A stretch of 64,000 nucleotides of DNA from Sideroxydans sp. (GTDB lineage Bacteria > Pseudomonadota > Gammaproteobacteria > Burkholderiales > Gallionellaceae), in assembly GCA_024636935.1 (NCBI GenBank), contig JAGXGC010000022.1:62001-126000 (forward strand), in the 5' to 3' direction. How positions within the stretch are numbered: the first letter of the stretch is position 1; every line of letters begins with the position of its first letter. Positions 1 to 64,000 of this stretch are shown piece after piece. A program made the translations under genes and the position numbers. The notes beneath the pieces were generated by a model that was not told the origin of the DNA, made no database searches, and worked only from the letters and a program-made list of their open reading frames with translations.

Positions 1-1
1 C

Positions 2-535
<534 letters not shown>

Positions 536-550
536 TTCGCATCATCCATC

Positions 551-633
551 CCGCCGAGGGGCGCTGCAGCAGTCACCACATGGTGAACCTGTCAGGCTCG
601 GCGGAGATGGTTCAACATGTAGCAACGGCGCCC
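551..633 (+). ncRNA. SAH riboswitch (ahcY motif)
   Basis: The leader of ahcY matches the S-adenosylhomocysteine riboswitch. An outer stem is formed by CCGCCGAG (551-558) and CTCGGCGG (597-604). The conserved GAGGGGCGCTGC segment follows the first strand, and CAACGGCGCCC (623-633) can pair back with GGGGCGC (558-564) as the pseudoknot. The inner ACATGGTGAACCTGTCAGG region supplies the remaining helix. In this family SAH binding raises expression of ahcY so that the inhibitory by-product is removed. The match was made by eye against the remembered consensus; a covariance-model search would settle it. Confidence 0.88.
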
Positions 634-658
634 ATTCATTAACTCATTAAATGAATGG
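632..658 (+). promoter_or_regulatory. Hairpin between SAH aptamer and ahcY ribosome-binding site
   Basis: CCATTCATT (632-640) and AATGAATGG (650-658) form a perfect nine-base-pair hairpin. The 3' arm runs into the GGAG ribosome-binding site at 657-660, and the 5' arm overlaps the last bases of the aptamer pseudoknot strand (628-633). This could let SAH binding free the ribosome-binding site, which fits an ON switch acting on translation. The switching mechanism is inferred; the complementarity is seen. Confidence 0.6.
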
Positions 659-666
659 AGTGCTTT

Positions 667-2070
<1,404 letters not shown>

Positions 2071-2094
2071 TTAACGGCTTGCAGGTATGATGAC

Positions 2095-2121
2095 GAGGGG
2101 CGGACGTCAGGTTCGCCCCTC
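2095..2121 (+). terminator. Terminator-like hairpin after ahcY
   Basis: GAGGGGCG (2095-2102) and CGCCCCTC (2114-2121) form an eight-base-pair G+C-rich stem with an 11-base loop just after the ahcY stop, followed by a weak TTAACTT tail. A Rho-independent terminator or attenuator is likely, although the U-run is poor. Confidence 0.6.
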
Positions 2122-2145
2122 TTAACTTGTAAAATATAGAAAGGG

Positions 2146-2281
2146 CACCTCGAAAAACCGTAGCGAGCAGTTTGAGTGCAAGGCGCACGGCACGCAGAAA
2201 CCGGAATGTACACAAAGTACATGAGGATTTTGAGTGCTGCGCAACGCGGCAATCGGACTGCGCAGTAGGTTTTGCGGGGTG
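2146..2281 (+). repeat. Interspersed inverted-repeat element with central GTAC hairpin
   Basis: The segment begins CACCTCGAAAAACC and ends GGTTTTGCGGGGTG, which are imperfect inverted copies of each other. Its centre is a palindrome, ATGTAC (2206-2211), ACAAA, GTACAT (2217-2222). There is no open reading frame. The same layout (inverted ends plus a GTAC-N5-GTAC core) recurs between two nif genes at 24,197-24,303. This looks like a non-coding MITE-like or REP-like element of the kind scattered through betaproteobacterial genomes. Confidence 0.6.
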
Positions 2282-2288
2282 AACTAAA

Positions 2289-2678
2289 ATGCTGCTACGA
2301 CTGTTGTTTCTCTGGAGCCTAAATTCGCTGGCGTTGATCGCCGTGGCGAGCTTCGTACCGGGCATCCATGTGGACGGCTTCATGGCCGCCTTCGTGGCTG
2401 CGCTAGTGCTGGGACTGGTAAACACCTTGCTCAGGCCGATCTTTCTGGTGCTGACATTGCCGGTCACCGTGCTTTCGCTAGGACTGTTCATTCTGGTCAT
2501 CAACGGCCTGATGTTCTGGTTCGCAGGTTCCATCCTGCGCGGCTTCATCGTCGACAGCTTTGGGCATGCCGTGATGGGTGCCATACTGTTCAGCATATTT
2601 TCATGGGCGCTGTCCGCAGCTGCCGCACAACTATTGGTGAGGAAACATGGGAAATCCAACGACCCCGATCAGCTTTGA
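2289..2678 (+). CDS. Phage-holin-family (YvlD-type) small membrane protein
   Basis: This 129-residue protein is almost entirely hydrophobic, with four predicted membrane spans: about 4-20, 28-50, 55-78 and 95-118. The motif GLVNTLLRPIFLVLTLPVTVLSLGLF is typical of the YvlD / 'phage holin family IV' proteins, which are chromosomal inner-membrane proteins of unknown function rather than true holins. It overlaps the start of metF by 32 bases, so the two are probably translated together. The gene commonly sits between ahcY and metF in betaproteobacteria (from memory), but no role in methionine metabolism is known. Confidence 0.85.
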   Translation: MLLRLLFLWSLNSLALIAVASFVPGIHVDGFMAAFVAALVLGLVNTLLRPIFLVLTLPVTVLSLGLFILVINGLMFWFAGSILRGFIVDSFGHAVMGAILFSIFSWALSAAAAQLLVRKHGKSNDPDQL

Positions 2679-3489
2679 ATTCTTTCCGCCGCAAACGCCG
2701 GAAGGCGCAAGCAAACTGACTGCTGCACGCCAGCGGCTGGCCACATTTAAACCGGAATTCTTCTCCGTCACTTTCGGTGCAGGCGGCTCCACACAGGATC
2801 GCACGCTGGACACCATCAAGCAGATCCATGCCGAAGGTCACAGTGCTGCACCGCATTTGTCCTGCGTCGGCAGCACACGCGACAACATCCGCAGCTTGCT
2901 GAACACCTATAAAGACATGGGCATCAAGCGCATCGTCGCCTTGCGCGGCGACTTGCCCTCCGGCATGGGTAGCATCGGCGAGTTCCAATACGCGAATGAA
3001 CTGGTGAGTTTCATCCGCGCGCAGACAGGCGAACACTTCCACATCGAAGTCGCTGCCTATCCCGAGTTCCATCCGCAGGCCAAATCGGTGCGCGATGACA
3101 TGCTCAACTACAAGCGCAAGATCAACGCAGGCGCCAACTCGGCCATCACACAATACTTCTACAACGCCGACGCCTACTTCCGCTTCGTCGATGAGACGCG
3201 CAAGCTGGGTGTCGATGCGCCCATCGTACCCGGCATCATGCCCATCGTGCGTTACTCGCAGTTGGCGCGTTTTTCCGAGATGTGCGGCGCAGAGATCCCG
3301 CGCTGGATGCGCAAGACCATGGAAGGCTACGGCGACGATGTGGAGTCGGTGCAGAACTTCGGTCTCGATGTCGTGAGCAAGCTGTGCGAAAAGCTCATCG
3401 CAGGCGGTGTGCCCGCATTGCACTTCTACACATTGAATCAGGCCAAGGCCTCCATCGATATCCTGCAACGTCTGGGCTATCGCGCGTAA
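2647..3489 (+). CDS. metF: 5,10-methylenetetrahydrofolate reductase
   Basis: MetF reduces 5,10-methylene-THF to 5-methyl-THF with FAD and NADH, providing the methyl group for methionine synthesis. The 280-residue TIM-barrel protein shows SFEFFPPQTPEGASKL at the start, the VTFGAGGSTQDRTLDT motif, the LRGDLPSG segment and the NAGANSAITQYFYN flavin/folate region. The ATG at 2647 is preceded by GTGAGGAAAC, and it lies within the 3' end of the preceding membrane-protein gene. It completes the activated-methyl-cycle set metK-ahcY-metF. Confidence 0.97.
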   Translation: MGNPTTPISFEFFPPQTPEGASKLTAARQRLATFKPEFFSVTFGAGGSTQDRTLDTIKQIHAEGHSAAPHLSCVGSTRDNIRSLLNTYKDMGIKRIVALRGDLPSGMGSIGEFQYANELVSFIRAQTGEHFHIEVAAYPEFHPQAKSVRDDMLNYKRKINAGANSAITQYFYNADAYFRFVDETRKLGVDAPIVPGIMPIVRYSQLARFSEMCGAEIPRWMRKTMEGYGDDVESVQNFGLDVVSKLCEKLIAGGVPALHFYTLNQAKASIDILQRLGYRA

Positions 3490-3508
3490 CCGAAAGCAAG
3501 TTGAAGCC

Positions 3509-4846
3509 ATGAAGAAACCCGAACTCCTGTTGCCTGCCGCCTCGCTGGAAAAAATGCGCACCGCTTACGCCTACGGGGCGGATGCGGTATATGCCGGCCA
3601 ACCGCGTTACTCCCTGCGCGTGCGCAACAACGAGTTCATGATGGAACAACTCTCCCAGGGCATCGAAGAAGCACATGCGCTGGGCAAGCAGTTCTACGTT
3701 GCCAGCAATCTGATGCCGCACAACGCCAAGCTAAAGACTTACATGGCAGACATGGAACCCATCATCAAGATGAAGCCTGACGCGCTGATCATGGCCGACC
3801 CCGGCCTAATCGCCATGGTGCGCGAGAAGTGGCCGGAGCAGGTCGTCCACCTTTCCGTGCAAGCCAACACCGTCAACTATGCGGCAGTGAAATTCTGGAA
3901 GTCCATCGGCCTGTCACGCGTCATCCTGTCGCGCGAACTGTCGCTGGATGAGATCGAAGAGATCCGCCAAGAATGTCCCGACATGGAACTGGAAGTGTTC
4001 GTGCACGGCGCACTGTGCATCGCCTATTCAGGCCGCTGCCTGCTGTCCGGATATTTCAACCATCGCGATGCGAACCAGGGCACGTGCACCAACTCCTGCC
4101 GCTGGGATTACAAAGTGGAAAATTCCGCCGAAGACGGCACGGGGCACATCCAGAAGATCGACTTCGATTTCGACAAAGCACTGGGTGAAAGCGCACTATC
4201 CGATTGCGGTTCTCAACCGCGCCATCCGCTTGCGGACCGCGTGTATATGATCTCGAGACCGGATCATCCGGAAGAACTGATGCCCGTACTGGAAGACGAA
4301 CACGGCACCTACATCATGAACTCCAAAGACCTACGCGCCGTGGAACACGTCGAGAAACTGGTGAAGATCGGCATCGACTCGCTGAAGATCGAAGGCCGCA
4401 CCAAATCCATCTACTACGTAGCGCGCACCGCGCAGGTGTATCGCCAAGCCATCGACGATGCGATGAAGAACCGTCCGTTCGATTTGAAACTGCTGGGCGC
4501 ACTGGATGCACTGGCTAGTCGCGGCTACACAGATGGCTTCTACGAGCGCCACCACACGCATGAGCAGCAGAACTATATGCGCGGCCACTCCGAGAGCTTC
4601 CGCCAGCAATACGTGGGCGACATCGTCGCCTGTGCCGACGGCATGGCCGAGATCGCCGTGAAGAACAAGTTCTCTGTCGGCGACAAGTTGGAGATCATCC
4701 ATCCTTCCGGCAACAGCATCGTCGAACTGAGCGAGATGCAGAACCTTGATGGCGAGGCAGTCTCCGTTGCACCGGGCAGCGGCCACCATGTGCGCATCCC
4801 GATGCGGGGTGATCTTTCCAATGGCATGATCGCCCGCTTCATCTGA
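3509..4846 (+). CDS. trhP: U32-family tRNA hydroxylation protein TrhP (YegQ-type)
   Basis: This 445-residue peptidase-U32-like protein matches E. coli YegQ/TrhP, which takes part in prephenate-dependent 5-hydroxylation of uridine 34 in some tRNAs. Visible family features are the opening KPELLLPAASLEKMRTAYAYGADAVYAG, the segment VHGALCIAYSGRCLLSGYFN with its clustered cysteines, and NQGTCTNSCRWDY. These cysteines may hold an iron-sulfur cluster. It starts 19 bases after metF on the same strand. Distinguishing TrhP from related U32 proteins such as RlhA rests on length and on the YegQ-like ending. Confidence 0.88.
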   Translation: MKKPELLLPAASLEKMRTAYAYGADAVYAGQPRYSLRVRNNEFMMEQLSQGIEEAHALGKQFYVASNLMPHNAKLKTYMADMEPIIKMKPDALIMADPGLIAMVREKWPEQVVHLSVQANTVNYAAVKFWKSIGLSRVILSRELSLDEIEEIRQECPDMELEVFVHGALCIAYSGRCLLSGYFNHRDANQGTCTNSCRWDYKVENSAEDGTGHIQKIDFDFDKALGESALSDCGSQPRHPLADRVYMISRPDHPEELMPVLEDEHGTYIMNSKDLRAVEHVEKLVKIGIDSLKIEGRTKSIYYVARTAQVYRQAIDDAMKNRPFDLKLLGALDALASRGYTDGFYERHHTHEQQNYMRGHSESFRQQYVGDIVACADGMAEIAVKNKFSVGDKLEIIHPSGNSIVELSEMQNLDGEAVSVAPGSGHHVRIPMRGDLSNGMIARFI

Positions 4847-5003
4847 ACGCGCATCAAGCACGCTTGCCGATGACTGATAGATTCCCCTCACTCGTTAAGC
4901 AAAGCTTAATAAGTGCTCGCTATGATCCATTCCTGCCTAATGTGATCTGCAACTGCCCACCCGATCACTTTGGCCACCCCGATCAAGTCAAAGGAGAAGT
5001 TTG

Positions 5004-5552
5004 ATGAACTGGAAGAACACAGAAAGTCGTTATGGCTCGCTAACCATCGGCATCCACTGGCTGATGCTGCTGTTATTCATCGCCGTGTACGGCAGCATCG
5101 AGTTGCGCGAACTGTTCGAGAAAGGCAGCGACCCGCGCGAGATGCTGAAGAGTTGGCACTTCATGCTGGGTATCACGGTATTCATTCTGGTATGGCTGCG
5201 CATCGCCGCACGCTTGAGCGGTCCCACACCCGCAATCACACCCGAGCCCGCCAATATCCAGCAGCTCGCCGCCAAGCTATTGCATCTGGCGCTCTATGTG
5301 CTGATGATCGCCATGCCCATCAGCGGCTATCTGCTGCTCAGCGCCGCCGGCAAGCCTATTCCCTTCTTCGGATTTGAATTGCCCGCCTTGCTCGACACCG
5401 ACAAAGGACTGGCCAAACAGATCAAAGAAGTCCATGAATTCGTCGGCACAACCGGTTACTACCTGATCGGTGCGCATTTCGTCGCAGCGCTCTATCACCA
5501 CCTTATCGTGCGCGACAACAACATGACGCGCATGCTGCCGCAAAAGAAGTAA
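5004..5552 (+). CDS. Cytochrome b561 family protein
   Basis: The protein has 182 residues and four membrane spans with conserved histidines: GIHWLMLLLFIAVYG, WHFMLGITVFILVWLRIAAR, LLHLALYVLMIAMPISGYLL and YYLIGAHFVAALYHHLI. This is the CybB-type b561 family, which carries electrons from quinol to periplasmic acceptors such as superoxide. The ATG at 5004 is chosen over the in-frame TTG at 5001 because AAGGAG (4991-4996) lies eight bases upstream. It is followed nine bases later by the phosphoethanolamine transferase gene. Confidence 0.9.
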   Translation: MNWKNTESRYGSLTIGIHWLMLLLFIAVYGSIELRELFEKGSDPREMLKSWHFMLGITVFILVWLRIAARLSGPTPAITPEPANIQQLAAKLLHLALYVLMIAMPISGYLLLSAAGKPIPFFGFELPALLDTDKGLAKQIKEVHEFVGTTGYYLIGAHFVAALYHHLIVRDNNMTRMLPQKK

Positions 5553-5561
5553 CCCTGCTGC

Positions 5562-7187
5562 ATGAGCTTGCGTGACCAGCTGACCGAAAGATCGACCGCG
5601 CTCTATGAGCGCCTAGGCTTCAATCCGAGCGCGACGAAGTTCATCCTGATCTTCGCCGCGCTCAACGGTTTGCTGTATCACCTGCCGCTGTACTCCTTCG
5701 CCCTCAAAGACCTCGCCCCGCTCTCTTTCGCTAGCGTACTCACGCTGCTGACACTGTTCGTGCTGGTGATGCTGCTGACGGTGTTAGTGATGTTTATGTT
5801 CGCACTGGTGTCGCAACGCCTGCTCAAACCGCTGGCGATGCTGATCGTGTTCTGCAATGCCTTCGCGCTGTATTTCATCCAGACCTATCAGGCGGTGCTG
5901 GACAAGGCGATGATGGGCAATGTGTTCAACACCAACACCAGCGAAGCGAGCAGCTATCTGAGCTTCTCGTTCCTGTGGCATGTGCTGCTGTTCGGCGTGC
6001 TGCCTGCATGGTTGATCTCGCGCGTCACCATCAAACATGTATCGCGCCTGCGCACCATCGCCGCATTGCTGCTCTCATTCATCGTCGGGATTGGCTGGCT
6101 GTACGGCAATGCGCAGAGCTGGCTATGGATAGATAAACACGGACGCCAATTGGGCGGCATGATCCTGCCCTGGTCGTATGTGATCAATGCGACCCGCTAC
6201 CAAACCGAAAAGGCCATGCAGTCGCGCGAACTTGAACTGCTGCCAGCCGCGCATCTCACCACGCAAGACAAGACGGTCGTGGTGCTGGTGATCGGCGAAT
6301 CGGCACGCGCAGCGGACTTCTCTTTGTACGGCTATGCGCGCGACACCAACCCCATGTTGGAAAAGGCTGGTGTCACTGCCATCCGCAACGCGCATTCCTG
6401 TTCCACCTACACCACCGCCTCGCTGCAATGCATGTTGTCACATGTCGACACCAGCAACTCTTTGTTCCACAGCTTCGAAGCACTGCCTAGCTATCTGCAA
6501 CGCAGCGGCATAGACACCATCTGGCTCACACGCAATTGGGGCGAGCCACCGTTGAAGGTGAACACCTATCTGCGCGACACTGACATTCGCAGCAGCTGCA
6601 CAGGGCCGCACTGCGATTACGACGAAGTGTTGCTCACCGGCCTCCAACAACGCATCGCCGATACATCCAGTGACAAGGTGTTCGTAGTACTGCACCAATC
6701 CGGCAGCCACGGCCCTGATTACTACAACCACTATCCGGCTGACGGTGAGACGTTCAAACCGGTGTGTCGTTCGGTGCAGTTGCAGGATTGTTCGCCCGAG
6801 ACAGTCAACAACGCCTACGACAACACCATCCTCTACACCGACAAATTCCTGTCGGAGACGATAGATGTCTTGCGCGCGATACCGGACGCGCAGACATTGA
6901 TGGTGTACATCTCGGACCACGGCGAGTCGCTCGGCGAGTATGGCTTATACTTGCATGGCACACCTTATTCACTGGCACCGGACGTGCAGAAGGACATCCC
7001 TTACATCGTGTGGATGTCTAAAGCATTCAAGCAGCACAAGACATTGGCAGCCGATGTGGCGCTGGCAAACGCCAAGCATGCACAGCAGACCGTGTTCCAC
7101 AGCATCATGGGCGCGTTCGATCTGCGCAGTGACATCTACGACCCCAAGCTGGACATCTTCCAAGATGCCGCGAACAAGAAACGATAA
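5562..7187 (+). CDS. eptA: EptA/Mcr-type phosphoethanolamine--lipid A transferase
   Basis: The 541-residue protein has an N-terminal membrane domain of about five spans (roughly residues 20-185) and a C-terminal periplasmic sulfatase-fold domain. The domain carries VLVIGESARAADFSLYGYAR (zinc-binding glutamate), the nucleophile region HSCSTYTTASLQCMLSH, VVLHQSGSHGPDYYNHYP and YISDHGESLGEYGLYLHG. These mark the family that moves phosphoethanolamine from phosphatidylethanolamine to lipid A or core sugars, lowering outer-membrane charge. The following PAP2 gene begins nine bases later, so the two probably form a lipid-modification pair. Exact acceptor specificity cannot be read from sequence. Confidence 0.88.
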   Translation: MSLRDQLTERSTALYERLGFNPSATKFILIFAALNGLLYHLPLYSFALKDLAPLSFASVLTLLTLFVLVMLLTVLVMFMFALVSQRLLKPLAMLIVFCNAFALYFIQTYQAVLDKAMMGNVFNTNTSEASSYLSFSFLWHVLLFGVLPAWLISRVTIKHVSRLRTIAALLLSFIVGIGWLYGNAQSWLWIDKHGRQLGGMILPWSYVINATRYQTEKAMQSRELELLPAAHLTTQDKTVVVLVIGESARAADFSLYGYARDTNPMLEKAGVTAIRNAHSCSTYTTASLQCMLSHVDTSNSLFHSFEALPSYLQRSGIDTIWLTRNWGEPPLKVNTYLRDTDIRSSCTGPHCDYDEVLLTGLQQRIADTSSDKVFVVLHQSGSHGPDYYNHYPADGETFKPVCRSVQLQDCSPETVNNAYDNTILYTDKFLSETIDVLRAIPDAQTLMVYISDHGESLGEYGLYLHGTPYSLAPDVQKDIPYIVWMSKAFKQHKTLAADVALANAKHAQQTVFHSIMGAFDLRSDIYDPKLDIFQDAANKKR

Positions 7188-7196
7188 GGAATCCGC

Positions 7197-7799
7197 TTGA
7201 GCAAGTGGCGCGACCATCTTCCGAAGAAACGACCGATGGGCTTCATCGCTGCCTGCCTATTGAGTTTGGTGGTGTGTGTGTTCTACCCGTCCGACCTCGC
7301 CAGCTACCGAACGAACTTGGATGCAGAAAGACCGTTCTGGGTCGAACCGACCGAAACCAAGCTGCGCTTCGTCAATACCATCGCCCAAGTCGCTATGCCA
7401 CTACTGCTACGTGACAAAGAAGGCATGGTGCAACTGCTCACCCTGGCCGTCACCACCACCATCGCGACACAAGGATTGAAACGCATCGTAAACGATGTGC
7501 ACGTTGGCGGCACCCGCCTCGGCGAACGCCCCTACGCACCGGACAGCCGCCACAACATGCCTTCCGGCCATTCATCCATGTCTTCCTGCGCTGTGTACTT
7601 CGTGGCACGCCGCTATGGTTGGCAACACTTGTTCTATCTTGTACCCATCCTGCTGCTCACCATGGGTGCACGCCTGATGCTGGATGCCCATACACTTTCC
7701 GCCGTGCTCGCCGGTTGCCTGATCGGCTTCATCTGCGCCGCGTGGTTCACCTCGCCATATCGCAAGAACCCCAAACATCCTTCAGCAAGCGATGTCTAA
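7197..7799 (+). CDS. PAP2-family phosphatase (lipid phosphatase)
   Basis: The 200-residue membrane protein contains the three PAP2 phosphatase motifs: K...RP in the segment KRIVNDVHVGGTRLGERP, MPSGHSSMSS with the central histidine, and the R...H pair in GARLMLDAHTLSAVLAG. Such enzymes remove phosphate from undecaprenyl diphosphate, phosphatidate or lipid A. The TTG start at 7197 has AAGGA (7187-7191) upstream; the next ATG at 7236 would remove the first hydrophilic stretch only. Its placement behind an EptA-like gene points to envelope lipid remodelling. Confidence 0.85.
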   Translation: MSKWRDHLPKKRPMGFIAACLLSLVVCVFYPSDLASYRTNLDAERPFWVEPTETKLRFVNTIAQVAMPLLLRDKEGMVQLLTLAVTTTIATQGLKRIVNDVHVGGTRLGERPYAPDSRHNMPSGHSSMSSCAVYFVARRYGWQHLFYLVPILLLTMGARLMLDAHTLSAVLAGCLIGFICAAWFTSPYRKNPKHPSASDV

Positions 7800-7860
7800 A
7801 ATGCATAAACGATGCACAGCAAAATCAAGCTGGATATGTGATTAAAGAAGGCGGCGAAAA

Positions 7861-8865
7861 GTGAGAATTAAGCAAGAAGGATACAAAGGCACCACCCGAA
7901 ATTTGTTTGATTTACTTGGTACCGATGAAACGGGTTTATCAAAAGCCTTCTCATTCCTACTGGCCTCAGAGCGCTCAATCCTCTATAGATTTCTAAGAGC
8001 AATCGGCATTGCAGCTAATAATACCGAGTCCAATTTCGTTTCAACATCTATTGAAATAGAGCGCGTTCGCCATGAAGGTCGCACAGACATTGAAATTCGG
8101 CAATCTGGCAAGTTTCATGTAATTGTTGAATGCAAGGTTGGTAAAAATCGGATTTCACAACAAAGAACGCAGTACCTAAATTGTTTTGACGACGTTCCAC
8201 AAAAGACACTTTGCTTCATAACTCAGGAAAGAGACAACAATCTAGAAGTATCAAATGACATTTGTATCCACTACAAGGGATGGCTGGATGTTATTGATCT
8301 GCTTGAGCCTAAAGATTTTGAAAGTACCCTTATTAAAGAATTTGCAAGTTACGCTACTCGGAGTTTCAAAATGCGCGATCAAAAAGAAGTCCTCATCCAA
8401 GACTTAGCAGACCCTAATGAAATACAGCGATACGAAAACCACAATATCTACCGTCGCAATAAAACCTTCGGGAGTCCGCTATATTTCGCACCATATTTCA
8501 CTAGATCTGCCCAAAAGGCTGGTAGCACAGACCAAGAAGGAATTACTTCATTATCAAAAGTTCTTGGCGTTTTAACAGTGAAACCAGAAAATGTAACTAG
8601 CTTTGAAGATGCATTACTAGATTTTGCTGATGGAGATAAAGAGCTCGTATCAAAATGGCTAAAGGGGATTGAAGGTGACACGCCTGATTTCTTTACATAC
8701 TATTTTCTTGCAGATCCAGTTCGATGGAACAAACCATTACTAAAGGATGGTGGAAGAGAAGTCGGAAGAGGGAAGAACTGGATTGCGGCAATGATCCCCC
8801 CAAATCGCTGTGTTACATTTGAAGAATTCACCAAAAGAATTATTCTAGCAACATCGAAACCATGA
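7861..8865 (+). CDS. A+T-rich PD-(D/E)XK nuclease-like protein
   Basis: This 334-residue protein has the core of a PD-(D/E)XK nuclease at about residues 75-105: GRTDIEIR followed by HVIVECKVGKNRISQQRTQYL, giving D, then E-x-K. No known partner gene (methylase, helicase or toxin) is adjacent. The gene starts with GTG and its base composition is clearly richer in A and T than its neighbours, with codons such as aaa, aat and tta abundant, which suggests recent transfer. Its last four bases overlap the start of yhcH as ATGA. It may be a solitary defence or repair nuclease; the family match is by motif only. Confidence 0.6.
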   Translation: MRIKQEGYKGTTRNLFDLLGTDETGLSKAFSFLLASERSILYRFLRAIGIAANNTESNFVSTSIEIERVRHEGRTDIEIRQSGKFHVIVECKVGKNRISQQRTQYLNCFDDVPQKTLCFITQERDNNLEVSNDICIHYKGWLDVIDLLEPKDFESTLIKEFASYATRSFKMRDQKEVLIQDLADPNEIQRYENHNIYRRNKTFGSPLYFAPYFTRSAQKAGSTDQEGITSLSKVLGVLTVKPENVTSFEDALLDFADGDKELVSKWLKGIEGDTPDFFTYYFLADPVRWNKPLLKDGGREVGRGKNWIAAMIPPNRCVTFEEFTKRIILATSKP

Positions 8866-9320
8866 TCCTCTCCGCACTCTCCCAGTCCGAACACTACGAA
8901 AAACTGCATCCGCTGTTCGCGCGTGCGTTCGCACACATTCGCAGCACCGATTTCTTCAGTCTCGCGCCGGGACGTTATCCCATCATCGGTGACGACCTGA
9001 TCGCCATCGTTGAGCAAGTACCGGCGAAGACCAAAGAAATGGCGAAGCTGGAAGCGCATCGCAAGTTCATCGACATCCAACTAGTGTTGGAAGGTGACGA
9101 GACAATGGGATGGAAACCGTTAGAGGATTGTCTGAATCCGGTGAGTGAGCACAGCGAGGAAAAGGACATTCGTTTCTTCCACGATGCACCGGCTTCCTAC
9201 GTGCCGGTGCCACCGGATCACTTCTGTATCTTCTTCCCGGAGGATGCACATGCGCCACTCATTGGAACGGGCACAGTACGCAAGGTGATCTTCAAGGTGG
9301 CGGTAAAACCGGCTGCCTAA
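8862..9320 (+). CDS. YhcH/YjgK/YiaL family protein
   Basis: This 152-residue cupin-like protein belongs to the YhcH/YjgK/YiaL (DUF386) family. The family's features are seen in the IDIQLVLEGDETMGW segment and in the metal-site region PDHFCIFFPEDAHAPLIG near the C-terminus. YhcH in E. coli is linked to sialic acid use and other members to sugar isomerisation, but no sugar genes lie nearby here. It overlaps the upstream A+T-rich nuclease gene by an ATGA, yet its own composition is that of the host genome. The exact substrate is unknown. Confidence 0.85.
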   Translation: MILSALSQSEHYEKLHPLFARAFAHIRSTDFFSLAPGRYPIIGDDLIAIVEQVPAKTKEMAKLEAHRKFIDIQLVLEGDETMGWKPLEDCLNPVSEHSEEKDIRFFHDAPASYVPVPPDHFCIFFPEDAHAPLIGTGTVRKVIFKVAVKPAA

Positions 9321-9327
9321 GAACTTC

Positions 9328-9437
9328 GTCATTCCGGCGTAGGCCGGAATCCAGCGCAGTTATTCAACATGCCTTGGGCTTTGTCCTGCGTAGCAGGAAT
9401 TCTCATATAACTGGATTCCGGCCTCCGCCGGAATGAC
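9328..9437. repeat. Inverted-repeat element, copy 1 (ATTCCGGC type)
   Basis: GTCATTCCGGCGTAGGCCGG at the left end and its near-exact inverse, ending CCGCCGGAATGAC, at the right end enclose a short non-coding middle. The element fills the space between the convergent yhcH and ttcA genes. Related copies are at 27,013-27,145, 33,339-33,442 and 53,596-53,719. Confidence 0.8.
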
Positions 9438-9443
9438 AGCAAT

Positions 9444-10295
9444 TTAGTTGTCGTCGAACGCCACGTCGCCTTCCGCGACGTGATCGCCAACCTTGATTCC
9501 CTTGAAGTCGAACAGACTGCCATCGAGCAAGTGTGAGGGTCGCACGTTCTGCATGGCGGTGAAGATGGTCTGCGAACGTCCCGGATACTGGCGCTCCCAG
9601 TCGGTCAGCATCTGCTTGATGTTCTGCCTTTGCAGGTTCTCCTGCGAACCGCACAGATTGCACGGGATGATGGGGAACTCCATGCCACGCGCATACCGGG
9701 CGATGTCCTTCTCGGCACAATAAGCCAGCGGACGGATCACCACGTGGTCGCCCTTGTCGGTCACCAGCTTGGGGGGCATCGCCTTCAGTTTTCCGCCGAA
9801 GAACATATTGAGGAACAGCGTCTCGGTCATGTCGTCGCGATGGTGGCCCAACGCGATCTTGTTCGCGCCCAGCTCACCCGCCACCTTATAGATGATGCCG
9901 CGACGCAGACGCGAGCACAGTGAACAGGTGGTTTTTCCCTCGGGGATCTTCTCTTTGACGATGGAGTAGGTGTCCTGTGCCTCGATATGGAAATCGACAC
10001 CGAGGTTCTTCAGGTAATTGGGCAACACATCTTCCGGGAAGCCCGGCTGCTTCTGATCGAGGTTCATCGCGATCAGTTTGAAATCAATCGGCGCACGCTT
10101 CTGCAAAGTGCGCAGAATGTCGAGCAGCGTGTAGGAATCCTTGCCGCCGGAGAGACATACCATCACCACATCGCCGTCCTCGATCATGTTGAAATCGCCG
10201 ATGGCTTTGCCGACCGAACTTTCCAAACGACCTTTGAGACGATTGAAGTTGGTGGAGTTGTGTTCGAAATGAATGGGTTGTGTGATGTCGTTCAT
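9444..10295 (-). CDS. ttcA: tRNA 2-thiocytidine(32) synthetase TtcA
   Basis: TtcA thiolates cytidine 32 in certain tRNAs, using ATP and a [4Fe-4S] cluster. The 283-residue protein carries the PP-loop ATP motif [15 protein letters not shown] near residue 50, the [12 protein letters not shown] motif and a second CNLCG motif near residue 220, which together hold the cluster. [19 protein letters not shown] is also characteristic. The gene is convergent with yhcH, with a repeat element in the gap, and 24 bases separate its start from the end of the pteridine reductase gene upstream. Confidence 0.96.
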
Positions 10296-10319
10296 GATCG
10301 GTTCAAATGATTAGCTGAT

Positions 10320-11060
10320 TCAAATACTGACGCTGCGTCCGCCATCCACTGAGATGACCTGACCGGTGATGTAAGGCGCATCCGCGATCAGGAATTGCAC
10401 CGCCTTGGCGATGTCTTCCGGACTGCCTTCGCGCTTGAGTAATGTGTGTGCCACGATCTTGCGGCGCTTCTCTTCGTCGCTCCACTCATCGCCTTCCGGC
10501 CACACGATGACGCCGGGCGCGACAGCGTTCACACGCACTTGTGGCGCCAATTCCTGCGCCAGTCCTTTCGTCAGCGCCACCAATCCTGCCTTGGCTGCGC
10601 TATACAACAAGTGCCCTTGCATCGGACGCTCAGCATGGATGTCCACTATATTCACGATGCAGCCATGCTGACGACGCAATTCAACAGCCGCTGCTTGCGC
10701 CAAAAATAGCGGTGCCTGCAAATTAGTGCCGATCAGATCATGCCACTGTGAAGCATTGATCTCTGCCAATGGCGTGGCATAGAAACTGGATGCGTTATTG
10801 ACCAAAGCATCCAGATGGCCGAAATGCTTCACCACATCATCCACTATGCGTGGCAGGTTAGCGGACTCCAACAAGTCCGCCTGCACACAGATTGCCGAGT
10901 TCGGCCGCAAGTCGTTCAGTTCACCGCGCAGTGCGAAGGCTTCATATACCGAGCTGCGAAAATGTATGGCGACATTCGCCCCTGCCGCATGCAAACGACG
11001 CACGATGGCCGCGCCAACGCGCTTCGCACCACCTGTGACCAATATTGTTTTGCCCTGCAT
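10320..11060 (-). CDS. Pteridine reductase (SDR family, FolM-like)
   Basis: This 246-residue short-chain dehydrogenase has the NADPH-binding start KTILVTGGAKRVGAAIVRRL, the NNASSFYATP segment and the catalytic YSAAKAGL near residue 160. TGGAKRVG and the overall pattern match bacterial pteridine reductases that make tetrahydromonapterin or tetrahydrobiopterin from dihydro forms. The ATG at 11,060 is preferred to longer in-frame starts because GAGGGG stands six bases upstream. The gene is divergent from the MidA-type methyltransferase gene, so the 85-base gap should hold both promoters. Confidence 0.85.
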   Translation of the reverse strand: MQGKTILVTGGAKRVGAAIVRRLHAAGANVAIHFRSSVYEAFALRGELNDLRPNSAICVQADLLESANLPRIVDDVVKHFGHLDALVNNASSFYATPLAEINASQWHDLIGTNLQAPLFLAQAAAVELRRQHGCIVNIVDIHAERPMQGHLLYSAAKAGLVALTKGLAQELAPQVRVNAVAPGVIVWPEGDEWSDEEKRRKIVAHTLLKREGSPEDIAKAVQFLIADAPYITGQVISVDGGRSVSI

Positions 11061-11145
11061 CGGAAACCCCTCTAAACTTTGGCCCATCGCCAACGCAACT
11101 CTAACGCGCAGTAGATTTCTGACGCTTTGTGGATTATAACCGAGC

Positions 11146-12300
11146 ATGCAAGTAAACCTTCCGCCCCCTAGTACCGATGCCCTCGCCCACAGTGCCCGCC
11201 TGTGCGAGATGATCCGCAACGACATCCAAAGCCAAGGGGGCTGGATACCCTTCTCGCGCTTCATGGAATTGGCGCTGTATGCCCCGGGGCTTGGCTATTA
11301 CACCGCAGGCGCACGCAAATTCGGCGAATCGGGCGATTTCGTCACCGCCCCCGAGATCTCCACGCTGTTCGGCCGCACGCTGGCACACCAGTTACGGGAC
11401 GTGATGCAGGTCAGCACCCCGCACATCCTTGAACTGGGGGCAGGCAGCGGCAAGCTGGCGCTGGACATCCTGCACGAACTGGAAAGCCTCGATTCATTGC
11501 CCGACACCTATTCCATCCTTGAAGTCAGCGCCGACCTGCGCGAACGTCAGCAAGCCTTGCTGCAAGAACACCTGCCGCATCTATCCGAACGTATCCAATG
11601 GCTGGATACCCTACCCGACACCCTCAGCGGTGCAGTGTTCGGAAACGAGGTATTGGACGCGCTGCCGGTGCATCTGGTGTTCTGGAACGAAGGCCGCATC
11701 ATGGAGCGCGGCGTCGCCACCGAAGACAATCGCTTCGTCTGGTCAGACTGCGTACCTCATAACGAAGCCCTGCACGACATCGCGAAAGGCATCGCCGTGC
11801 CGGATGACTATCTGAGCGAAGTCTCACTCGCAGCACGCGGACTAGTTTCAAGCCTAGCCGAACGTCTCACGCACGGAGTGTTGCTGTTCATTGATTACGG
11901 TTTTGGCGCGCGTGAGTATTACCACCCGCAACGCCATCGCGGCACGCTCATGTGCCACTACCGCCATCACTCTCACGATGACCCCTTCTATCTACCCGGC
12001 TTGCAAGACATCACCGCGCACGTAGATTTCACCGCCGCCGCCGAAGCCGCCATCGACTACGGTGCTCACCTGCTGGGCTACACCACCCAAGCGCACTTCC
12101 TGCTCAACAACGGCCTACCGGACCTGCTGAGCGAAGTCTCGCCCGAGAACGTTCGCGAATACTTGCCACTTTCCAAGCAAGTGCAAAAGCTCACCAGCCC
12201 GGCAGAGATGGGCGAGCTATTCAAAGTGCTGGTAATGGGTAAAGGCATCGATGCGCCCTTGCAGAATTTCATGTCGGGCGACCGCTCACGCATGCTCTAA
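11146..12300 (+). CDS. MidA/NDUFAF7-type SAM-dependent methyltransferase
   Basis: The 384-residue protein belongs to the DUF185 family, whose mitochondrial member NDUFAF7/MidA methylates an arginine of a respiratory complex I subunit. Family features include WIPFSRFMELALYAPGLGYY near the start, the SAM-binding loop ILELGAGSGKLALDIL near residue 100, and GNEVLDALPVHLV. Bacterial members are not well characterised. It is followed five bases later by the deoxyinosine glycosylase gene. Confidence 0.87.
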   Translation: MQVNLPPPSTDALAHSARLCEMIRNDIQSQGGWIPFSRFMELALYAPGLGYYTAGARKFGESGDFVTAPEISTLFGRTLAHQLRDVMQVSTPHILELGAGSGKLALDILHELESLDSLPDTYSILEVSADLRERQQALLQEHLPHLSERIQWLDTLPDTLSGAVFGNEVLDALPVHLVFWNEGRIMERGVATEDNRFVWSDCVPHNEALHDIAKGIAVPDDYLSEVSLAARGLVSSLAERLTHGVLLFIDYGFGAREYYHPQRHRGTLMCHYRHHSHDDPFYLPGLQDITAHVDFTAAAEAAIDYGAHLLGYTTQAHFLLNNGLPDLLSEVSPENVREYLPLSKQVQKLTSPAEMGELFKVLVMGKGIDAPLQNFMSGDRSRML

Positions 12301-12305
12301 GTGAC

Positions 12306-12779
12306 ATGGAGCGCCTGCGCAGCTTTCCACCTGTAGCAGATCACAACGCCAAGATACTCATCCTCGGCAGCATGCCCGGCATAAAGTCGCTGAATGAGAA
12401 CGAGTACTACGCCCATCAACGCAACGACTTCTGGAAGATCATGGGCAAACTGGTCAGCGCACATCCTGATCTACCCTACGAACAAAGATTGGAAGTGCTA
12501 AAGCAAGCTGGCCTCGCCCTGTGGGATGTTCTGCAATCCTGCTCCCGAGAAGGCAGCCTTGATGCGAACATCAAGCATGAACAAGCCAACGACTTCGCCA
12601 CCTTCTTCGAAAACCATCCGCTCATCACCCACGTGTATTTCAACGGAGCAAAAGCAGAGCAGAGTTTCAAGAAGTTCGTGCTAAAGAAACAGATGTTGCC
12701 GGAGTTGAAGCTGCACCGTCTGCCATCGACCAGTCCCGCGCATGCCGGGATGCGTTATGAAGAAAAGCTTAGGGAGTAG
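12306..12779 (+). CDS. DNA-deoxyinosine glycosylase (uracil-DNA glycosylase superfamily, family 6-like)
   Basis: This 157-residue protein has the uracil-DNA glycosylase superfamily layout: LILGSMPGIKSLNENEYYAH near residue 20, NDFWKIMG, then the late motif LPSTSPAHAGMRYEEKL. The pattern and short length match hypoxanthine-DNA glycosylases that remove deaminated adenine (deoxyinosine) from DNA. It probably shares a transcript with the methyltransferase gene just upstream. The subfamily is assigned by motif resemblance. Confidence 0.8.
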   Translation: MERLRSFPPVADHNAKILILGSMPGIKSLNENEYYAHQRNDFWKIMGKLVSAHPDLPYEQRLEVLKQAGLALWDVLQSCSREGSLDANIKHEQANDFATFFENHPLITHVYFNGAKAEQSFKKFVLKKQMLPELKLHRLPSTSPAHAGMRYEEKLRE

Positions 12780-12891
12780 AGAAACACCGCGAGGCAATGT
12801 CTACGTTGATTAACACTGTACAGCTCAAAATGTCACATGGGATTCAAATCATATGCCCGCTAGCGGACGTTTGCTAATAATTGAAATCCCC

Positions 12892-13386
12892 TTAATTCTT
12901 CGAATCATCAACAGCCGGATATTTGATAACAGCCTTTTGCAATATCAGGATGTTTGGATACGTTATCAACTCTTCGTCTCGTTTAATGAGGACATGAAAA
13001 AGAGTGATCTCATCGATGACACCACTAACATCATCATCCTTATCTACAACCTTTATTCGATCTCCGACTCGGTATGGGAAGCCAAAGAATATTATGAGGC
13101 TTGCTGTCATGTTGCTTAAGATCGACCATTGGGCGAATAGTGCGACACCAAGAACAGCGAATACGGAGGAAAGGAAAATGGAGATTTGCGAGTACTCGAC
13201 ACCTAAAAGCGAAAACAGCACGATCGAGAAAAATGCTACCAAGGACATCGTCACTGTCTTTGAAATGAGATTCAAGTGATAGATATCAACTGATTTATCA
13301 GCCCCTAGTTTTTTTATCGTCGCTTGCGACAAGCGGATGCTGATGAATAAAATCAGCAAGGTTGCGACTAATAACAAGATCTTCAT
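12892..13386 (-). CDS. Minimal MscS-type mechanosensitive channel
   Basis: This 164-residue protein has three hydrophobic segments (about 2-18, 45-65 and 70-90) followed by an MscS beta domain with the signature FFGFPYRVGDRIKVVD and the pore-linked segment SNMTASLIIF. It ends soon after the beta domain and lacks the C-terminal cage of full MscS (about 286 residues), so it is a minimal channel, perhaps a truncated one. Its base composition is A+T-rich compared with the neighbouring cca and slt genes, suggesting later acquisition. Neighbours give no functional hint. Confidence 0.8.
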   Translation of the reverse strand: MKILLLVATLLILFISIRLSQATIKKLGADKSVDIYHLNLISKTVTMSLVAFFSIVLFSLLGVEYSQISIFLSSVFAVLGVALFAQWSILSNMTASLIIFFGFPYRVGDRIKVVDKDDDVSGVIDEITLFHVLIKRDEELITYPNILILQKAVIKYPAVDDSKN

Positions 13387-13503
13387 TTGGAATCCAATTG
13401 TGACTGTATCGATTAAAGTCTTTCATGCAACTACATTAGCTAAAACATCTAATATTCAAGCCAACTATTTCAAAGTCGGCCGTGAATAGCCTCCCATATC
13501 CGA

Positions 13504-14745
13504 TCACTTCTTATTGTTATTAACCACTTCTTCCACCGCCACGATCCGCGCCTCGCGCACCTTGTCGGCGATGAGATTCTTGTCGGCGCAAGCGCGTGCG
13601 ATATCTCCGGCGTTCACAGCCTGTGCAGCGCGTGCACATTCCAGCAGATATGCAGCCTGCGGATAGGCGTCGTTCTCGTGACCGGTGCGACCGTGCGCAT
13701 CGGATTCGCAAGCATGTAGTATCTCGACGAAGCGTTCTGGTTTGCGCCATAGATCACAACGATCGAACAGCTTGACGATAGTGTCCGGGCGCAGGTCGCG
13801 TGCGCGGTGGATATTGCTGTGATATTGCGCGACCAGTAATGCAAGGTCGCGGCAATCACTGGGCACACGCAAACGCGTACAGACCGCCTTCACCAGATCA
13901 AGGCTGCGATGTTCGTGCCCGATGTGTCTGGGCAGTGTCTCTTCGGGTGTAGTGGCTTTACCGAGATCATGACCTAATGCAGCGAAACGTATTTCAAGCG
14001 AACGCTCTAGTTTTGCGGTGTCGTCCAGCACCATCATCACATGCACGCCGCAGTCGATCTCCGGGTGGTAGTGCACGGGTTGCGGCACGCCGAACAAGGC
14101 ATCCACTTCCGGCAATATCTTTTGCAATGCCCCGCATTCGCGCAGTGTGAAGAAGAAGCGTGAAGGATGCCGCTCCATCAACCCGCGCGCCAACTCCTGC
14201 CAAACGCGCTCGGCAACCAGTGCATCCACTTCGCCGTTGGCGACCATCGCGCGCATCAAGTCCAAGGTCTCAGGCGCGATACTGAATCCAAAGCGCGCAG
14301 CGAAACGGGCTCCGCGCAGAATGCGCACCGGATCTTCGGCGAATGCATCGCTGACATGCCGCAACACACCTGCTTTCAGATCGGCTTGTCCGTTATGTGG
14401 ATCGATGAGCGTGCCATCCTCATCTTGTGCGATGGCATTGACGGTGAAGTCTCGCCGCAGCAGATCTTCTTCCAGCGTGACATCGGGCGAAGCGAAGATG
14501 TTGAAACCTTTGTAGCCCGCAGCGGTTTTGCGCTCGGTGCGTGCCAGCGCATATTCTTCGTGCGTATCGGGATGTAAAAATACAGGGAAATCACTACCGA
14601 CCGGTTTGAAACCGCGCGCCTCCATCTCTTGCGGAGTGCTACCGACCACTACCCAGTCATGATCTTGTACCGGCAGGCCGAGCAAGCCGTCGCGCACGGC
14701 TCCACCCACGCAATAGACTTTCAAACCCTCACATCGCGGCTGCAT
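13504..14745 (-). CDS. cca: Multifunctional CCA-adding tRNA nucleotidyltransferase with HD domain
   Basis: Cca adds or repairs the 3'-CCA end of tRNAs. The class II nucleotidyltransferase domain is seen in VYCVGGAVRDGLLG, the DHDWVVVG catalytic aspartates, RRDFTVNAIAQ and DPVRILRGARFAARF. An HD domain follows from about residue 225 (ALGHDLGKATTP, and HIGHEHRS), as in the proteobacterial long form with phosphatase activities. The start is either the ATG at 14,745 or a GTG six bases further out. Both overlap the end of slt, so the two genes are translationally coupled. Confidence 0.95.
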   Translation of the reverse strand: MQPRCEGLKVYCVGGAVRDGLLGLPVQDHDWVVVGSTPQEMEARGFKPVGSDFPVFLHPDTHEEYALARTERKTAAGYKGFNIFASPDVTLEEDLLRRDFTVNAIAQDEDGTLIDPHNGQADLKAGVLRHVSDAFAEDPVRILRGARFAARFGFSIAPETLDLMRAMVANGEVDALVAERVWQELARGLMERHPSRFFFTLRECGALQKILPEVDALFGVPQPVHYHPEIDCGVHVMMVLDDTAKLERSLEIRFAALGHDLGKATTPEETLPRHIGHEHRSLDLVKAVCTRLRVPSDCRDLALLVAQYHSNIHRARDLRPDTIVKLFDRCDLWRKPERFVEILHACESDAHGRTGHENDAYPQAAYLLECARAAQAVNAGDIARACADKNLIADKVREARIVAVEEVVNNNKK

Positions 14746-16657
14746 GGGCACGAGTCTGCGCAGGTTTATTAGTAGCGACGACCCCCATCCTGTCCTTGAG
14801 CGACTCGGATGAATGACCGAACAATTTGGCGTAGTAGATGGTATTGCTCATCACCTTCTTCACGTAGTCACGTGTTTCGTCGAAGGGAATGGTCTCTGCA
14901 TAGATCGCACCTTCCAGAGGTTCTTCACCGCGCCAGCGGTTGGCGCGCGTCGGTCCGGCGTTGTAGGCGGCAGATGCCAGCACAGGATTATCATCGAAGC
15001 GGCTGTACACGTTCTTCATGTAATAGGTGCCGAGGCGCAGATTCACATCAAGCTGGTGAATGAGGCCCTTTCGATAACCCTTGAGGCCGATACGGTGCGC
15101 CGCCCAGCGCGCCGTATCAGGCATGATCTGCATCAAACCTGCCGCCCCGACATTAGATTTAGCATGCGTGACGAAACGACTTTCCTGACGCATCAGTCCG
15201 TATACCCATGCCTCTTCCACATCGTGCTCGTCGATGGAGGCTTGCAAGGCATCACGATACGGCGCGGGATAGCGCAGATTGAAATCATGCAATTCGACAG
15301 TCCGGTTAGCAGCACTGATGGATCGGTCATACATCTCATTGCGGCGCGCAACTTCGGCGGCCACCAGCAATTCTCGGTCACCCAAACCCCGCATCGCCCA
15401 GTCCCATTCCTTGGCCGCTTCCGTGCGCAACCCCATCCGATAGAGCAATATCGTGCGCTGTATCTCGGGACGTGCTTGTGTGGCCTCCACTTCTTGCTCG
15501 TCGGGGATGTATTTCGCAGTCACAATACCGGCAGCGGGTGCCGCTCCCAACTCCTCTGCCGCCAGTTGGCCGTAATAGTGATGTTCGCGGCTCAACGGTG
15601 CGAGAATCACCTCGGCATCCCGTTCGTGTCCCAGCGCGATCAGCGCGCGTGCCTTCCAGTAACGCCATGTCGATTCATTCTGCTGCGCAACAGACATCGC
15701 TGTGATGCTCATCCAAACTTCATGCCAATCGTGTGCACGGAGCGCAGCGCGTGCACGCCAAGCCTGTTGGACGGATGTCAACGTGACATCCCCTGCGGCG
15801 CCATACCATTCCAAGGCGCGCGCATCGTGTTCCTTCGCCGCTTCATAAGCCAGCCATCCGTAGTAATACTGTTGCTCTTCCTGCGTGAAGTATTTGCTCA
15901 ATCGCTGCCATTGAACATAAGCAGGCTTCACTGCCTGCCGAGCCAAACGATGCAACGCAAACAGCGCCACAGTGCGTTGCCCTTTGTTCGCCTTATCCAG
16001 CTTCACGCCGGATAGATAGCGCTGTGGATTTCTTTTAGCCGCATCCATGTCAGAAAGTGACAGGCGCTCTTCTCGGGAGAGATGACGCACTAGCTGCTTC
16101 GCATTCTTCACATCGCCTGATTCCAGCAAGCTGCGGATACGTTGCGCCACATCCTGTTCGGTGATGACGCCACGCTTGATGGCTATATCGAACACCTCAT
16201 CACAACTCGCCGCATCACCGCGTCCCTCGAACCAGAGCTTGCGAACCGAGCGCAGGGCCAGCGCCTCGTCCTGCATGCGTTGCCAGCTCAGCGCATGGCA
16301 GGTCAGTTCCGCATCGGCATTGATGAGATAGGGATATTCCGCAGCGAACTCGTCCCAGCGTTTCTGCTTGGCCATCTCTTTCAACCATTCACCACGAAAC
16401 TGGTCGATCACCGGCGTATCTTCCTCGCGCGCCAGATATTCGTGGATGTCCGTCGTATCTTTATCGTCCCAGTGCAGACGCAATTGATAATAAGTCGCGT
16501 AGGGCTCCAACGGTGTGTCCTGCAAACGCTTCGCCGCCTCCAACAATGGGGCTTCTTTCTTCGCGTTGAAAGCCGCGCGCACAGCAAAGAGATCCTGCGC
16601 CTCATCGGCATAGGAAGTCAGCGGCAACAGCAGTAGCAGAACGCAAAAAAATCGCAT
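14729..16657 (-). CDS. slt: Soluble lytic murein transglycosylase
   Basis: This 642-residue periplasmic enzyme cleaves peptidoglycan to 1,6-anhydromuramyl products. It has a signal peptide at residues 1-17 (FFCVLLLLLPLTSYA), a long alpha-helical superhelix region, and a C-terminal SLT catalytic domain near residue 490. That domain contains the catalytic glutamate in GLMRQESRF, followed by GAAGLMQIMPDTARW and ASAAYNAGPTRANRW. The length agrees with Slt70. It overlaps cca at its end; coupling of slt with cca is seen in other betaproteobacteria (from memory). Confidence 0.94.
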   Translation of the reverse strand: MRFFCVLLLLLPLTSYADEAQDLFAVRAAFNAKKEAPLLEAAKRLQDTPLEPYATYYQLRLHWDDKDTTDIHEYLAREEDTPVIDQFRGEWLKEMAKQKRWDEFAAEYPYLINADAELTCHALSWQRMQDEALALRSVRKLWFEGRGDAASCDEVFDIAIKRGVITEQDVAQRIRSLLESGDVKNAKQLVRHLSREERLSLSDMDAAKRNPQRYLSGVKLDKANKGQRTVALFALHRLARQAVKPAYVQWQRLSKYFTQEEQQYYYGWLAYEAAKEHDARALEWYGAAGDVTLTSVQQAWRARAALRAHDWHEVWMSITAMSVAQQNESTWRYWKARALIALGHERDAEVILAPLSREHHYYGQLAAEELGAAPAAGIVTAKYIPDEQEVEATQARPEIQRTILLYRMGLRTEAAKEWDWAMRGLGDRELLVAAEVARRNEMYDRSISAANRTVELHDFNLRYPAPYRDALQASIDEHDVEEAWVYGLMRQESRFVTHAKSNVGAAGLMQIMPDTARWAAHRIGLKGYRKGLIHQLDVNLRLGTYYMKNVYSRFDDNPVLASAAYNAGPTRANRWRGEEPLEGAIYAETIPFDETRDYVKKVMSNTIYYAKLFGHSSESLKDRMGVVATNKPAQTRAHAAAM

Positions 16658-16810
16658 GAGAGAACCTTAAAAAACTCCGCCAAAGCATAACACAGCCGCC
16701 AGTTTCGACCCGAGCACCGGAAGGGGAGAAACGGCGTCGAACGATTGATAATGCTTGGCGGAAGTGAATGGACACTTCCAGTAGAACGCCGCCCAGTAAA
16801 GGGGGATATA

Positions 16811-16836
16811 AACCAGGAGGGTATTCCCTCCTGGTT
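16811..16836 (-). terminator. Hairpin terminator downstream of cytochrome c gene
   Basis: AACCAGGAGGG and CCCTCCTGGTT form a perfect 11-base-pair stem with a four-base loop, located 17 bases beyond the cytochrome c stop. T-rich bases follow on both strands, so it could work in either direction. Confidence 0.85.
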
Positions 16837-16852
16837 TTGCTTCAAATCTTGC

Positions 16853-17164
16853 TTACTTCATGGAAAGGATCCAGCTCACCAGTGTGTTCAACTCATCATC
16901 ACTGATCTTTTTCGGAGCTGGCGGCATGGCAACGCCACCCCACACACCCTTACCGCCGGAACGGACCTTGGCAACCAGACGTGCTTGAGCCGAGGCATCA
17001 CCCGCATACTTGGCAGCGATCTGTTTCAAAGCTGGTCCGACTACCTTCCTGTCCGCATTGTGGCAAGCCGCGCAATTGCCTTTCTTGAACAGTGCTTCGT
17101 CGGCTGCCGCATTACCGGCCAACATCAGGGCCGCAGTCAAAACGATTACTTGCTTGAACTTCAT
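16853..17164 (-). CDS. Class I cytochrome c (c551/c552-like), periplasmic
   Basis: The 103-residue protein has a signal peptide (MKFKQVIVLTAALMLAGNAAA), one haem c motif CAACH near residue 35, and a likely distal methionine ligand in VAMPPAPKKISDDELN. This is a small monohaem electron carrier between quinol-oxidising complexes and terminal reductases. The ATG at 17,164 is chosen because AAAGGA stands nine bases upstream and the signal peptide begins there. About 105 bases upstream of the start is TTGAT-CTCA-ATCTG (17,266-17,279), an imperfect FNR-type site, which would fit oxygen control but is weak evidence. Confidence 0.9.
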   Translation of the reverse strand: MKFKQVIVLTAALMLAGNAAADEALFKKGNCAACHNADRKVVGPALKQIAAKYAGDASAQARLVAKVRSGGKGVWGGVAMPPAPKKISDDELNTLVSWILSMK

Positions 17165-17383
17165 GGTGTTTCCTTTCTTCTTCATGTGCCCTTCTGCCTA
17201 AATACAGAGGGCTTACATTTAATGCAGCGGAACGGCGCTGCCCCGGTATTCGTTGGAATTTGTGTTTGATCTCAATCTGCATGCGCGCCATAACAAAACA
17301 TCGCTACGTAAGATGCGTAGCGAGCTCCGTGCGAACGGGGCGATATGGAAAACGTGCAGGATTCGGGCGGGAAGCCCGATGGA

Positions 17384-17743
17384 TCAGCTCAGGATCGGAG
17401 GAGCCTGAGGGGGGGGCGTGCAGCAGGCGGCACGCTGAATGCGGATGACAGCAAGGTAAGACGGTACGTGCATCGGCACTGAAAGCAACTGAACGGGAAG
17501 CGGCGACCAAGGCGTCAGCGGTAGTGCAAACTCAGCATAACGATGGATATCATCGGAAAGACTGATGATCGCATCCGTATCTGTAGACAGACTATCCCGG
17601 TCATCCAGCTGTACTGACAAGGCCGCGGGGACGTGCAGCATGCCGCTCTGCTCGCCTACCGTGTGCGCATGCACGAGCGGCGACGCGCATTGCAGGAATG
17701 CGAAGATCAGGGTCAGCAGGGAATGGATGGAGCGTTTCAACAT
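17384..17743 (-). CDS. Small exported protein of unknown function
   Basis: The 119-residue product, counted from the ATG at 17,743, has a clear signal peptide (LKRSIHSLLTLIFAFLQCASPLVHA) cut just before HTVGEQSGMLHVPAAL. The mature part is short, with a HAHT cluster at its start, a pair of cysteines (ACCTPPPQ) near the end and no recognised domain. Similar small periplasmic proteins precede metal-efflux genes in some beta- and gammaproteobacteria, but no efflux genes are here. A G+C-rich stem (CGGGC...GCCCG) lies just past the stop. It could be a false gene, though the signal peptide argues otherwise. Confidence 0.55.
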   Translation of the reverse strand: MLKRSIHSLLTLIFAFLQCASPLVHAHTVGEQSGMLHVPAALSVQLDDRDSLSTDTDAIISLSDDIHRYAEFALPLTPWSPLPVQLLSVPMHVPSYLAVIRIQRAACCTPPPQAPPILS

Positions 17744-17843
17744 ACGGCTATATTTAACCACATAGCGCATCACTTTGGCGGGATGGGTTGGTCAGGTTTT
17801 ATCTGAATAAGTTCCACCAGCACCCAGTGGTCGAGCCCTTCAA

Positions 17844-17873
17844 ACAAAACGCCCCCAAGCGGAGGCGTTTTGT
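17844..17873 (-). terminator. Hairpin terminator downstream of the 71-residue protein gene
   Basis: ACAAAACGCC and GGCGTTTTGT form a ten-base-pair stem with a ten-base loop; the minus strand continues TTGAAGG after TTTTGT. It lies 19 bases beyond the stop of the small gene on the minus strand. Confidence 0.85.
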
Positions 17874-17891
17874 TGAAACATGCTGACTGGC

Positions 17892-18107
17892 TCAGCGTTG
17901 ATTCGCGTACATCTTGTGCAAAAAGGTTTCGATGTCGACATCCGCCAATGATGATGGGAAAGCAGAATGTGCCGGAGCGATGTGTGCGACCTCGGTCTGT
18001 GCCAGTTGCGGGTTCCAGCCTGCGTACATCACTTCGTCGTCATAACGCTCGACGACCTCTTCCACGCGCTCGATCTCGTAACTGCTCATATTCATCACGA
18101 TAGTCAT
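17892..18107 (-). CDS. Small acidic protein of unknown function (71 residues)
   Basis: This short gene is supported by a near-perfect ribosome-binding site (GAAGGAGGTG, four bases before the ATG) and by a terminator just downstream. The protein is acidic and has no membrane segment or signal peptide; SYEIERVEEVVERYDDEVMYAG in the first half is a probable charged helix, followed by the motif WNPQLAQ. No family is recognised with confidence. It stands alone between two other transcription units. The strong translation signals suggest a highly expressed protein. Confidence 0.65.
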   Translation of the reverse strand: MTIVMNMSSYEIERVEEVVERYDDEVMYAGWNPQLAQTEVAHIAPAHSAFPSSLADVDIETFLHKMYANQR

Positions 18108-18190
18108 TTCACACCTCCTTCACTGCGGAGCGACATCGCGCCCCTGTGAACAATGTATCGGCAACTTCCGCAAAAAGCTGAGGCACTAAT

Positions 18191-19204
18191 TTACTTGGCT
18201 TTTTCCTGATGCCCACCGAACTCATAGCGCAATGCAGACAACAACTTATCACCATAATCCGCCTCGCCGCGCGACGAGAAACGATTGAACAGCGCAGCAG
18301 TCAGCACCGGCGCAGGCGTGCCTGATTCGATCGCCGCGATACTGGTCCAACGCCCTTCACCCGAATCAGAAACGCGGCCGCTGAACTTGTCCAGATCAGC
18401 ATCACCCTGCAGTGCATGCGCGGTAAGGTCCAGCAACCAGGAACCGACCACGCTGCCGCGCCGCCACAGTTCAGCCACCTCGGCCACATCGATGTCGTAG
18501 CGGAACGCTTCCGGCTCTCGCAAAGGCGTGGTCTCGGCATCCACCTGATGCGTAGCACCGCCGACATTGGCATGGCGCAACAGATTGAAGCCCTCTGCAT
18601 AGGCAGCCATCATGCCGTACTCGATGCCGTTATGAACCATCTTCACGAAGTGGCCCGCCCCTTCCGGCCCGCAATGCAGCCAGCCGTTCTCAGCCGTCGA
18701 TGGCTGTCCGCTACGACCATCGGTACGCGGTGCAGATTCAACACCGGGTGCGAGGTCGGCGAATATCGGTTGCAGATGCGCCACGGTATCTTTCTGTCCG
18801 CCCACCATCAGGCAATAGCCGCGCTCCAACCCCCAAGTGCCACCGCTGACACCGACGTCCGCGTAGCGGAGGCCATTGGCCGACAGACGTTTCGCGCGGG
18901 CGATATCGTCTTTGTAATACGAGTTGCCGCCGTCGATGATGATGTCGCCCGGGCTCAACAACAGCGCGACCTCCTCGATGCTGGCATCCACCACAGCGGC
19001 GGGCAACATCAACCAAACGGCACGCGGCGCGCTCAGCTTGCTGATCATATCTTGCACACTCTCAGCCGGCGTCATGCCCTCTTTTGCCAAGGCCTGCACT
19101 GTCTCGCTGCTGCGGTCATAGACCACGCAATCGTGTCCAGCCTTCTGCAAACGACGCACCATGTTCGCGCCCATCCGTCCCAGTCCGATCATTCCTATTT
19201 GCAT
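18191..19204 (-). CDS. gnd: 6-phosphogluconate dehydrogenase, short (decarboxylating) form
   Basis: Gnd oxidises and decarboxylates 6-phosphogluconate to ribulose 5-phosphate. The 337-residue protein is the short type (full-length Gnd is about 470) and starts with the Rossmann motif IGMIGLGRMGANMVRRL. It also has DGGNSYYKDD, the signature DVGVSGGTWGLERGYCLM, and the catalytic lysine region HFVKMVHNGIEYGMM near residue 185. The short class is often NAD-preferring. It closes the zwf-pgl-gnd operon, starting 13 bases before the end of pgl. Confidence 0.95.
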   Translation of the reverse strand: MQIGMIGLGRMGANMVRRLQKAGHDCVVYDRSSETVQALAKEGMTPAESVQDMISKLSAPRAVWLMLPAAVVDASIEEVALLLSPGDIIIDGGNSYYKDDIARAKRLSANGLRYADVGVSGGTWGLERGYCLMVGGQKDTVAHLQPIFADLAPGVESAPRTDGRSGQPSTAENGWLHCGPEGAGHFVKMVHNGIEYGMMAAYAEGFNLLRHANVGGATHQVDAETTPLREPEAFRYDIDVAEVAELWRRGSVVGSWLLDLTAHALQGDADLDKFSGRVSDSGEGRWTSIAAIESGTPAPVLTAALFNRFSSRGEADYGDKLLSALRYEFGGHQEKAK

Positions 19205-19216
19205 CTTCTTCTCCTA

Positions 19217-19924
19217 TTAAATTCTGTTCGGTAAAGCTGCTTCATCCATAAACCATTCAGCATCCAGCACCTGTGCCGCAGGCAATTGTTCTCCCTGCGC
19301 GATACTTTGCAGCGCCGCCCGCTTGCCACTGCCCGCCACCAGAAACAACTTATGGCTCGCGGCATTCAATGTCGCCATGCCGAGGCTGACGCGCTGCGGT
19401 GGCGGCTTGGGTGCGTCATCCACAGCCACGGCAATGGCAATGCTTTCCAGTGCCGGATTATTCGGGAACAGGCTGGCGGTGTGCCCATCTTCGCCCATGC
19501 CCAGCAAAACTATGTCCAGCGCACCGGCCTGCGCCAGTTCTTGTGCGTAGCGCAGTGCTGCCTCCTCTGCGCCCAGTTCGACCGGCATCGGATGTACTTG
19601 CTCCGCAGGTATCGGGACATGTTGCAGCAAGGTGCGCATCGCCATGTCATCGTTTCGTTGCGCATCACCTGCCGGCAAACAACGCTCATCTCCGAAATAG
19701 ATGTGGATATTCGCCCAGGGCAACGACAGTCCGCGCAACTTTTCATAACACTGTTGCGGTGTGCCACCGCCTGCCAAAGCGATGCGGCACACACCTTGTT
19801 GCGCAACACATGCTTGCACCAGTTCCGCGATGCGCTGTGACACGGCATCCGCCAGCGCCCCTGCATCGGCATACACATTCACCTGCTTTGCACCGGGCAA
19901 GACAAACTGACTACGTGATGTCAT
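19217..19924 (-). CDS. pgl: 6-phosphogluconolactonase
   Basis: Pgl hydrolyses 6-phosphogluconolactone, the second step of the oxidative pentose-phosphate pathway. The 235-residue protein has the DevB-type motifs RIALAGGGTPQQCYEKL, IYFGDERCLPAGD and VLLGMGEDGHTASLFP. The ATG at 19,924 is favoured over longer in-frame starts because it begins one base after the zwf stop, a typical coupled arrangement. It lies between zwf and gnd. Confidence 0.95.
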   Translation of the reverse strand: MTSRSQFVLPGAKQVNVYADAGALADAVSQRIAELVQACVAQQGVCRIALAGGGTPQQCYEKLRGLSLPWANIHIYFGDERCLPAGDAQRNDDMAMRTLLQHVPIPAEQVHPMPVELGAEEAALRYAQELAQAGALDIVLLGMGEDGHTASLFPNNPALESIAIAVAVDDAPKPPPQRVSLGMATLNAASHKLFLVAGSGKRAALQSIAQGEQLPAAQVLDAEWFMDEAALPNRI

Positions 19925-19925
19925 C

Positions 19926-21431
19926 TCAATACGCTTCGATCTTGGCACCATCCAGATTCAGGGAGTGCCGCCAGAACTGGTCCTCCCGATCGAACAAGCG
20001 GTAGGTACCGCGTGGCCCCCAACTGCCCGCCGGATAGGTGTTGATCAGATCGCGTTCCATCGCCCACACTTTGAGTACAGGATCGACCACGCGCCATGCC
20101 GCTTCCACCTCGTCGATACGCAGGAACAGTGAATGGTCGCCGTTCATGACATCCAGCAGCAGTCCTTCATAAGCATCGAAATCTTCCTCGCCATGTTTGC
20201 GATAGGTCGCATCCAGACTGATGGCACGTGTCTGCACATCCAGCCCCGGCACCTTCACCTGCAATTCCATCTTCAGGCAATCGTTTGGCTGTATGCCGAG
20301 CATGATCCAATTCGGCGGCGGCGGCCCTTGGCGGGTGTGGCGCAGCAAGTCCTTGGGGGGTGCCTTAAAGCGGATGCAGATCGCAGAACTATTCTCCGGC
20401 ATGCGTTTGCCGGTGCGCAGATAGAACGGCACACCCGCCCAGCGCCAGTTGTCGACGAACAGCTTCATCGCGGCATAGGTCTCTGTGACGCTGTCCTGAG
20501 CAACATTCTTTTCTTCCAGATACCCGGGCACCGACTTGCCGTCGATCGTGCCGCTGGCATATTGGCCACGGAAGGCATGCGCATGCACGGCGTTCTGGGT
20601 GATGGGGCGGATGGATTTCAGCACCTTCACTTTCTCGTCGCGCAGATGCTCCGCCGCCATACTCACGGGCGGCTCCATCGCCACCAAAGCCATCAATTGC
20701 AACAGATGGCTCTGGATCATGTCGCGCAAAGCACCCGCCCCCTCGTAATAATCGGCGCGATTCTCAACCCCCATCGTTTCGGAATGGGTGATCTGAACAT
20801 GGTCGATGTAGTGGTTGTTCCACAGCGGCTCCAGCAACAGATTGGCGAAGCGGAACACCATGATGTTCTGCACAGTCCCTTTGCCCAGATAGTGATCGAT
20901 ACGGAAGATCTGAGGCTCGTCCAGATGACGATAAAGACTGGCTTGCAGAGTCTGGGCAGAGAGCAGGTCATAGCCGAATGGCTTCTCGATCACCACACGA
21001 CGCCATCCATTCTGCTGCTTCAACAGACCGGCTTCGCCCAACTTGGCGACGATGCCCGGATAGTCGGCAGGACGCACCGCCATGTAGAACACCGCGTTTG
21101 GCGGGAATGTAGGATCCTTGTTCAGCAATACACCGAGACGGCCATATGCGTCATCGTCGCCGATAGGTACCGCGAAATAGTGCAAGCGCGCGCAGAAACG
21201 CTCCAACGCTATCTCATCGATCTTAGTGCCGTGTTTTTCGCGCAAGATGTCGCGCACCACAGTCAACCAGGCATCGCGCTCATATTGGCCGATATCACAA
21301 CCTAGGATCACCAGATGATCCGGCAAGCGCTGCAATGTCTCCAGATGGTAGAGGGCAGGGATCAATTTCTTGCGGCTCAGATTTCCACCCGCCCCAAAAA
21401 AGATCAACGTACAAGGATCCATCTTCTTCAT
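19926..21431 (-). CDS. zwf: Glucose-6-phosphate 1-dehydrogenase
   Basis: Zwf catalyses the first oxidative pentose-phosphate step and produces NADPH. The 501-residue protein has the nucleotide-binding start IFFGAGGNLSRKKLIPALY (an Asn where many have Asp), the substrate site FRIDHYLGKGTVQNIMVFRF near residue 180, and the normal family length. The start ATG has GGGGAG about seven bases upstream. It is the first gene of the zwf-pgl-gnd operon. In a diazotroph this pathway could supply reductant, but the cluster here has no nif-type promoter that I can see. Confidence 0.97.
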   Translation of the reverse strand: MKKMDPCTLIFFGAGGNLSRKKLIPALYHLETLQRLPDHLVILGCDIGQYERDAWLTVVRDILREKHGTKIDEIALERFCARLHYFAVPIGDDDAYGRLGVLLNKDPTFPPNAVFYMAVRPADYPGIVAKLGEAGLLKQQNGWRRVVIEKPFGYDLLSAQTLQASLYRHLDEPQIFRIDHYLGKGTVQNIMVFRFANLLLEPLWNNHYIDHVQITHSETMGVENRADYYEGAGALRDMIQSHLLQLMALVAMEPPVSMAAEHLRDEKVKVLKSIRPITQNAVHAHAFRGQYASGTIDGKSVPGYLEEKNVAQDSVTETYAAMKLFVDNWRWAGVPFYLRTGKRMPENSSAICIRFKAPPKDLLRHTRQGPPPPNWIMLGIQPNDCLKMELQVKVPGLDVQTRAISLDATYRKHGEEDFDAYEGLLLDVMNGDHSLFLRIDEVEAAWRVVDPVLKVWAMERDLINTYPAGSWGPRGTYRLFDREDQFWRHSLNLDGAKIEAY

Positions 21432-21540
21432 TTACATCTCCCCCATTCGAACCATCAATTGAACACCCACTCCTGTGTTCATTCACGCCAATCAACTACG
21501 CGCCCCGCTCGCAGTCTGGCACAGATTGCCGATGCCGTCC

Positions 21541-22872
21541 TCAATCCCCAAGCCGCGACCTGACCATCCCGATGTGGGTGCGCAGTTCATACAGGTGGCT
21601 TGAGAATGCGACCGGCAATCGCAAGTGATTGACTTTGTTTTCGATACCATCCAATTCACGGCGGAAGCGTGCAATATCGGCCGGCGGTTTAGCGGTGCGC
21701 AATTGCAACTCAAGGAAACGCAACTCGCCGTACAGTTTGTGGATGCGCGACTTGATCAGCCAATTGTAGATAGCGGGAGCTGCCCTGCTCAGCGGAATGG
21801 CCAAGGCCAGCAGCGGTAACAAAATGATCAGCACACGGCTGACGAAGGTGGCGGCCCAATATGGCAAGTAACGATCGAGGAAGGGCGGGCCGGATTTATA
21901 GAAATACTCCGCCTGACTGCTCAGCTCGAAATCGGAATCCTTGTCCGCCGGAAACTCATGCTCATCTTGCAACATGCCCGCATTGCCATGCACACGCGTC
22001 AGCACCTTGAGCAGCAGATAGGTCAGCGCCGGATGCAGGGAATCGCGCGCCACCAAAGTGACAGTGGGTGCCAACATATGCACGCGGTGTGGCGGGATAT
22101 TGGTTTGCAGACTCAGGGCGCTTTCCGGCAACTCCAAGTGATGCAAGAAACTGTACTGGCGCGCGATAGCCTCGGCATCGTTCAGATCGACCAGCGACAC
22201 ACGGGGTATCTTAGCCACCTCGGCGATCAGCGGTGAATTCGGCACACCTGTCTGAAAGATCACATCCACGATGTCATGCCGCAAGGCTTCCATGGAATCG
22301 TCCAGGCCGATCTCGTACAGCGTGGCGTTCTGCTCGCTCACCCCGGACGCATCCAGCAACACTTTGGTCAACAGTCGTGTACTGCTATCCGGTCGGCCCA
22401 CGCCGATGCGCAAACCCTTGAGCTGCGACAGGTGCTCGATCTTCTGCTTGCCCTTGTGGAATATCCACAGCGGCTCGTAGTACAAGCTGCCCAGAGATTC
22501 CAAGCCCACCGTGGACTGTCCGCCCGCCATGCCGCCCGGCACGAAAGCCAGATCGACACCGGAATTTTCATTGCGCAATTCATCAAGGCTCTGCATCGGC
22601 CCTTCCGTCTCGCGGATCTCCAACGTGATGCCGTCCTGTTGCAACAGCGCGCCGTACAAACTGGCATACGCCTGATAGTTGCCGTCCTCTTTGCTGATGG
22701 AGATCACCATCTTCTTCGGCGGCGCAGGATCGATCATCCAGTATGCAAGCAACAGGATCGCGACTAACGCGACCAGATACGGCAACGCCGCCTTGAACGC
22801 CTCCATCGGCAACGAGACGTGCAATTCCTCGCGCGCCTCTTCGGTATTTATCTCTCGGTTTTCTTCAGACAT
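21541..22872 (-). CDS. TAXI-family solute-binding protein, membrane-anchored
   Basis: The 443-residue protein resembles TAXI (TRAP-associated extracytoplasmic immunogenic) binding proteins in its central 250 residues: SISKEDGNYQAYASLYGALLQQ, DLAFVPGGMAGG and VDVIFQTGVPNSPLI. It is anchored by an N-terminal span (about 28-46), and a second hydrophobic segment near residue 345 is followed by a basic C-terminal helical tail. No TRAP permease genes are adjacent, so it may act as a sensor or orphan receptor. It lies between zwf and the end of the nifE operon on the same strand. Confidence 0.8.
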   Translation of the reverse strand: MSEENREINTEEAREELHVSLPMEAFKAALPYLVALVAILLLAYWMIDPAPPKKMVISISKEDGNYQAYASLYGALLQQDGITLEIRETEGPMQSLDELRNENSGVDLAFVPGGMAGGQSTVGLESLGSLYYEPLWIFHKGKQKIEHLSQLKGLRIGVGRPDSSTRLLTKVLLDASGVSEQNATLYEIGLDDSMEALRHDIVDVIFQTGVPNSPLIAEVAKIPRVSLVDLNDAEAIARQYSFLHHLELPESALSLQTNIPPHRVHMLAPTVTLVARDSLHPALTYLLLKVLTRVHGNAGMLQDEHEFPADKDSDFELSSQAEYFYKSGPPFLDRYLPYWAATFVSRVLIILLPLLALAIPLSRAAPAIYNWLIKSRIHKLYGELRFLELQLRTAKPPADIARFRRELDGIENKVNHLRLPVAFSSHLYELRTHIGMVRSRLGD

Positions 22873-22955
22873 GATGCGGGCCTTCCAATGCTGCGGCAGA
22901 GCTGCCGCGGATGGTGCGCATCATAGCCGTTCGGCCAATTTCGTGGCGTGTCGGC

Positions 22956-23330
22956 TTACAGGGCGGGGATCAAAGTTGCTTCGCTGCTGATACTGTCTAC
23001 ATTGCCCCAAGCGGTGACCATCTCCACGAACCATCGCCCATCGCGCGGGTGCGGACAGAAGATGTCGTACTCGGCAAAGAAGCTGCCGTCGCTATTGAAA
23101 GTGATCGCGCCGCAACGGTCTTTGCGTGCGTTGCGCCATATACCTTCGTAGCCCGGCAATTGATTGGCGGGATCGACAACCTGAGTGAACTGCACCGCAG
23201 CGAGTTCTATCCGCGGTGCAGCGCCGGTCGCGGTGAATCGCTCGGCTTCCATCTGCAAGGCTGCGACGATACGTTTCGCCACGGCCTCCAACGCGGCAGG
23301 TAACTGCCGCGATGTGTCCAGAATTACCAT
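22956..23330 (-). CDS. Conserved protein of unknown function at the end of the nifE operon
   Basis: No domain is recognised with confidence in this 124-residue soluble protein. It starts inside the final bases of the upstream [2Fe-2S] ferredoxin gene (seven-base overlap), so it is translationally coupled to it. Visible segments are VVDPANQLPGYEGIWRNARK and FNSDGSFFAEYDIFCPHPR, the latter with a single cysteine. The position at the end of a nif operon suggests a minor role in nitrogenase assembly or electron supply, which is inference from context only. Confidence 0.7.
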   Translation of the reverse strand: MVILDTSRQLPAALEAVAKRIVAALQMEAERFTATGAAPRIELAAVQFTQVVDPANQLPGYEGIWRNARKDRCGAITFNSDGSFFAEYDIFCPHPRDGRWFVEMVTAWGNVDSISSEATLIPAL

Positions 23331-23647
23331 ACGTCAGCAGGTGCAACGAGGCGCTCCACCACTTTGCCGCCCAGCAGATGCTCGTCGAATATCGCGCTCA
23401 CATCTTCCTTGGTAACATTGCAGTACATCACGCCTTCCGGATACACCAACACGTTCGGACCCATACCGCACGGACCGATACAGCCGGTCGGTGTCACAGC
23501 CACTTCGGCGAAACACTGGCGCTGCTGCCACTGCTGCATGAACTCGTCCACAACGGCAGCGCAACCCTTAGCACCACATGATCCGCGCGGATGACCGGCG
23601 GGGCGATTCTGCGAACATACGAAAACGTGTCTTATTGGCTTTGGCAT
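23324..23647 (-). CDS. Thioredoxin-like [2Fe-2S] ferredoxin, nif-associated
   Basis: The 107-residue protein matches the thioredoxin-fold [2Fe-2S] ferredoxins, such as those in Azotobacter and Clostridium nif regions. Cluster ligands are likely C in HVFVCSQNRPAG, C in GSCGAKGC and the pair in TGCIGPCGMGPNVLVYPEG. The start at 23,647 has TAGGAG eight bases before it. Two bases separate it from fdxB upstream. It is expected to carry electrons or protect nitrogenase; the exact partner is not known. Confidence 0.88.
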   Translation of the reverse strand: MPKPIRHVFVCSQNRPAGHPRGSCGAKGCAAVVDEFMQQWQQRQCFAEVAVTPTGCIGPCGMGPNVLVYPEGVMYCNVTKEDVSAIFDEHLLGGKVVERLVAPADVW

Positions 23648-23649
23648 GC

Positions 23650-23940
23650 TTAGGCTCCTACTGGCATCGGTTGATGCGTGTGACATTGCTTGGGACAGAC
23701 ACGTGCGCAAGATCCGCAGCCGATGCAGTCCAGCGCATTCGCGATGGACATCACCATCATGTTGTCCTCGTCTTCGTCGTAGCTCTCGTCATCCTCGTCG
23801 CGTTCCAGCAACTCGAACACACTGCGCGGGCAGACCTTGAAGCAGCGGCCGCAGCCGATGCAGTTAGCCGGGTTCAGCTCGGTGACGAAAGTCGGTTCGT
23901 AAGGCGTGCCGCCTCGGGTTGTACCTGTGATGTTAGACAT
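23650..23940 (-). CDS. fdxB: Ferredoxin III, nif-specific
   Basis: This 96-residue ferredoxin has two cluster motifs: CIGCGRCFKVCP near residue 27 and CIGCGSCARVCPKQC near residue 72. Between them is an acidic stretch (ERDEDDESYDEDEDN) typical of nif-specific ferredoxin III. It is an electron carrier in the cytoplasm, probably serving nitrogenase or cofactor assembly. It lies between the CCE_0567-type gene and the [2Fe-2S] ferredoxin gene in a tight run. Confidence 0.93.
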   Translation of the reverse strand: MSNITGTTRGGTPYEPTFVTELNPANCIGCGRCFKVCPRSVFELLERDEDDESYDEDEDNMMVMSIANALDCIGCGSCARVCPKQCHTHQPMPVGA

Positions 23941-23955
23941 AGTTCTTTCCTTTAC

Positions 23956-24174
23956 TTAGCCTTGAGATTCTTTTTGTGCAGCAGCCAACCTTGCACTTGC
24001 CTCTGCCCACTTCTCGCACGCATCAAAAGTGGATTGCGCGATGCCTGGCAATTCCAGATAACCGGCAGGCAACTTATCTTCGACCAGATCGTGCAACTGT
24101 CCCGCCCACTCAGTAGAGATGCGTTTCAGTTTCTTCACTTCCTTGTCGAGGATCTTCAGTTCTTCTTCAGTCAT
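23956..24174 (-). CDS. CCE_0567-family metalloprotein (DUF683), nif-associated
   Basis: The 72-residue helical protein (TEEELKILDKEVKKLKRIST, then AGQLHDLVEDKLPAGYLEL) matches the small nif-associated DUF683 proteins, whose cyanobacterial member CCE_0567 was crystallised with bound metal. It regularly follows the nifX and DUF269 genes in nif clusters. The ATG at 24,174 has GGAGGG four bases upstream. The gene follows DUF269 after a 137-base gap that holds a repeat element. Its biochemical role is unknown. Confidence 0.9.
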   Translation of the reverse strand: MTEEELKILDKEVKKLKRISTEWAGQLHDLVEDKLPAGYLELPGIAQSTFDACEKWAEASARLAAAQKESQG

Positions 24175-24196
24175 ATTTCCCTCCAATATTCCGGTT

Positions 24197-24303
24197 CCAT
24201 TTCGAAGGTCAAACAAGGCGGCAACGAGCTCACGACGCAGGCAGTACAAGAAGTACGACAAGGAGTGAGCGAGGCAGCCAACGCCGTTTCACCGATGAAA
24301 TGG
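24197..24303. repeat. Inverted-repeat element with central GTAC hairpin inside the nifE operon
   Basis: CCATTTC (24,197-24,203) and GAAATGG (24,297-24,303) bound the segment, and GTAC-AAGAA-GTAC (24,244-24,256) lies near its centre. Longer imperfect arms (GGCGGCAACGAGCTCAC and GTGAGCGAGGCAGCCAACGCC) pair between these. The architecture matches the element after ahcY at 2146-2281. It separates the DUF269 gene from the CCE_0567-type gene and might affect mRNA stability. Confidence 0.6.
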
Positions 24304-24311
24304 AAGTGGAA

Positions 24312-24767
24312 TTACATACCTGCGACATCCGGGTGTTTGCCGATGATCTCCAGTGCAACGGCGAGCAGCTTGTCGCCCTCGTCCTTCATCTTGGACAGGC
24401 TCTCGTAACCGTAGCGGTGCACGTCACGCAATGTCTTGTCCATCACCACCAGCTTGCCAACGGTGATCAAGCCGCGGCCGAAACCCTCGTGTGTGATGTT
24501 GATCATCGGCACAGCCATCTGACCGCATTCTTTTTCGATCAGCGAAGCGATAGCGTTGTAGAAACACTTGATGCGCGACAGCAGGATCTCGTCTGGATCG
24601 CCGATGATCGGGATCTCGCGTTTCTGCTCCTTGGTCAGAACATACGGCGCGAGGACGCGCTCGGCAGGCCAGCCGTCGTAAGTACCGTAGCTGTCGACGG
24701 CGCGCATCTGCTTGACCATCTCCTTGATGAAATCAGTGCCCATCAATGGATCTGTTTCTTGAGTCAT
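24312..24767 (-). CDS. NifX-associated nitrogen fixation protein (DUF269)
   Basis: This 151-residue protein is the DUF269 family protein that almost always follows nifX. Recognisable parts are FIKEMVKQMRAVDSYGTYDG near the start and GRGLITVGKLVVMDKTLRDVHRYG. It is cytoplasmic and implicated by context in FeMo-cofactor assembly. The ATG at 24,767 overlaps the stop of the RseC-like gene as ATGA, so the two are translated together. The family call is firm; its biochemical role is not known. Confidence 0.93.
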   Translation of the reverse strand: MTQETDPLMGTDFIKEMVKQMRAVDSYGTYDGWPAERVLAPYVLTKEQKREIPIIGDPDEILLSRIKCFYNAIASLIEKECGQMAVPMINITHEGFGRGLITVGKLVVMDKTLRDVHRYGYESLSKMKDEGDKLLAVALEIIGKHPDVAGM

Positions 24768-25192
24768 TGTGTTTCTCCTTTGGTTGAACTTGTTTCTACG
24801 ACTACACGCGGCGCCCAGTTGGACACACGCGCCAAAACGAAACCACTTGCCGCACCGACGGCCGCGCCCAGCACCGCCCCGACATCGCCCCATCCTGCCG
24901 AGGTCGCGATGCCCGCGCCTGTCACCGCCGCCACGCAGGGCAACAGATAAGCCAGCAGACCGGCTTTGATCAGATCACTCTCGCTCAGCGACAACTGCAA
25001 TTCATCACCGGCGCGCACATTCGCATCGCACTGCACAGAGATGGTCTTGCGACGCGATGAAAAATATTTACCCAGCCCGGACACGCCGCATGACTCGCGC
25101 GAAGCACAGCCGCCGCAGCCGGACTTTTCAGTCGGCTCCACGTGCGCCATACCGTCGGCGACCGACACTACGCGCACGGGTGCGGCGATCAT
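24764..25192 (-). CDS. RseC-family membrane protein embedded in the nif operon
   Basis: This 142-residue protein has the RseC/MucC layout: a short N-terminal domain with a cysteine cluster CGGCASRESCGVSGLG (about residues 27-42), then two membrane spans (about 75-95 and 97-118) and a cytoplasmic tail. RseC takes part in the SoxR-reducing system together with Rsx/Rnf and in sigma-E signalling. Here it overlaps nifX (ATGA) and the DUF269 gene (ATGA), so it is produced with them. A link to electron transfer, for example via an Rnf complex elsewhere, is inference. Confidence 0.85.
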   Translation of the reverse strand: MIAAPVRVVSVADGMAHVEPTEKSGCGGCASRESCGVSGLGKYFSSRRKTISVQCDANVRAGDELQLSLSESDLIKAGLLAYLLPCVAAVTGAGIATSAGWGDVGAVLGAAVGAASGFVLARVSNWAPRVVVETSSTKGETQ

Positions 25193-25599
25193 TCCTGCCA
25201 CTCCTCGTCGTCTGCGAAACTCTTGCCCGACTGCTTCTTCATATGTTTCGCCAGCCACACCGGCGGCTCTTCCACCATATTCTTCTGTAGGCCGTTCAAT
25301 AATTCTTCGATGGCCGAACCTTCATCCACACGCATCGGCTGGATGCCGCCTGCCAACAATTGCTGGATCGCCGAAGCACCCGCCGCGTTGCAATACACCG
25401 CCGCGCAATCACCAAGCAGTTCCACCTTCGCGGCCAACTTGCCTTCGTGTCCGTCCATCGCGGTCTCGATGAACTCGGCCACCTCGATCAACTTCGCGTC
25501 ATCCTCGCTCACCTCATAAATCGCGAAAGATTCCGCTGCACCGAAGTGCTGGTTCACCGCCTTGCGGTCGCTGGTGGCGAATGCGATCTTCACAGTCAT
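25189..25599 (-). CDS. nifX: Nitrogen fixation protein NifX
   Basis: NifX binds the FeMo-cofactor precursor (NifB-co/VK-cluster) and passes it within the NifEN assembly line. The 136-residue protein has the NifX/NafY fold with VKIAFATSDRKAVNQHFGAAE at the start and AAVYCNAAGASAIQQLLAGGIQPMRV later. The ATG at 25,599 has AAGGAGG about five bases upstream. It follows nifN after ten bases and overlaps the RseC-like gene. Confidence 0.94.
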   Translation of the reverse strand: MTVKIAFATSDRKAVNQHFGAAESFAIYEVSEDDAKLIEVAEFIETAMDGHEGKLAAKVELLGDCAAVYCNAAGASAIQQLLAGGIQPMRVDEGSAIEELLNGLQKNMVEEPPVWLAKHMKKQSGKSFADDEEWQE

Positions 25600-25609
25600 G
25601 TCAGCCTCC

Positions 25610-27001
25610 TTAGTGTGTTTGACCAGACGCAGGTGTCGCACGACTCTCTCCTGTCCGCTGTGCATAGATGGAGACAAAAGGTTCAGGCTCGCTATGCCCG
25701 TGCTCCACCAGTAAGTTCGCCAGATCGAATAGCGACTGGCGCGTTCCGCGATAACCCACCCACAGGCGCTGATAACCGCCCAGCAGATCGTATTGTGGGA
25801 AACCTGCGCGCAGCAGCGGCACGCCGAGACGGCGTGATGTCTCCACCGCATGCGAATTGCTGATGACCAGTTGTGCGCCGTTGCGCTTGGCTGTGTTCTC
25901 GAGGTCTTCCAGATCGCCGATAGCCACTTGCTCTGCCACCACGCTCGCCAGAATGTGAGCGCGCGCCGGTGCGACAGCGGCCACCACTTCGCAACCCATC
26001 TCCGTCACCAGACGCGATAAGCCATAGAGCAGATCAGCATCCGCCGCGATCGCGACGCGCGCGAAGCCCAACATGAAGTGCACATCCACCATCGCGTCCT
26101 GCAACTGCGCGCGCTGGCGTTCGATCTTCTCCGGCACCGGCTTGCCGCTGATGGCGGCCAGTGCAGAAACAAAACTATCCACCGCTTCCAAACCCATCAA
26201 ACAATCGAAGCGATAGTCCGGCACGCCGGTCTGCGCTTTGAGCACGTCCGCCGCATCGAACAAAGAATTACCCAGCACCAAAGTTGCGATAGATTCGCCC
26301 ATAGTGGAGATGTCGGAAACCGGTGTGCCACCCACAGTGAGTGGAGAGCTTTCCATCTCGGTCAAATGGCCGTCGAGTGAATCGCCGATGTCCGGCAACA
26401 CCAAGGGACGCAGTCCAAATGCTTCAATCAATTCTTTGAGGTGTTCCACATCACCCGGTGTTAGGAAAGAACCGGCCAACACATTGACCTGTTTCTTGCG
26501 CTTACCCACGTTGCCCGTCTTTTCCGGCAGCATCACTTCCAATGTCGCCTTCACCGCCAATGCGTAACCGCTTTCCAAACAACCGGTGAAGTCCGGTGTA
26601 TTCACCGGCACCACGGGGATGTGCGCATACTCGGGATGCTTGGCATAGAAAGTCTTCACCAGACGTTTGATGTCCGTGCCCTGCGTTTCAGAAAGGCCGG
26701 TGGTCGGCAGACCGATCAACGATGGCTTGCTCTTCTCGCACACCGCTCGCAGACCTTCGACCACGTTCTCGTCCGCATTCATCACGGTGGAGACTTGATC
26801 CATCGCAGTGGTCTGCAAAGGGATCGGCTCGCGAAAATGGCGCACGAAGAACACCTTGCCAAACGCGGTGCAGCCCTGCGAACCGTGCAGCATCGGAATG
26901 GCTTTATTGATGCCCAGGAAAGCAAGCGAGGCGCCGAGTGGCTGGCTGGCCTTGAGCGGATTCACCGCGAGTGCTTTATTGCGTTTCAGTATCTCGGCCA
27001 T
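25610..27001 (-). CDS. nifN: Nitrogenase iron-molybdenum cofactor biosynthesis protein NifN
   Basis: NifN pairs with NifE as the scaffold on which FeMo-cofactor is finished. The 463-residue protein starts [20 protein letters not shown], followed by [30 protein letters not shown], which is the NifK-like P-cluster region, and [14 protein letters not shown]. The length is normal. It is separated from nifE by a repeat element of 133 bases and is followed by nifX. Confidence 0.97.
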
Positions 27002-27012
27002 GTCACACCTCC

Positions 27013-27145
27013 GTCATTCCGGCGCAGGCCGGAATCCAGTTGAAAGAATGACCCCGCGCAGCGGGACAACGATGGTTCAGCGATTCGTTTTGTCCGCTAC
27101 GCGGGCTATATGTTTTCGCTGGATTCCGGCCTGCGCCGGAATGAC
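27013..27145. repeat. Inverted-repeat element, copy 2 (ATTCCGGC type), between nifE and nifN
   Basis: GTCATTCCGGCGCAGGCCGG at one end and CCGGCCTGCGCCGGAATGAC at the other are exact inverse copies. The middle part, also partly self-complementary (CCCGCGCAGCGGG), has no open frame. It fills the gap between nifE and nifN without breaking either gene. Confidence 0.85.
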
Positions 27146-27172
27146 GGGTTGAATATAGAGTCGTATTCATCA

Positions 27173-28579
27173 TCACGCCCCCAACTCCACACCCGGCACA
27201 CTCGACTTCGCCCACGGTGCTGGTTTGCGTACGCCCGGCCATACCGGGCTCTGGATGGTCAGCGCGAGCTGGCGGGCAAGTTCGATCATGCCGCTGTAGC
27301 CCTCGTAACCGAATTCACGCTCCTGATTGATGTCAAGGAATGGGATGCGCGCTTTCAACGCGGTGTACATATTGCGGCCACCCGCGATGAGGATGTCGGC
27401 TTGATATTCCTTCACCACGCCGAGCAATGCCTTGGGGCTACCGTCGGTGATCATCTTGGTCTTGTCACCCATGATCTCGCGGATGCGCGCCTTGTCTTCC
27501 TCGGTGGATTTGTTGGTGCCGGTGGCGACCACGTCCATACCCAAGTCTTGCAGCGCGGAAACGATGGACCACGACTTCACGCCGCCGGTATAGAGCAGCA
27601 CGCGCTTACCGCGCAGCTTCTCGCGCCACGGGTCCAGCTCAGCGTTGATCTTGGCTTCTTCGCGCGCGATCATCGCTTCGGTGCGTTCGGTCAGCGATGG
27701 GTCGTTCAGCAGTTTCGCAAAATCGCGGAAGGCATTCGAGGTATCTGTCACGCCGTAGAAGCTGCCTTCGAAGAACGGCACCTTGTGATCGGTTTGCAGT
27801 TTGCGTGCGATGTTGAGCAATGCTTTCGCGCACACCACCATGCTGGCTTCAGCGCGGTGCATGGTCTGCACTTCATGGAAGCGCGCATCGCCGGACAAAG
27901 TGCACAAGATGCGCAGGCCGAGTTCGTCGAACAACGGTGCCACGTTCCAGAACTCACCCGCGATGTTGTATTCGCCGATCAGGTTCACATCGTGCACGGT
28001 GATGCCGGGGCGTTGCAGCGCGTCAGGCACCGGCAGCGGTTCGCCCGTGCCCACCACATATTTGAACATCGCCTCACCCGCGATACGGTTGCCCAGATTC
28101 TTCGTGCCGTAGAAACCGGCACAGTCCACCGGCACCACCGGCACGCCACATTTCTCAGCGGCTGCTTTACACACCGCGCTGATGTCGTCGCCGGTCAGCG
28201 CAGGTACGCAGGTGTTGTAGACGAAGACGGCTTTCGGGGCGTAACTATCGACAGCCTGCTTGATGGAATGGAACAAGCGCTTCTCGCCGCGCCCCATGAT
28301 CACATCTTGTTCGGTCAGATCGGTAGTCATACCGATGCGATACAAAGTCGGCCCGGAAGAGCGCGTACCGCGGTTATCCCAAGAACTCCCCGCACAAGCG
28401 ATAGGCCCGTGCACGATATGTGCAACGTCAGCGATAGGCAGCAAAGCGATCTGCGCCCCATCGAACGAGCAGCCGCCCGCAGTCGCCCCAGGCTTGGGTC
28501 GCGCACAACCGGATTTCTCCTTTTTGTTATGCGTACAGGCCGGTTCGTTCAGCAGTTCGGCGATGTCCTTGGCTTGCAT
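27173..28579 (-). CDS. nifE: Nitrogenase iron-molybdenum cofactor biosynthesis protein NifE
   Basis: NifE forms the NifEN heterotetramer, a nitrogenase-like scaffold for FeMo-cofactor. The 468-residue protein has [35 protein letters not shown] with the cluster-binding cysteines near residue 65, [14 protein letters not shown], and a late [19 protein letters not shown] short cysteine-containing lead ([16 protein letters not shown]) is typical of NifE. A sigma54 promoter and a NifA box lie upstream, so this is the head of the operon. Confidence 0.97.
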
Positions 28580-28614
28580 GGCAGTAGGCTCACGAGTATT
28601 GACGCCCTCCTACT

Positions 28615-28631
28615 CGCAGGAAACATGCCAA
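28615..28631 (-). promoter_or_regulatory. Sigma54 promoter of the nifE operon
   Basis: On the minus strand the sequence reads TTGGCATGTTTCCTGCG, with GG and GC separated by exactly ten bases, matching the RpoN consensus TGGCACG-N4-TTGC. The predicted start site lies about 25 bases before the nifE ATG. Confidence 0.88.
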
Positions 28632-28674
28632 CCGACACAGGGTTGATTTATTGGGGATTTATGGGGAGGGGGAT

Positions 28675-28690
28675 TGTAGGAAAGCAGACA
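28675..28690 (-). promoter_or_regulatory. NifA upstream activator site for nifE
   Basis: TGT-AGGAAAGCAG-ACA is a perfect TGT-N10-ACA box. Its centre is about 54 bases upstream of the -24 element of the nifE promoter. Confidence 0.82.
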
Positions 28691-28810
28691 AACGGAGGGG
28701 GAATGGCGTGCTCATAGAGACACATGACTGCTTTGCCCTCTTACTACGGCCCTATATAAGCCAGTCTTTTCCCCATTTCAAACTCACCATAAATTTCCCA
28801 TTACGAGAAC

Positions 28811-28838
28811 TTGCAACATTCCAATTTATTGGTATACT
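28811..28838 (+). promoter_or_regulatory. Sigma70-like promoter of the toxin-antitoxin module
   Basis: TTGCAA (-35) and TATACT (-10) are separated by 16 bases and stand about 30 bases before the HigB-like ATG. Confidence 0.65.
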
Positions 28839-28858
28839 TGTTCCCATATCGTGAACAA
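28838..28858 (+). promoter_or_regulatory. Palindromic operator overlapping the toxin-antitoxin promoter
   Basis: TTGTTC and GAACAA are perfect inverse copies separated by nine bases. They lie over the end of the -10 box and the expected transcription start, the usual place for autorepression by a HigA-type antitoxin. Confidence 0.6.
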
Positions 28859-28867
28859 TTTAATGAC

Positions 28868-29122
28868 ATGAAGCTAATTGGCAGAAACCGACTTGGGGCA
28901 CTTTATGGCCTTGACGATGATACAGACACTTGGATGCACAACTGGGTGTCTGAGATAACTCATGCGAACTGGAAAATTCCCAGAGATGTAATTCGACAAT
29001 TCCCGAAAGCTAGAAATATTGCGCACGACATATTTGCATTCCCAGTCGGCAGTCAACCTCAATGTATAGAGGTTGCCATGGTCTTTCCCCAGGCAGTCGC
29101 GCTTGTAGTAGGTTTGAAATGA
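28868..29122 (+). CDS. HigB-like toxin, apparently shortened at the C-terminus
   Basis: The 84-residue product resembles HigB ribosome-dependent mRNA interferases of the RelE superfamily: MKLIGRNRL, HANWKIPRDVIRQFPKARNI and the strand FAFPVG. The usual ending of this family (about 97 residues, closing with an F-V-G-T-H-x-x-Y-D-type segment) is missing, as the frame stops after ALVVGLK. The toxin may therefore be weakened or inactive, or a divergent member. It overlaps the antitoxin gene by ATGA. The base composition is A+T-rich, unlike the flanking nif genes. Confidence 0.72.
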   Translation: MKLIGRNRLGALYGLDDDTDTWMHNWVSEITHANWKIPRDVIRQFPKARNIAHDIFAFPVGSQPQCIEVAMVFPQAVALVVGLK

Positions 29123-30345
29123 AAATAAAAATGAACACCAAAGTAATCCGATCAGAAGAGCAGCATCAAGGTTATTTGCTCGAGATACAGCAATTAATTG
29201 AACAGGCCCCACAGACAGGCACTGAGGCGGCCGAATATTTGGAACTCCTGTCTGTTCTGGTTGAATCATACGAAAACCAGAAATATCCAATAGAAGCTCC
29301 AGACCCTATCAGCGCCATTCACTTTCGTATGCAAGAGCAAGGCTTGAGGCAGGCTGATCTTATTCCGTATTTTGGGACGCGCAGTCGTGTTTCCGAAGTC
29401 CTCAGCAGGAAACGCCCCCTAACGGTAAATATGATTCGCGCACTTTCTAGTGGTCTTGGCATTTCAACAGAGACACTAATAGGTATTGAACCATCAACTA
29501 CCAATCAATCCGAAAACGATGAAGTTGATTGGAGTCGTTTTCCAATCAAGGAAATGGTTGCGCGCGGTTGGCTTCAAAAACTAACCAACAAAGCAAGTGT
29601 CGCAACCGAGGAACTTGTGAGAAGTTTCATATCAAGCGTTGGAATGGAAATTGGGAATGCGGCATATCGTCGAACTGTTGGTGGCGACGCGTATTCACCC
29701 GCAACCCGTTATGCATTACATGCATGGCTTGCGCGAATAATACAAAGAGCTCGAGATCGAAAACAGAAATTAGGACTATTTGATAGTAGCCAACTATCGC
29801 AGGACTTTCTGAGAACATTGGCTCAGCTTAGCTGGTCCGAAAAAGGGCCGAGCCTTGCAATTGAATTCCTCGAAAAACATGGAATAGCAGTGATTATTGA
29901 ACCCCCATTGAAAGGCACACTCCTCGATGGAGCAGCGCTGCAAGATGACGATGGCACTCCGATAATTGGCCTAACCCTTCGATTCGATCGCCTGGACAAT
30001 TTCTGGTTTACCCTTATGCATGAGGTCGCTCACCTCTGGAAGCACGTTAGTGCAAAAGAAACATTCCTAGATAACTTAGATGCTTCGTCTGAAGACCGCC
30101 GAGAACTCGAGGCAAATCGAATTGCCAAAGAGGCTCTAATTCCAAGAATCGCTTGGAAGCGTAGTGAGGCATTTTTAAATCCAAGTGTTCAGGCTATAGA
30201 CCTTCTTTCTAGAGAGCTAAAAATACATCCTGCAATCATCGCAGGTCGCATAAGAAAAGAGAAAGAGAACTACACAATATTCACAGAACTAGTTGGGCAA
30301 GGTGAAGTACGGAAGCACTTTAATTTTTCTGAGGTGGAGGTTTAA
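29119..30345 (+). CDS. HigA-type antitoxin fused to an ImmA/IrrE metallopeptidase domain
   Basis: The N-terminal 120 residues match HigA: an acidic helical lead (EEQHQGYLLEIQQLIEQAP), then a helix-turn-helix in GLRQADLIPYFGTRSRVSEVLSRKR. The C-terminal half (about residues 215-370) is an ImmA/IrrE zinc peptidase with MHEVAHLWKH as the HExxH motif near residue 300 and a likely third ligand in ELEANRIAKEAL. ImmA-type proteases cut repressors, so the protein could both repress the operon and respond to a signal. The start overlaps the toxin stop (ATGA). Base composition is foreign. Confidence 0.85.
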   Translation: MKIKMNTKVIRSEEQHQGYLLEIQQLIEQAPQTGTEAAEYLELLSVLVESYENQKYPIEAPDPISAIHFRMQEQGLRQADLIPYFGTRSRVSEVLSRKRPLTVNMIRALSSGLGISTETLIGIEPSTTNQSENDEVDWSRFPIKEMVARGWLQKLTNKASVATEELVRSFISSVGMEIGNAAYRRTVGGDAYSPATRYALHAWLARIIQRARDRKQKLGLFDSSQLSQDFLRTLAQLSWSEKGPSLAIEFLEKHGIAVIIEPPLKGTLLDGAALQDDDGTPIIGLTLRFDRLDNFWFTLMHEVAHLWKHVSAKETFLDNLDASSEDRRELEANRIAKEALIPRIAWKRSEAFLNPSVQAIDLLSRELKIHPAIIAGRIRKEKENYTIFTELVGQGEVRKHFNFSEVEV

Positions 30346-30347
30346 TC

Positions 30348-31454
30348 ATGAAAACGATTTATGTTCCTGTGATGGCTGCAAAACGTGGTGAATTTACAGC
30401 CCTGTCCAATTTATCTGACTCCATATCAAAGAGAACGGTGCCTCTTTTTGAATTGCCTACGAGATTAAAATCTCTTGAAAAATCGATTAGCCGTACAGCT
30501 TCCGATGCAGGTAAGGCATGGCAAGGGCGCCCTGCCTTTCTCGATATATCAAAGTGGAGTCCAAACGCCAGAACTGAAAGTGGCATTCACGTTTTGGAAT
30601 ATGCGCTCAGTCAATTTCGCTCGAACAGTGTTGAAGCACATCCTGTTATTAGATATGACCGCTGGGATGACCCCGCCTACAGCCAGGCGCTGAAAAATAT
30701 ACGCAGCTACCTCCCTGTAACACCATGCATCCGACTTGATCGCGAGACTATAAAAGATGACATGCCAGACACTTCGTATTTCTATGGTCGCATTCAGGAA
30801 ATTCTGGAGACCCTAGATCTTGATACTAGCAATTGTTACGCAATGATTGACTTTGGCGATGTGTCCACGACCTCGGTGCCGCAAATAATTGCTGATACAG
30901 AAATGGCTATTGAAGTACTGCGTGACATAGGATTTAGTTCATTGATTGTAGTCGGCGGGTCAATGCCCGCAGCTGTCAATGAGGCTGTTGACACTCCTGA
31001 TGCAGAAGGATGCATTCCTCGCATCGAAATGATGGCATGGAAAGCAGTGTTTACTGACAAAGGGGATAAAAGAATCATTTTTGGAGACTACCTAATCAGA
31101 AGCCCAATTGCAGCAGAAGGTGTCATTGCGCCTCATGCAAATGCAAAAATTCGCTATACCATCGACAACCAATATTTCATTGTCCGTGGCCATTCTAAGA
31201 AAATCGATTCTTTGGAACTTCAACACAAATCGCTTGCAAAGAAATTAGTTGCTTCCCCCTACTTCATGGGTACATCGTTCAGTTGGGGGGATTCCTCAAT
31301 CTTTGATTGCAGTGTTGGAGCTAAGGCATTTCGCGACCCTACGTCAATGATTGCTGTAGACAGTAATCACCACATTTGTTCTGTTGTGGCTGAAATATTT
31401 GAGTTTCAGAAACAAACCATATCGTTCGGCACAAATACGCAAACTGAGGCATAA
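30348..31454 (+). CDS. Beta-family protein (phage T4 beta / sce7725-like)
   Basis: This 368-residue protein starts YVPVMAAKRGEFTALSNLSD and continues RTVPLFELPTRLKSLEKSIS, the typical opening of the beta protein family (PF14350-type), whose molecular role is not settled. No membrane span or signal peptide is seen. Members are often found in phages and beside toxin or ImmA-type genes, as here. It starts two bases after the antitoxin-protease gene with GGAGGT as ribosome-binding site, so all three form one operon. Its A+T-rich composition matches the other two. Confidence 0.7.
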   Translation: MKTIYVPVMAAKRGEFTALSNLSDSISKRTVPLFELPTRLKSLEKSISRTASDAGKAWQGRPAFLDISKWSPNARTESGIHVLEYALSQFRSNSVEAHPVIRYDRWDDPAYSQALKNIRSYLPVTPCIRLDRETIKDDMPDTSYFYGRIQEILETLDLDTSNCYAMIDFGDVSTTSVPQIIADTEMAIEVLRDIGFSSLIVVGGSMPAAVNEAVDTPDAEGCIPRIEMMAWKAVFTDKGDKRIIFGDYLIRSPIAAEGVIAPHANAKIRYTIDNQYFIVRGHSKKIDSLELQHKSLAKKLVASPYFMGTSFSWGDSSIFDCSVGAKAFRDPTSMIAVDSNHHICSVVAEIFEFQKQTISFGTNTQTEA

Positions 31455-31767
31455 GATACTGGCGAAGTCGGTGCTGGAGTTGGCGACTCCGGCACTAATA
31501 TCTCCTCGATAGCGATGCTACGGTTGGTGGAAACGATGCTCATTACAGCGTCATGCCGACATGTACGACGAGCCTTCTTACTGCATATCGAGAATCAAAG
31601 TGGCAGCATCGCTGCACTTTATTGCATTTCATGTCTCCCACACAATACCAATGATCAGTTGGCACGACGCCTCTCGTGTTGACGCCAATCTCTCCGCGGG
31701 GATAATGCGCCATCCGTCCATTGCGGCTGCAGCGCCGCAACTTCCCCACCAAGGTGATCATCTGCTT
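31455..31767. other. Non-coding gap after the toxin-antitoxin module
   Basis: No convincing gene is seen in these 313 bases. A ten-base-pair hairpin with one G-T pair (GTGCTGGAGT, 31,471-31,480, and ACTCCGGCAC, 31,486-31,495) follows the beta-family gene and could end its transcript, although it lacks a T-run. The sequence TTGGCACGACGCCTCTC at 31,659 resembles a -24 element but lacks the -12 GC. An open frame continues upstream of the cyclic-nucleotide-binding gene to 31,561 but shows no protein-like character. Confidence 0.6.
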
Positions 31768-32619
31768 ATGAACGATTTCGATTTCACGATTCCCCCTTCC
31801 AAATCCACCTACGATGCAAAAGCCGCGTTGCAGTTTTTCGAGGCTGCTGGAAAAACAAAGGACGTCAAAGCAGGCAAGACGCTGTTCGAGGAGAACAGCA
31901 AGGCCAACTCGCTTCTACTGCAAAAGGACAAGATGTATTACCTGCTGGAAGGTGCGGTGGAGCTGACAGCGAACAATGAGCCGGTCGGTCTGGTGCGGGC
32001 GGGTGAGTTGTTCGGCGAGATGACGCTGATCACCGGCTTGCCGCGCACGGCAACTGCAAAGGCCCAGACGGATTGCCGACTCATCATGCTGGATAAGGAG
32101 CAGCTTCAGGCTGCGTTACAGACTTCGCCAGAATTCGCACTGTTGCTGATGTACTTCATGATCACGCGCTTGCGCGATTCGCTCGCTCAATTGAATGCGC
32201 AAGGCGGGGGAAGCAGTGATGCGATGCTGAAAGATTCCGCAGTATTCGACAGGAAGCTGCTGAAGAGTCTGGCGGATGAGTTCGACCACAGCGCGCGCAT
32301 ACGCTACCCGGCGGGCAAGCGCATCATCGAGGAAGGCCAGATTGGCGCGCTCATGTATGTGGTGCTGAGTGGGACGGTGGAGATCGCCATTCAGAACAAT
32401 GTAGTGGGCACGATAGGAACTGGCGGGATGCTCGGCGAGATGGCGTTGATCTCGCGTGCGGAACGCCTTGCCAGTGCCTCCGCCACATCAGACTGCGAAC
32501 TGCTGGCGATCAGCCGCGATGTATTTCTGGACATGGTAAGCACACACCCCAAGTTCGCGGTCTCGTTGCTCGGCGCAGTCGGCCACCGCGCCCACTTCGT
32601 CGCATCGATGCGAACTTAA
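31768..32619 (+). CDS. Protein with two cyclic-nucleotide-binding domains and no DNA-binding domain
   Basis: The 283-residue protein contains two cNMP-binding (CAP-effector) folds, roughly residues 30-145 and 160-275. Each has the phosphate-binding cassette region: GELFGEMTLITGLPRTATAKA in the first and GGMLGEMALISRAERLASASA in the second. There is no membrane span, HTH or other output domain, so it may act by protein-protein contact. The ATG at 31,768 is preferred because the protein-like composition begins there. It lies between the foreign module and a convergent isochorismatase-family gene. Confidence 0.82.
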   Translation: MNDFDFTIPPSKSTYDAKAALQFFEAAGKTKDVKAGKTLFEENSKANSLLLQKDKMYYLLEGAVELTANNEPVGLVRAGELFGEMTLITGLPRTATAKAQTDCRLIMLDKEQLQAALQTSPEFALLLMYFMITRLRDSLAQLNAQGGGSSDAMLKDSAVFDRKLLKSLADEFDHSARIRYPAGKRIIEEGQIGALMYVVLSGTVEIAIQNNVVGTIGTGGMLGEMALISRAERLASASATSDCELLAISRDVFLDMVSTHPKFAVSLLGAVGHRAHFVASMRT

Positions 32620-32681
32620 CGGGTTATTGAGATTCGCCCCTTCACCAAGCAGCGATTGAGCCTCTATGTTTTCTGAGAGGC

Positions 32682-33248
32682 TTACTTCACGAGCTTCGAA
32701 ACCTGCTTGAACACATCCGTCCCCGCGACCTTGAGCCACTGAAACACCACCGACTCGGTGCTGGTGGGCACGGCTCCGGCAAGCACCATCGCTTCGATGG
32801 CGGTGTCGCGATTGGCAGAGGCGCGGCTCATCATGGCATCTTTCACGATATGCACGACGAAGCCTTCATGCAGCAGATCGAGCACGGTCTGCAATACGCA
32901 CACATGGGTTTCCGTGCCACACACCACGACTTGTCGACGGCCGCTCTTGCGCAGTTGCGACATGAAGTCTTCATTGCCACAACAGCTGAAGCTGATCTTT
33001 TCGTGGAAAGTTGCGCCCGCCATTTTTTCTTTGAGTGCGGCGACAGTGGGGCCGAGGCCTTTGACGTATTGCTCGGTGACGACGACAGGGACGGACAGGG
33101 CTGGTGCGCTTTCGAGCAGGATGCCGACGTTCTTCACAACGTGGTGTAGCTCGCCCTGCTCCATGGCGGTGCTGAGGCGTTCTTGTACGTCGATGACCAA
33201 CAGGATGGATTGGTCGGCTTGCAGGCGGAATTTGTCGGGAGTGGGCAT
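32682..33248 (-). CDS. Isochorismatase-family hydrolase
   Basis: The 188-residue protein has the cysteine-hydrolase fold: SILLVIDVQERLSTAM near the start with the catalytic aspartate, PVVVTEQYVKGLGPTV, and the nucleophile cysteine region VVCGTETHVCVLQTVLDLL near residue 115. Many single-domain members of this type (YcaC-like) have no known substrate. It is convergent with the cyclic-nucleotide-binding gene. A repeat element separates it from the LRV operon. Confidence 0.88.
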   Translation of the reverse strand: MPTPDKFRLQADQSILLVIDVQERLSTAMEQGELHHVVKNVGILLESAPALSVPVVVTEQYVKGLGPTVAALKEKMAGATFHEKISFSCCGNEDFMSQLRKSGRRQVVVCGTETHVCVLQTVLDLLHEGFVVHIVKDAMMSRASANRDTAIEAMVLAGAVPTSTESVVFQWLKVAGTDVFKQVSKLVK

Positions 33249-33338
33249 CGTGCGTTTCCTTGTGCGGATCTCGAGCCGGGATTATGCAACGTGTGGCGAC
33301 AAAGCCCAATGCTTCATCAGGGAAATGTCGAGCGATCC

Positions 33339-33442
33339 GTCACACCGGCGCAGGCCGGTGTCCAGATGATCTAACAGGCAACACAGATCAGTCCGCTGCG
33401 CGGCATGTTGTTTGACTGGATACCGACCTGCGCCGGTATGAC
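33339..33442. repeat. Inverted-repeat element, copy 3 (ACACCGGC/ATACCGGC type)
   Basis: GTCACACCGGCGCAGGCCGG at the left and ACCTGCGCCGGTATGAC at the right are inverse copies with a few changes. It is a second subtype of the family at 9,328 and 27,013, with A-C-C-G-G instead of T-C-C-G-G cores. Confidence 0.78.
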
Positions 33443-33460
33443 GGCCTAGGCTGCTGCGGG

Positions 33461-34426
33461 TCAGACGGAATACGGCGCGGCTGCCCAACCTTGCACCAAT
33501 GCCGCTTCGGTATCCGGCAGGTAGCTGAAGCCGGATTCCAGATCGCGCACGACGGCGTAGGCTACGTCTGGCGGGGTGATGGTGTTGGAGACTAGATGGA
33601 AATACCAGGCAGAGGGGTAACCCGCCGCGCGGTCGAAGGCTTGCAACTGGTGCGACATGTCGACGCCGGATAGCTCGTCATTCCACTGGAACGATTTGAG
33701 TTCGCGCGCATGGCGCGATACCAGCGAGGCGGTCACCACCTGATTGCGATAACGATCCAGATGTTCGCGCAGGCCAACGACCCAATGTTCGCAGAATGGG
33801 CCGCGTGTGGCGGCGCTGCTGTGTGACCATTCTTTGAGCAGACGCGGCAGGCCGCTGTCACGTCCGGTCGCCAAGCCCACGCGTGCGACGGTTTGCTTCA
33901 TGTCGAGCAGGCGGCGGAATTTGTAACGCGGCGCAGCCACTGCCTGCCCGTCGAGTAGCAGCGGTGAGATGGGGTCGATGAGTTCCTGCATGTCTTCCGG
34001 CAATTGATCAGGATCGATCAATTCACGATCCAGCACTTCTTGCAGTTCTTCCACTTCCAGTTGCATGAAGTCGGCAGGCGCCGGGCCATAGGGGCAGACG
34101 AAGTAATGCGTGCGGCCGGAATGACGGGTGACTTGCAGGCCTTTGTCTAGATTGCGCTCGACCAGTTCGGCCATGTCGCCGTCGCAGGCTTCCAGCTCGG
34201 TGCGTGCCCAGCGTTCCAGTTCATCCGAAAGACGGTCGCCGTTCGGGGCGATGACGCCACCGGGGCGATACCAACCGCCACGGTTCAGCGCATATTCAAA
34301 GGTGCAGCCGGGATGGATGAGGTTGGCGATATCCATCAATTTGTTGTGATGCGGGCGCGGCGACAACGCCTCGATCTTGCGCGCAAGCTCTAGCAGCGCT
34401 GTTTCATCGGGCGTAACAATCGTCAT
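33461..34426 (-). CDS. Conserved protein of unknown function coupled to the LRV gene
   Basis: No family is recognised in this 321-residue soluble protein. It has acidic middle segments (LEVEELQEVLDRELIDPDQL), a CPYGPAP motif near residue 112 and a C-terminal RDLESGFSYLPDTEAALVQG. Its ATG overlaps the LRV stop as ATGA, so it is co-translated with the LRV iron-sulfur protein and falls under the same sigma54/NifA control. A role in nitrogen fixation is therefore probable, but its activity cannot be read from the sequence. Confidence 0.8.
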   Translation of the reverse strand: MTIVTPDETALLELARKIEALSPRPHHNKLMDIANLIHPGCTFEYALNRGGWYRPGGVIAPNGDRLSDELERWARTELEACDGDMAELVERNLDKGLQVTRHSGRTHYFVCPYGPAPADFMQLEVEELQEVLDRELIDPDQLPEDMQELIDPISPLLLDGQAVAAPRYKFRRLLDMKQTVARVGLATGRDSGLPRLLKEWSHSSAATRGPFCEHWVVGLREHLDRYRNQVVTASLVSRHARELKSFQWNDELSGVDMSHQLQAFDRAAGYPSAWYFHLVSNTITPPDVAYAVVRDLESGFSYLPDTEAALVQGWAAAPYSV

Positions 34427-35184
34427 TTCTCGTCTCCCATCAAGTATTCGTTCAATCGCTGGCGCACCACGGTGCACACATCAGGCTCGGCATCGTCCAC
34501 TAGTTCAGCGATAGACTCAAGTGGCGCGTGCTCTGCCGCGCGCAGACGCACCACCCAATCTTCGTCGTGCAGCATCTTCACAGCATCGTCCGGCAACACG
34601 CGTTCGGCCACGATGCGCCGTACTTCCACATCTTCATCCTGCGCCATGCGCCCAAGGGCGAACGGTGGCAAGCGGCGTGCGATGACCTTGCGTACTTCGC
34701 GCTCTTCATCGTGCGCCATGCGCGGCAACTGCCCGTGCGGCAGGCGTTTAGCCACCTGCATGCGCACCAGATAGTCCACATCGTTCTGCAATACGCCCAA
34801 CTCCTCTGGTGCCAGCCTATCTGCGGCCGTCATGCGCACTTCGCGGTCGGGGTCGTGCAAATAGTCGCCCAGCTCGTCGATAGGCAGACGCATCACCATC
34901 ACGCGCCTCACGACTTCATCCTCATCTCGCTCCAAGGGGCGCAAGGCTGCCAGTGGCGCATGTTGCGCGGCGATAGCACGCCGTTCCCAGAAGGCATCGT
35001 GCAGATAGCTTTCGGCGAATTCCTTGTTACGGCGCAGGAAGCGGTCGATCTGGCGCCCGCTGTGTGCGGTCACGCAGATGTCGCCGGGCACGCAGCGGCC
35101 TTCAGCCAAGAGCGCCCGATGCGGACAGGTTGTGCAATCGGCGAGAGCGACCGGTGGTGATGACTCCGTGTGACTTTCCGGCAT
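34423..35184 (-). CDS. 4Fe-4S leucine-rich-repeat-variant (LRV) protein, nif-associated
   Basis: The 253-residue protein resembles the Azotobacter vinelandii LRV protein: an N-terminal iron-sulfur segment CTTCPHRALLAEGRCVPGDIC (about residues 18-38), then about eight helical repeats of 24 residues. Repeat units are seen in DEDEVVRRVMVMRLPIDELG, DPDREVRMTAADRLAPEELG and DEEREVRKVIARRLPPFALG. The ATG at 35,184 has AGGA seven bases upstream. The gene has a sigma54 promoter about 40 bases before the ATG and shares a NifA box with the divergent Cache/CheW gene. Its role is unknown. Confidence 0.9.
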   Translation of the reverse strand: MPESHTESSPPVALADCTTCPHRALLAEGRCVPGDICVTAHSGRQIDRFLRRNKEFAESYLHDAFWERRAIAAQHAPLAALRPLERDEDEVVRRVMVMRLPIDELGDYLHDPDREVRMTAADRLAPEELGVLQNDVDYLVRMQVAKRLPHGQLPRMAHDEEREVRKVIARRLPPFALGRMAQDEDVEVRRIVAERVLPDDAVKMLHDEDWVVRLRAAEHAPLESIAELVDDAEPDVCTVVRQRLNEYLMGDEK

Positions 35185-35222
35185 GTGGGTTCCTGCATTC
35201 AAAATTATCATCGTCATGACAT

Positions 35223-35240
35223 CAGCAACCACCGTGCCAT
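35223..35240 (-). promoter_or_regulatory. Sigma54 promoter of the LRV operon
   Basis: On the minus strand TGGCACGGTGGTTGCT matches the RpoN consensus TGGCACG-N4-TTGC exactly, with GG and GC ten bases apart. Confidence 0.92.
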
Positions 35241-35333
35241 CCGGAAATATATATGCATTCCTTTGAATCACTGACGATACGACTAGTGATTCACCCAGTG
35301 CAAGCGCAAATCAAACAATCAAAACGGGCCCAA

Positions 35334-35349
35334 TGTCACAAACCATACA
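35334..35349. promoter_or_regulatory. NifA upstream activator site shared by the LRV and Cache/CheW genes
   Basis: TGT-CACAAACCAT-ACA is a perfect TGT-N10-ACA box. It lies about 104 bases from the -24 element of the LRV promoter and about 98 bases from that of the Cache/CheW gene, so one box is placed almost midway between two divergent sigma54 promoters. Confidence 0.85.
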
Positions 35350-35436
35350 ATTTTCTCGACCCTTTGCCAGACCCTCAGCAGCAGACACACCTGATAACAC
35401 TGGGATCTGCCTTGCATTGTCAAAAAACCCTACAGA

Positions 35437-35454
35437 TTGGCACGTTTATTGCTT
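35437..35454 (+). promoter_or_regulatory. Sigma54 promoter of the Cache/CheW gene
   Basis: TTGGCACGTTTATTGCTT matches the RpoN consensus perfectly, with GG at 35,439-35,440 and GC at 35,451-35,452. It stands about 60 bases before the ATG. Confidence 0.93.
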
Positions 35455-35514
35455 ATCCGATTGTTTCATTGCGGGAATTTTCTGCGCGGGCAATAACTAT
35501 CCAGGGAGAACACG

Positions 35515-38130
35515 ATGGCGCTATATAAAGGAGCAGAAGTCGACGATGAATTGCTTTGTCTGATCTCCCGCATGGGCAAAGTGGAAGAGTACCGCGAGAG
35601 CCTGCAAAACCTGCAAACGGTTTGGGACAACCTGACGCTGCTCGGCTATCTTTCCGGCACTGGCGCGGATATGTCTGAGACACGCGGTGCATTCCAACAA
35701 CTGACGGGCAGCCTGCTCAATCAACTGGGGCGCGAGACACTAAAAAAGACCGTGCTGGCGATGGAGTCCAAAGCGCAAGTGGCGGTCGACATCATGATCC
35801 GCAATCTGTTCGAGCGCACTGCAGACATCGGTTTCCTGTGCATGGATGGCATGGTGCGGGACTTCCTTAAGTCCAGCGATGGTCAGACACACAGCTTCGG
35901 CGCGCGCGACAGCAGCGCAGAACGCAAACCCACCGGACTTCGCGACGAGTTGCTCCAACACTTCCACGAATACGTGCGCAAGTATTCGGTGTATTCCAAC
36001 ATCCTGTTGCTTGATCCCGCGGGGAACGTGCTGCTGCAACTCGACGAACACAATCCGGTTCAACGGAGTACCGATCCTTTGATCGCCGAATCGCTTTCGA
36101 CCGACGCCGCTTATGTGGAGTCCTTCCGCAAGAGCGACCTCGCACCCAAGCAGGATGCTGCCTTGCTCTACTCTTTCCGCGTGGAAGATGAGCAAGGCAA
36201 CGCACTGGGCGTGCTTTGCTTGAATTTCCGCTTCACCAACGAGACCGAACGCATCTTTGCCAATCTGTGCGGCCAGCACGACTGGAGCGTGATCACACTG
36301 CTCGACCAGAACGGACAGGTGATCGCCAGCAGCGACCATTGGCACATCCCGGTCGGTGCGAAACTGGAGATGGCGTTAGAGGAAAATTGGAAGGTCGTGC
36401 GCGCTGCCGGTCGCCAGTATCTCGCCGTCACCCGTCCAACAAATGGCTATCAGGGTTACACCGGCCCGGGTTGGTACGGCCAGGTGATGCTGCCGCTTGA
36501 ACATGCATTCGAACATGAGCACAACTTGAGCGACGTCCCCGACAGCGCGATGCAGGCAGTGATGGGCAACCCCAATCTGTTCGGCACTACGCTGCGCGAG
36601 ATCCCCGGACAGGCGGCCCGCATCCAGCGCGGCCTCAATCGCTCGGTATGGAATGGCAATGTCAGCCAGCGTAGCAAAGGGGAACGGGATGGCGGAGGCA
36701 TGAATCCCGCGTTCTCCAAAGTGCTGTTGTGGGAGATCAGCAATACCGGTCAAAGGACACAGGATGTGTTTGAAAGCTCGATCGCCAATCTGCATCAGAT
36801 GGTGGTCTCTTCCATCCTGCAGGACAGCCAGTTCCAGGCTGCGCTGGCCATCGACATCATGGATCGCAATCTGTACGAACGCGCCAATGATTGTCGCTGG
36901 TGGGCACTCACGCCTGCATTCCGCAACCTGCTGGCGGGCGACACCGCAGACGAAGCGGCATGTCATCAGATGACTGACATCCTCACCAACATCAACAGCC
37001 TGTACACGGTCTACGACAATCTTGTGCTGTTCGACAAAGCGGGCACTGTGCTCGCCGTCTCAAATCCGCAATACAAGGAACTCTGTGGCAAGCGTTTGAA
37101 CGAAGATTGGGGGCGGCAGACGCTGCAACTGAACAATAGTCAGGATTACACCGTATCGCCTTTTGTGCCGACGCCGCTCTACAAAGGAAAGCACACTTAC
37201 ATCTATGCGGCTGCGATCTTGCACCCTGACAACGATAGCGCCATAGGTGGCATCGGCATCGTGTTCGACTCCACTCCGCAGTTTTCCGCGATGTTGACCG
37301 ACGCCTTGCCACACGATGAGAAAGGTGACATCGCCCCCGGTTGCTTCGGCGTCTTTACCGACCGCAATCGACGCATCATCGCCTCTACCTCCGAGGCGCT
37401 ACAGGCAGGCATGACATTGGAGCTCGAAGAACAGTATTTCCAGCTACCTAATGGCAAGAGTCATTCCGGCATCGCCGTCTTCAACGGGAATTATTTCGCC
37501 GTAGGCACCAGCGTCTCGAACGGATACCGTGAATACAAGAGCGAAGATGATGTTTACAAGAATGATGTGGTCGCTTTGATATTCACCCCGCTGGGTGAAC
37601 AGCGCGAAGAAGAACGACGCTCGCGTAGCCCCGCTGCCCGCAACCGCTTGCAACGCACCACTACCCAGAACAATGGCGGCGATACACGCGAGATCGCCAC
37701 CTTCTATGTGGACAGTCATTGGCTGGGCATCGACTCGCGTCACGTTGTCGAGGCCGTCGATGTCAAAGGCATCACCAGCGTGCCAGGCAGTGGCGAGAAC
37801 ATGGTCGGCTATCTGATGTATCAGGAGAACATACTCCCGGTGGTGGGACTGTGGGGAATGCTTGGGAAATCCGATCGGCGACGCGGCAGCGAAGATCCGC
37901 AGATCATCGTGCTTGAGCTAGGCACCGGTTCGCGACTGGGCGTGATGGTCGATGAACTGGGCGAGATCCCTGAGATACCTCACGAGCGCATCGAGAAGAT
38001 CTCCACCATGCTCTCCGGTGCAAACCACCTGTCGGAAAGTTTGATCAAACCGGAAGGGAAACGCTCCGCGGAAGAGATGATCGTGTTGCTCTCGCCAGAA
38101 CGCTTGCGCGGGAAATTCCTATCGGCGTGA
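35515..38130 (+). CDS. Soluble tandem-Cache protein with C-terminal CheW domain
   Basis: The 871-residue protein has no signal peptide or membrane span. Two related sensor modules are visible, around residues 80-350 and 420-690: ESKAQVAVDIMIRNLFERTA then YSNILLLDPAGNVLLQLD in the first, and DSQFQAALAIDIMDRNLYER then YDNLVLFDKAGTVLAVSN in the second. The last 140 residues form a CheW-type domain (IATFYVDSHWLGIDSRHVVEAV; MVDELGEIPEIPHERIEKI). Such a protein could bring a ligand or redox signal to a CheA kinase without being a normal chemoreceptor. It is under a perfect sigma54 promoter and NifA box, so it belongs to the nif regulon. Confidence 0.82.
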   Translation: MALYKGAEVDDELLCLISRMGKVEEYRESLQNLQTVWDNLTLLGYLSGTGADMSETRGAFQQLTGSLLNQLGRETLKKTVLAMESKAQVAVDIMIRNLFERTADIGFLCMDGMVRDFLKSSDGQTHSFGARDSSAERKPTGLRDELLQHFHEYVRKYSVYSNILLLDPAGNVLLQLDEHNPVQRSTDPLIAESLSTDAAYVESFRKSDLAPKQDAALLYSFRVEDEQGNALGVLCLNFRFTNETERIFANLCGQHDWSVITLLDQNGQVIASSDHWHIPVGAKLEMALEENWKVVRAAGRQYLAVTRPTNGYQGYTGPGWYGQVMLPLEHAFEHEHNLSDVPDSAMQAVMGNPNLFGTTLREIPGQAARIQRGLNRSVWNGNVSQRSKGERDGGGMNPAFSKVLLWEISNTGQRTQDVFESSIANLHQMVVSSILQDSQFQAALAIDIMDRNLYERANDCRWWALTPAFRNLLAGDTADEAACHQMTDILTNINSLYTVYDNLVLFDKAGTVLAVSNPQYKELCGKRLNEDWGRQTLQLNNSQDYTVSPFVPTPLYKGKHTYIYAAAILHPDNDSAIGGIGIVFDSTPQFSAMLTDALPHDEKGDIAPGCFGVFTDRNRRIIASTSEALQAGMTLELEEQYFQLPNGKSHSGIAVFNGNYFAVGTSVSNGYREYKSEDDVYKNDVVALIFTPLGEQREEERRSRSPAARNRLQRTTTQNNGGDTREIATFYVDSHWLGIDSRHVVEAVDVKGITSVPGSGENMVGYLMYQENILPVVGLWGMLGKSDRRRGSEDPQIIVLELGTGSRLGVMVDELGEIPEIPHERIEKISTMLSGANHLSESLIKPEGKRSAEEMIVLLSPERLRGKFLSA

Positions 38131-38137
38131 TGGCCGC

Positions 38138-38587
38138 TCAGAGTTTCTTGCGCAACACGCTCATATTAGAAAGATCGAAGCCGAGCGCGTGATAAAAATC
38201 CAGCGCAGGTGCGTTACCACGGTCAGCCAACAAGGTGACACGCGTCATACCCTGCCCGCGCGCCCATGCCAGCACATGCTCAACCAGTTGACGTCCAAGG
38301 CCACCGCCGCGATGCGCTTGGCTGACGATTACATCTTCCAGCAACAACACCTTGCCGCCTTCCGCCGTACTGACAGTGACAAGCGCATTCGCCATGCCCG
38401 CGATTTGTCCGTCCACGCGCAACACGAAGAGTTGTCCGAGTTGTGGTTGATCAAGGATGAGGTGCAGGCCGCTAACTTGTTTGTCGCGATCTGGTGTGAA
38501 ATCACTTTCGAGTGAAAACAATTCACTCAGCAGATCGGCCAGATACGGCAGGTCTTCTTCTTTTGCAAAATCGATCTTGATGCTCAT
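38138..38587 (-). CDS. GNAT-family N-acetyltransferase
   Basis: This 149-residue protein has the acetyl-CoA-binding motif SQAHRGGGLGRQLVEHVLAWA near residue 95, preceded by LLLEDVIV, and a closing FYHALGFDLSNMSVLRKKL. It overlaps the end of modC (ATGA) and so is the last gene of the mod operon. The substrate is unknown. It is convergent with the Cache/CheW gene, seven bases away. Confidence 0.9.
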   Translation of the reverse strand: MSIKIDFAKEEDLPYLADLLSELFSLESDFTPDRDKQVSGLHLILDQPQLGQLFVLRVDGQIAGMANALVTVSTAEGGKVLLLEDVIVSQAHRGGGLGRQLVEHVLAWARGQGMTRVTLLADRGNAPALDFYHALGFDLSNMSVLRKKL

Positions 38588-39657
38588 GACATCAGTGCGA
38601 CGCTCTTCACCTGTGCACAGACGAACATGCCTTCGACCAGACCGAGATGATCCCGCGAGCGGCGCGTGATGCGCGATAGCAGTATCTGCGATTCGCCCAC
38701 GCGCAGTTTCACCAACACCTTGTCCGCACCTTCATCGCGTATCTCTTCGATGCGTGCGTTCAAGATGTTGTTGATGCTGCTACCTTGAGGTGCCTGTGTG
38801 GCGATGCTGACGTCGCGCGCCAATACGCGTGCACGAACATCGCTGCCGAACGGCTGATCGACCTTGCCCACCCACAGCTCGCCTCCCACGAAATCCAAAC
38901 GTGTCAGATGATATTTCTCATCGTGCTGCGCGACGATCGCTTCGATCACTGCGCCCGCATCATCGAAATGTGCGGTAGGCAGATCGAGTCGTGACAGCGT
39001 GTCATGCAATGAGCCGCTGGCGATCACTTTGCCTTTTTCCATCAGCACCAGATGGTCGGCCAGTCGCGTGACTTCATCCAGCGCGTGACTGACATAGAGC
39101 ACTGGGATATCCAGCTCGCGGTGCAGACGTTCGAGATAAGGCAGGATCTCCTGCTTGCTCTTTGTGTCGAGCGCGGACAGCGGCTCGTCCATCAGCAGGA
39201 TCTCGGGGCTGACCAGCAGTGCGCGGCCGATGGCAACACGCTGCCGCTCACCGCCGGACAGACTCACCGGATCGCGACGCTCGACAAGATGCGACAGACC
39301 CAGCCAATCGATCACTTGTTCAGGTTTTACTTTGCGCTGCGCGGGCGTGATGCGCTGATAGCCATATTCCAGATTGGCGCGTACCGACAGATGCGGGAAC
39401 AGACTGGCTTCCTGAAATACATAACCCAGTGCGCGTTTATGTACCGGCACGAAGGTCTTGTCGTCCTGCCACACGCTGCCGTTCACATGCAACGAACCCG
39501 CCGCACGTTCCAATCCAGCGATGCAGCGCAGCAGCGTGGTCTTGCCGGAACCGGAGTGACCGAACAGCGCAGTCACGCCGCGCATCGGCGCTTCGAATGT
39601 CGCATCCAGCGCAAAGCTATCACGCTGCAATTTGAACTGTGCACGGATGCCGCTCAT
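38584..39657 (-). CDS. modC: Molybdate ABC transporter, ATP-binding protein
   Basis: ModC powers molybdate uptake. The 357-residue protein has Walker A GHSGSGKTTLLRCIAGL near residue 35, the signature SLSGGERQRVAIGRAL, Walker B ILLMDEPLSALD, and the H-loop region YVSHALDEVTRLAD. A C-terminal TOBE/mop-type molybdate-binding domain is seen from about residue 290 (NNILNARIEEIRDEGADKV). It overlaps modB by ATGA. Molybdenum is needed for FeMo-cofactor, which explains the position between nif operons. Confidence 0.96.
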   Translation of the reverse strand: MSGIRAQFKLQRDSFALDATFEAPMRGVTALFGHSGSGKTTLLRCIAGLERAAGSLHVNGSVWQDDKTFVPVHKRALGYVFQEASLFPHLSVRANLEYGYQRITPAQRKVKPEQVIDWLGLSHLVERRDPVSLSGGERQRVAIGRALLVSPEILLMDEPLSALDTKSKQEILPYLERLHRELDIPVLYVSHALDEVTRLADHLVLMEKGKVIASGSLHDTLSRLDLPTAHFDDAGAVIEAIVAQHDEKYHLTRLDFVGGELWVGKVDQPFGSDVRARVLARDVSIATQAPQGSSINNILNARIEEIRDEGADKVLVKLRVGESQILLSRITRRSRDHLGLVEGMFVCAQVKSVALMS

Positions 39658-40340
39658 CTCGCCCCCTTGGACCAGCTACCGCCCACGCGATATAAGCCGA
39701 CCAACACCAGGAAGGAGAACAGAACCATGCCGCCCGCCAGCCAATGCGCTTCGTTGTATTCCATCGCTTCAACGTGGGTGTAGATGGCGACCGACAACAC
39801 TTGCGTCTCGCCGGGGATGCTTCCGCCCAGCATCAACACCACGCCGAATTCGCCAACGGTATGCGCGAAGGCCAAGATGATCGCGGTGAGGAAACCGGGA
39901 CGCGCCAGTGGCACGGCGACACTGATGAAACGATCCCATGCATTGGCACGCAACGTTGCCGCCACTTCGAGTGGACGCTTGCCCATCGCCTCGAAGGCGT
40001 TCTGGATCGGCTGTACCGCGAACGGTAATGAGAACAATACAGAGCCAACCACCAAGCCAGCGAAGGTGAAGGGCAACGCGCCAATGCCAAGCCAGCGCGT
40101 GAACTCCCCCACGATTCCCTGCGGCCCCATCAGCAACAACAGATAGAAACCCAGCACAGTCGGCGGCACCACCAAAGGCAGCGCCACACAAGCTGCAATC
40201 AAACCTTTGTACCAACGATTCGTGTGTGCCAGCCACCAGGCTAGCGGCGTGGCGATGCACAAAAGAATCACTGTACTCACACTCGCTAGCTTGAGCGTGA
40301 GCGTGACGGCTTGCAGGTCTTCGGGGGTCAGCAAAGTCAT
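39654..40340 (-). CDS. modB: Molybdate ABC transporter, permease
   Basis: The 228-residue inner-membrane protein has five or six spans and the permease EAA loop EAMGKRPLEVAATLRANAWD near residue 130. The segments PLVVPPTVLGFYLLLLMG and FGVVLMLGGSIPGETQVLSVAIY are typical of ModB. It shares one base with the end of modA and overlaps modC by ATGA. It is part of modABC. Confidence 0.96.
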   Translation of the reverse strand: MTLLTPEDLQAVTLTLKLASVSTVILLCIATPLAWWLAHTNRWYKGLIAACVALPLVVPPTVLGFYLLLLMGPQGIVGEFTRWLGIGALPFTFAGLVVGSVLFSLPFAVQPIQNAFEAMGKRPLEVAATLRANAWDRFISVAVPLARPGFLTAIILAFAHTVGEFGVVLMLGGSIPGETQVLSVAIYTHVEAMEYNEAHWLAGGMVLFSFLVLVGLYRVGGSWSKGAR

Positions 40341-41104
40341 CAGTTACCCGCCAGTTCGTATCCGTAGCTCCGGATCACGGTTGCGGCCTGCGTGCCTTTG
40401 AGGAAGGCAAGGAAGGCTCTGGTCGCTTCAGGATCTTTTGCGCTAGACAGCATCACTGCACTTTGTTCGATCGGACTGTAGTAGTGAGACGGCACGATCC
40501 ACCATGAGCCGCCACTCACCTTGCCGCCCTTGGTGATCTGCGACAGCGCGATGAAGCCAAGCTCTGCATTGCCGGTCGCGGCGAACTGATAGGTCTGCGT
40601 GATGTTTTCGCCGCGCACAAGTTTTGGACTCACTGCTTTCCACAAGCCCAGTTCTTCCAGTGTCTCTTGTGCGGCGATGCCATACACCGCCAGTTTTGGA
40701 TCGCCGATAGCGAGTTTGTTATAGCTTCCTTTGCGCAACACTTCGCCCTTGCTATCCACCACACCCGGCTGCGCACTCCACAACACCAGTTTTCCCAGCG
40801 CATACACGAAGCGCGAACCGCTTGCGGTCAGCCCGTCATCGTCAAGTTTCTGCGGCGTTTTGCTGTCGGCCGAGATGAATGCATCGTAGGGCGCGCCCTG
40901 TTTGATCTGCGCATAGAACTTGCCGGTGGAGCCGAAACTAACCGAGACCTTGTGCCCGCTCGCCTGCTCGAACAGCGGCACGATCTCTTGCATCGGCGCG
41001 GTGAAGTTAGCCGCCACCGCCACGCGTACTTCGCCTGCCTGCGCCACTGGCGCCACCATCAACAGCGCGCCCCAAAAAAAGAATCTACTCAATCTCATTT
41101 CCAT
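40340..41104 (-). CDS. modA: Molybdate ABC transporter, periplasmic binding protein
   Basis: The 254-residue protein has a signal peptide (RFFFWGALLMVAPVAQA) and the ModA fold: VRVAVAANFTAPMQEIVPLFE, SFGSTGKFYAQIKQGAPYDAF, then LGFIALSQI. It captures molybdate or tungstate for ModBC. The start is either the ATG at 41,104 or another six bases in; both have GAGGG upstream. A related gene follows upstream at 41,166-41,930, so two copies stand in tandem. Confidence 0.93.
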   Translation of the reverse strand: MEMRLSRFFFWGALLMVAPVAQAGEVRVAVAANFTAPMQEIVPLFEQASGHKVSVSFGSTGKFYAQIKQGAPYDAFISADSKTPQKLDDDGLTASGSRFVYALGKLVLWSAQPGVVDSKGEVLRKGSYNKLAIGDPKLAVYGIAAQETLEELGLWKAVSPKLVRGENITQTYQFAATGNAELGFIALSQITKGGKVSGGSWWIVPSHYYSPIEQSAVMLSSAKDPEATRAFLAFLKGTQAATVIRSYGYELAGN

Positions 41105-41165
41105 AACCCTCAGTCAACACGTGTCTACCCGAAAGAACAGCAATATCGGTGCCAACACCAGAGTA

Positions 41166-41930
41166 TCAGGGCAACGTATAGCCATACCCACGCATCACAG
41201 CGCGGGCTTTGTCACTCTTCATGAAATCCAGAAAATCCTTGGCTGCTTGCACGTCTTGGGCGCCGCTCAACAGCACCGCACTCTGGCGGATCGGTTCATG
41301 CATAGTCTCTGGCACGATCCACCAAGAGCCTGCGCTTATCTTGCCGTCGTGCATCACCTGCGACAACGCAATGAATGCCAGCTCGGCGCGCTCGGTCACG
41401 GCAAGTCGATAGGCCTCCACCACATCATCGCGCTTGTCCACCCGGCGCTGCATGGCATTCCACATCGTCAATTCGGTAAGCGTCTCTTTGGCTGCCGTGC
41501 CATAGGGCGAATAGCGTGGATTCGCCATAGCGAGTTTGACGAATGTAGCCGTATTGAGCACTTTACCTTTATCGTCCACCAGATCAGGCTGCGCACTCCA
41601 CAACACCAGTCGTCCGATGGCATAGACAAAACGCGACCCACCGACCGCCATATCTTCGCGCATCAATCGTCGTGGGATCTCCTCGTCGGCTGACAGCAGA
41701 ACATCGAACGACGCGCCTTTTTTGATCTGCGCATACAACTTTTCACTGGGGCCTTGTGTCTGCTTCACTATATGGCCAGTCTGTTTACTGAACAGTGCTG
41801 CGATACGCTCCATTGGGGCTACAAAATCCGCAGTCACGGCGACCTTAACTTCACCCGCATTGACTGTTCCACTCAACAACCCGCACATCAGCAATACAAT
41901 CACAACAAATCCACGCAAGGAATCAGGCAT
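41166..41930 (-). CDS. Second ModA-like binding protein (tandem paralogue)
   Basis: The 254-residue product has the same length as ModA and aligns with it over the whole length, for example VKVAVTADFVAPMERIAALFS and LYAQIKKGASFDVLLSADE. It also has a signal peptide (FVVIVLLMCGLLSGTVNA). The anion-binding region differs: STGKFYAQ in ModA is replaced by PSEKLYAQ. It may bind another oxyanion, or another affinity range of molybdate. It is the first gene of the mod run, 61 bases before modA, and may feed the same ModBC. Confidence 0.85.
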   Translation of the reverse strand: MPDSLRGFVVIVLLMCGLLSGTVNAGEVKVAVTADFVAPMERIAALFSKQTGHIVKQTQGPSEKLYAQIKKGASFDVLLSADEEIPRRLMREDMAVGGSRFVYAIGRLVLWSAQPDLVDDKGKVLNTATFVKLAMANPRYSPYGTAAKETLTELTMWNAMQRRVDKRDDVVEAYRLAVTERAELAFIALSQVMHDGKISAGSWWIVPETMHEPIRQSAVLLSGAQDVQAAKDFLDFMKSDKARAVMRGYGYTLP

Positions 41931-42116
41931 CTTCGGCTCCAGAACTGAACGATACTCATCATAACAAGGGCGAAGGCAAGTCGCTTAGAAGTATCGAACC
42001 ATGAGGCTATGAGGGATGATTAATCACCGCATAGCACTCGATATTTCCTCCATACTCATTAAACTGTTTACCTGTTGCAATGCAGCCCCTCTATATCTAC
42101 ATAAGGAACTTCGAAC

Positions 42117-42266
42117 ATGAAAAGAACTTTCGGCCTCATGCTACTCGGCGCATGGCTCATCCTCACTGGATTGACGCAACTGCTGCATCTGAGTTTTGCC
42201 GGCATGGGGACGCTGAAGGCTATCCTTGCAACCGCGTCTGGCATCTTGCTCTTACTGGGACTGTGA
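42117..42266 (+). CDS. Small hydrophobic protein (49 residues)
   Basis: A short frame begins at ATG 42,117 with AAGGAAC (42,102-42,108) upstream. The product MKRTFGLMLLGAWLILTGLTQ continues with a second hydrophobic stretch (LKAILATASGILLLLGL), so it should be a two-span inner-membrane peptide. It resembles small membrane proteins of unknown function found in many betaproteobacteria. It ends eight bases before the lipoprotein gene and is probably co-transcribed with it. No function is known. Confidence 0.6.
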   Translation: MKRTFGLMLLGAWLILTGLTQLLHLSFAGMGTLKAILATASGILLLLGL

Positions 42267-42273
42267 TCGGCTG

Positions 42274-43347
42274 ATGTTGCTCTCAAGGTTTTCCGCCCTT
42301 ATTTTGCTGTGTATCACTACGCTGCTCGCTGGTTGCCGCAGCGATGAATGGCGGCATACCGAGATAGTCCCTATTCAGCCTGGAGCGACCATTCATCTGC
42401 GTGTGGCCCATGCGGTAAATGACCGTTTGCCAAGGATGACGCCTGAGCAACTGACGACTTTGCTCGATGCAGCGCAGCGGACGGCACTTGAACACTTCGG
42501 CGTTCATCTTAAATTCAGCACGGTGACCGAGACAACTGTCGATGCTGTGCTCGCTCTCATCCCACCCAAAGTGCGACAAGCGCGTATGAACGAGATCTAC
42601 GATTTCAAATCCGGCAAGGGGGATCGCAAGCGTTTGGCCGAATCTATTCTTGTAACGCTACAGGAGCGTAAAACAAAGTTGGCTGATGCCCTCGCCTATG
42701 CTCGCCCTTATCTGCCAGCCACAATTTCCCCGAAATCCTTGCAGGAGTTTTCAGTCATATTGGCTGAAGTGATGCTAGAAGGGCTGAATGACTGGCGTTC
42801 AATCCAAGCAATCGATGGCAAGCCGGTGTTGGATGACACGCCTCGCAACGAGTGGGTCTACTGGGATACAGTGGGTTATGGCGAACTGCCCTATGACTTG
42901 GTGATCACCAATCAGCTGGTGGCGAGTGCTGAATACACAGCCGTCGAAGTACATACCGCGATACGTGGAGGATTGACGACCGGCACGACCACCTTCAGCC
43001 GCACTAGCCCGTCTGGTTCATTCGTTTTCTGGAGCACTTTCCCATTCACTGATTCATCGCCATTGAGTCACGCCTTGCGCGGTGACGAGGATTACAACAC
43101 CACACAAGCAGCTGCGCTTTCTGGCGCTTATCTAGCGCACGAGATCGGCCATATGCTGTTTAAGTTTGGCCATCCATTCGGACAAAACAAGTGTGTGATG
43201 AATCCGGCGAGCATGCTGCATTACCGTACTTGGCAGCAGCAGCTCGATGCGCAACGCTGCCGCATCGGCAGCATTCCCGAGATGCAGGTAGGGGCGATTC
43301 CGGAGATCTATAACGAGAACTGGCTGCGCATGGCGCTAGGCCACTGA
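42274..43347 (+). CDS. Putative lipoprotein with zinc-metallopeptidase motif
   Basis: The 357-residue protein starts with a lipoprotein signal (LILLCITTLLAGC, cysteine at about residue 20), so it should be anchored to a membrane in the periplasm. Near residue 290 is LAHEIGHMLFKFGHPFGQNKCVMN, containing HExxH, a further histidine and a late methionine region, which resembles metzincin or archaemetzincin-like peptidases but with altered spacing. No close family is recognised. It follows a small membrane peptide gene on the same strand and is convergent with a small nif-adjacent gene. Confidence 0.7.
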   Translation: MLLSRFSALILLCITTLLAGCRSDEWRHTEIVPIQPGATIHLRVAHAVNDRLPRMTPEQLTTLLDAAQRTALEHFGVHLKFSTVTETTVDAVLALIPPKVRQARMNEIYDFKSGKGDRKRLAESILVTLQERKTKLADALAYARPYLPATISPKSLQEFSVILAEVMLEGLNDWRSIQAIDGKPVLDDTPRNEWVYWDTVGYGELPYDLVITNQLVASAEYTAVEVHTAIRGGLTTGTTTFSRTSPSGSFVFWSTFPFTDSSPLSHALRGDEDYNTTQAAALSGAYLAHEIGHMLFKFGHPFGQNKCVMNPASMLHYRTWQQQLDAQRCRIGSIPEMQVGAIPEIYNENWLRMALGH

Positions 43348-43355
43348 AGCTAGGT

Positions 43356-43622
43356 TCAGCGTAACGAGCCGACGTAGCGCCCTTCGTCCTTTTTCGTTTC
43401 CGGCTTGGCTTCGGCCACTGGCGCACCGATCAAGCCCAACTGATTCATCAATTGGATCACGATCAAAACCAGCTCGGGATCGTCGGCGTTACTGAGTTCG
43501 CCGAGGGTGGTTTCGGCATAGGCTCTGTCGTTGCTCATCTTGACCAGATCGACATTGACGCCGATCTTCTTAGCTAACATCTTCACCTTGGCCAATAAGG
43601 CCATCGTCGCTGCATCCAGCAT
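43356..43622 (-). CDS. Small protein of unknown function at the end of the nifHDK run
   Basis: The 88-residue product starts at ATG 43,622 (GGGAG seven bases upstream): LDAATMALLAKVKMLAKKIG, then LGELSNADDPELVLIVIQLMNQLGL and a charged tail AKPETKKDEGRYVGSLR. It appears soluble and helical. A strong hairpin separates it from the preceding small gene, so it is expressed by read-through or from its own promoter. The family is not recognised; nif context suggests a role in diazotrophy, by inference only. Confidence 0.65.
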   Translation of the reverse strand: MLDAATMALLAKVKMLAKKIGVNVDLVKMSNDRAYAETTLGELSNADDPELVLIVIQLMNQLGLIGAPVAEAKPETKKDEGRYVGSLR

Positions 43623-43647
43623 ATTGCTCTCCCTTATGAAAACACCA

Positions 43648-43682
43648 AACCTGTCCTGCATGGCTGGCATGCGGGACAGGTT
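43648..43682 (-). terminator. Hairpin terminator at the end of the nifHDK operon
   Basis: AACCTGTCC and GGACAGGTT form a nine-base-pair stem, with GCATG/CATGC pairing further inside. The plus strand continues with TTTTT and the minus strand with TTTGGTGTTTT. It lies about 64 bases beyond the stop of the last nifY-linked gene and upstream of the following small gene. Confidence 0.75.
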
Positions 43683-43745
43683 CGGTTTTTCTATGCTTGT
43701 CTTGATTATTGTTATGCAAGCTTTGTGGTTTGGATCTACTCCTAT

Positions 43746-44015
43746 TTATTCTTCATCCACCTGCGCCACCACGACGCCGATGGCGCGCTCTGGATCGTCG
43801 GTGAGACTCAAGCAGTGTTCGCTGCCGCCGATCAAGTACAGGTTGAATTCCTTATCGCTTAACGCGGGCTTCATACGTGCCGGCATGTCGTCGTCGTTGC
43901 ACAGTGTGAAGCGCAGATCGGGCCACGCTTGTTTCAGTGATGCCAGCGTGGCTTCACCCAGCACACCTTGAGCGGCGCGTTGTGCGATCTGGCTGAGTGT
44001 GTCGGCGGCAATCAT
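43746..44015 (-). CDS. Small nif-associated protein following nifY (possible DUF6129)
   Basis: This 89-residue protein begins IAADTLSQIAQRAAQGVLGE and includes LRFTLCNDDDMPARMKPALS and NLYLIGGSEHCLSLTDDPE. It resembles the small proteins that follow nifY in Azotobacter-like clusters, possibly the DUF6129 family, though I am not certain of the number. It has two cysteines that are not arranged as a cluster motif. Its ATG shares one base with the nifY stop (TGATG), so translation is coupled. Function is unknown. Confidence 0.75.
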   Translation of the reverse strand: MIAADTLSQIAQRAAQGVLGEATLASLKQAWPDLRFTLCNDDDMPARMKPALSDKEFNLYLIGGSEHCLSLTDDPERAIGVVVAQVDEE

Positions 44016-44725
44016 CACTCTTCCTCTGCTGTACTGAAGCGTCGCAGCGACTTGGCTTCCACGCCGAGGATCTTCGCCAACCAGGGCGGCGGTGCGTCGA
44101 GCACGGCTTGTAGACGCTGTAATGCGACCAGTGCCGGGCCACCTTCCGGTGCCTTCACCGGATGCACATTGGCACGCACGGCTTTGGCTGCAGCCGGGCC
44201 GCCGATGGATTGCACGTACACGATCTGACAATCGTTGATGAGTGTGGCGCGTGCCACGTTCTTGTCTTCTTCCGCATCCGCACTGGCGGTGGAACGGATT
44301 GCGATCAAACGGATCTCGTTGCGTCCGACTTGGTAAACGAGGAAGCGGGGGCAGGAACCGAAGTGGCCGTCCAAGTTTTCTTCACTATTGGATGCAACTG
44401 CCACGCGCAGACTGCCAGGGATGTCGCCTTCCTGATACGCCTGAACTTCGGGCAAGGTATCCGCATCAGCACTGTCGCCCCACAATTGGCGCACTGCGAG
44501 CTTGATGCTGGCAGGATCGACATCCGGCTCGACTGTCTCTTCGCCGGACAACATGAGTTTGAGATCGGCCACGGTGACTTTGGCCAGTTTCTCTTCTGTG
44601 ATTGGCAGGCCAACATGGCTACCCATCTTGGATGCCAGCGCGGCGACATCTACATCGTCCAGCGTGCGCGCTGCCAGCGCGATGCGCAGTGCCGCTTCTT
44701 TGGTGATGATGCCGTTGCTAGTCAT
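44015..44725 (-). CDS. nifY: Nitrogen fixation protein NifY (NifX/NafY family)
   Basis: The 236-residue protein has a helical N-terminal domain (about 1-85) and a C-terminal NifX-like cofactor-binding domain: LRVAVASNSEENLDGHFGSCPRF, then IVYVQSIGGPAAAKAVRANVHPV. This two-part structure is that of NifY/NafY, which bind apo-dinitrogenase and FeMo-cofactor and help insertion. The ATG at 44,725 has GAGG about six bases upstream. It lies after the ferredoxin gene and before the coupled small protein gene. Confidence 0.88.
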   Translation of the reverse strand: MTSNGIITKEAALRIALAARTLDDVDVAALASKMGSHVGLPITEEKLAKVTVADLKLMLSGEETVEPDVDPASIKLAVRQLWGDSADADTLPEVQAYQEGDIPGSLRVAVASNSEENLDGHFGSCPRFLVYQVGRNEIRLIAIRSTASADAEEDKNVARATLINDCQIVYVQSIGGPAAAKAVRANVHPVKAPEGGPALVALQRLQAVLDAPPPWLAKILGVEAKSLRRFSTAEEE

Positions 44726-44763
44726 GATTACCTCTTCTGAATTCGGGGTGGAGCATGGATCTG

Positions 44764-44788
44764 CCATCCCCGCTTGAGCGGGAATGAC
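44764..44788. repeat. Half copy of an inverted-repeat arm
   Basis: CCATCCCCGCTTGAGCGGGAATGAC resembles a single arm of the GTCATTCC-type repeats, with its own small hairpin CCCCGC-TTGA-GCGGG. It lies between the ferredoxin and nifY genes. Confidence 0.45.
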
Positions 44789-44797
44789 AGAGTTTCA

Positions 44798-44998
44798 TTA
44801 CGCCGCGATTTGCGTGATGCAACCCTTGATCGGGCACAATTTCACGCACTGCGGTTTGTCGAAGTCGCCTTCGCACTCGGTACATTCGTTTGCGTTGATG
44901 ACATACAGACCCTTCTTCACGCTGATGGAAGCCGTGGGGCAATCTGCTACGCAATCGTCACAACCGGTACACAGGTCTGTATCAATCTTATAAGCCAT
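44798..44998 (-). CDS. 2[4Fe-4S] ferredoxin of the nifHDK operon
   Basis: The 66-residue ferredoxin has [12 protein letters not shown] near residue 10 and a second motif [18 protein letters not shown] near residue 39, whose extra residues between cysteines are typical of the nif/NafF-type bacterial ferredoxins. It is cytoplasmic and probably gives electrons to nitrogenase reductase or to cofactor maturation. It lies between nifT and nifY on the nifH transcript. Confidence 0.93.
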
Positions 44999-45016
44999 GA
45001 TATTTCTCCTTGTCGG

Positions 45017-45241
45017 TTATTCCGCCGCATCGATACGCTTGGCACGCACCGAATAAGGCAGCCGCGCTGGCGCAGGCTGTGGCTCGATGTAATACGTTCC
45101 ACCACCGCTTAGCTTGATCTCCCCGCCCCACTTTTCCGGGGTGTCGAACTCCATCGAATCGATGCCGTCCTCGAGATCGCGCTTGGGCAGATAGAACTGA
45201 TAGCCGCCTTTGCTGTCGCGCTGAATCATGATGTTTGCCAT
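45017..45241 (-). CDS. nifT: Nitrogen fixation protein NifT/FixU
   Basis: The 74-residue protein matches NifT/FixU: ANIMIQRDSKGGYQFYLPKR, then MEFDTPEKWGGEIKLSGGGTYYI. Its function is unknown; deletion in other diazotrophs has little effect. It stands 78 bases after nifK behind a strong hairpin and just before the ferredoxin gene. Confidence 0.93.
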   Translation of the reverse strand: MANIMIQRDSKGGYQFYLPKRDLEDGIDSMEFDTPEKWGGEIKLSGGGTYYIEPQPAPARLPYSVRAKRIDAAE

Positions 45242-45283
45242 GACTACTTCCTTTCAAATTTCATCCGGTTATTAATGCGGATG

Positions 45284-45313
45284 AGTTGCGTGTGCATTGC
45301 TGCACACGCAACT
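45284..45313 (-). terminator. Strong hairpin between nifK and nifT
   Basis: AGTTGCGTGTGCA and TGCACACGCAACT form a perfect 13-base-pair stem with a TTGC loop, seven bases beyond the nifK stop. There is no clear T-run, so it more probably stabilises the nifHDK mRNA end or attenuates transcription than stops it fully. Confidence 0.7.
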
Positions 45314-45319
45314 TCATGA

Positions 45320-46888
45320 TTACCGCACTAAGTCGTGGTTGAAGTCAGTGGTGCCCATGCCACGAGTTTCCTCGTCCAGGCGCTCCATCACAGAGTTCAC
45401 CAGAGTAGTCAGCATTTGCATCGCACCTTCGTAACCCAACGTTGTTGCACGATGCAGGTGGTGACGGTCGAAGATCGGGAAGCCGATACGGATCAGCGGA
45501 ACTTCGAACTCTTTACCCTTGTGCAATGTGTCGCGCTGGATGAACTTGCCGTAGGAGTTACCGATCATGAAGTCCGGCTTCTCTGTCAGCACCAGTGAGC
45601 GGAAGTGCCACAAGTCAGCACCTGCGAACAACTGGGTCTTCGCACCGTAAGGAGACTCTTCCAGCATTGCCTTCATAGCCTTCGTCCACTTCTTGCTGCC
45701 GTTGTTGCACAGCACGTGCAGTGGCTCGACGCCCAGTTCCATCAGGAACTTGGTCATACCGAAGCAGAAGTCAGGATCACCGTACAGGCTGATCTTCTTG
45801 CCGTGCAGCCAAGTGTGGCTGTCCATCATCATGTCGACCAGACGACCACGCTCTTTAGCCAACGAAGCAGGGATCTCTTTGCCGGTTGCTTCAGCGACCT
45901 TCATCAGGAAGTCGTCAGTGGACTCCAGACCCATCGGGATAGTGATCTTCGGCACTTCGTGCTTCCAAGTGTTCTCCACGAACTTGCGGGTCTTTTCCAG
46001 TTGCATTGGCTGCAGCAAGAAAGTGGTCTTCGCGTTAGGCGCGTCCTTCACTTCGTCTTGAGTCGTACCACCTGCATACATGCGGAACTCGCCATCAGCC
46101 GGTGTATCCAGCACTTCTGTAGGATCGGACATCAGCGTGTGCTCAACGCCCATCTCGTCCAGCATGCGGTGGATCACGCGGTAGTTGCCGAGGTAAGTCT
46201 CGAAACCGGGAACGATGTTGATCTTGCCGTTCTTGCCGACTTCTTTGCCTTCCATGGTGTTCAGCGTGAAGTAACGGATGATGCCTTCAAACATGTTGTC
46301 CCAACCTGTCACGTGCGAACCCACGAAAGACGGGGTGTGCGCGTATGGTGTCGGGAATTCCATCGGAACGCCGCCAGCCTTTTTGGTGTTGGTGATGAAG
46401 GCGTTCAAGTCGTCGCCGATCACCTCAGCCATACATGTTGTGGAAACAGCGATCATGTCCGGCTTGTACATGGTCATTGCGTTTTCCAGACCGTCGATCA
46501 TGTTCTTCTGACCGCCGAAAACGGCTGCATCTTCAGTCATGGAGTCGGATACGCAAGACACTGGCTCGCGGAAGTGACGGTTGAAGTAGGTACGGAAGTA
46601 CGCTACGCAACCTTGCGAACCGTGCACATACGGCATGGTCTTTTCGAAGCCCAACGCACACAGCACAGCGCCGAGTGGTTGGCAGGCCTTAGCCGGGTTA
46701 ACGGTCAGGGCTTCGCGTTGGAAGTTCAGTTCACGATATTCCATCGTGGTTGTCCAGTTGAAGATCTCCTGAACTTTTTCGTCAGCATGACCTTCTTCGA
46801 ACTTCGCTTTTTTGTTTCCCAATGATTCCTTGTACTCGTCCTGACGGAACAGAGGATAGCAAGGCTTGATGTCATCGACTTTTTGCAT
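45320..46888 (-). CDS. nifK: Nitrogenase molybdenum-iron protein beta chain
   Basis: NifK forms the MoFe protein with NifD and holds half of the P-cluster. The 522-residue protein has the long N-terminal extension of the NifK type, then NPAKACQPLGAVLCALGFEKTMPYVHGSQGCVAYFRTYFNRHFREP with P-cluster cysteines near residues 70 and 95, and STTCMAEVIGDDLNAF with the third cysteine. The ending RGMGTTDFNHDLVR is standard. It is preceded by a palindromic hairpin after nifD. Confidence 0.98.
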   Translation of the reverse strand: MQKVDDIKPCYPLFRQDEYKESLGNKKAKFEEGHADEKVQEIFNWTTTMEYRELNFQREALTVNPAKACQPLGAVLCALGFEKTMPYVHGSQGCVAYFRTYFNRHFREPVSCVSDSMTEDAAVFGGQKNMIDGLENAMTMYKPDMIAVSTTCMAEVIGDDLNAFITNTKKAGGVPMEFPTPYAHTPSFVGSHVTGWDNMFEGIIRYFTLNTMEGKEVGKNGKINIVPGFETYLGNYRVIHRMLDEMGVEHTLMSDPTEVLDTPADGEFRMYAGGTTQDEVKDAPNAKTTFLLQPMQLEKTRKFVENTWKHEVPKITIPMGLESTDDFLMKVAEATGKEIPASLAKERGRLVDMMMDSHTWLHGKKISLYGDPDFCFGMTKFLMELGVEPLHVLCNNGSKKWTKAMKAMLEESPYGAKTQLFAGADLWHFRSLVLTEKPDFMIGNSYGKFIQRDTLHKGKEFEVPLIRIGFPIFDRHHLHRATTLGYEGAMQMLTTLVNSVMERLDEETRGMGTTDFNHDLVR

Positions 46889-46942
46889 GTTTATCTCCTT
46901 GGCTCGGCCGCCAATCTGCGGACGCGAGCATCGTTAAGGGTT

Positions 46943-46962
46943 AGCCGGACCGGAGTCCGGCT
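46943..46962 (-). other. Hairpin between nifD and nifK
   Basis: AGCCGGAC and GTCCGGCT form a perfect eight-base-pair stem with a four-base loop, eight bases beyond the nifD stop. It could protect the upstream message or set the ratio of NifD to NifK. Confidence 0.6.
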
Positions 46963-46970
46963 TCAGTACA

Positions 46971-48419
46971 TTACGCGGCCTTTTTCCAAGGCGGAGTCAG
47001 TTGGCTCCAGCAAGGATTGTTCAAGGTCATATCCATGTCACGAGCGAAGATGGCGAAGCCGTCATAGCTGTGATACGGGCCGGAGTAGTCCCACGAGTGC
47101 ATCTGGCGGAAGGGGATGCCCATCTTTTGGAAGATGAACTTTTCCTTGATGCCGGAGCCGACCAGGTCGGGCTTGACGCGCTTCACGAACTCTTCGAACT
47201 CGAGGCCGGTGACATCGTCATACAACAGTGTGGCGTTACCCATTTCCTTGATGGTGCGGTCGTAGTCGTCGTTGTGACCGAACTCGTAACCTGTACCAAC
47301 CACTTCCATGCCCAAGTCTTCATAAGCACCGATCACGTGACGCGGACGCAGACCACCCACGTACAACATGACGCGCTTGCCTTCCAGACGCGGCTTGTAC
47401 TTGTCGATCACGGCTTGCATCATCGGCTTGTACTTGGCGATGACCTTCTCGGTGTTAGCCTTGATGGTGTCGTCGAAGAAAGCAGCGATCTCGCGCAGCG
47501 AATTCTCGATCTTGGTTGGGCCGAAGAAGTTGTATTCCATGTAAGGAATGCCGTACTTCTCTTCCATGTGGCGGCTGATGTAGTTCATCGAGCGATAGCA
47601 GTGCAGCAGGTTCAGCTTAGCCTTGGGAGTGTTCTCCATTTCAGCCAGCGTACCGTCACCAGACCACTGAGCGATTACGCGCAGACCCATTTCTTCCAGG
47701 ATCGTACGAGTTGCCCAAGCGTCGCCGCCGATGTTGTAGTCGCCGATGATTGTTACGTCGTAAGGTGTGGTTTCGAATGCGCTTGTATCGCGGTTGCCCA
47801 ACACCCAGTCACGGATCGCATCGTTAGCGATGTGGTGACCCAGCGATTGAGACACGCCACGGAAACCTTCGCAACGAACTGGCACGACAGGCTTGTTCAT
47901 TTCCTTTGATGACTTCTTGGCGACGGCTTCGATGTCGTCACCGATCAGACCGATCGGGCACTCGGATTGAATCGAAATACCTTTGTGCAGCGGGAACAGG
48001 CCTTCTATCTCGGTGATCAGCTTGGCAAGTTTCTTGTCGCCGCCGAACACGATGTCTTTCTCCTGGAAGTCAGAAGTGAAGTTCATAGTGCCGAAAGCAT
48101 TTACGCCGGTTGTACCAACGTAGTAGTTACGGCGACCGGCGCGGGAATACTGACCGCAGCCGACCGGGCCGTGTGAAATATGGATCATGTCCTTGATCGG
48201 GCCCCACACCACACCTTTAGAACCGGCGTATGCGCAACCACGAATAGTCATCACACCCGGCAAAGATTTGCGGTTGGAAGTGATGCACTTCTTGGACTGT
48301 TCAACAGATTGATCATTGACGGCGAGATGCTTCTCGCGGTCTTTACGTGCTTTCTCTGGATAGACCTCGAGCACCTCTTGAATGAGGGCCTGAGTCTCTT
48401 CTCTGGTCATTGCTGTCAT
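46971..48419 (-). CDS. nifD: Nitrogenase molybdenum-iron protein alpha chain
   Basis: NifD carries FeMo-cofactor and half of the P-cluster. The 482-residue protein has [20 protein letters not shown] with the first P-cluster cysteine, [18 protein letters not shown] with the second, [16 protein letters not shown] with the third, and the cofactor-binding cysteine and histidine in its later parts ([37 protein letters not shown]). The ATG at 48,419 is chosen because AAGGAG stands six bases before it. nifH is 85 bases upstream. Confidence 0.98.
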
Positions 48420-48504
48420 TTCATTCTCCTTATGGCCCACCAATCTGTGGAGCCCAGTGTTAGAGAGAGCGGCGAGCCGGATGACCCGCCGTTACAACAT
48501 CACA

Positions 48505-49404
<900 letters not shown>

Positions 49405-49445
49405 TTATGTCGCGATTGAAGTTCTCTCGCTCGCACCCTTTACAT

Positions 49446-49462
49446 CGCAAGCTCCGTGCCAC
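49446..49462 (-). promoter_or_regulatory. Sigma54 promoter of the nifHDK operon
   Basis: On the minus strand GTGGCACGGAGCTTGCG matches TGGCACG-N4-TTGC exactly, GG and GC ten bases apart, about 70 bases before the nifH ATG. Confidence 0.93.
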
Positions 49463-49490
49463 CCCTCCAACAAAACACCAACCTCATGAA

Positions 49491-50393
49491 ATGAAACAGA
49501 ATTCCACTCCATCGCAAACCTACAAAGGGGAAGTGGAACACAACAAGAAAGAGCACTTTGTAGGAGTAGCTACAAGTCAGAATCCCGTATTACCCCGCTA
49601 CGCACGCCTACCCATCAACCGCTGCAACCTGCCCGCCGACATACTCGGCGGCCTCACCTTCCAGCGCGCCCCTATCGCGCTCGAACTAGACGGTGTCGCA
49701 CAGTTCCACCGCGGCCTGTTCGAGTTGCTCGACAAACTGGACGACGCGCACGAACGCGCACTGGCATTCATCATTCATATGAATGCCTCCTTCTATCTGG
49801 ATCAACCGGAACAAGCGGGCTATACCGACAGCACGTTGCACAAACGACAAAAGGCCGACTACATGCGCATGATGCGCGGCTGGAGTTTCGATTCGGATGG
49901 CGTGGAAGGCGCTGCATTGAAAGGCTGGGTGGAATCGCGCTTCGGATTGTTACCAAGGCAACACGGCGGGCACATCAGAGACTTCTCTGGAGAAGCCTCT
50001 AGAAGCTACCTAGAGATGCGCGCGACAGCTTTGTACGGAACCAACGCCATCGAATCGCAGTTCGACCTACTCTATACATATAGCCAATACGAACTCGCCC
50101 GCCTCCATCCCGAGGAAACACACCTGACCTTGTATCGTGGCGTGAATCGCCTTGATGAATTCGAGACCATCGCGACAATAGACAATAAGCACCGCATCGT
50201 CTTACTCAACAACCTCAACTCCTTCACCGCCAACCTCGAACGCGCCGACGAGTTCGGCGACTGTCTACTCACCGCACGCGTGCCCTTATCTAAAGTGTTT
50301 TGCTATACGAGATTGCTGCCAGGGATGTTACTAGGGGAGGATGAGTACACCGTGATCGGTGGCTTGTATGAGGTGGGGATGGCGGCTTATTGA
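49491..50393 (+). CDS. draT: NAD+--dinitrogenase-reductase ADP-ribosyltransferase
   Basis: DraT switches off nitrogenase by attaching ADP-ribose to the NifH arginine when fixed nitrogen or darkness/energy stress is sensed. The 300-residue protein has YARLPINRCNLPADILGGLT, AFIIHMNASFYLDQP, the WVESRFGLLPR region, LTLYRGVNRLDEFE and ADEFGDCLLTARVPLSKVFCY near the end, the latter containing typical ADP-ribosyltransferase residues. The start is uncertain: ATG 49,491 lacks a good ribosome-binding site, while ATG 49,407 has GAGAGG but would overlap the nifH promoter. It is divergent from nifH; draG is not in the window. Confidence 0.88.
   Translation: MKQNSTPSQTYKGEVEHNKKEHFVGVATSQNPVLPRYARLPINRCNLPADILGGLTFQRAPIALELDGVAQFHRGLFELLDKLDDAHERALAFIIHMNASFYLDQPEQAGYTDSTLHKRQKADYMRMMRGWSFDSDGVEGAALKGWVESRFGLLPRQHGGHIRDFSGEASRSYLEMRATALYGTNAIESQFDLLYTYSQYELARLHPEETHLTLYRGVNRLDEFETIATIDNKHRIVLLNNLNSFTANLERADEFGDCLLTARVPLSKVFCYTRLLPGMLLGEDEYTVIGGLYEVGMAAY
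49559..49574 (-). promoter_or_regulatory. NifA upstream activator site for nifH, inside the draT reading frame
   Basis: TGT-AGGAGTAGCT-ACA is a perfect TGT-N10-ACA box, its centre about 107 bases from the -24 element of the nifH promoter. It lies within the N-terminal codons of draT. Confidence 0.85.
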
Positions 50394-50585
50394 GGCTACT
50401 CTGTAAACCTTGCCATCAGGCCATGACGATGACAATTGCACTTCAGCATTAGTGGTCTAACAGCTCTCTGCAATGGTTGAACTGCTACCGGCCATTCCTG
50501 CCAGTCCGATTTGAAAATCCATCTCCATAAAGCAGCCGCTTTCCACTGGCCGCGTCGTGAACATAGTAGACGATCAAGAATTACC

Positions 50586-52520
50586 TCAATACTGTTTGCT
50601 GAGCAAATCGATCAAACTCTCCAAATTGACTGGTTTATGCAATACAGGCCAATCGAATAGCTCGGCTTTGCTAATGAAATTCGAGGAGGTGTTGCCAGAC
50701 ATCATGACTGCGCAGATTGGCTTTTGTAGTTTTCTTCGAACCTCGAGTAGAAAATTGATGCCATCAATGCTGTCGGGCAGCATGTAATCAACTATGAAGC
50801 AATCAGCATTTCCAAGGTCAGCATGCTGTAAGGCGGTTTTTGCGCTATGGAACCTTTCTACCACACCGCCCATCACTTCCAGAGCACTGCTCAAAGCCTC
50901 TGAAACCATTTCATCATCCTCAACTACAATAAATCGCTTCCCTTTAACAAAGACCAAGCTTGCCTCCTGCTCCGGAAATTCTAATGAAAATGATTCATGT
51001 AGCGCGCCATTTGAAACGCGCTTCTCCATAGGCAGATAGAAGGAAAATATCGACCCTTTCCCGAGTTGAGAGCGGCAGTGAATTTCCGTACCAAGAATAT
51101 CCAGTGTACGTTTCACAATGGAAAGCCCCAGTCCAATTCCCTTAGCTCTGTCTCGTTGCTGATTACCAACCTGATAGAACTCTTCAAATATATTTTCAAT
51201 ATTTACATCGTCAATACCAATTCCGGTATCCCATATTTGAAACAGAACTTTCTCTCCCCGTGGTCGCGCGGAAATCAGAATGGAGCCGCTCAATGTGTAT
51301 TTGATTGCATTTGAAACCAAATTTATAAAAACTGACTTGAGCAACCCGATGTCGGCATGCACAACGACTTCCTTGCTCATCGGATAGTACAGCTTGAGTC
51401 GGATATGCTTTTCGTTGGCCATCGGCGAAAAGCTCTCGTCAAGCCATCTAAAAATATCGGCCGCCTGTATTGAAATGTTTTCCGGCTTGAGTATGCCAGC
51501 CTCCAGTTTTGATACATCCAGCAATGCATCAAGCAACTCATTGAAGTTGGACATCGCCTGGTCAAGACGCTGGATTATTTGATTCTGCTCTGGCCTTAGA
51601 GCCGTAAACTTTAGTGCATCTATGAATAAATTCGCTGCCGCCAGAGGCTGTCTTAAGTCGTGGCCCGCAGCCGCAAGGAAGCGGGATTTCTCCTTCTCTT
51701 TCATTTCCAACTTGGCATACGAATTTCTAAGTTCATCTGCCGCAAATTTACTCTCGGTGATGTCGCTTGCCGTGCCAATCATTCTGAGGGGCCTTCCCTC
51801 GTCATCACGAAAAGTAACCTTTCCTCTTGTCAGCAACCACCTGAAGGCGCCATCGTCCCCTCGCGCTCGTTGCTCAACCACGTAGCTGTCTGACTTATTC
51901 GAAACGACTTCATCAAAAGCCATCATAGTTACCGCTACGCAGTCAGGATGCAGTCGATCAATCCAATCGTTAATAGAATATTCCGACTCGGACACGGGCG
52001 GTTCAATCCCTAATATATCCAACATTCTTTTAGAAACAATATTATTACCAGTGCGGAAGTCAAAATTCCAAACACCATCGCCAGAACCTTCAAGCGCAAA
52101 CTTCCAAACTTCTTCCGATTGCAGACGCTCAGTAATGTCACGCCAAACGCAGTAGAAAGTATCCTTGCCATCGAAGTCGATTTTCAAGAGCGTGACCTCG
52201 GCAATGAAATTTTCGCCGTTCGCTTTTGTATGAACCCACTCAAATCTATTCTGCCCGATTTTTTTGGTAATCGAGAACATGCGCTCAGCTTTGATAAATG
52301 ACTCTTCTCCATCCGGCTGTTTATGAGGAGAAAGTTCAGAGGGATGCAGGTTTAATAGCTCTTCTCTGGATGAATAGCCCAAATGTTTTACCGCCGCATC
52401 ATTACACTCAATGAATTTATGATCTTGGATGATCCAAGTTGGATCAGGAGATGAGTTGAATAAATTTCCGAACCAATTGGGATCGTCGTTTTTTGAGGGG
52501 ATGGACATTGATTCCGCCAT
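50586..52520 (-). CDS. PAS-PAS hybrid histidine kinase with receiver domain
   Basis: The 644-residue cytoplasmic protein has two PAS domains (about 15-130 and 140-260), a histidine-kinase domain with the H-box FLAAAGHDLRQPLAAANLF near residue 290, an ATPase domain (NLVSNAIKYTLSGS; DTGIGIDD; GIGLGLSIVKRTL) and a C-terminal receiver domain with the phosphorylated aspartate in CFIVDYMLPDS. No membrane span is present, so it senses an internal signal. No partner regulator lies nearby. The gene is richer in A+T than its nif neighbours. Confidence 0.9.
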   Translation of the reverse strand: MAESMSIPSKNDDPNWFGNLFNSSPDPTWIIQDHKFIECNDAAVKHLGYSSREELLNLHPSELSPHKQPDGEESFIKAERMFSITKKIGQNRFEWVHTKANGENFIAEVTLLKIDFDGKDTFYCVWRDITERLQSEEVWKFALEGSGDGVWNFDFRTGNNIVSKRMLDILGIEPPVSESEYSINDWIDRLHPDCVAVTMMAFDEVVSNKSDSYVVEQRARGDDGAFRWLLTRGKVTFRDDEGRPLRMIGTASDITESKFAADELRNSYAKLEMKEKEKSRFLAAAGHDLRQPLAAANLFIDALKFTALRPEQNQIIQRLDQAMSNFNELLDALLDVSKLEAGILKPENISIQAADIFRWLDESFSPMANEKHIRLKLYYPMSKEVVVHADIGLLKSVFINLVSNAIKYTLSGSILISARPRGEKVLFQIWDTGIGIDDVNIENIFEEFYQVGNQQRDRAKGIGLGLSIVKRTLDILGTEIHCRSQLGKGSIFSFYLPMEKRVSNGALHESFSLEFPEQEASLVFVKGKRFIVVEDDEMVSEALSSALEVMGGVVERFHSAKTALQHADLGNADCFIVDYMLPDSIDGINFLLEVRRKLQKPICAVMMSGNTSSNFISKAELFDWPVLHKPVNLESLIDLLSKQY

Positions 52521-52949
52521 TTAAAGTTGTATTTCGTCTGCCGAACTTACCAGCGTTCGTCATCTAAGGGAATATGCCAAACAGAATTGAAAATATATTC
52601 ACTCCTCATCTTTTAAGTATTAACAGTTTCAATATATTTTCTCCATCGCTCAATGTTTCATTATATCTAACACGTCAGCTCATCGCCCCAACCGAGAAGT
52701 TACGCTTGCATTCAATGACGCTTTTACCCACGCAGCGGAAGTGCAGACAAGTCCATCTTTCATACCCACTTGGCCGGCTTCTTGCTCATCATCTCCCAGT
52801 AGCACTCTGCGACTTCGACTGACTTCAGTCTTATTCCTGCAAACCCAACGTCTGCCGCCTTCACAGGTGGTGCATCGCGGTTGTAGGTAATCCGACATCG
52901 CCAGTTTTTATTGTGGCGTCGCGTTCGTTATTTACTCTGGGAATCAACA
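52521..52949. other. Gap upstream of the GST-like gene
   Basis: The first half of this 429-base gap is A+T-rich and should contain the promoter of the leftward histidine-kinase gene. The second half has no convincing gene on either strand. A strong sigma54-type site lies at 52,770-52,787 and faces the GST-like gene, 165 bases from its ATG. No TGT-N10-ACA box was found nearby. Confidence 0.55.
52770..52787 (+). promoter_or_regulatory. Candidate sigma54 promoter upstream of the GST-like gene
   Basis: TTGGCCGGCTTCTTGCTC has GG and GC separated by ten bases and agrees with the RpoN consensus at most positions. The long leader (about 160 bases) and the absence of a NifA box make it less sure than the other sites. 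Confidence 0.6.
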
Positions 52950-53567
52950 ATGAAGTTCTACATGACACCCGGCTCTTGCTCGACCGGCATCCACATCCTG
53001 CTAGAAGAGTTGGAATTGGTATTCGAGGTGTATCTGGTAAACCTGATGGCGGGTGATCATTTGAAATCGGAGAATCTGGCGGTGAATCCAAAAGGCACGA
53101 TCCCCACCCTAGTGCGGGATGACGGCTCTTCCATCACCGAGTTCCAAGCCATCGCTTGGTGGTTGGCGCGCAGTTATCCGAAGGCGAAGTTATTACCGGA
53201 AGGCATCGACAACGAAGTGCGCGTGATCGAGACATTGGATTACGTGGTGGGCACGATCCACGGCTCTGGTTACACACGCATCTTCACCACCGAGAATTAT
53301 TCACCCAACACAGCCGAACACGAAGCGATACAAGCACGCGGACGCGAGATCGTGAGCAAAGGTTTTGCGGTGATGAACGAGGTGTTGGCAGACAAAGAAT
53401 ACGTGGTCGGTAGTTTCAGCATCGCCGATGCGACTTTGTTCTATGTGGAATTCTGGGCGGACAAGATCAAGCTGGATCTGCCGCCCAACTGTTTGGCGCA
53501 TTACCAACGCATGTTGCAACGCCCCGCGGTGCGCCGTGTGTTGATGGAAGAAGGTTACCGGGTTTGA
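52950..53567 (+). CDS. Glutathione S-transferase-family protein, nif-adjacent
   Basis: The 205-residue protein has the thioredoxin-like N-terminal domain (MKFYMTPGSCSTGIHILLEE; NPKGTIPTLVRDDGSSITEFQAI) and a helical C-terminal domain with the SIADATLFYVEFW motif of GSTs. GST-like proteins occur in nif clusters of several proteobacteria (from memory), but their substrate is unknown. The ATG at 52,950 follows a GGGAA sequence. A candidate sigma54 promoter stands upstream, and the iron-sulfur protein gene follows behind a repeat element. Confidence 0.85.
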   Translation: MKFYMTPGSCSTGIHILLEELELVFEVYLVNLMAGDHLKSENLAVNPKGTIPTLVRDDGSSITEFQAIAWWLARSYPKAKLLPEGIDNEVRVIETLDYVVGTIHGSGYTRIFTTENYSPNTAEHEAIQARGREIVSKGFAVMNEVLADKEYVVGSFSIADATLFYVEFWADKIKLDLPPNCLAHYQRMLQRPAVRRVLMEEGYRV

Positions 53568-53595
53568 TTCAGACGACCAATTGAACCAAAGTGCC

Positions 53596-53719
53596 GTCAT
53601 ACCGTTGCAGGCCGGCATCCAGATGATTGATCCTCCACCGCGCAAGCGCGGTGACAGCATGTTTTGTCTGCTACGCAGAGTGTTTTTATTGACTGGATAC
53701 CGGCCTGCACCGGTATGAC
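53596..53719. repeat. Inverted-repeat element, copy 4 (ATACCGGC type)
   Basis: GTCATACCGTTGCAGGCCGG and CCGGCCTGCACCGGTATGAC are inverse copies that bound a non-coding middle containing a second hairpin (CCGCGCAAGCGCGG). It fills most of the gap between the GST-like gene and the CCG iron-sulfur protein gene. Confidence 0.8.
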
Positions 53720-53753
53720 GGGATACTGAATTTTTAGAATTTTCGCACACACT

Positions 53754-55169
53754 ATGAATGAAAAAACTTCTCCGATAAATACCAAACTCGACTGGTCTGC
53801 CTACGAGAGCTACGGCAGTTTCGGCTTCGATAGCTTTGGTGATTTTGGCGGCGGCTCTGCTGCGACAGAACCTGCGGCGGATGGTGGCGGTTACGCAAAA
53901 GCAGCGGCGGTGTGTATGGGCAAGCGCCATTGTCAGGAGAAGGGCAAGGGTGTGATGTGCCCCAGCTATCGCGTCACTGATGACGAGAAGCATTCCACCC
54001 ATCATCGCGCAGTTACGCTTAAGGCGGCGCTGGATGGCGAGTTCGGCGAGCATCCATTTCTAAGCGAAGAGCTTTCTGAAGCGATGGAGCTGTGCGTGAG
54101 TTGCAAAGGCTGCAAGAGCGAATGTCCGCATGGTGTGGATATGGCGTTGCTGCGCGTGGAAGCATTGGCGCAGCGTTGGCAGCAACTGGGACGCGTGCCA
54201 TTGCGTGAGCGTTTGTTCGCCAATACGCCGCGCTTTGCCCAGCATCTGAAACTATTCAACTGGGTGGGCGCGATGCGTAAACGCGTGCCGCTGATCGCGA
54301 ATGTGATGGAAAGTTGGTTGGGCATCGCGGCCAAGCGTTCATTGCCCAAGGCGGCAGCGCAGGATTTCATTTCTTCGCAACCGCGATCTGTTGCTGCAAC
54401 TGAAGGCGCGCGCGAAGTGGTGCTGCTGGTGGATACTTTCTCCAACCATCTCGATCCGCAGATCGCACAGGCAGCCTTGGAGGTTTTGCAAAGCGCGGGT
54501 TACACCGTGCACATCGCACAAGCTGCTGCGGGTGAACGCGACCTATGCTGCGGGCGCACCTACCTCTCCAACGGATTGATAGACGAGGCACGCAATGAGG
54601 CAACGCGTTTGCTGGATGTACTCGCGCCCTTCGCAGAACGCGGACTGCCGGTGATCGGCTTGGAGCCTTCTTGCCTGTTGATGTTGCGCGATGAATATCA
54701 CGCGCTGGGCTTGGGCGAACGTGTTGCGAAGCTCGCCAATTCTGCCGTGCTGCTGGAAGAGTTCCTCGCACGTGAACACGATGCGAAGCGGCTGACCTTG
54801 CCGCTCAAACCGCTCACCGGAAAAGTGTTGGTGCATGGCCATTGCCACCAAAAGGCATTCGGTGCGATGCCTGCGATGGGTAAGGTGCTGGGGCTGGTGC
54901 CGGGCTTGCAGGTGGAATTTATCGAGTCGAGCTGCTGCGGCATGTCGGGTTCGTTCGGCATGGAGGCGGAACATTACGAGGTGTCGATGAAGATGGGCGA
55001 ACTGTCTTTGTTGCCCACGGTACGCGCCGCCGAGGCTGATACGCTGTTGATAGCCAACGGCACCAGTTGCCGCCACCAGATACGCGACGGGGCGGCACGT
55101 GAAGCGTCTCATTTGGCACAGGTGTTGCGACTTGCCTTGAGGGGCGAACAGGAAAACTCAGCTTACTGA
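53754..55169 (+). CDS. Iron-sulfur protein with two CCG domains (GlpC/HdrB-like), free-standing
   Basis: The 471-residue soluble protein has an odd Gly/Phe/Ser-rich lead (YGSFGFDSFGDFGGGS), then a 4Fe-4S ferredoxin-like domain with CMGKRHCQEKGKGVMCPSYR and CVSCKGCKSECPHG. Two cysteine-rich CCG regions follow: ERDLCCGRTYLSNGL near residue 260 and HGHCHQKAF with SSCCGMSGSFGMEAEHYE near residues 365-400. This matches the C-terminal half of FAD-linked oxidase/iron-sulfur fusion proteins, but the FAD part is absent. It may carry electrons between a flavoprotein and quinones or ferredoxin. The upstream GST-like gene is on the same strand. Confidence 0.8.
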   Translation: MNEKTSPINTKLDWSAYESYGSFGFDSFGDFGGGSAATEPAADGGGYAKAAAVCMGKRHCQEKGKGVMCPSYRVTDDEKHSTHHRAVTLKAALDGEFGEHPFLSEELSEAMELCVSCKGCKSECPHGVDMALLRVEALAQRWQQLGRVPLRERLFANTPRFAQHLKLFNWVGAMRKRVPLIANVMESWLGIAAKRSLPKAAAQDFISSQPRSVAATEGAREVVLLVDTFSNHLDPQIAQAALEVLQSAGYTVHIAQAAAGERDLCCGRTYLSNGLIDEARNEATRLLDVLAPFAERGLPVIGLEPSCLLMLRDEYHALGLGERVAKLANSAVLLEEFLAREHDAKRLTLPLKPLTGKVLVHGHCHQKAFGAMPAMGKVLGLVPGLQVEFIESSCCGMSGSFGMEAEHYEVSMKMGELSLLPTVRAAEADTLLIANGTSCRHQIRDGAAREASHLAQVLRLALRGEQENSAY

Positions 55170-55189
55170 AGCGGGCGTGGCCTGAAGCA

Positions 55190-56704
55190 TCACTTCACGT
55201 TGTAGACGGTATGGCAGTTCTTACCAGATTGCTTTGCCTGATACATGGCTTGGTCCGCATGCCGCATCAGCATGTCGGCATCTGCATCATCTTCAGGATA
55301 TAGCGTCACCCCGATACTGGCTGATACCTGCAGTTTCAGATCCCCGATCTTCAAAGGGGATGCGGCCGCACCCAGCATCCGGGACACTAGCAGATCACAA
55401 TCCTCGGGTTGTTCGAGATCGACCAGGACGGCCACGAACTCATCCCCTCCGATGCGGGCCAGCGTATCGCCTTCGCGCAGCACACCTCTCATTCGCTGAG
55501 AGACCTCGATCAACAAATCATCACCAACCTTGTGTCCGTAGGTGTCGTTCACAGCCTTAAATCCATCAAGGTCGATGAACAACACCGCCAGAGAATGCTT
55601 TCTTCGCTGTGTCTGCGCAAGCGCCTGCTGTAAACGATCCGCTAGCAATACCCGATTGGGAAGCCCTGTCAGCGCATCGAAATGTGCGATCCGCTCCAAC
55701 TCGTGCTGATGCCTTTTCATGGTAGTGATATCTGTGAACAAGGCCACGTAGTTCTGCACGGCATGGTTCGAATCGCGCACGGCACTGATGGTGAGTATCT
55801 CGGCATACACTTCCCCACTCTTGCGCCGGTTCCAGACCTCACCGCTCCAGAAATCGTTTTTGATTATTTGCTGCCACATCGCCGCATAGAATTCAGGTGT
55901 CTGCCTACCAGACTGGAGAATGCGTGGATTTCGGCCCAATACCTCATCACGGCTATAACCCGTGATACAGCTGAACGTTTCATTCACCTCGATGATGTCA
56001 CCGCGTGAATCTGCGATCAATATCCCTTCACGTGCGTGCGTGAATACATTGGCAGCGAGTTGCAGTTCCGCCTCAGCGGTTTTTCGACTGTCAATATCCC
56101 AGCAATAGCCGATGTAGCCGAGAAAGCCGCCCTTATCATCACAACGCGGCACGCCCACGTCGGCTACCCAACCATAACTCCCATCGGCACGCCTCAGCCG
56201 GAATTCCATTTCGAATCGCTGCCGGGTATCGAATGCATTCTGACAATATGAAGCACAGCGATCTCTATCATCCGGATGCATCCCTGCCAACCAACCGGTA
56301 CCCAATTCGTGCTCCATACTCTGACCGGTGTAGTCGAGCCAATGCTTGTTGTACCAGCTCCCCATATTCTGAGCATCCGCCATCCAGATCAGTGCCGGCG
56401 CATGGTCGGCCATCCGGCGGAAACGCACTTCACTTTCTCGAAGTGCTTGCTCGGCGAGTTTTCGTTCGTTGATATTGAGTATCAACGGACGAAAAACAAT
56501 AAAATGGAATATGGGAAACAGCAGCAATGCCAAGGCCGCCGCATCGATCATCGACGCCGCAATCTTAGACATTGGCGGCAGCGACGAGAGAAGCATCATC
56601 ACTAAGATTTCAACAACAAATACTGAAACCACCAACACCGAGAGCAACCACGCTGGCGATTGATGAGGCTCTTTTCTAGCGCCCCCAAAGAATTTTTGAA
56701 TCAT
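55190..56704 (-). CDS. Membrane-bound PAS-PAS-GGDEF diguanylate cyclase
   Basis: The 504-residue protein has two N-terminal membrane spans (about 18-42 and 48-72), two PAS domains (about 85-205 and 215-330) and a GGDEF domain at the end. The GGDEF domain has DALTGLPNRVLLADRLQQAL, FIDLDGFKAVNDTYGHKVGD and the active site ARIGGDEFVAVLVD, so it should synthesise cyclic-di-GMP. An RxxD inhibitory site is not obvious just before GGDEF. It is convergent with the CCG iron-sulfur protein gene. The input signal is unknown. Confidence 0.93.
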   Translation of the reverse strand: MIQKFFGGARKEPHQSPAWLLSVLVVSVFVVEILVMMLLSSLPPMSKIAASMIDAAALALLLFPIFHFIVFRPLILNINERKLAEQALRESEVRFRRMADHAPALIWMADAQNMGSWYNKHWLDYTGQSMEHELGTGWLAGMHPDDRDRCASYCQNAFDTRQRFEMEFRLRRADGSYGWVADVGVPRCDDKGGFLGYIGYCWDIDSRKTAEAELQLAANVFTHAREGILIADSRGDIIEVNETFSCITGYSRDEVLGRNPRILQSGRQTPEFYAAMWQQIIKNDFWSGEVWNRRKSGEVYAEILTISAVRDSNHAVQNYVALFTDITTMKRHQHELERIAHFDALTGLPNRVLLADRLQQALAQTQRRKHSLAVLFIDLDGFKAVNDTYGHKVGDDLLIEVSQRMRGVLREGDTLARIGGDEFVAVLVDLEQPEDCDLLVSRMLGAAASPLKIGDLKLQVSASIGVTLYPEDDADADMLMRHADQAMYQAKQSGKNCHTVYNVK

Positions 56705-56792
56705 TTCAGCCCCCCCGCTGAAGACGATGATCTAGCCTTCGATATATTTTTATTTACATGGATTCTACACCGCATATAAGTAGTCCTGTGCG

Positions 56793-58088
56793 CTAGAAGC
56801 TCCAGGTCAACTGGACGCTCATGCGATTACCTAGATCGTTCGCGATCAGCAGCGCATTATCACGCGCAGGACCTGCTGCGATATCGTTCGAATTGCTGAC
56901 TGACATTTTGCGCCACTCATGATTGACGATGAGATGAACGGCGGGGGAAAAGAAATACTGCAAGCCCAGGGTGACGGTCGAGAACTCACGCTCATTGGTC
57001 AGTGATCGCTTCATGAAATCCAGATAGTCATAGCGAAGGTCCGCTTCCCATTCAGGTCGGAAGCGCCAGCCACCTTCCACATACCAACCGGATGCCGCTT
57101 CATTGACACCGGCAGCGAACGGCTGACCGACGAAGGGTGGCGCTTGTCCGCCAACGACCATACCATCAGCTTGCAGATATTCTGCCGACAAGCGGACCCC
57201 TTCCTGTAGATACTTGATCCCTGCGCCTTCACGGACCATGCCGAAATGCTCACTACCGAACAGCCGTGAGCCGCGCTGACGCCACAGGAAGACACTAAGA
57301 TCTTCCCGGTTCGGCCCCGCTTTGCCGAGCAGGTAGGAAGCCTGGAAACGGACAGTCAGGTCTTTGCGATCATCATTGTCCCGCGGTGTATCGATCGTGT
57401 TGCCGTTGGACAGCATCGCCGCATAGGAATATTCCCACTGCCCGCGTTGTGTCCAGTCATAGACCTGCACGCCCCAATCCCGATAGCCTGAGAAACCACT
57501 GGCCAGCCGTGCGGTGGAGGTGCCGGTCGGATTGACAGCCCCGGTCGCCTCCACAGGCAAGCCGACCAGCATGTAGAGCACAGCATTGGAATTGTAGATG
57601 TAAGGTTCGGATACATTGACCGCCAGCAGTGCCTCCTCACTGGTCGGCAACTTGAACAGACCGGCGCGTATACGGGCACCGGGAATGTAGTTGAATGTCA
57701 GAGAGGCATCACTCAGTACAGCGTCCTTGTAATAGGTCGCCCCGTTGCGACCGGCATCGGCAGCGAGGAAGTAATTGATTTCGTCATTCAATCTCCCCCG
57801 CATCGCCACGCCGGCGCGAAACACTTGGAACTGATGGGGAGTGCTCAGACTCGGCCAATTCAGGTTGAGTGTGGAATAGCGCCCGTTATAGACCGCGCCG
57901 ACCCCCTGCATGCCAGCGACTGGGCTGGCCTGGATATGGGTATAGGTCGGCTGAATGAATCCGCCCACCCTGAAATCAGGGGCATTGGGCGGTTCGTTCC
58001 CTTGCAGCTGCAGCCAATTCGTCGCCTGAGAACCTGTAGAGATGATTAACATCAAGATGGCTACAGTTAGACTGATTCGCACCTTCAT
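56793..58088 (-). CDS. Outer-membrane porin (phosphate-selective OprO/P-like)
   Basis: The 431-residue protein has a signal peptide (RISLTVAILMLIISTGSQA) and a beta-barrel pattern of alternating polar and aromatic residues. Segments such as FFLAADAGRNGATYY-like stretches, ASLTFNYIPGARIRAGLFKLP and the last strand MSVQLTWSF with a terminal phenylalanine are typical of outer-membrane porins. OprO/P-like family membership is likely, but the substrate cannot be assigned. Its ATG overlaps the stop of the GGDEF-EAL gene (ATGA), an unusual coupling of a signalling protein to a porin. Confidence 0.8.
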   Translation of the reverse strand: MKVRISLTVAILMLIISTGSQATNWLQLQGNEPPNAPDFRVGGFIQPTYTHIQASPVAGMQGVGAVYNGRYSTLNLNWPSLSTPHQFQVFRAGVAMRGRLNDEINYFLAADAGRNGATYYKDAVLSDASLTFNYIPGARIRAGLFKLPTSEEALLAVNVSEPYIYNSNAVLYMLVGLPVEATGAVNPTGTSTARLASGFSGYRDWGVQVYDWTQRGQWEYSYAAMLSNGNTIDTPRDNDDRKDLTVRFQASYLLGKAGPNREDLSVFLWRQRGSRLFGSEHFGMVREGAGIKYLQEGVRLSAEYLQADGMVVGGQAPPFVGQPFAAGVNEAASGWYVEGGWRFRPEWEADLRYDYLDFMKRSLTNEREFSTVTLGLQYFFSPAVHLIVNHEWRKMSVSNSNDIAAGPARDNALLIANDLGNRMSVQLTWSF

Positions 58089-61000
58089 CCCCCTTTGCGC
58101 ATGCAGAACGTTTCGAATTCGGAAGGGGGAACAGGACGGCTGTACAAATAACCCTGCGCCTCGTCACAACCAAAGTCGCGCAGCGTGGCGAGTTGCTCCT
58201 GCGTCTCGACCCCCTCGGCGATCACGGTCAGCTGCAAGTTATGACCAAGCTGGACGATCGCACGCGCAATGGCTATGGAATCCATATCCGTTTGAAGGTC
58301 GCGCACGAAAGACTGGTCGATCTTCAGCTTGTCCACGGCCAATCTCTTCAGATAGGCCAGACTGGAATAGCCCGTGCCGAAGTCGTCGATGGAGAGCTTC
58401 ACCCCCATGCCTTTCAATCTGCGCAGCATGGCGATGGCGTTCTCCGTATCCTGCAGCAACACGGATTCCGTCAACTCCAGTTCAAGCATCTCCGCGGGCA
58501 GGCCCGAACGCTTGAGTGCATGGGAGACGGTATCCAGCAGGTTGCCGCGCTTGAATTGCAGCGCCGAGATATTGACGGCCATCACCAGTGGATTCCCTGC
58601 TTCACGCCAAGCATTGGCTTGCTGACATGCTTCGTGAAGCACCCAGTCCCCCATCGGAATGATCAGCCCCGTGCGCTCTGCCAGCGGGATGAATCTGTCC
58701 GGAGGCATCAGGCCAGTCTCGGGATGCTCCCAGCGGATCAAAGCTTCGACACCCACGACACGACCGCTCGCAATATCTATCTGCGGCTGATAATAAAGGA
58801 TGAATTCCTGATTCTTGATGGCATGACGCAATTGACCTTGCAGTTGCAGTTGCTCCTGCGCATCGATATTCATCTTTTCCGAGAAATAGCGATAGGTATC
58901 GCGTCCGCTGTCCTTGGCTTGATACATCGCGGTGTCCGCATTCTTCAGCAGCGTATCGAAATCCTTGCCATCATCCGGGTACAGGCTCAACCCGAGACTG
59001 AAGCTGGTGTTGATCGTGTAGCTGTCCAGCTCGAAAGGATCGGCGAATGTCGTCACGATGTGCTGGGCGATACCACTGATCGCAGTCAAGTCATTCAAGT
59101 TGGGGAGTATCACTACGAACTCGTCCCCCCCCTGACGGCTGATGGTATCGGTATCGCGCAAACAGCTTTGCAAGCGGTCGACCACCTTCACGAGCAACTG
59201 GTCACCATAGTTATGGCCCAGAGAGTCGTTCACCTGTTTGAAGTTGTCCAGATCGAGGAAGAGTATCGCCACGCCTGAGTGGTTGCGGTCTGCCTGGGCG
59301 ATAGCCTGCTCGAACCGGTCACGAAGTAGCAGGCGGTTAGGCAAGCCCGTCAAAACATCATGGTGCGCAAGAAACTCCAATTGCTTCTCGGCCTCAGCAT
59401 GCTGCAGCCTGATGCGCAGCGTATTGACACCATAGGCAAGATCGTCGGCAAGCTCTTGTAGCAGATCGAGCTCATCATTGCTAAAGGCATCCTTCACCTC
59501 GGCAAAGATGCACAGCGCACCCAGCACCTCCTTCTTACCGTTGCGCAGGGCGAGGGTGATAAGCGAACGATATCCCTTTTCAGCTGCCCCCCTTTCACAG
59601 TCTGACGCATGGGCAGACAGCTTAAGCTCATGGATAAAGTTCGCTTTTCCATTGCGCATCAATCCGGTGACCTCGTCGCTTTGTGCGAGCGCTTCAGCCA
59701 AATTGGCATCTGCGCCACCGATGGTATGCAGTGCAGCGACCACACCTGCACCGTCTGCACCTTGCCCGGGATATATGACACTCGCCATCGGGTAAGCACC
59801 TTCCAATACGATGAGGCGGCATATCTCCGAGAGTAATTGTCTTTCATTGGTGGCGTGGACCAAAGCCATGTTGCACTGACTCAACACTCTCAGTGAACGA
59901 TTTAGCCTGAGCTGATTCAACTCCCCATTTTTTCGCTCGGTTATATTCTGGCTCGCACCGATCAGGTGGCGGGTATGAGTCTTCTCATTGAAAAATATCT
60001 TCAGGTGGACCTGCACCCAGCGGATATCACCATCCTCACAAAGGATGCGCATCTCGAACTGGCGTGTGAAGTCACGTGTCTCAGCGTTCGTGGCGTTGCG
60101 AAGCACCTCATGCACCATGCTCCGGTCATCCTGAAAGACCAGCTTCTGCACGAATTCTTCTGTAGCCATGCGGTAGCCGCCCATATGTTCCGCGTGGGTG
60201 CGATGCAGGGAATAATATTGATCATTGAAAATAAACTCCTTGCTGCCTATTTCGTATTGCCAATATCCCATCTGCGCAATCTCGAGCGCTTCGATGAGAT
60301 TGGCCTCGCTTGACTGCAATGCGACCTCCGCTTGCTGGCGTACATCGATCATCGCATTGAATTCCCGCGCCACATCGACGACCTCAGGAGGGCCATCCAG
60401 AATGGCGCGCGCGAATCTATCCCCTTCCCGGATCGCGCGTGAGGTGCCAGCCAAGGCCCCGATCGGTCGTGAAATCTGGCGGGCGATCGCCCAGGCGACG
60501 GTCATAATCACTACCAGTCCGATCAAACCTAACAACAAGTTGCGGTATAAGGCAGCGTAGAGTTGTTCATCGACGTAACTGGCTGGGATACCGACATAGA
60601 CTTTCCATGGCACTTCCTTGACTGTGTGGACATGATAGATGCGCCGGATGTCATCCACGCCTTCCATCTTACCCTCCATACCCGCGAGGATATTTTTCAC
60701 GGTCGGACTCGCAGCTCGGTTCTTACCTACCCACTGCTCAGGGTCCATGTTCCGCCATACATAGGTGCCATCCTCAGTTAACACGCCGATCGTCGTATCC
60801 GGAATCAGTGAGACGTTGGTCAGATTCGGCTCATACAACGCCAAGTCGAGGGGCAAGCCGATGAAGCCCACTTTCTTACCTTGCATATCCAGAACCGGGT
60901 AAGTCAGTACCGTCACCCATCTTCCTGTGATGGGACCATAGAACGGATCACTGACGACGAAACCATCCACTTCAAGTGATTTCTTGAACCAAGGTGCTTG

Positions 61001-61378
61001 GGCAACCGATACGGGCTTTCCACCGGGCTGGGGAACTGCGGAGCAGATCGCGTTCCCGTTGATATCGACGACCGTCATGTTGGCCGATTTCGGGAACAGA
61101 TCAAGCAGGTCCCAAAGCTCTGGGTCGCAATCATAGGCGGACATCTTTCGAATCAATGGCCGCCGCGCCATCTGCGTCATCAAGTCCCGGTTCGTAGTAA
61201 GTAAGCGACTGATGTCTGTGGCTGCAGAAACAGCCAACATATGTGAGCTATTGCGTACGTCGACGATGCGCTGCTGTGCATTGTCATAGATCGTGAACAA
61301 CATCACCCCGATCATCGGCAGCGATATCGCCAGCACCAATGCCAAAAGTTGTACACGAATTGAAAATATCGATCGCAT
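58085..61378 (-). CDS. Cache-HAMP-PAS-GAF-GGDEF-EAL cyclic-di-GMP regulator
   Basis: The 1097-residue protein starts with a membrane span (IRVQLLALVLAISLPMIGVM), a periplasmic double-Cache sensor (about 30-270), a second span (LLGLIGLVVIMTVAWAI) and a HAMP domain. A PAS domain, a GAF domain, a GGDEF domain (ISRQGGDEFVVILPN) and an EAL domain (VEALIRWEHPETGLM; DDFGTGYSSLAYLK) follow. Both active-site motifs are intact, so it could make and break cyclic-di-GMP. The ATG at 61,378 is preferred over a TTG 27 bases out, because the span begins directly after it. It is coupled to the porin gene. Confidence 0.93.
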   Translation of the reverse strand: MRSIFSIRVQLLALVLAISLPMIGVMLFTIYDNAQQRIVDVRNSSHMLAVSAATDISRLLTTNRDLMTQMARRPLIRKMSAYDCDPELWDLLDLFPKSANMTVVDINGNAICSAVPQPGGKPVSVAQAPWFKKSLEVDGFVVSDPFYGPITGRWVTVLTYPVLDMQGKKVGFIGLPLDLALYEPNLTNVSLIPDTTIGVLTEDGTYVWRNMDPEQWVGKNRAASPTVKNILAGMEGKMEGVDDIRRIYHVHTVKEVPWKVYVGIPASYVDEQLYAALYRNLLLGLIGLVVIMTVAWAIARQISRPIGALAGTSRAIREGDRFARAILDGPPEVVDVAREFNAMIDVRQQAEVALQSSEANLIEALEIAQMGYWQYEIGSKEFIFNDQYYSLHRTHAEHMGGYRMATEEFVQKLVFQDDRSMVHEVLRNATNAETRDFTRQFEMRILCEDGDIRWVQVHLKIFFNEKTHTRHLIGASQNITERKNGELNQLRLNRSLRVLSQCNMALVHATNERQLLSEICRLIVLEGAYPMASVIYPGQGADGAGVVAALHTIGGADANLAEALAQSDEVTGLMRNGKANFIHELKLSAHASDCERGAAEKGYRSLITLALRNGKKEVLGALCIFAEVKDAFSNDELDLLQELADDLAYGVNTLRIRLQHAEAEKQLEFLAHHDVLTGLPNRLLLRDRFEQAIAQADRNHSGVAILFLDLDNFKQVNDSLGHNYGDQLLVKVVDRLQSCLRDTDTISRQGGDEFVVILPNLNDLTAISGIAQHIVTTFADPFELDSYTINTSFSLGLSLYPDDGKDFDTLLKNADTAMYQAKDSGRDTYRYFSEKMNIDAQEQLQLQGQLRHAIKNQEFILYYQPQIDIASGRVVGVEALIRWEHPETGLMPPDRFIPLAERTGLIIPMGDWVLHEACQQANAWREAGNPLVMAVNISALQFKRGNLLDTVSHALKRSGLPAEMLELELTESVLLQDTENAIAMLRRLKGMGVKLSIDDFGTGYSSLAYLKRLAVDKLKIDQSFVRDLQTDMDSIAIARAIVQLGHNLQLTVIAEGVETQEQLATLRDFGCDEAQGYLYSRPVPPSEFETFCMRKGG

Positions 61379-61526
61379 ATCAGTTGCGACTACCCAAATG
61401 GACAATTTGGATTATTACACCTTCGACCATCAATTCCCATGCAAATCGGAAGGCCCGAATGCCTGCAGTAAATCCTTATATCGTCGGGACCTCTCCCTTT
61501 TGGATCGCTCTACCCCCGCACCCATT

Positions 61527-61553
61527 CCCGACAACGGTTTTGCCTTTGTCGGG
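61527..61553. other. Hairpin upstream of the SIR2-like operon
   Basis: CCCGACAA and TTGTCGGG form a perfect eight-base-pair stem with an 11-base loop, followed by TTTGC on the plus strand. It does not end a known gene on either strand. Its 3' arm overlaps the imperfect NifA box. Confidence 0.55.
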
Positions 61554-61562
61554 TTTGCTACC
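61547..61562 (+). promoter_or_regulatory. Imperfect NifA box upstream of the SIR2-like operon
   Basis: TGT-CGGGTTTGCT-ACC matches TGT-N10-ACA except for the last base. Its centre is about 56 bases before the -24 element, the same distance as for nifE. Confidence 0.5.
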
Positions 61563-61606
61563 AAGCTTCGCACACCACAAAGCCCGTCGTTACAGGCTTT
61601 GCATAG

Positions 61607-61624
61607 CTGGCGCGATTATTGCGA
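61607..61624 (+). promoter_or_regulatory. Sigma54 promoter of the SIR2-like/hemerythrin/nifZ operon
   Basis: CTGGCGCGATTATTGCGA has GG at 61,609-61,610 and GC at 61,621-61,622, ten bases apart, and agrees well with TGGCACG-N4-TTGC. It stands about 39 bases before the ATG. Confidence 0.85.
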
Positions 61625-61660
61625 ATGGTATGGCATCCCTACTGACAGGAGTCATACCCA

Positions 61661-62518
61661 ATGAGCACAGCATTCGAAGACATCTTTTCCGGCCTGCGTG
61701 ATGGCAGCGTTATTCCTTACCTCGGGCCTGGCGCGCTGAGCGGCGTGACTGATCCAAACGGCAAGGCTATCCCTGCCGACAGCGATAGCCTGATCTTGGC
61801 GATGAACAACGGCCAGCCGATGGCACCGAAGTTGATGTATGAATTCCCGCGTGCGGCGATGAACATCGAACTGAAGCGCGGCCGCAAGGCAGTGAACAAC
61901 TTCCTCGACGCGACCTACAAAGGCACACAGTGGAGCACCTCTCCCCTGCACGCTTGGCTGGGCGAGCAGAAACTGCCCTATATGATCGATGCCAATCGCG
62001 ACACGCAGATGCAACTGCAATATGCCGGCACGCCGCACACTTTAGTCGTCGGCATCGCGCGCATGGCGGGCAATGCATTCCGTTTCCGCCTGTTCCACTA
62101 CGACGGCACGAGCTACACCTCCGTCGAACAGGAAGCGGTCGACAGCAGCCTGCCGATCCTGTTCAAGCCGCTGGGCACGCCGACACCGGAATCGAACTAC
62201 ATCGCATCGGATGCGGACTTCGTCGATTACATCACCGAGCTGATGGGCGGATTCGCCATCCCTTCCTTCATCAAGCGTTCGCGTCAGAACAAGCGCTATG
62301 TGACTTTGGGTCTGCGCCTGAACCGCGACACCGACCGCATGGTGTTCTCCGACATCATCTTCGGCGCGGACAAGCCGGCAGGCTGGGCGCTGATCCCGCA
62401 TCCAACCGACAAAGAGAAGCGTTATCTCGACCGCCTCAACGTCGAGATCGTGAATGCCGACGTGTCCGACTTCCTCAGCGCAGCACAGGGCGCGAACACC
62501 GCACTGGAAGCTGCATGA
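61661..62518 (+). CDS. SIR2-like nif-associated protein
   Basis: The 285-residue protein opens with FEDIFSGLRDGSVIPYLGPGAL, which resembles the SIR2-like proteins found in nif clusters of proteobacteria, and continues with ANRDTQMQLQYAGTPHTLVVG and TLGLRLNRDTDRMVFSDIIF. The typical deacetylase histidine and zinc cysteines are not seen, so it is unlikely to be a protein deacetylase; NAD handling is possible. A sigma54 promoter lies just upstream. Its stop overlaps the hemerythrin gene (ATGA). The role in nitrogen fixation is unknown. Confidence 0.75.
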   Translation: MSTAFEDIFSGLRDGSVIPYLGPGALSGVTDPNGKAIPADSDSLILAMNNGQPMAPKLMYEFPRAAMNIELKRGRKAVNNFLDATYKGTQWSTSPLHAWLGEQKLPYMIDANRDTQMQLQYAGTPHTLVVGIARMAGNAFRFRLFHYDGTSYTSVEQEAVDSSLPILFKPLGTPTPESNYIASDADFVDYITELMGGFAIPSFIKRSRQNKRYVTLGLRLNRDTDRMVFSDIIFGADKPAGWALIPHPTDKEKRYLDRLNVEIVNADVSDFLSAAQGANTALEAA

Positions 62519-62919
62519 CGCATCCGGCGACATGGGACGACGCACGCCATACGATCGGTATGACGGAGTTCGACGATACGCACCGCGAATTCATCACACA
62601 GGTGGCCGCACTGAATGCGGCCAGCTCGGCTGAATTCCCGTCGCTATTCCAGACCTTGGTCGCTCATACGCGTGAACATTTCATCGTAGAAGGTAAACTG
62701 ATGCGCGAATCGAAATATCGCGGCCTGCCGGAACACGAAGGAGAACATCACCGCGTGCTGGGTGAGATGCAGCAACTCAACCGCAGTCTCAAGCGCGGTC
62801 ACCTGCCGCTGGTGCGTGCCTATGTGAAGGAAGGCCTGATGGATTGGTTCGACACACACGTCGCGATGATGGATGCGGCGCTGGCGATGCATCTGAAGAA
62901 ACAAAAGGAGACGGTATGA
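62515..62919 (+). CDS. Bacteriohemerythrin
   Basis: The 134-residue protein has the four-helix hemerythrin fold with likely di-iron ligands in GMTEFDDTHREFI, VAHTREHFIVEGKLM, LPEHEGEHHRVL and FDTHVAMMDAAL. Such proteins bind oxygen. In a nif operon it could keep oxygen low around nitrogenase or sense it. Its ATG overlaps the SIR2-like stop and its stop overlaps the nifZ start (both ATGA), so the three are translated together. Confidence 0.92.
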   Translation: MTHPATWDDARHTIGMTEFDDTHREFITQVAALNAASSAEFPSLFQTLVAHTREHFIVEGKLMRESKYRGLPEHEGEHHRVLGEMQQLNRSLKRGHLPLVRAYVKEGLMDWFDTHVAMMDAALAMHLKKQKETV

Positions 62920-63185
62920 GCATGTACAACATGGGCGACATGGTGTTCGCCGCGATCGATCTTTTCAATGAGCCGATGGAAGAGACCGGCGAAAGCGGCA
63001 TCCCCGATGTGGAAGTGGGCGCGCTGCTGGGTGCTGCCGGTACACGTGGCGTGGTGGTCAATGTCGGCCACCCCAAGGAACTGCCAGACGAAGAGATCTA
63101 TCTGGTGCGTTTCGAGATCGACACCGACGGCACCTTGGGTGAACCCATCGGTTGCCTGACTGACGAATTGAGCGGACTAAATTAA
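62916..63185 (+). CDS. nifZ: Nitrogen fixation protein NifZ
   Basis: The 89-residue protein has the NifZ domain: VGALLGAAGTRGVVVNVGHP and EEIYLVRFEIDTDGTLGEP. NifZ helps to form the second P-cluster pair in the MoFe protein in Azotobacter. Its start overlaps the hemerythrin stop (ATGA). The N-terminal MYNMGDMVFAAIDLFNEP replaces the longer region of some NifZ proteins. The protein is short, but the core is complete. Confidence 0.9.
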   Translation: MSMYNMGDMVFAAIDLFNEPMEETGESGIPDVEVGALLGAAGTRGVVVNVGHPKELPDEEIYLVRFEIDTDGTLGEPIGCLTDELSGLN

Positions 63186-63187
63186 GG

Positions 63188-64000
63188 ATGGTAGATTCGC
63201 GCGTTGCGACCGTGATGGCATATCACGAGCGCAGCAAACACGCACTGGATCGCTACGCCGCCGGGCCCGGCACACTGGACTGGGAGGCACAACCCAAAGC
63301 GTTCCGCGATTGGACAGGCTGCACGCAGACTGCGTTGTCACGTGAAGTCTTGCCGAATGACATCGCGTGGTGCGAACTCGGCGCGGCGCGTGCGCCGTTG
63401 CCGTTCGATGCGAATAGTCTCGGTTCTTTCTTTCGTCTCTCGCTCGGCCTCACCGCATGGAAGGAATACGCCGGTTCGCGCTGGTCTCTGCGCGCGCATC
63501 CGTCCTCCGGCAATCTGCACCCCACCGAAAGTTGGCTCATCAGCTCGCAAGTGCCAGACATAGCTGACGGCTTGCACCACTATCAAAACCTGCATCACGC
63601 ACTCGAACGACGCGCATGGAATGATGAGGCTACTGCGCCCGGTGTGTGGCTGGGTTTCAGTTCCATCCACTGGCGCGAAGCATGGAAATATGGCGAGCGC
63701 GCATTCCGTTATTGCCAGCTCGACATGGGGCATGTGCTGGCGGCGGTGAGTTATGCGGCTGCATTACATGGATGGCAGCCGCGCTTGTTGGCGCCGGATG
63801 AAAATGAAGTCGCACAGGCGCTCGGCGTGGATCGCAGCGAAGATTTTTCAGGCGTGGAAACGGAAGAGGCCGAAGTGATCGTGGCGCTGCATGCAGATGA
63901 AAATGCGCCCGTAACTACTTGGCAACACTACGCAGGCGCACCCAGCCTGCTTGACCCGAGACCTTTGTATCAATGGCCGGTGATCGATGAAGTGAGTGTC
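63188..64000 (+). CDS. SagB-type nitroreductase-family protein, 5' part (cut by window end)
   Basis: The frame is open from ATG 63,188 to the window end (271 residues). The segments FFRLSLGLTAWKEY, SLRAHPSSGNLHPTESWLI and RYCQLDMGHVLAAVSYAAALHGW match FMN-dependent SagB/ThcOx-type nitroreductases, which occur in some nif clusters. It begins two bases after nifZ, so it is the fourth gene of the operon. The rest of the protein lies outside the window. Its substrate is unknown, though it may be an electron-transfer flavoprotein. Confidence 0.85.
   Translation, partial: MVDSRVATVMAYHERSKHALDRYAAGPGTLDWEAQPKAFRDWTGCTQTALSREVLPNDIAWCELGAARAPLPFDANSLGSFFRLSLGLTAWKEYAGSRWSLRAHPSSGNLHPTESWLISSQVPDIADGLHHYQNLHHALERRAWNDEATAPGVWLGFSSIHWREAWKYGERAFRYCQLDMGHVLAAVSYAAALHGWQPRLLAPDENEVAQALGVDRSEDFSGVETEEAEVIVALHADENAPVTTWQHYAGAPSLLDPRPLYQWPVIDEVSV

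Follow-up and report, generated by a model that had tools for sequence, protein, structure and literature searches.

Does the gene for a protein that joins two Cache-like sensor modules to a CheW domain link nitrogen fixation to chemotaxis? The gene (35515..38130, + strand) lies in the 64,000-nucleotide stretch of Sideroxydans sp. DNA analysed here (the window), and is an exact open reading frame (ORF) with an ATG start, encoding a soluble protein of 871 residues. The initial annotation of the sequence had proposed a protein of the nif regulon that acts as an internal metabolic or redox sensor and adjusts CheA signalling while nitrogen is being fixed. We examined the domains of the protein, the control region of its gene, and the occurrence of the gene in other genomes.

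Domain content and predicted fold

The C-terminal part of the protein (residues about 722-870; 37678..38124, + strand) matched the Pfam CheW domain (PF01584) at residues 727-864 with 65 bits against a cut-off of 23.5 (E<=0.1). At the same E-value, no MCPsignal (PF00015), PAS, HAMP or receiver domain was found, which bears out the proposal of a CheW domain in place of a methyl-accepting domain. The absence of MCPsignal, PAS and receiver matches also ruled out a chemoreceptor, a PAS sensor and CheV as identities of the protein.

The remaining sequence matched dCache_1 (PF02743) in two stretches, the best at residues 142-273, with 37.2 bits, under the 45-bit cut-off, and Cache_WalK at residues 488-580 with 20.1 bits, under the cut-off of 27 (E<=0.1). 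In family alignment A1, both CheW and dCache_1 were matched in all 13 members at E<=0.01, with a best dCache_1 E-value of 4.9e-16. Furthermore, profile alignment found residues 42-331 and 404-696 to be homologous (probability 99.5, E 1.6e-22, 22% identity). The AlphaFold2 model (pLDDT 86.9, pTM 0.82) predicts two modules, each of a long helix and an alpha/beta part, followed by the CheW domain. Module 1 (residues about 20-350; 35572..36564, + strand), delimited by the sub-threshold dCache_1 match, the homology to module 2 and the predicted secondary structure, is modelled with N-terminal helices, a long helix (54-109) and an alpha/beta Cache-like part (139-332). Module 2 (residues 398-695; 36706..37599, + strand) is modelled as a long helix (398-464) and a double-Cache fold.

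In a VIA-align comparison of the model, module 2 aligned to double-Cache sensor domains, and the C-terminal part aligned to CheW. The fold neighbours of module 2, of the DctB, TlpQ, PctA and Tlp1 type, sense carboxylates, amino acids and amines. We place the protein in the dCache superfamily by the predicted double-Cache fold of module 2, and module 1 by its homology to module 2 alone. Taken together, profile homology, the dCache_1 matches throughout A1, the model and the fold alignment of module 2 agree with the two repeated Cache-like modules seen in the initial annotation. A sequence search of solved structures returned CheW and CheA relatives and nothing below E 0.01 for the module part, which was also without a match in the phage collection.

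The maximum Kyte-Doolittle mean over 19 residues was 1.11, and 0.43 for windows beginning in the first 60 residues. Judged by this hydropathy scan alone, the protein thus has no apparent membrane span or signal peptide, as had been claimed. Some 19-residue window exceeded 1.6 in 21/78 family rows (up to 2.13), always within positions 406-846 and in no case at the N-terminus.

Specific residues of the CheW domain were also compared. The Glu38-Arg62 pair of CheW aligns receptor and kinase sites, and CheW carrying R62A reportedly binds its partners near-normally but impairs chemotaxis (PMC3828127). Profile alignment to 2qdl showed that the 871-residue protein retains the glutamate (Glu746) and has a glutamine (Gln770) at the canonical Arg62 position. 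Among 76 CheW-bearing family rows, the Arg62 equivalent is arginine in 19 and another residue in 57, and the Glu38 equivalent is glutamate in 71; several of the closest relatives (e.g. L057 and L060-L064) retain the arginine. Since glutamine replaces arginine here, the action of the domain on CheA may be unusual. We class the C-terminal domain as CheW-fold, and not as an established coupling-competent CheW.

Control region and slot in the nif cluster

The gene is transcribed divergently from a nif-cluster gene (34423..35184, - strand) for an LRV protein with an FeS4 cluster motif, identified by Pfam LRV and LRV_FeS matches and by the sequence of relatives (LRV_FeS gene below). We placed its start at the ATG of MPESH... 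(35184, probably), because a sigma-54 box falls inside the longer ORF 34423-35271. A consensus sigma-54 -24/-12 box, TGGCACGTTTATTGCT (35438..35453, + strand), precedes the start codon of the tandem-Cache/CheW gene by 61 nt, counted from the end of the box. The divergent consensus box of the LRV_FeS gene is TGGCACGGTGGTTGCT (35224..35239, - strand). Between these two divergent promoters lies a NifA-type upstream activator sequence (UAS) of the form TGT-N10-ACA, TGTCACAAACCATACA (35334..35349, no strand assigned), at 88 and 94 nt from the two boxes. Genome G079 (locus L042) also has a UAS between divergent boxes, with gaps of 82 and 96 nt. In genome G021 (L054), by contrast, the corresponding gaps are unequal, 76 nt to the box of the gene but 251 nt to the divergent one.

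The window holds 8 sigma-54 boxes with up to one mismatch against a shuffle mean of 3.75, and 12 UAS against 13.83. Single matches of either kind are not rare by chance, and the improbable part is the arrangement and its recurrence. The gene has the site pattern of the NifA/RpoN regulon, a -24/-12 box with an upstream TGT-N10-ACA, and is predicted to be under this control; a NifA gene is present in the genome (690.5 bits joined). Elsewhere in the window, a full-match -24/-12 box (41139-41154, - strand) lies directly before ORF 40340-41104, which is molybdate-binding-protein-like by its position beside an ABC transporter, and this transporter may likewise be under RpoN.

Upstream regions of the family were then compared (78 loci with enough sequence and the gene itself, 79 regions in total). 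A sigma-54 box matching at least 9 of 12 positions was found within 200 nt upstream in 45/79 regions, against a random mean of 4.6 and a maximum of 12 (200 Markov randomisations), and in 51/539 other ORFs of the same loci. With at least 10 of 12 positions, the counts were 26/79 against a Markov mean of 0.9, and 18/539 for the other ORFs. A UAS between -260 and -80 was present in 10/79 regions (the 200 randomisations gave a mean of 2.0 and at most 8), five of them from Gallionellaceae, and absent from that interval in the other 69. This suggests that sigma-54 dependence is characteristic of the family and that the NifA site is limited to part of it. Sigma-54 boxes also occur in carriers without a nifK-type match, e.g. 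L102, L109 and L112.

On its - strand, the window carries nifN (25610..27001; TIGR01285, 601.8 bits), nifE (27173..28579; TIGR01283, 689.8 bits), nifK (45320..46888; TIGR01286, 883.7 bits), nifD (46971..48443; TIGR01282 match G000:C3:108986-110386, E 5.3e-263) and nifH (48505..49401; TIGR01287, 468.3 bits). A 338-residue ORF (orf338; 33461-34477, - strand) follows the LRV_FeS gene; it has no Pfam match and was found in 10/11 related nif regions. Between nifE and the rest of the cluster is a pair consisting of an HTH/M78-peptidase gene and a 'Beta protein' gene (29062-31454, + strand), which looks recently inserted because it was unmatched in 11 related nif regions.

We compared stretches starting near nifD or nifE in 10 relatives that do not have the tandem-Cache/CheW gene, eight of them of the same genus. 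In 8/10 (L146-L151, L153, L155), LRV_FeS adjoins an acetyltransferase gene, with the CheW gene missing between them. In these relatives, LRV_FeS is preceded by its own box matching 11 or 12 of 12 positions, and a UAS stands 73-76 nt upstream of this box. No LRV_FeS gene was matched in L152, and in L154 neither it nor the next ORF was. Identity to the proteins of G079 is 74% for the tandem-Cache/CheW protein, 72% for LRV_FeS, 67% for orf338 and 72% for the acetyltransferase. Thus, in two genera the gene fills a single slot, next to a NifA-type promoter that is conserved. Two relatives (L148, L155) have NifD 98-99% identical, yet are without the gene, indicating that it is dispensable for nitrogen fixation, and no full-length copy was found in any of the 33 other same-genus genomes. 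The slot pattern fits either descent with repeated loss or joint transfer.

Distribution and co-occurrence with nif and che genes

A long match was found in 15/158 Gallionellaceae genomes. Scanning of named genomes matched 106 stretches, of which 80 loci were kept, mostly from Beta- and Gammaproteobacteria: Gallionellaceae, Rhodocyclaceae, Zoogloea, Thauera, Hydrogenophilales, Thiobacillus, Paludibacterium, Methylobacter, Methylovulum, Acidithiobacillus and Steroidobacter, with single MAGs labelled Arcobacteraceae and Verrucomicrobia. These counts ruled out a one-off in a single genome. In one MAG (G117) the gene occurs twice, once on contig C300 and once on contig C56.

The 80 loci gave 78 genomes for a nifK search, as L061 shares a genome with L058 and L093 was left out. 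A nifK-type match was found in 65/78 carriers at E<=0.001, in 64/78 at E<1e-40 and in 53/78 over the cut-off, and was missing at E<=0.001 in 13/78. In the class sample, the counts were 38/369 at E<=0.001 and 32/369 over the cut-off; the difference between 53/78 and 32/369 has a Fisher p of 2e-27, with genomes taken as independent despite their kinship. Within Gallionellaceae, a nifD-type match at E<=0.001 was found in 11/15 carriers vs 43/143 others (p 0.0014, kinship ignored). Over the cut-off, nifD showed no enrichment (6/15 carriers vs 34/143 others, p 0.21), with some genomes fragmentary; the other five nifD-matching carriers have NifE-type or fragmentary matches only.

CheA was over the cut-off in 50/50 carriers tested, which were selected and not random, compared with 234/369 class genomes. 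The cultured carriers Parazoarcus communis SWub3 (L088), Propionivibrio limicola (L082) and Zoogloea dura (L115) have both nifK over the cut-off and CheA. Besides three CheA places, the Sideroxydans sp. genome itself has seven further places of CheW type and two matches to flagellin. One CheA sits in a 1683-residue frame, presumably a ChpA-like protein given its length. A capacity for chemotaxis is supported by the CheA, CheW and flagellin matches of this genome and by CheA in all carriers tested; the initial annotation had named a genome without che genes as refuting its proposal, and che genes are present.

At least one of 11 nif-associated proteins was found by tblastn within about 8 kb in 27/80 loci, and in 23/67 loci of 10 kb or more, both counted without control loci; with the same 11 proteins, no nif-associated gene was nearby in 53/80. 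Neighbours include nifHDK or nifEN (L057, L064, L072, L085, L086, L089, L090, L095, L120 and others), DraG-like and NifQ genes (L060-L063, L069, L073, L076) and LRV_FeS genes (L080, L084, L090, L095 and others). This proximity recurs in unrelated lineages, such as Methylobacter (L089, L090, L095) and Rhodocyclaceae (L074, L081). In L072, the gene, an MCP gene, nifE, a 159-residue ORF and nifN follow each other on one strand. There, the gene and the MCP gene overlap by one base (TGATG), and nifE begins about 100 nt after the MCP gene if its ATG is that at the start of the match; the longest nifE ORF would overlap the MCP gene. In L120 and L078, the gene is downstream of nifN, a NifX-associated gene and a nif-type ferredoxin gene on the same strand.

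MCP genes were nearby in 7/80 loci. PAS-bearing, Aer-like MCPs were found at L075 and L100 by scan and at L119 by cluster membership, and no PAS was detected in the MCPs of L072, L074 and L081 (E<=1e-5). The MCP of L117 has a PilJ domain, and five of the six scanned MCP neighbours are not PilJ-type. Another protein cluster lies near 13/80 loci, and its two scanned members are PAS-GGDEF-EAL proteins. A single conserved operon partner was ruled out, as neighbours vary and the commonest neighbour cluster reaches 13/80 loci.

The nif tie is strong, not obligatory. The nif link proposed in the initial annotation is upheld by the promoter layout, the nifK co-occurrence and the proximity to nif genes, and weakened by the 13 carriers without a nifK-type match and by the rarity of the UAS.

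Related proteins carry the modules without a CheW domain. L138-L140 (genomes G448, G236 and G406) have both modules in tandem at about 42% identity; they differ in that no CheW was matched and the frames stop after module 2. On plasmids of Methylobacterium, Niveispirillum, Paraburkholderia and Burkholderia, short MCP-tip proteins (L141, L143-L145; 342 and 346 residues as annotated, 377 and 368 for two unannotated) share one C-terminal module with the motif DRNLYER..D.RWWATD and hydropathy maxima of 1.16-1.75. In contrast to the 871-residue protein, this single module stands behind a short MCP part and there is no CheW; L141, the one of them scanned for domains, matched MCPsignal. They are possible relatives of MtpA, a cytosolic protein reported to act in formaldehyde taxis in Methylobacterium aquaticum 22A (PMC10613068). 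The CheW fusion is therefore one of several uses of a span-less Cache family.

Predicted function and competing explanations

The control signals and the distribution suggest that the protein informs the swimming machinery of the internal state of the cell during nitrogen fixation. We give a probability of about 0.5 to a cytosolic, NifA-switched sensor-adaptor, whose Cache modules would read a metabolite and whose CheW domain would shift CheA output. Here, NifA at the one shared UAS would activate sigma-54 transcription of the gene and of the divergent nif-cluster gene from the sites observed. The two Cache modules would read an intracellular small molecule, with an organic acid, amino acid or amine likelier than oxygen itself, and the CheW domain found in the protein would dock in the CheA/CheW/receptor array and shift CheA output. 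The nitrogen-fixing cell would then bias its movement, probably to sites with carbon, energy and low oxygen. The working mode would be that of a CheV-like adaptor with its own input domain, ligand sensing replacing phosphorylation. The redox or aerotaxis sensing suggested initially gained no direct support: the fold neighbours sense carboxylates, amino acids and amines, and PAS-bearing MCPs were seen near few loci. A sensor adjusting CheA signalling fits the nif link and the chemotaxis capacity, and loses support from the redox part and from the glutamine in the CheW domain. More tentatively, the family may represent chemosensory input without a chemoreceptor, in which a nif-regulated, receptor-free CheW protein senses a cytosolic metabolite through its two Cache modules and enters the array directly. 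Diazotrophs of several lineages would thereby have a connection between nitrogen-fixing metabolism and CheA output that can be switched.

A serious, if improbable, rival is dampening, because the CheW domain keeps the glutamate but not the arginine of the pair. The domain would enter the array or bind CheA and couple poorly, so that induction lowers chemotaxis during nitrogen fixation; in one version the receptors may instead be detached, and the Cache modules would merely tune the effect. The non-arginine residue in 57/76 rows beside a glutamate in 71, and the R62A phenotype (PMC3828127), agree with this, but several of the closest relatives keep the arginine, and two conserved sensor modules would be superfluous for pure dampening. 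This idea overlaps with the sensor-adaptor reading, and the odds of the two are not exclusive. The adaptor could also serve a non-flagellar CheA, with type IV pili (Pil-Chp), biofilm or cyclic-di-GMP as output. The 1683-residue frame among the three CheA places, the PAS-GGDEF-EAL cluster near 13/80 loci and the PilJ domain at L117 point this way; however, most scanned MCP neighbours are not PilJ-type and the genome has flagellins, and we regard such an output as unlikely.

The gene might instead be a general sigma-54 gene, for nitrogen limitation or flagella, which landed in the nif clusters of some lineages, with local NifA control and a function other than nitrogen fixation. Boxes in carriers without nifK, the UAS in only 10/79 regions with half of these from Gallionellaceae, the lack of nifD enrichment over the cut-off in that family and the clean absence from the same slot in relatives would all follow. 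This is hard to reconcile with the nifK enrichment and with nif proximity in lineages as unrelated as Methylobacter and Rhodocyclaceae, and its probability appears low. We consider it least probable that the CheW-like domain is a protein-binding part in nitrogenase regulation outside chemotaxis, with DraG, LRV_FeS or NifX-type partners. The DraG-like, NifQ, LRV_FeS and nifEN neighbours and the frequent loss of the Glu-Arg pair favour it, but CheA is present in every carrier tested, MCP genes are near 7/80 loci, and carriers without nifK-type genes exist.

The sensor-adaptor reading can be set beside known systems. CheV consists of CheW plus a receiver domain, AerC carries a PAS domain and an MCP domain, and the dCache sensors DctB, TlpQ, PctA and Tlp1 are extracytoplasmic (partly from structure entry titles). 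CheV is presented as a CheW-receiver adaptor in PMC4742279. Like CheV, the 871-residue protein lacks an MCP domain and would be an adaptor that brings its own input domain; unlike the phospho-receiver input of CheV, it has two Cache modules and no receiver match (E<=0.1). AerC of Azospirillum brasilense is described as soluble and acting in aerotaxis under nitrogen fixation (PMC6406031, PMC8561660). The two share solubility, the tie to nitrogen fixation and, as predicted for our protein, input to the chemotaxis system, whereas AerC is an FAD-binding chemoreceptor (same sources) and our protein has no PAS or MCP match. With DctB, TlpQ, PctA and Tlp1 it shares the double-Cache fold of module 2, and differs from these extracytoplasmic sensors by its lack of a span, its tandem modules and the CheW fusion. 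In the literature searched (titles, abstract openings and some passages, few subscription journals), no tandem-Cache/CheW protein and no nif-linked CheW appeared among the matches listed.

How diazotrophs position themselves at low oxygen with sufficient energy is a long-standing question, and few of the molecular parts are known. AerC of Azospirillum is one such part (PMC6406031, PMC8561660). If the sensor-adaptor reading is true, the tandem-Cache/CheW proteins would add another, built differently from AerC. Cache sensors could then act inside the cell and signal to CheA without an MCP.
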